Assembly: GCA_001799195.1 (NCBI GenBank)
Contig: MGSU01000130.1
Coordinates: 1-10,485 of the forward strand
Reading direction: 5' to 3'
From: Deltaproteobacteria bacterium RIFOXYA12_FULL_61_11
Lineage (GTDB): Bacteria > Bdellovibrionota_F > JAHFAK01 > YA12-FULL-61-11
DNA length: 10,485 nucleotides
Shown here: positions 1 through 10,485 of the stretch, one piece after another
How the letters are laid out: every line of letters begins with the position of its first letter
Numbering within the stretch: position 1 is the first letter of the stretch
The notes under the pieces: model-generated
What the model was told of the DNA's origin: nothing
What the model saw: only the letters and a program-made list of their open reading frames with translations
The model's database searches: none
Made by a program: the position numbers and the translations under genes

Positions 1-483
1 GGCAGCATCCAGCGCTTCGAGGGCTCCGAGGGCCACGGCGTAGCTGCCCTTCCCGCGTTGGCGTTCATGCACCTCGGCCGAGCCATCCAGACTGAGTTGG
101 ACCAGATCCAGTTCCTTCAATTCCTCGAGTCTCGCTGCGACCTGGTAGCCGCTCGTCGAGAGACCCACGAACATGCCGTGCTCCCGAGCCCGGGTGATCA
201 AGGCACCGAGCTCGCGTCGGAGCATCGGTTCGCCACCGGTGAATTGCACCTTGCGACAACCGGCTTCGGCTAACTCGTCGAGGGCCCGAAGGGCTTGGGT
301 CGGGCCGAGTTCCCCCTTCTCTCCTGCCTGGAGTTTCGTGTTGCAATAGCTGCACTTCCAAGGACAACGATACGTCAGCAGGTAATGCACGGCCAGCGGG
401 GCGCGGTGTCGAGGAAACACCTTCGCCGCGAGAGCGTGTCCTCCGAGGTAGGCCAGGGCCGAGAAAGAACGCAGACGATTCAT
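1..483 (-). CDS. Radical SAM protein, 3' end cut off by the window edge
   Basis: This is the N-terminal 161 residues of a radical SAM enzyme whose reading frame stays open to the left edge of the window. The cluster motif CPWKCSYC supplies C40, C44 and C47 (CxxxCxxC) for the 4Fe-4S cluster that cleaves S-adenosylmethionine. The GGEP motif at residues 83-86, which contacts the SAM amino group, and a SLDG strand at 131-134 follow as expected. The shape resembles PqqE/MoaA-like enzymes, but the C-terminus that would show a SPASM domain lies outside the window. The ATG at 483 is favoured because it overlaps the TGA of the upstream gene as ATGA. There is no strong Shine-Dalgarno, so translation probably depends on coupling. 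It is the sixth and most distal visible gene of the leftward operon, which may continue to the left. The substrate is unknown. Confidence 0.88.
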   Translation of the reverse strand, partial: MNRLRSFSALAYLGGHALAAKVFPRHRAPLAVHYLLTYRCPWKCSYCNTKLQAGEKGELGPTQALRALDELAEAGCRKVQFTGGEPMLRRELGALITRAREHGMFVGLSTSGYQVAARLEELKELDLVQLSLDGSAEVHERQRGKGSYAVALGALEALDAA

Positions 484-1952
484 TGTTTGGGTTTGTTCCG
501 CTCGGCTACATCGTCCCTGCGCTCGTGGCGGAAGAACTCTTGGCGCAAGCTGCGCCAGAAGATGAGCAGGGATTGGAGCCAGGAAGTTTTCGTGACGTAG
601 ATCTTGCGCCGCAGGACGAACATCTTGGCGAAATAGTACAGGACGGTCGACCAGGCCCGGTGGCGCAAGCCCAGGAAGTAGGGAAGGACGGGGCGGAGGA
701 TCGGCAGGACCACGACCACGGGGCCTAGAACCGCCAGATTGCGCAGGCGATTCTTGTGCTGCGAGGTGAAGCAATTGAGCGGCGAGCTGTGCTGATAGGA
801 GGTATGCATCCGGGCATAATCCTGGTCATAGAGACCTCGGCGAAGGGTCTCATCACCGAGCACCGTGCCCGGGTACGGGTGATAGGTCAGGAATTCCGCC
901 CAGTCGACCTTGCACCGGAGGGAGAGGTCGAGCGAGGCCAGATCGTCCTCGAGGGTGCTGTCGGGTAGACCAATGATGCAATTGGTGAAGGTATAGAGAC
1001 CGTAGCGTTCGCAGAGCAGGTGGGCCCGAACGAGCGCCTGCTCGTCCATGCGACGGCGCAGGACCTTTTCGCGCAACTGAGGGTTAGCGGCCTCGATCGA
1101 CATGCTCACCGTACGGCAGCCCGCAGCCTTGAGCAACTTCACCATGGCTTCGTCGAGCAGATCGGCACGGGTCAGAACGAAGAAGGGCAGGCCGATCTCG
1201 CGAGGATAACGGGTCGCGAACTCCTCGAGCCAGGCATCGACCCTGAGGGCGAAGATATCGTCGTAGAACTTCACACAGGACAGCGGCCAACGCCGTCGAA
1301 CCTGGTCGATATCGGCCAGGACCCGGTCCACGGAGAAGCGGCGTATCCGCGTCCCCTCACCGGGGTAGAGCGCCCGCCAGGCGTGGTTGAAACAATACGT
1401 GCAATCGAAGGGGCAACCTCGCGACGTCATGAAGCTCTTGAGCGGGTAGCGTCCCATGGCCGTGCCGTCGTAGACCAGGGCAAAGTCCGGCGAAGGTACC
1501 CTGTCGAGCTCCTGCACCAGGGGGCGTAAGGGCCCGGGCTGAGTATCGGGGGTGACGAGATTGGGAATACCCGCGACCGGAGCCCCGGACGCGAGCGCGG
1601 CGAGCAGGTCGGTCATGGCCCCCTCGCCCTCGCCGCGGCATATGGCATCGAGGCGTCCCTCGTGCACTACCTCGGGATGGAAGGTGGGGTGCGGCCCGCC
1701 CATGATGGAGAAAGTACTGGGGTGCAGCTCTTTGATCGTGCGATTTATCGCAAGGTAATGTTTCGCTTCGCCGGTGAGGGCACTGTAGGCAACCACCTCG
1801 GGGGTCACGCGGAGCACGGTTTCTCTGAGGTCCATGCTGTTGACCTCACAGAGCTGCGCCTCGTGTCCTGCCGCTCGTACGACGGCGGCGATGGTACAGA
1901 GTCCGAGGGGAGCGACGAAATTCTCGCTCTTGAAGACGAAGAGGACCTTCAC
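480..1952 (-). CDS. Cobalamin-binding-domain radical SAM protein
   Basis: A 490-residue protein begins with a Rossmann-like B12-binding domain (about residues 1-150; MGGPHPTFHP near 84-93, CRGEGEGA near 105-112). A radical SAM domain follows with SRGCPFDCTYCFN (C180, C184, C187) and FYDDIF near 229-234. Members of this superfamily methylate unactivated carbons or make difficult C-C rearrangements; many act on lipids, sugars or natural products. The DxHxxG histidine that ligates cobalt in classical B12 proteins is not seen in the N-terminal domain, as is true of several B12 radical SAM methylases. The C-terminus is hydrophobic and basic (about 405-446), which could dock it on the membrane. The frame runs upstream to an ATG at 2045, but the GTG at 1952 is chosen. 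It forms a GTGA overlap with the transketolase stop, the protein begins with the expected KVLFV strand, and the extra 31 residues are arginine-rich antisense-like sequence. The substrate is unknown. Confidence 0.88.
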   Translation of the reverse strand: MKVLFVFKSENFVAPLGLCTIAAVVRAAGHEAQLCEVNSMDLRETVLRVTPEVVAYSALTGEAKHYLAINRTIKELHPSTFSIMGGPHPTFHPEVVHEGRLDAICRGEGEGAMTDLLAALASGAPVAGIPNLVTPDTQPGPLRPLVQELDRVPSPDFALVYDGTAMGRYPLKSFMTSRGCPFDCTYCFNHAWRALYPGEGTRIRRFSVDRVLADIDQVRRRWPLSCVKFYDDIFALRVDAWLEEFATRYPREIGLPFFVLTRADLLDEAMVKLLKAAGCRTVSMSIEAANPQLREKVLRRRMDEQALVRAHLLCERYGLYTFTNCIIGLPDSTLEDDLASLDLSLRCKVDWAEFLTYHPYPGTVLGDETLRRGLYDQDYARMHTSYQHSSPLNCFTSQHKNRLRNLAVLGPVVVVLPILRPVLPYFLGLRHRAWSTVLYYFAKMFVLRRKIYVTKTSWLQSLLIFWRSLRQEFFRHERRDDVAERNKPKQ

Positions 1953-2869
1953 GTGGTTGCGAACGCCCGAAGACGCCTGGTCACGGTCTCGAGCTCGAGA
2001 CCGACGATGGTCAGGAGATCTTCGCGGCTTCCGTACTGGCGGCATACTTGATCAGCTAATCCCAATCGCATCAGCCTGGGTCCGGGAGCCCGTTCGGCCA
2101 GGAGTTCGGCCACGGCGCTGCCCATCCCTCCGATGCGGGAGTGCTCTTCCAGGGTCGCGACGCGAGTATAGGTCGAGAGAGTCTGCCAGAGGGTTTCTTC
2201 GGGCAAGGGCTTGACCCGGTAGAGGTCGATGACCCCGATCTGGCCGAGTGTCGGTGCCAAGGCCTCAGCCGCGGCAAGCGCGGTGCGAACCATGCCGCCT
2301 GTGGCTACGATGCAGAGTCCCCGCCCTTTGCGCAGTTCGCGCCAACCGGCCGTAAAATCTTTATCGCCGGGAGCATAGATCAAAGGGGTTCCGGTACGGT
2401 CGAGGCGGAGGTAGCTAGGGCCGGGATGATCGAGCACCAGGTCCATGAAGACCCTGGCCTGGGTTTCATCACAAGGTGAGAAGACCTGCATGCCCGGTAG
2501 GGCACGCATCAAGGCCATGTCCTCGAGCCCGTGATGAGTCGGGCCGAGGGTCGAGTAATCGTACCCCGGGCCAACGCCCAACAACTTGACCGGGAGGCTC
2601 TCACAGCAGAGGTCTACCCTGATCTGCTCATAACAGCGCATGGTCACGAAGGGGATTATGGCATAGGCATACACCTTCTTCCCCTCCATGGCCAGACCGG
2701 CTGCCACGCCGATCATGTTCTGTTCGGCTATGCCAACGTTGATGATGCGCTCAGGCATCTCGGCCCGGAACTGGTCGAGCACGATGGCTCCGGTATCCGA
2801 GACCAGGAGGATGACGTCCTCGTTCTTGCGTGCAACCTCGTAGAGCGCTTCGAAGACAGCTTGTCTCAT
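1949..2869 (-). CDS. Split transketolase, C-terminal (pyrimidine-binding) subunit
   Basis: A 306-residue protein corresponds to the second half of transketolase. The pyrimidine-binding domain includes GIAEQNM, with E49 as the glutamate that activates thiamine diphosphate. It continues with FVTMRCYEQIR and GPTHHGLEDMALMRALPGM, both signatures of the family, and then the transketolase C-terminal domain (about residues 180-306). Two-subunit transketolases are known in archaea and in many bacterial sugar and natural-product clusters. They assemble with the N-terminal subunit and move a two-carbon ketol unit between sugar phosphates or related aldehydes. It follows the N-terminal subunit directly with an ATGA overlap and has its own GGAGGA ribosome site (2879-2884, spacing 9). 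Being inside a radical SAM/glycosyltransferase operon suggests a specialised substrate rather than the housekeeping pentose pathway, though that is inference. A 20-bp perfect palindrome lies in its last codons (1984-2003). Confidence 0.93.
   Translation of the reverse strand: MRQAVFEALYEVARKNEDVILLVSDTGAIVLDQFRAEMPERIINVGIAEQNMIGVAAGLAMEGKKVYAYAIIPFVTMRCYEQIRVDLCCESLPVKLLGVGPGYDYSTLGPTHHGLEDMALMRALPGMQVFSPCDETQARVFMDLVLDHPGPSYLRLDRTGTPLIYAPGDKDFTAGWRELRKGRGLCIVATGGMVRTALAAAEALAPTLGQIGVIDLYRVKPLPEETLWQTLSTYTRVATLEEHSRIGGMGSAVAELLAERAPGPRLMRLGLADQVCRQYGSREDLLTIVGLELETVTRRLRAFATT
1984..2003. repeat. 20-bp perfect palindrome inside the transketolase C-subunit gene
   Basis: The half-site CGGTCTCGAG is followed immediately by its exact reverse complement. 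It lies in the codons for the LELET segment near the protein end, about 31 bases before the GTG start of the cobalamin radical SAM gene. It could form a GC-rich mRNA hairpin near the GTGA junction, or be a product of Leu-Glu codon repetition. Confidence 0.8.
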
Positions 2870-3693
2870 CGGGAAAGTTCCTCCCTGGCTTGATCCAACA
2901 GTGGACCTGTGGGGACACGGTAGTGCCAGATGGGTTTCCGTTCCATGAAGGAAAGTCCCTTACCCTTGACCGTCCGGGCGATGAACACCAAAGGTCGCGA
3001 GTCGCGGCGTCCCTGCAAGGTGGTCAACGCTGGCACAAGAAGGTTGAAATCATGTCCATCTGCTATTTCAACGACTTCCCACCCAAAAGCCCGCCATTTC
3101 TCGGCAAAAGGCTCCAAGCCGACGGCCTCCTCCGTGAAGTCGATGGCCTGCTGTCCGTTGCGATCCACCACGGCGATCAAGCGGCCGAGCTTGTGTTGCG
3201 ACGAGAACATTGCCGCTTCCCAGATCGCCCCCTCCTGACACTCCCCATCGCCAAGCAAGGCCACCACCTTGTGCTTGCGGCCGTCGAGCTTGGCCGCTAA
3301 GGCCATACCGACGGCAAGGGCGAAACCATTGCCCAAGGATCCGGTAAAAGCCTCGACCCCGGGGACATTGGATTCCGAATGCCCTCCAAGCCGGCTACCG
3401 CGAGCGGTATACGTGAGCAGTTCCTCGACCGGGAAGAAGCCAAGGTCGGCGAGGATGGCATACAGCGCAGCGCAGGCTTGTCCCTTGCTCAACACGAAGC
3501 GATCGCGGTCTGGCCAATGCGGGTCTTTCGGATCGACCCGCAAGATGCCGGCGTGGTAGAGGGCGACCAGGAGTTCAGTACAGGAATATGCCGGGGCGAT
3601 GTGTCCGGCCCCAGCCGCAACACACATCTCCAGTACGGTGCGACGTACGTTCGCGGCACGATTCTTCAACTCGGCGGAGGTCAGGATGGTCAT
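2866..3693 (-). CDS. Split transketolase, N-terminal (TPP-binding) subunit
   Basis: A 275-residue protein corresponds to the thiamine-diphosphate-binding half of transketolase. Visible landmarks are GAGHIAP (H31), SKGQACAALYA (69-79), LGGHSE (H105), TGSLGNG (118-124), the diphosphate/Mg2+ motif GDGECQEG (148-155) with N179 downstream, and a C-terminal WHYRVP (256-261). Together with the adjacent C-terminal subunit it should form a two-subunit ketol transferase. Two positions differ from the usual family sequence. The SKGH/NGHG histidine is glutamine (Q72, codon CAA), and the residue usually His or Gln in TG(S/P)LG(H/Q)G is asparagine (N122). Both lie near the cofactor or substrate in known structures, so altered substrate preference is possible. 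The start at 3693 is backed by a GAGGGA ribosome site 6 bases upstream and an ATGA overlap with the glycosyltransferase stop. Confidence 0.93.
   Translation of the reverse strand: MTILTSAELKNRAANVRRTVLEMCVAAGAGHIAPAYSCTELLVALYHAGILRVDPKDPHWPDRDRFVLSKGQACAALYAILADLGFFPVEELLTYTARGSRLGGHSESNVPGVEAFTGSLGNGFALAVGMALAAKLDGRKHKVVALLGDGECQEGAIWEAAMFSSQHKLGRLIAVVDRNGQQAIDFTEEAVGLEPFAEKWRAFGWEVVEIADGHDFNLLVPALTTLQGRRDSRPLVFIARTVKGKGLSFMERKPIWHYRVPTGPLLDQAREELSR
2879..2884 (-). promoter_or_regulatory. Ribosome binding site of the transketolase C-terminal subunit
   Basis: GGAGGA on the minus strand, 9 bases before the ATG at 2869, within the end of the N-terminal subunit gene. Confidence 0.6.
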
Positions 3694-4445
3694 GGGTTTT
3701 CCCTCACGGTGGTGACTTGTCCGCTGGTCTTGAGCACGTGTACCGAGGCGAACAGGGTAGCGTAGTCAATCCCCAACTGCATGGCCGAACGGAAGCGCAA
3801 GGCCTTGGAATGCCCTGCCGACCGAGGCTCGAGCTTGACCGGCACCTCGACGAAGGTGAAGCCGGCTCGAATGGCCTTGATGAGACATTCTGCGTGGATG
3901 AAGAATCCCCTCGAGGTAGGTCGGACCTGATCGAATACTTCCCTTCGGTACACGATGGTACCATTGGTGTAGGCGAAGACGGTGCCGAAGGAAATGTTGA
4001 CCGACCACAGATAGGCAGAGGAGATGATTCTCCGTTGCAGGGATCGGACTCCTCGGTTCTGCACGAAAGGAACGACGATGTCGACTTGCTCCAGGAAAGG
4101 CAGAAAGGTGAGGACCTCGTCGAGATTGTTCTCTCCGTCCGCCGGCAGCCAGGTCAGCGCGGACATCCGGACATAGCGTAGTCCGGTGGTGAAAGCATGT
4201 CCGATCCCCTGATTGCGCTCGAGATGCACGGCCCGGAGGCGCGGTTCGCGAGCAGCGAGGTCATCGAGCAACTCACCGGTACGGTCGGTACTACCATCGT
4301 CAACCACGATCAACTCCGCAGCTTGTCCGCACTGGTCGAGCACCGTAAGCATGGTGGCGATGGTAGTCGGGAGGCAGTGCTCCTCGTTGAAGGCCGGTAT
4401 GATCACCGAGAGGCCCGGGATTCTGTCGTCGCGCGTCCTGCTCAT
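3690..4445 (-). CDS. Glycosyltransferase family 2, DPM1-like
   Basis: A 251-residue GT-A fold glycosyltransferase starts with the strand LSVIIPAFNEE (12-22). The nucleotide-sugar motif is ELIVVDDGSTD (D49, D50). The usual metal-binding DxD region reads PADGENN (101-107), so only D103 plus a nearby Glu are present. The size, lack of a transmembrane tail and overall pattern resemble polyprenyl-phosphate sugar synthases (Dpm1-like), which load a sugar from a nucleotide donor onto a polyprenyl phosphate at the inner face of the membrane. The acceptor here is not provable. The frame extends to an ATG at 4484, but the ATG at 4445 is chosen because it forms an ATGA overlap with the upstream gene and the extra 13 residues carry no family sequence. 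No Shine-Dalgarno precedes it, so coupling to the upstream radical SAM gene is likely. It is the second gene of the leftward operon. Confidence 0.88.
   Translation of the reverse strand: MSRTRDDRIPGLSVIIPAFNEEHCLPTTIATMLTVLDQCGQAAELIVVDDGSTDRTGELLDDLAAREPRLRAVHLERNQGIGHAFTTGLRYVRMSALTWLPADGENNLDEVLTFLPFLEQVDIVVPFVQNRGVRSLQRRIISSAYLWSVNISFGTVFAYTNGTIVYRREVFDQVRPTSRGFFIHAECLIKAIRAGFTFVEVPVKLEPRSAGHSKALRFRSAMQLGIDYATLFASVHVLKTSGQVTTVRENP
3700..3705 (-). promoter_or_regulatory. Ribosome binding site of the transketolase N-terminal subunit
   Basis: GAGGGA on the minus strand, 6 bases before the ATG at 3693, inside the end of the glycosyltransferase gene. In the leftward operon only the two transketolase genes have clear sites of this kind, which may raise their output relative to the coupled neighbours. 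Confidence 0.65.
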
Positions 4446-5506
4446 ATGAAATTCACGTGGGCCGAGGGATGGCGGAGCAGCCACAGGTAGCGATTGAGAG
4501 CGTCAAGTCGGCAGGCCGAGCGGCATCGTCCCAGGTCGTGTTCCTCTGCGAAACGCCTCAAGAGGGCGGTTCGGCGTGCGCCGAACAGGATTTCCTCCGC
4601 GCTGTCCAGGTGGAGGTCGCCGAGGAGATAGTCACGGTCCCCGACAAAAGTATGGCAGGGATAGACCTCGCCGCTGGCCATGACGAACGCGGCAAAGGCC
4701 TGCCCGAGACATCGATCGTACGGCTTCGGCAACGTGGTCCTGCGCATGGACTCGGCGCGGTAGTAGACGGTAAATTCCGCGGTATTCCAACGGGCCAGGG
4801 CGGTCTCGAGTTCCTGGTCAGCGGTGGTCAGACACCTGTCGAGCTCGCGTGAGACATTGCCGGGGTGAGGAGAATAGGGCTTGATCGAGAAATAATCCAC
4901 GCCCAGATAACGCAGTCTGGGGGCGAGCGCTTCGAGTTCGCCCACGTTCTCGGGGACCGTTACGACTTGCACCCCCACGGTACAACTCACCCCCAGGACC
5001 TTTTTGCGTTCGACGAGAACACCGAGATTCTGGAGGACCTGATCGAAACAGTGTTCAGGTACGCCATGGAGCCGGGCATAGGTCGAGGCACTGCCGGCAT
5101 TCAGGCTTACCCGCAACCAGGTCAGGGAGGGTAACAAAGCCGTAGCGAGGGCCTCGTTGAGGAGCAACCCGTTGGTAGTCAGAGCGAGGTCGAGACCGAG
5201 AGCGCGGATGGCCGGCACCAGGTTCCCGACTTCCGGGTGGAGCAAGGGTTCGCCCTCACCTGAAATGAGAACGGAGCGCAGACCCTTGGCATGCGCCTCG
5301 GTCAAGAAGGGCAAGAGGACCGAGGGTTCAAGTTGGGCGTTGGTCGGGCGGAGGTATTCGAAGGCGCAGAAGGCGCAATGGCAGTTGCACAAGGACGTCA
5401 GCCCGGTTTCGAGATAGATCGGAGCGATGTTCTTGCCCTGGAGCCAACGAGCGACAACCACAGGATGGAGGTGCAGCTTATGGCCGTCGAGTTCGAGGTT
5501 GCTCAT
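4442..5506 (-). CDS. Radical SAM protein with twitch/SPASM-like C-terminus
   Basis: A complete 354-residue radical SAM enzyme opens the leftward operon. The cluster-binding loop is CNCHCAFC, giving C40-x3-C44-x2-C47 with an extra C42 inside the loop. GEGEP at 83-87 is the SAM amino-group motif. The C-terminal part has C266-x12-G-x4-C284, then C328-x3-C332. This matches part of the SPASM pattern, but the middle Cx2Cx5C cysteines are absent, so a single auxiliary 4Fe-4S cluster (twitch-like) is most likely. Related enzymes include the cyclitol dehydrogenase BtrN (twitch) and the PqqE/anSME peptide modifiers (SPASM), so a sugar, cyclitol or peptide substrate is possible. A TAG stop two codons upstream limits the start, and no strong Shine-Dalgarno precedes the ATG. 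Its TGA overlaps the glycosyltransferase ATG. Confidence 0.9.
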   Translation of the reverse strand: MSNLELDGHKLHLHPVVVARWLQGKNIAPIYLETGLTSLCNCHCAFCAFEYLRPTNAQLEPSVLLPFLTEAHAKGLRSVLISGEGEPLLHPEVGNLVPAIRALGLDLALTTNGLLLNEALATALLPSLTWLRVSLNAGSASTYARLHGVPEHCFDQVLQNLGVLVERKKVLGVSCTVGVQVVTVPENVGELEALAPRLRYLGVDYFSIKPYSPHPGNVSRELDRCLTTADQELETALARWNTAEFTVYYRAESMRRTTLPKPYDRCLGQAFAAFVMASGEVYPCHTFVGDRDYLLGDLHLDSAEEILFGARRTALLRRFAEEHDLGRCRSACRLDALNRYLWLLRHPSAHVNFI

Positions 5507-5714
5507 GCTCTACGAGTCTCGAAAGTGTTGTCGGGATCATAAACCATGACTTTTCCCAAGACCATCTTTTTCCAAAGGCGGGTTCCAGAATGCTGAGCCT
5601 CGTGGTTGCATGCGACCTCCTCGAACTGCCAGGTTCACAAAATTACACTTCCTTTTCGATGCCGCTGTGGTAGGACCACTTGGTCGATTGACCATTGGGA
5701 AACCTCCTTTCGCG
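5507..5714. other. Divergent intergenic region between the radical SAM operon and the DedA gene
   Basis: This spacer separates the leftward operon from the rightward DedA gene and should hold both promoters. On the minus strand a -10-like TATGAT lies at 5536-5541, which would start transcription near 5529, but no matching -35 box is clear. A short minus-strand reading frame of 20 codons (ATG at 5565, inner ATG at 5547) ends in a TGA that overlaps the ATG of the radical SAM gene. It is too short to call a gene. On the plus strand, overlapping inverted repeats GACCA/TGGTC/GACCA (5674-5694) lie just before the DedA start, and TAGGAC at 5671-5676 resembles the -10 boxes near hisS but lacks a good -35. 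Confidence 0.5.
5674..5694. repeat. Overlapping inverted repeats upstream of the DedA gene
   Basis: Three 5-base half-sites alternate in orientation: GACCA (5674-5678), TGGTC (5681-5685) and GACCA (5690-5694). They form two perfect inverted repeats sharing the middle arm, with spacers CT and GATT. They end 20 bases before the DedA ATG at 5715. They could be an operator for a dimeric regulator or alternative mRNA hairpins. The arms are short, so chance is not excluded. Confidence 0.35.
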
Positions 5715-6353
5715 ATGCAGTTCTTCCAAGAGCTCGTCACCTATTTCCAGAACTACCCCTATATCGCCGTCCTCTTGGCCTTCGGACTGATCCTCGTCTT
5801 CATCCCGATTGCCGAAGAAGTCATTCTCTTCACCGGTGGCTATCTCGCTTCTCGACACGACGACCAGATCTGGTTGCCCACTTTATTGGCCGGTATCCTC
5901 GGGGTATTCCTTACCGATTATTGGTATTATTACTGGTTCAAGAGGTTCGGGCCGCGGCTGCTGAGTACTCGCTTCGGCCGGAAAATGCTCTCGGTACAGC
6001 AAGAACAGCAGTACGCGGGACTAGTGAAGCGCTACGGAGCCTGGATGGTGGTGGCCGTGCGTTTCGTCCCCGGAGGCTTGCGCAACCCTACCTTCGCCAT
6101 TTGCGGATTATCCCAACTTCCCCAGCTCAAATTCATCGTCGCCTCACTCGGTACGGCCTGTTTCACCTCACAGATCACCTTTTGGCTCGGTTACTGGATG
6201 GGCGACGAGATCGAGAACTTCGACCAACTCATTGCCACGATAGAGGCCAATGCCCGCATAGTGATCCTGGTCGTGGCAGCCTTGTTCGCCGGTTTCGTCT
6301 TGCTGCGCCGGACGCTGCGCCGTCTGGGACAGCCCCGAAACCTCATTCGGTGA
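5715..6353 (+). CDS. DedA-family (SNARE-associated) inner membrane protein
   Basis: A 212-residue polytopic membrane protein of the DedA/VTT family. These are proton-coupled transporters, some of which flip lipids such as undecaprenyl phosphate or phospholipids across the inner membrane. The acidic re-entrant segment shows IPIAEEVILFTGGYLA (E34, E35). D68 follows in LGVFLTDYWYYYW, and the conserved arginine segment reads RFVPGGLRNP (R116, P119, R123). Hydrophobic segments lie around 12-45, 54-75, 137-163 and 181-198, and the usual family length of about 200-220 residues is met. The frame extends upstream to an ATG at 5610, but the added 35 residues are not family-like. The ATG at 5715 gives the normal N-terminus, although its ribosome site is weak. 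Its 3' end overlaps the convergent thioredoxin-like gene by 11 bases. A role in lipid-carrier recycling for the adjacent operon is conceivable but unproven. Confidence 0.87.
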   Translation: MQFFQELVTYFQNYPYIAVLLAFGLILVFIPIAEEVILFTGGYLASRHDDQIWLPTLLAGILGVFLTDYWYYYWFKRFGPRLLSTRFGRKMLSVQQEQQYAGLVKRYGAWMVVAVRFVPGGLRNPTFAICGLSQLPQLKFIVASLGTACFTSQITFWLGYWMGDEIENFDQLIATIEANARIVILVVAALFAGFVLLRRTLRRLGQPRNLIR

Positions 6354-7668
6354 GCGGTTTTTCCAGGTCTTTGATTCTCTTTTCGAGCTTCTCCACATAC
6401 CGATGGGAACGGACCTTGAGCGAGGGTTGGACCTGTTGCCGTTCCAGTTCCTTCTTCAAGGATGCCGCCACCTGGTAGCGGGCGAGGTTCTCGCGCAGAT
6501 CGGTCTCGACCTTCACCACGAACAGGGCATTGTCGCCATAGGCATAGCGTTTTGCCTTGGCAATAGCCTCCAGCCCCTCGGCGTAGCGTCCTTGAGCGTT
6601 CAGGAACTTTGCTTGGTGATAATGGATAGTAAATTCATCGGGATAGGCTTTCAAGAGGGCTTCGAGTATCCGTTGCTGGCCTTCGATGTCCGCGAGCATA
6701 CGGTAATACGCGAGCAGGGTCAGCCCAAGACTCTTCGCCGGAACACGGGTCTTGGCCAGCGCTCCTTCCAGGCTCTCGCACGCAAGGGTCAGGTAGAGTC
6801 GACGTTTGTCGTTCTCTCCCATGAGCTCTGCGAAATCGGCCAACTGGACGTAGACTTCCGCGAGCTCGACCGGATCATCCCTCCAGAGCGAGAGGGCATC
6901 AAGAAGCTGTTGCAGGGCAGCTCCCACTTCCTTGCGGTACACCTGAGGATCGGCATTGCGATCGAGACAGGACAACCGTCGCGCCAAAGCTGCCGGCAAG
7001 GCGCGGGTCTTCTCCACAGCCGCGAGCCACATTTCGGCATGCTGGAGACAGCGTTGCTTGGCGGAGAGCCCTTCGTACCAATCGGCTGCGACTTTATGAT
7101 AGTTGAGGTTTTCCTCGGTCGGGAGTTTTGCCAACTCGGCCGCTACCGTATAGAAGCCGAGCGCTTGCTCCGCCCGATCGGTCTCGGCATAGAAACGGGC
7201 CAGACGCAACAAGTCCAGCCCCAGTTTCTGGTCGGCTCCCAACCTCGTGAGGACCTGGTCCACCGAGGAACCGAGAGTCGTATGCCGGTCGAGCGTGGCA
7301 GCGAACTGCTCCGGGGCTTCGGTCCCGACGAGCCGGCCCAATTCAGTGCCATCCGGCGCAAGGAAGAGGATGGTCGGATAGCCACCAATTGTGTAGCGGT
7401 CTTTGAGGGCAAAGCTGTCCTGGGCATCTGCATCGAGCTTGAGAGGAATATAGACGGCCGCGGCGGCGACGACCATGGGATGGGGATAAACGAATTCATT
7501 GAGATAGTTGCACGGGGGGCACCAACGGGTATGGAAGGCGACAAGGAGCGGCTTCTTCTGTTGTTTCGCCTCCTCGAAGGCCTTTGAGGGTTGTTCCCTC
7601 CACGGTATACCCGTACCGGCAAGAGCAGTGGAACAGAGCATCAGAGCGAAAAGTAAGGCGAACTTCAT
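6343..7668 (-). CDS. Exported thioredoxin-fold protein with helical TPR-like C-terminus
   Basis: A 441-residue protein has an N-terminal Sec signal peptide (basic K2, hydrophobic 3-16, probable cleavage after ALA at 17). A thioredoxin domain follows, with a CPPC redox motif (C50, C53) in HTRWCPPC and the cis-proline loop GGYPT (P98). Residues from about 150 to the end are helical and rich in alternating Ala/Leu/Tyr, and look like degenerate tetratricopeptide repeats. Proteins of this layout are thiol-disulfide reductases or scaffolds in the periplasm; the partner is unknown. The cysteine near the signal (LMLC) does not fit a lipobox well. The ATG at 7668 has a strong GGAGGA site 5 bases upstream (7674-7679) and overlaps the stop of the upstream iron-sulfur gene as ATGA, so the two are co-transcribed. 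Its 3' end overlaps the convergent DedA gene by 11 bases. Confidence 0.88.
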   Translation of the reverse strand: MKFALLFALMLCSTALAGTGIPWREQPSKAFEEAKQQKKPLLVAFHTRWCPPCNYLNEFVYPHPMVVAAAAVYIPLKLDADAQDSFALKDRYTIGGYPTILFLAPDGTELGRLVGTEAPEQFAATLDRHTTLGSSVDQVLTRLGADQKLGLDLLRLARFYAETDRAEQALGFYTVAAELAKLPTEENLNYHKVAADWYEGLSAKQRCLQHAEMWLAAVEKTRALPAALARRLSCLDRNADPQVYRKEVGAALQQLLDALSLWRDDPVELAEVYVQLADFAELMGENDKRRLYLTLACESLEGALAKTRVPAKSLGLTLLAYYRMLADIEGQQRILEALLKAYPDEFTIHYHQAKFLNAQGRYAEGLEAIAKAKRYAYGDNALFVVKVETDLRENLARYQVAASLKKELERQQVQPSLKVRSHRYVEKLEKRIKDLEKPLTE

Positions 7669-8924
7669 CGATTTCCTCCAAGAAGGACAATGGTAGAAGC
7701 GTCTGCGATGAGAACCTCTCCTGCGATCGGAGCATGGACCGGCCGATGGCTGCGGTCACCGCTGGCAATGCACTCGCCGAGGACGACCCGTTGACCGGGG
7801 GACACCAGCGGAGTGGCGGGTTCGTCGAGAGGGTTCGTGCGCAGGACGACCTGGTCGGAATCGACTCTCTCCAGCCAATAACCCGGACGCAACGAGCGCT
7901 GCACCTCGAGGAGGTTGGTCGCGGTGAGGACGTGTCGCCATGGTAGACTAGGTCCTCGACGCGATGGGATCCTCCCCTGAAGACGGCTCGGGGGAAGTGC
8001 ATACCCCCGACCTCGCAACTCCTCGGCGACGGCCCTGAAGACCGTTGCCGGAGACAACCCCGAGGGACATACCAACTCGCAGGTCCTACAACCGGAACAG
8101 AACAAGGTCGAGAGTATCTCCTCGGGGACATGGGTGTGGCGGTCGGCCAGGAGGCGCAGCACGAGGTGCGGAGTGAAGGCTACGCCGCGAAGGTGCTGAG
8201 GGCAATACTCGCTGCAGCGGGAGCATTGCTCACAAGTCGAACCCGCGAGCCTGAGTTGGTGTTCGGCCGAAGAGGTGCGGGTCAGGGCCGGATGCTCGGA
8301 AGACAGCAACAACAGCACCCTGCTGTCGGCCTCGATCACGGGGTCGGGACAAGGACGCGACAAGCCACGCAGAATGCCTCCGAGCAGAGCACGGGTATCT
8401 CGCGGAAGCGAGAGGCCGAGTTGCTGGATCATCAGTCGGAGCGGGGTACCAAGAGGGACCGAGACCAAGCGGGGGGTACGACCCTCCCCGGCAATCGTGA
8501 CCGTGGTCCTGGTCACGGGCAGCTTGTCCTTGGCTGCTTCCTCGAGTTGGAGCAGTTCGTCGACGCGCAGAAGGAGGAGATCCTCGGGCTCGACACGAGG
8601 AGTTGCTGTAGCAAGAGCAAGGTCGACAAGGGAACCCGGATCGTTCAGAGAAGAACGTCTCGGCACTTCGACGATAATAGGTTCCCCTGGTCCTGTCGGA
8701 AACCTCCGTACCCCTGAAGGGAGATCGTCGTGGATAAGGACGACCACCCCGGCCGCGCACAGGTCCTTGCCCAACCGACGAACCGCTTCAATGACACGAT
8801 CGGTCGCCAGGAGGAACAGGGCCTCCGGCGCCAGATCGAAGGGCTCGGTCTCGAGAGCGACGACGACCAAAAAGGGGCGTCGTCTCGGTGGAGTGGTAGG
8901 CCATTCGGTAAGACAGTAAGCCAT
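7665..8924 (-). CDS. RnfC/PduS-like dicluster 4Fe-4S protein lacking the N-terminal flavin half
   Basis: A 419-residue protein carries two classic ferredoxin-type motifs: C231-x2-C234-x2-C237-x3-C241-P and C276-x2-C279-x2-C282-x3-C286-P. An SLBB-like region precedes them (about 140-200). A C-terminal barrel-sandwich (biotinyl-like) domain ends the protein, with RPVHAPIAGEV at 394-404. This order is that of RnfC and of the cobalamin reductase PduS. Those proteins begin with a Gly-rich FMN/NADH-binding segment. Here the protein starts only at the position of their ECEP strand, which reads ETEP (25-28), so roughly 100 N-terminal residues are missing. A TAG stop four codons upstream shows the frame is not simply longer. 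It likely passes electrons between clusters, but the donor and acceptor are unknown and it may need a separate flavoprotein. It heads a two-gene operon with the thioredoxin-like gene. Confidence in the fold is good, in the role low. Confidence 0.78.
   Translation of the reverse strand: MAYCLTEWPTTPPRRRPFLVVVALETEPFDLAPEALFLLATDRVIEAVRRLGKDLCAAGVVVLIHDDLPSGVRRFPTGPGEPIIVEVPRRSSLNDPGSLVDLALATATPRVEPEDLLLLRVDELLQLEEAAKDKLPVTRTTVTIAGEGRTPRLVSVPLGTPLRLMIQQLGLSLPRDTRALLGGILRGLSRPCPDPVIEADSRVLLLLSSEHPALTRTSSAEHQLRLAGSTCEQCSRCSEYCPQHLRGVAFTPHLVLRLLADRHTHVPEEILSTLFCSGCRTCELVCPSGLSPATVFRAVAEELRGRGYALPPSRLQGRIPSRRGPSLPWRHVLTATNLLEVQRSLRPGYWLERVDSDQVVLRTNPLDEPATPLVSPGQRVVLGECIASGDRSHRPVHAPIAGEVLIADASTIVLLGGNR
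7674..7679 (-). promoter_or_regulatory. Ribosome binding site of the thioredoxin-like gene
   Basis: GGAGGA on the minus strand, 5 bases before the ATG at 7668 and inside the last codons of the upstream iron-sulfur gene. It confirms the chosen start and signal peptide. Confidence 0.75.
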
Positions 8925-8930
8925 GCCCAG

Positions 8931-8959
8931 TTCCTACGTGGGAGCGAAAGGCCTGTCAA
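8931..8959 (-). promoter_or_regulatory. Sigma-70-like promoter of the iron-sulfur/thioredoxin operon
   Basis: On the minus strand a consensus -35 TTGACA (8954-8959) is separated by 17 bases from TAGGAA (8931-8936). The start point would be about 7 bases on, at or next to the A of the ATG at 8924, which predicts a leaderless or nearly leaderless mRNA. The -35 and spacing are ideal, while the -10 is a moderate match. Confidence 0.5.
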
Positions 8960-8992
8960 GAATGCAGAGTGAATCCGATCGAGTCACCTCAC

Positions 8993-9022
8993 TTGACCCG
9001 ACCACCTCTCGGACCGTAGGAT
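8993..9022 (+). promoter_or_regulatory. Sigma-70-like promoter of hisS
   Basis: TTGACC (8993-8998) and TAGGAT (9017-9022) are spaced 18 bases apart on the plus strand, giving a start near 9029 and a leader of about 35 bases before the hisS ATG. The -10 box resembles that of the divergent promoter facing the other way. Confidence 0.5.
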
Positions 9023-9051
9023 GCGCTTCCTCGGTTTTCGCAGAAGTGCTC

Positions 9052-9057
9052 GGGAGG
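9052..9057 (+). promoter_or_regulatory. Ribosome binding site deciding the hisS start
   Basis: GGGAGG lies 6 bases before the ATG at 9064. This fixes the start of HisRS against an in-frame upstream ATG at 8923 that would add 47 unrelated residues and would begin upstream of the predicted promoter. Confidence 0.8.
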
Positions 9058-9063
9058 TCCTCG

Positions 9064-10314
9064 ATGCAGTACACCCGTCTGAAAGGCATGACCGACCTCT
9101 ATGGTGAGGATCTGGCTCTGTGGCAAGCCTTTGAGGTCTTGTCCAGGAAAGTCCTCGAACGCTTCGGCTACCGCGAGATCCGCACCCCTCTCCTCGAGAT
9201 GACCGAACTCTTCCAGCGAGGCTTGGGCGAGGATAGCGACGTGGTCCAGAAAGAAATGTATACCTTCCCTGATCGCAAGGGTCGATCGCTGACCGTGCGT
9301 CCCGAGGGCACCGCTTCGGTGGTCAGAGCAGTGTTAGAGAACAATATGTTGCATGGCGAGAGTCTCCTCAAGTTGTTCTACCTCGGTCCCATGTATCGTT
9401 ACGAGCGTCCGCAGAAAGGTCGGCTGCGTCAATTCCACCAACTCGGTGCCGAATGCCTCGGCGCCGCGGGACCGGAAGTCGATGCCGAAACCATCCACCT
9501 GCTGGCTGTCCTGCTGAACGAACTCGGCCTCACCGAGTACCAGGTGCGGCTGAACTCGATCGGTTGCTCGCACTGCCGACCCGCGTTCCATCGAGCGCTC
9601 ACCGACTATTATCACACTCATGCCCCTGAGCTCTGTGCCGATTGCACCCGACGCCTCAGCACCAATCCGCTGCGTCTCCTCGATTGCAAAGTCCCCGGTT
9701 GTGCTGCTCTCCGGACCGGGGCACCGCTCGTGACCAACTTCCACTGTTCGGAATGCGCCGAGCATTACCTTGGTCTCCAACGTCTCCTGAATCGCCTGGA
9801 GGTTTCTCACAGCCTCGAGCCGTCCCTCGTACGGGGGCTCGATTATTACGTTCGCACGGTCTTCGAATTCGTCTCCGGAGACCTGGGCGCCCAAGACTCC
9901 ATCCTCGGCGGGGGCCGTTACGACCGCTTGGTCGGCGAGTTCGGCGGGCCTGACCTCCCGGCCATAGGCTTTGCCATCGGCGTCGAGCGCTTGGTCATGC
10001 TCCTCCGAGGAAAGCTCCCTCCGCGTGAGGTACCGACCGAGTATTACGGTATCGCGCTCGACCCCACCTCTCGCGAGTTGATGCTCGAAACCATCGGACG
10101 TCTGAGGCTCGAAGGTTGCCCCGCCGACCTCGACCATCGAGGCGGGAGCCTCAAGGCTCAGCTCAAACGGGCGGCCCATCGAGGAGCCCATTACGCCCTG
10201 ATCCTCGGTCCGGACGAATGCCAGCGCGGCGTCGTTGTATGCCGCGACCTCCAAGCCAGCAGCCAGCTCGAATTGCCCTTGGCAGACCTTCCCGACCACT
10301 TCCGAAAATCTTGA
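9064..10314 (+). CDS. hisS: Histidyl-tRNA synthetase
   Basis: A 416-residue class II aminoacyl-tRNA synthetase that charges tRNA-His with histidine in the cytoplasm. The N-terminus KGMTDLYGED matches the family. Motif 2 reads YRYERPQKGRLRQFHQLGAE (111-130). The histidine-specific motifs are RGLDYYVRTVFEF (257-269) and GGGRYDRL (282-289), and motif 3 is AIGFAIGVERL (300-310). A C-terminal anticodon-binding domain covers about 325-416. The insertion domain (about 165-235) contains CxxC pairs at C168/C171, C191/C194 and C228/C231 plus C208 and C213, a pattern seen in a subset of bacterial HisRS and consistent with structural zinc. The length is normal for the family. It has its own promoter and a strong ribosome site and is divergent from the iron-sulfur operon. 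Confidence 0.97.
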   Translation: MQYTRLKGMTDLYGEDLALWQAFEVLSRKVLERFGYREIRTPLLEMTELFQRGLGEDSDVVQKEMYTFPDRKGRSLTVRPEGTASVVRAVLENNMLHGESLLKLFYLGPMYRYERPQKGRLRQFHQLGAECLGAAGPEVDAETIHLLAVLLNELGLTEYQVRLNSIGCSHCRPAFHRALTDYYHTHAPELCADCTRRLSTNPLRLLDCKVPGCAALRTGAPLVTNFHCSECAEHYLGLQRLLNRLEVSHSLEPSLVRGLDYYVRTVFEFVSGDLGAQDSILGGGRYDRLVGEFGGPDLPAIGFAIGVERLVMLLRGKLPPREVPTEYYGIALDPTSRELMLETIGRLRLEGCPADLDHRGGSLKAQLKRAAHRGAHYALILGPDECQRGVVVCRDLQASSQLELPLADLPDHFRKS

Positions 10315-10403
10315 AGGATTCCGCTTCCGACCGGAGCAGGTCTTGCCCGGCCGGGGTTCCCTTTGGTATCCTCCCTCCAGATACTGTACGAGGTCGTTGC
10401 GCG
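10315..10403 (+). other. Spacer between hisS and the next gene
   Basis: The spacer holds a 10-base GC palindrome CCCGGCCGGG and a short inverted repeat GTATC-N9-GATAC (10366-10384). A weak promoter-like pair, TTGCCC (10343-10348) and TATCCT (10367-10372) spaced by 18, overlaps them. No convincing intrinsic terminator with a T-tract was seen, so read-through from hisS is possible. Confidence 0.3.
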
Positions 10404-10485
10404 ATGAAGCTCCTCTTGGTTCTCTTACCGACGCTCCACCTGGCCTGCTTACCCGCTGATACGGAATACCAGACGACGCCTGACC
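10404..10485 (+). CDS. Start of a probably exported protein, cut by the window edge
   Basis: Only 27 codons are visible, opening with MKLLLVLLPTLHLACLPA, which looks like a Sec signal peptide (K2, hydrophobic 3-15, small residues before Asp19). The LHLAC stretch is near but not at lipobox quality, so either cleavage after LPA or lipidation at C15 is possible. GAGGT at 10390-10394 is a plausible ribosome site. The frame is open to the right edge. The function cannot be judged. Confidence 0.55.
   Translation, partial: MKLLLVLLPTLHLACLPADTEYQTTPD

Follow-up and report, generated by a model that had tools for sequence, protein, structure and literature searches.

A recurring cassette of radical SAM and two-subunit thiamine-diphosphate enzymes, with a possible role in building two-carbon-extended glycan sugars

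What might a bacterium make with three radical SAM enzymes, a split transketolase and a glycosyltransferase encoded in one compact operon? The question is raised by the window analysed here, a 10,485-nt stretch that represents an entire contig, so that on the side of base 1 the operon is cut off by the contig end. Six genes on the minus strand form a single packed set with a 4-base overlap at all five junctions (ATGA, ATGA, ATGA, GTGA and ATGA, from the twitch gene onward), confirming the gene arrangement described in a sequence-only reading of this DNA, with families now assigned by Pfam. In order, they encode a radical SAM/twitch enzyme (4442–5506, 354 aa; Radical_SAM and SPASM); a GT2 glycosyltransferase (3690–4445, 251 aa; Glycos_transf_2); the N-terminal, TPP-binding subunit (2866–3693, 275 aa; Transketolase_N) and the C-terminal, Pyr+TKC subunit (1949–2869, 306 aa; Transket_pyr and Transketolase_C) of a split transketolase; a B12-binding-domain radical SAM enzyme (480–1952, 490 aa, GTG start; B12-binding and Radical_SAM), for which the longer ORF at 480–2045 was regarded as a mechanically extended frame; and a third radical SAM enzyme (1–483; Radical_SAM), represented by its first 161 codons, the 3′ part being lost at the contig end. 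No laboratory study or paper on such a radical SAM/transketolase cluster was found in the open-access literature, which agrees with the initial impression that the combination is not a recognised characterised system.

The gene set is a recurring module rather than a chance neighbourhood. We gathered 62 loci solely by similarity to the twitch enzyme, choosing genes in GC-rich loci by homology and not by ORF length. In 51 of these loci the twitch gene is closely followed by genes for a two-subunit thiamine-diphosphate (TPP) enzyme; the rest of the same loci, 964 kb in total, contains four TPP-enzyme matches. Co-occurrence of the families, which had been proposed as a check on the operon, is thus conserved across phyla, with hosts including Omnitrophota, Nitrospirota, Planctomycetota, Elusimicrobiota, Myxococcota, desulfovibrios and methane-oxidising archaea, and with a related cluster, located on pDCAR1, in the cultured bacterium Solidesulfovibrio carbinolicus DSM 3852. 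The TPP pairs are of two kinds, transketolase-type (n = 22) and pyruvate-dehydrogenase-E1-type (PF00676; n = 29), which fill the identical slot across sister loci, and a crude motif search found no lipoyl or E2 motifs around the E1-type pairs. The core of the cassette is accordingly the twitch radical SAM enzyme plus a two-subunit TPP enzyme, more often of E1 than of transketolase type. The modules can also act apart, because 11 of the 62 twitch loci lack a TPP pair, as do the loci with the closest relatives of the B12 enzyme (L073 and L074) inside the stretch covered; in several Omnitrophota genomes, transketolase genes at 50–64% identity lie on a separate contig.

Judging from its cysteines, the 4442–5506 enzyme carries a one-cluster twitch pattern and not a full SPASM domain. 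The core CxxxCxxC motif (C40, C44 and C47) is invariant across 44 relatives, and four auxiliary cysteines (C266-x17-C284...C328-x3-C332) are invariant in both alignments, of 13 and 44 relatives. Of the earlier twitch/SPASM label, the twitch part therefore holds, whereas a full SPASM domain, which needs seven cysteines, does not. A similar four-cysteine twitch pattern is present in BtrN. The family studied here has its own C-terminus, ...HVNFI. An AF2 model of the enzyme (pLDDT 92) has DesII as its top fold (Z 25.5) and also matches BlsE (Z 23.4) and BtrN (Z 19.0), so that the modelled fold appears to be shared with radical SAM enzymes acting on sugars and cyclitols. However, these three enzymes are only ~20% identical to the twitch enzyme, which scores far below the DesII and BlsE family cut-offs (30.5 bits versus 450 for the DesII family, NCBIfam TIGR04426), and whose gene neighbours and probable substrate are unlike theirs. 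DesII itself oxidises TDP-quinovose (PMC11434129).

SkfB and SuiB are also among the best folds for this model, and peptide and metalloenzyme maturases figure among the top NCBIfam matches to the radical SAM proteins, as would be expected if the operon were a peptide (RiPP) or cofactor maturation system in which the sugar genes are incidental. Yet every NCBIfam family score is far under its cut-off, no precursor peptide gene was noticed in an unsystematic look, sugar genes are neighbours throughout, and in one locus (L063) the GT2 is fused with a radical SAM enzyme. A maturation system is consequently highly improbable.

The split transketolase provides further clues to the chemistry. Alignment reveals that the N subunit retains the TPP-binding GDG...N motif and the C subunit retains the catalytic Glu of the Pyr domain (equivalent to human Glu366). 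By contrast, residues for acceptor and phosphate recognition are lost: in E. coli numbering, S385 is replaced by I, H461 by G and D469 by L, while R358 and R520 are retained. The changes are typical of the cassette, as Asp469 is replaced in 37 of 38 cassette transketolases, 34 of which carry Leu there, none of the 38 keeps His461, and many lack the C-terminal domain; this residue pattern offers a simple sequence marker for the cassette. Mutations at D469, S385 and R520 shift the E. coli enzyme from phosphorylated to non-phosphorylated aldehydes (PMC5073344). The nearest solved split-chain relative, the active transketolase of Carboxydothermus hydrogenoformans (6yaj/6yak), shares the two-chain architecture but keeps the equivalents of His461 and Asp469, both lost in the window enzyme. 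A possible covariation of an R91–D469 salt bridge was discarded; R91 is missing from every split transketolase examined, whether or not Asp469 is present, and is therefore uninformative.

A split transketolase can be the sole metabolic enzyme of its host, as in C. hydrogenoformans (PMC7661550), so the pair might simply serve the pentose phosphate pathway and be merely co-located with a glycan operon, an outcome that the sequence-only reading had itself named as a possible refutation. The data disfavour it. The same genome encodes, on another contig (C161), a separate full-length housekeeping transketolase that keeps S385, H461 and D469, and the linkage of transketolase and twitch genes is kept across phyla. 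Given this second enzyme and the altered acceptor site, alignment supports the view that the window transketolase is not a pentose-phosphate enzyme, and the chance that it has merely this role is very remote.

The 480–1952 protein has an N-terminal B12-binding domain followed by a radical SAM domain (PF02310 and PF04055, both above cut-offs), which places it in the B12-binding-domain (class B) radical SAM superfamily, with predicted cobalamin binding. In a phylogenetic tree it falls within a 14-member clade (support 100/100) found in such clusters. Its top solved relative, by sequence as well as by model fold, is the radical SAM diol dehydratase AprD4 (AprD4–paromamine complex, Z 28.4), at ~20% identity and with a score of 91.8 bits against a cut-off of 500 for the AprD4 family (NF033070). 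Unlike AprD4, the protein ends in hydrophobic helices and has a different gene neighbourhood. A search independent of the twitch enzyme recovered nine Omnitrophota orthologues, each of which has a GT9 transferase or a further radical SAM enzyme (rSAM3p) as its neighbour. No GT9 match was obtained in the genome of the window, which does encode an unlinked rSAM3p-family relative (contig C300); this contig was rejected as the continuation of the operon past base 1, as the gene sits mid-contig in an unrelated neighbourhood. The truncated third radical SAM enzyme has a 45% identical relative (L119:3079–4131) within a SPASM/E1/GT2/B12 cluster.

The hydrophobic C-terminus of the B12 enzyme and its sub-threshold matches to HpnR, HpnJ and ladderane models would fit a modified lipid (hopanoid-like or ether lipid), alkylated by the B12 and other radical SAM enzymes and glycosylated by the GT2. 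Nevertheless, lipid-scaffold genes were not noticed in the clusters viewed, and GT9, GT-C-like and UbiA neighbours better suit lipid-linked sugars, making a lipid product very unlikely. Across the loci, the neighbours are of glycan type: polyprenyl-phosphate-type GT2, GT9, GT-C-like membrane proteins, UbiA, GmhA/HldE-like proteins and pseudaminate genes, with PseB/C/F genes surrounding the Solidesulfovibrio relative. The suggestion of a surface glycan or membrane lipid product thus gains from this setting in its first part and finds little support in its second.

The GT2 enzyme is consistent with this setting. The profile of the cassette family matches DPMS and ArnC across almost the entire domain, upholding the DPM1-like assignment at family level, and the GT2 fold and C-terminal R..G.SK motif are common to the window enzyme and ArnC/dolichol-phosphate mannose synthase, although the former has no obvious transmembrane extension. 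These similarities suggest a polyprenyl-phosphate glycosyltransferase, with polyprenyl phosphate as the putative acceptor.

From the gene set, its conserved linkage, the exchange of transketolase for E1 pairs, the altered active site and the family and fold relationships, all of them observed, we infer a glycan-precursor operon for a two-carbon-extended, probably C-branched sugar, a reading to which we assign a probability of about one half; the individual reactions, the sequence in which they run and what they yield are proposals. The pathway is probably uncharacterised and would combine radical oxidation or deoxygenation of a sugar, C2 addition and loading onto polyprenyl phosphate. The twitch enzyme would abstract a sugar C–H to yield a ketone at that carbon (cf. 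DesII/BtrN), and the split transketolase, no longer tied to phosphosugars, would attach a C2 ketol unit, as a glycolaldehyde carbanion, at the new carbonyl. The B12-type radical SAM enzyme, perhaps together with the third one, may deoxygenate (AprD4-like) or C-methylate the sugar. The GT2 would load the sugar onto polyprenyl phosphate, from which GT-C-type transfer would deliver it to a glycan or protein of the cell surface. Against this reading, fold likeness at ~20% identity to DesII and AprD4 does not fix the reaction, and linear chain extension needs the same TPP enzymes; the loci in which the modules occur apart, the lack of a GT9 match in this genome and its unlinked rSAM3p-family relative weigh against it as well. 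In a linear route, C2 addition by the transketolase pair would turn an aldose phosphate into a higher ketose. Activation would fall to a GmhA-like isomerase and an HldE-like kinase/nucleotidyltransferase, and the nucleotide higher sugar so formed (heptose or octose) would then be modified by the radical enzymes. Many loci do carry HldE-like NT+PfkB and GmhA-like SIS genes upstream of the twitch gene, and GT9, a heptosyltransferase family, neighbours the B12 subset. However, both GmhA and HldE accompany E1-type pairs as readily as transketolase-type ones (10 and 11 loci, respectively), no isomerase could convert the 1-deoxyketose made by an E1-type enzyme to an aldose, and the transketolase has lost phosphate contacts. 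Moreover, GmhA and HldE are missing from the window, and its genome contains weak HldE-like matches only. Linear extension is hence a serious contender but an unlikely one.

The two-carbon branching of sugars has been described in a few pathways for antibiotics and O-antigens. In AviB1/AviB2 (avilamycin eurekanate) and Pau11/Pau12 (paulomycose), the proposal is that a two-subunit TPP enzyme attaches a two-carbon unit to a ketosugar, the keto acceptor coming from dehydratase routes. E1-type alpha/beta pairs like these hold the same slot in sister clusters of the window, in which they would add acetyl. The window pair itself is transketolase-type, and its radical SAM company and glycan setting differ from the Streptomyces antibiotic clusters of the two known systems. 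Two routes to a two-carbon sugar branch have been described, and the E1-like AviB1/AviB2 pair, with a 4-ketosugar as acceptor, represents one of them (PMC4425429).

A broader version of the branched-sugar reading, which we offer more tentatively, is that the cassette is a widespread and hitherto undescribed glycan module in which a radical SAM enzyme turns an unactivated sugar carbon into a carbonyl. This would then be alkylated by a two-subunit TPP enzyme of either interchangeable kind, the transketolase type adding a glycoloyl/ketol unit and the E1 type acetyl. Uncultured bacteria from many phyla, along with some archaea, would in this way build branched sugars on polyprenyl carriers. If true, radical SAM oxidation coupled to a swappable TPP enzyme would hint at a wide and still unexplored range of surface sugars, and the cassettes would provide ready-made enzymes for C–C bond formation on sugars.

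The operon is flanked by a divergently oriented gene (5610–6353, plus strand) for a DedA/VTT-domain membrane protein (VTT_dom match), which is possibly related to it. Promoter/terminator scanning and a repeat search around the 5507–5610 gap yielded nothing exceeding chance. The DedA/VTT protein weakly resembles the undecaprenyl-phosphate transporter UptA (58.5 bits versus a cut-off of 250).

The source genome is a draft of 4.64 Mb in 342 contigs (87% complete), and the window is the full contig C130. The six-gene minus-strand operon described by the sequence-only reading is real: all genes were located, and each of the five junctions is a 4-base overlap. In transcription order, they encode a radical SAM enzyme with four auxiliary cysteines (twitch enzyme; 4442-5506), a GT2 glycosyltransferase (3690-4445), the N and C subunits of a split transketolase (TKN, 2866-3693; TKC, 1949-2869), a B12-binding radical SAM enzyme starting with GTG (480-1952), and a further radical SAM enzyme, the third, which is truncated at base 1. 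To the right lies a divergent gene for a DedA/VTT protein, followed by those for a thioredoxin-domain protein, an RnfC-like protein and HisS. The RnfC-like gene (7665-8924, minus strand) overlaps the thioredoxin-domain gene by 4 bases and adjoins the divergent hisS; the domains of its product are apparently permuted, residues 18-305 matching the SLBB/ferredoxin part and the RnfC_N barrel-sandwich domain being C-terminal (367-405).

Whether this association could be due to chance was addressed with three anchors, the twitch enzyme, the B12 enzyme and TKC. Of 290 genomes, both related and distant, 20 contain the twitch enzyme (E ≤ 1e-20). A single scan of 85,000 species' genomes, from which the best 80 loci were retained on similarity alone, provided 62 twitch loci whose downstream sequence extends for 4 kb or more. 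A same-strand, two-subunit TPP enzyme lies just downstream of the twitch gene in 51 of these, being transketolase-type in 22 and pyruvate-dehydrogenase-E1-type in 29, against four TPP-pair matches outside this slot in 964 kb of the same loci; conserved co-occurrence across phyla is supported. Cassettes combining the twitch enzyme and a split transketolase are also found in archaea (L112 and L118; an uncultured archaeon and Candidatus Methanoperedens BLZ2), which suggests horizontal transfer.

In a tree of 66 homologues, the B12 enzyme falls into a 14-member clade (support 100/100), whose other members are two Omnitrophota proteins (58% and 54% identical) and eleven more that all come from twitch loci. 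Because these loci had been picked via the twitch gene, 334 Omnitrophota genomes were searched with the B12 protein alone. Nine orthologues were recovered at 43-59% identity, the next match dropping to 37%, and all nine are followed by genes for GT9 and/or a radical SAM enzyme of the family rSAM3p, with the caveats that one contig stops after GT9 and that L176 has either several intervening genes or the pair on the opposite side of the B12 gene. One of the nine loci, L179, carries TKN (55%) and TKC (50%) upstream. When the same genomes were searched with TKC alone, six matched at 50-64% identity, four of them among the nine B12 genomes (hypergeometric P ~4e-6, the 50% line having been chosen after the data were seen); in two Omnitrophota genomes (G473 and G559), the 50-64% transketolases occur together with a twitch enzyme and GT9.

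The closest related operons share the order twitch radical SAM, E1-alpha, E1-beta, GT2, B12 radical SAM in eight loci, namely L107, L127 and six labelled Deltaproteobacteria which tree placement assigns to Myxococcota (L096, L110, L123, L124, L129 and L150). GT9 comes next in seven of the eight, and rSAM3p follows in six; hence, the set of three radical SAM enzymes, TPP pair and GT2 seen in the window recurs. A natural 540-aa GT2-rSAM3p fusion (L063:12116-13735) is a direct physical link between these two proteins. The third radical SAM enzyme of the window belongs to another family, its best relative (45%) residing within the L119 cluster; an rSAM3p homologue (43%) is encoded on contig C300 of the window's genome, unlinked to the operon, and GT9 was not detectable in that genome. 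The genome has an unusually rich complement of B12-type radical SAM enzymes, with at least 26 matches.

The transketolase is, judging from its residues, a specialised enzyme. The split pair retains the TPP-binding and catalytic residues, and TKC retains R318 and R474 (human numbering) but carries S345I, H416G and D424L; we take S345, H416 and D424 to be S385, H461 and D469 of Escherichia coli, and R318 and R474 to be R358 and R520. The separate full-length transketolase on contig C161 of the same genome retains S, H and D, so that a role of the split pair confined to the pentose phosphate pathway is disfavoured. At the Asp469 position, split transketolases encoded no more than 5 kb from a twitch gene have Asp in 1 of 38 and Leu in 34 of 38 cases, whereas Asp is kept in 7 of the 16 that have no twitch gene within reach (Fisher P 4e-4, shared ancestry ignored). 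The biochemically active split transketolase of Carboxydothermus hydrogenoformans (PMC7661550), unlike that of the window, also keeps S, H and D. In E. coli, S385 touches the substrate phosphate, and S385, D469 and R520 have been altered in the laboratory to shift acceptance from phosphorylated to non-phosphorylated aldehydes (PMC5073344). In many cassettes, TKC is only ~165 aa long and lacks the Transketolase_C domain (L055:10925-11422, L058:12080-12583, L088, L090, L093 and others).

On the basis of structural models, the twitch and B12 enzymes look like sugar enzymes. The AlphaFold2 model of the former (pLDDT 92) is nearest in fold to DesII (Z 25.5, 3.9 Å over 334 residues), with SkfB tied (Z 24.6); SuiB (Z 24.1) and BlsE, a nucleoside-sugar decarboxylase (Z 23.4), come next, and Z is 19.0 for the cyclitol dehydrogenase BtrN. 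DesII catalyses the oxidation of TDP-quinovose at C3 (PMC11434129). The model of the B12 enzyme (pLDDT 88.7) is nearest to AprD4, a diol dehydratase of amino sugars (Z 28.4, 3.3 Å over 407 residues), with the methylase MgmA within 1 Z; in sequence, too, AprD4 is the closest of the solved structures. Neither enzyme passes a curated NCBIfam cut-off, and the DesII and AprD4 likenesses are therefore leads on chemistry rather than memberships. The hydrophobic C-terminal helices of the B12 enzyme, for which hydropathy over 19 residues is 2.06 in the window and lower in several relatives, are compatible with a membrane-bound substrate.

The surroundings of the cassette are rich in sugar genes. In many loci, an NDP-sugar epimerase, a cytidylyltransferase-PfkB fusion (HldE-like parts in reversed order) and a GmhA-like SIS protein are encoded upstream of the twitch gene, and further neighbours include a GT4-type phosphosugar transferase, UbiA, TPR-repeat membrane proteins and methyltransferases. 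A deoxyhypusine-synthase/ArgZ-like protein also recurs upstream of the twitch enzyme, beside GmhA and the HldE-like gene (L057:7965-8978 and relatives). A cultured bacterium, Solidesulfovibrio carbinolicus DSM 3852, has a related cluster on its plasmid pDCAR1, where pseB, pseC, pseF and a sialic-acid-synthase-like gene accompany it. The GT2 profile aligns with dolichol-phosphate-mannose synthase and ArnC over nearly the full domain.

Both E1-type and transketolase-type enzymes hold a TPP-bound carbanion of two carbons, which is of the acetyl type in the former and of the ketol type in the latter. That the two interchange beside the twitch enzyme suggests that the job of this slot is C2 addition to the twitch enzyme's product. 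AviB1/AviB2, the pair to which the avilamycin pathway's two-carbon branching step on a 4-ketosugar is assigned (PMC4425429), are E1-like, as are the pairs of 29 twitch loci, whereas the window pair is transketolase-type. Based on this interchange and precedent, we propose that the twitch enzyme would make a keto group, the TPP pair would add the C2 unit, the B12 enzyme would deoxygenate or methylate, and GT2 would load the sugar on polyprenyl phosphate. The main rival, linear chain extension by the TPP pair, fits less well, because GmhA/HldE-like genes are as frequent with E1-type (10 loci) as with transketolase-type pairs (11 loci) and an E1-derived 1-deoxyketose presumably could not isomerise to an aldose. 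Given the recurrence of the gene set, the specialised transketolase and the sugar-gene context, the initial idea of an unusual lipid-linked sugar pathway is partly supported; the cassette, uncharacterised in the open-access literature searched, is a variant of two-carbon sugar modification that recurs. Beside the related operon of L107, a TPR-repeat membrane protein is encoded between two type IV pilin-like ORFs (8707-11324), and a pilin might be the recipient of the modified sugar.
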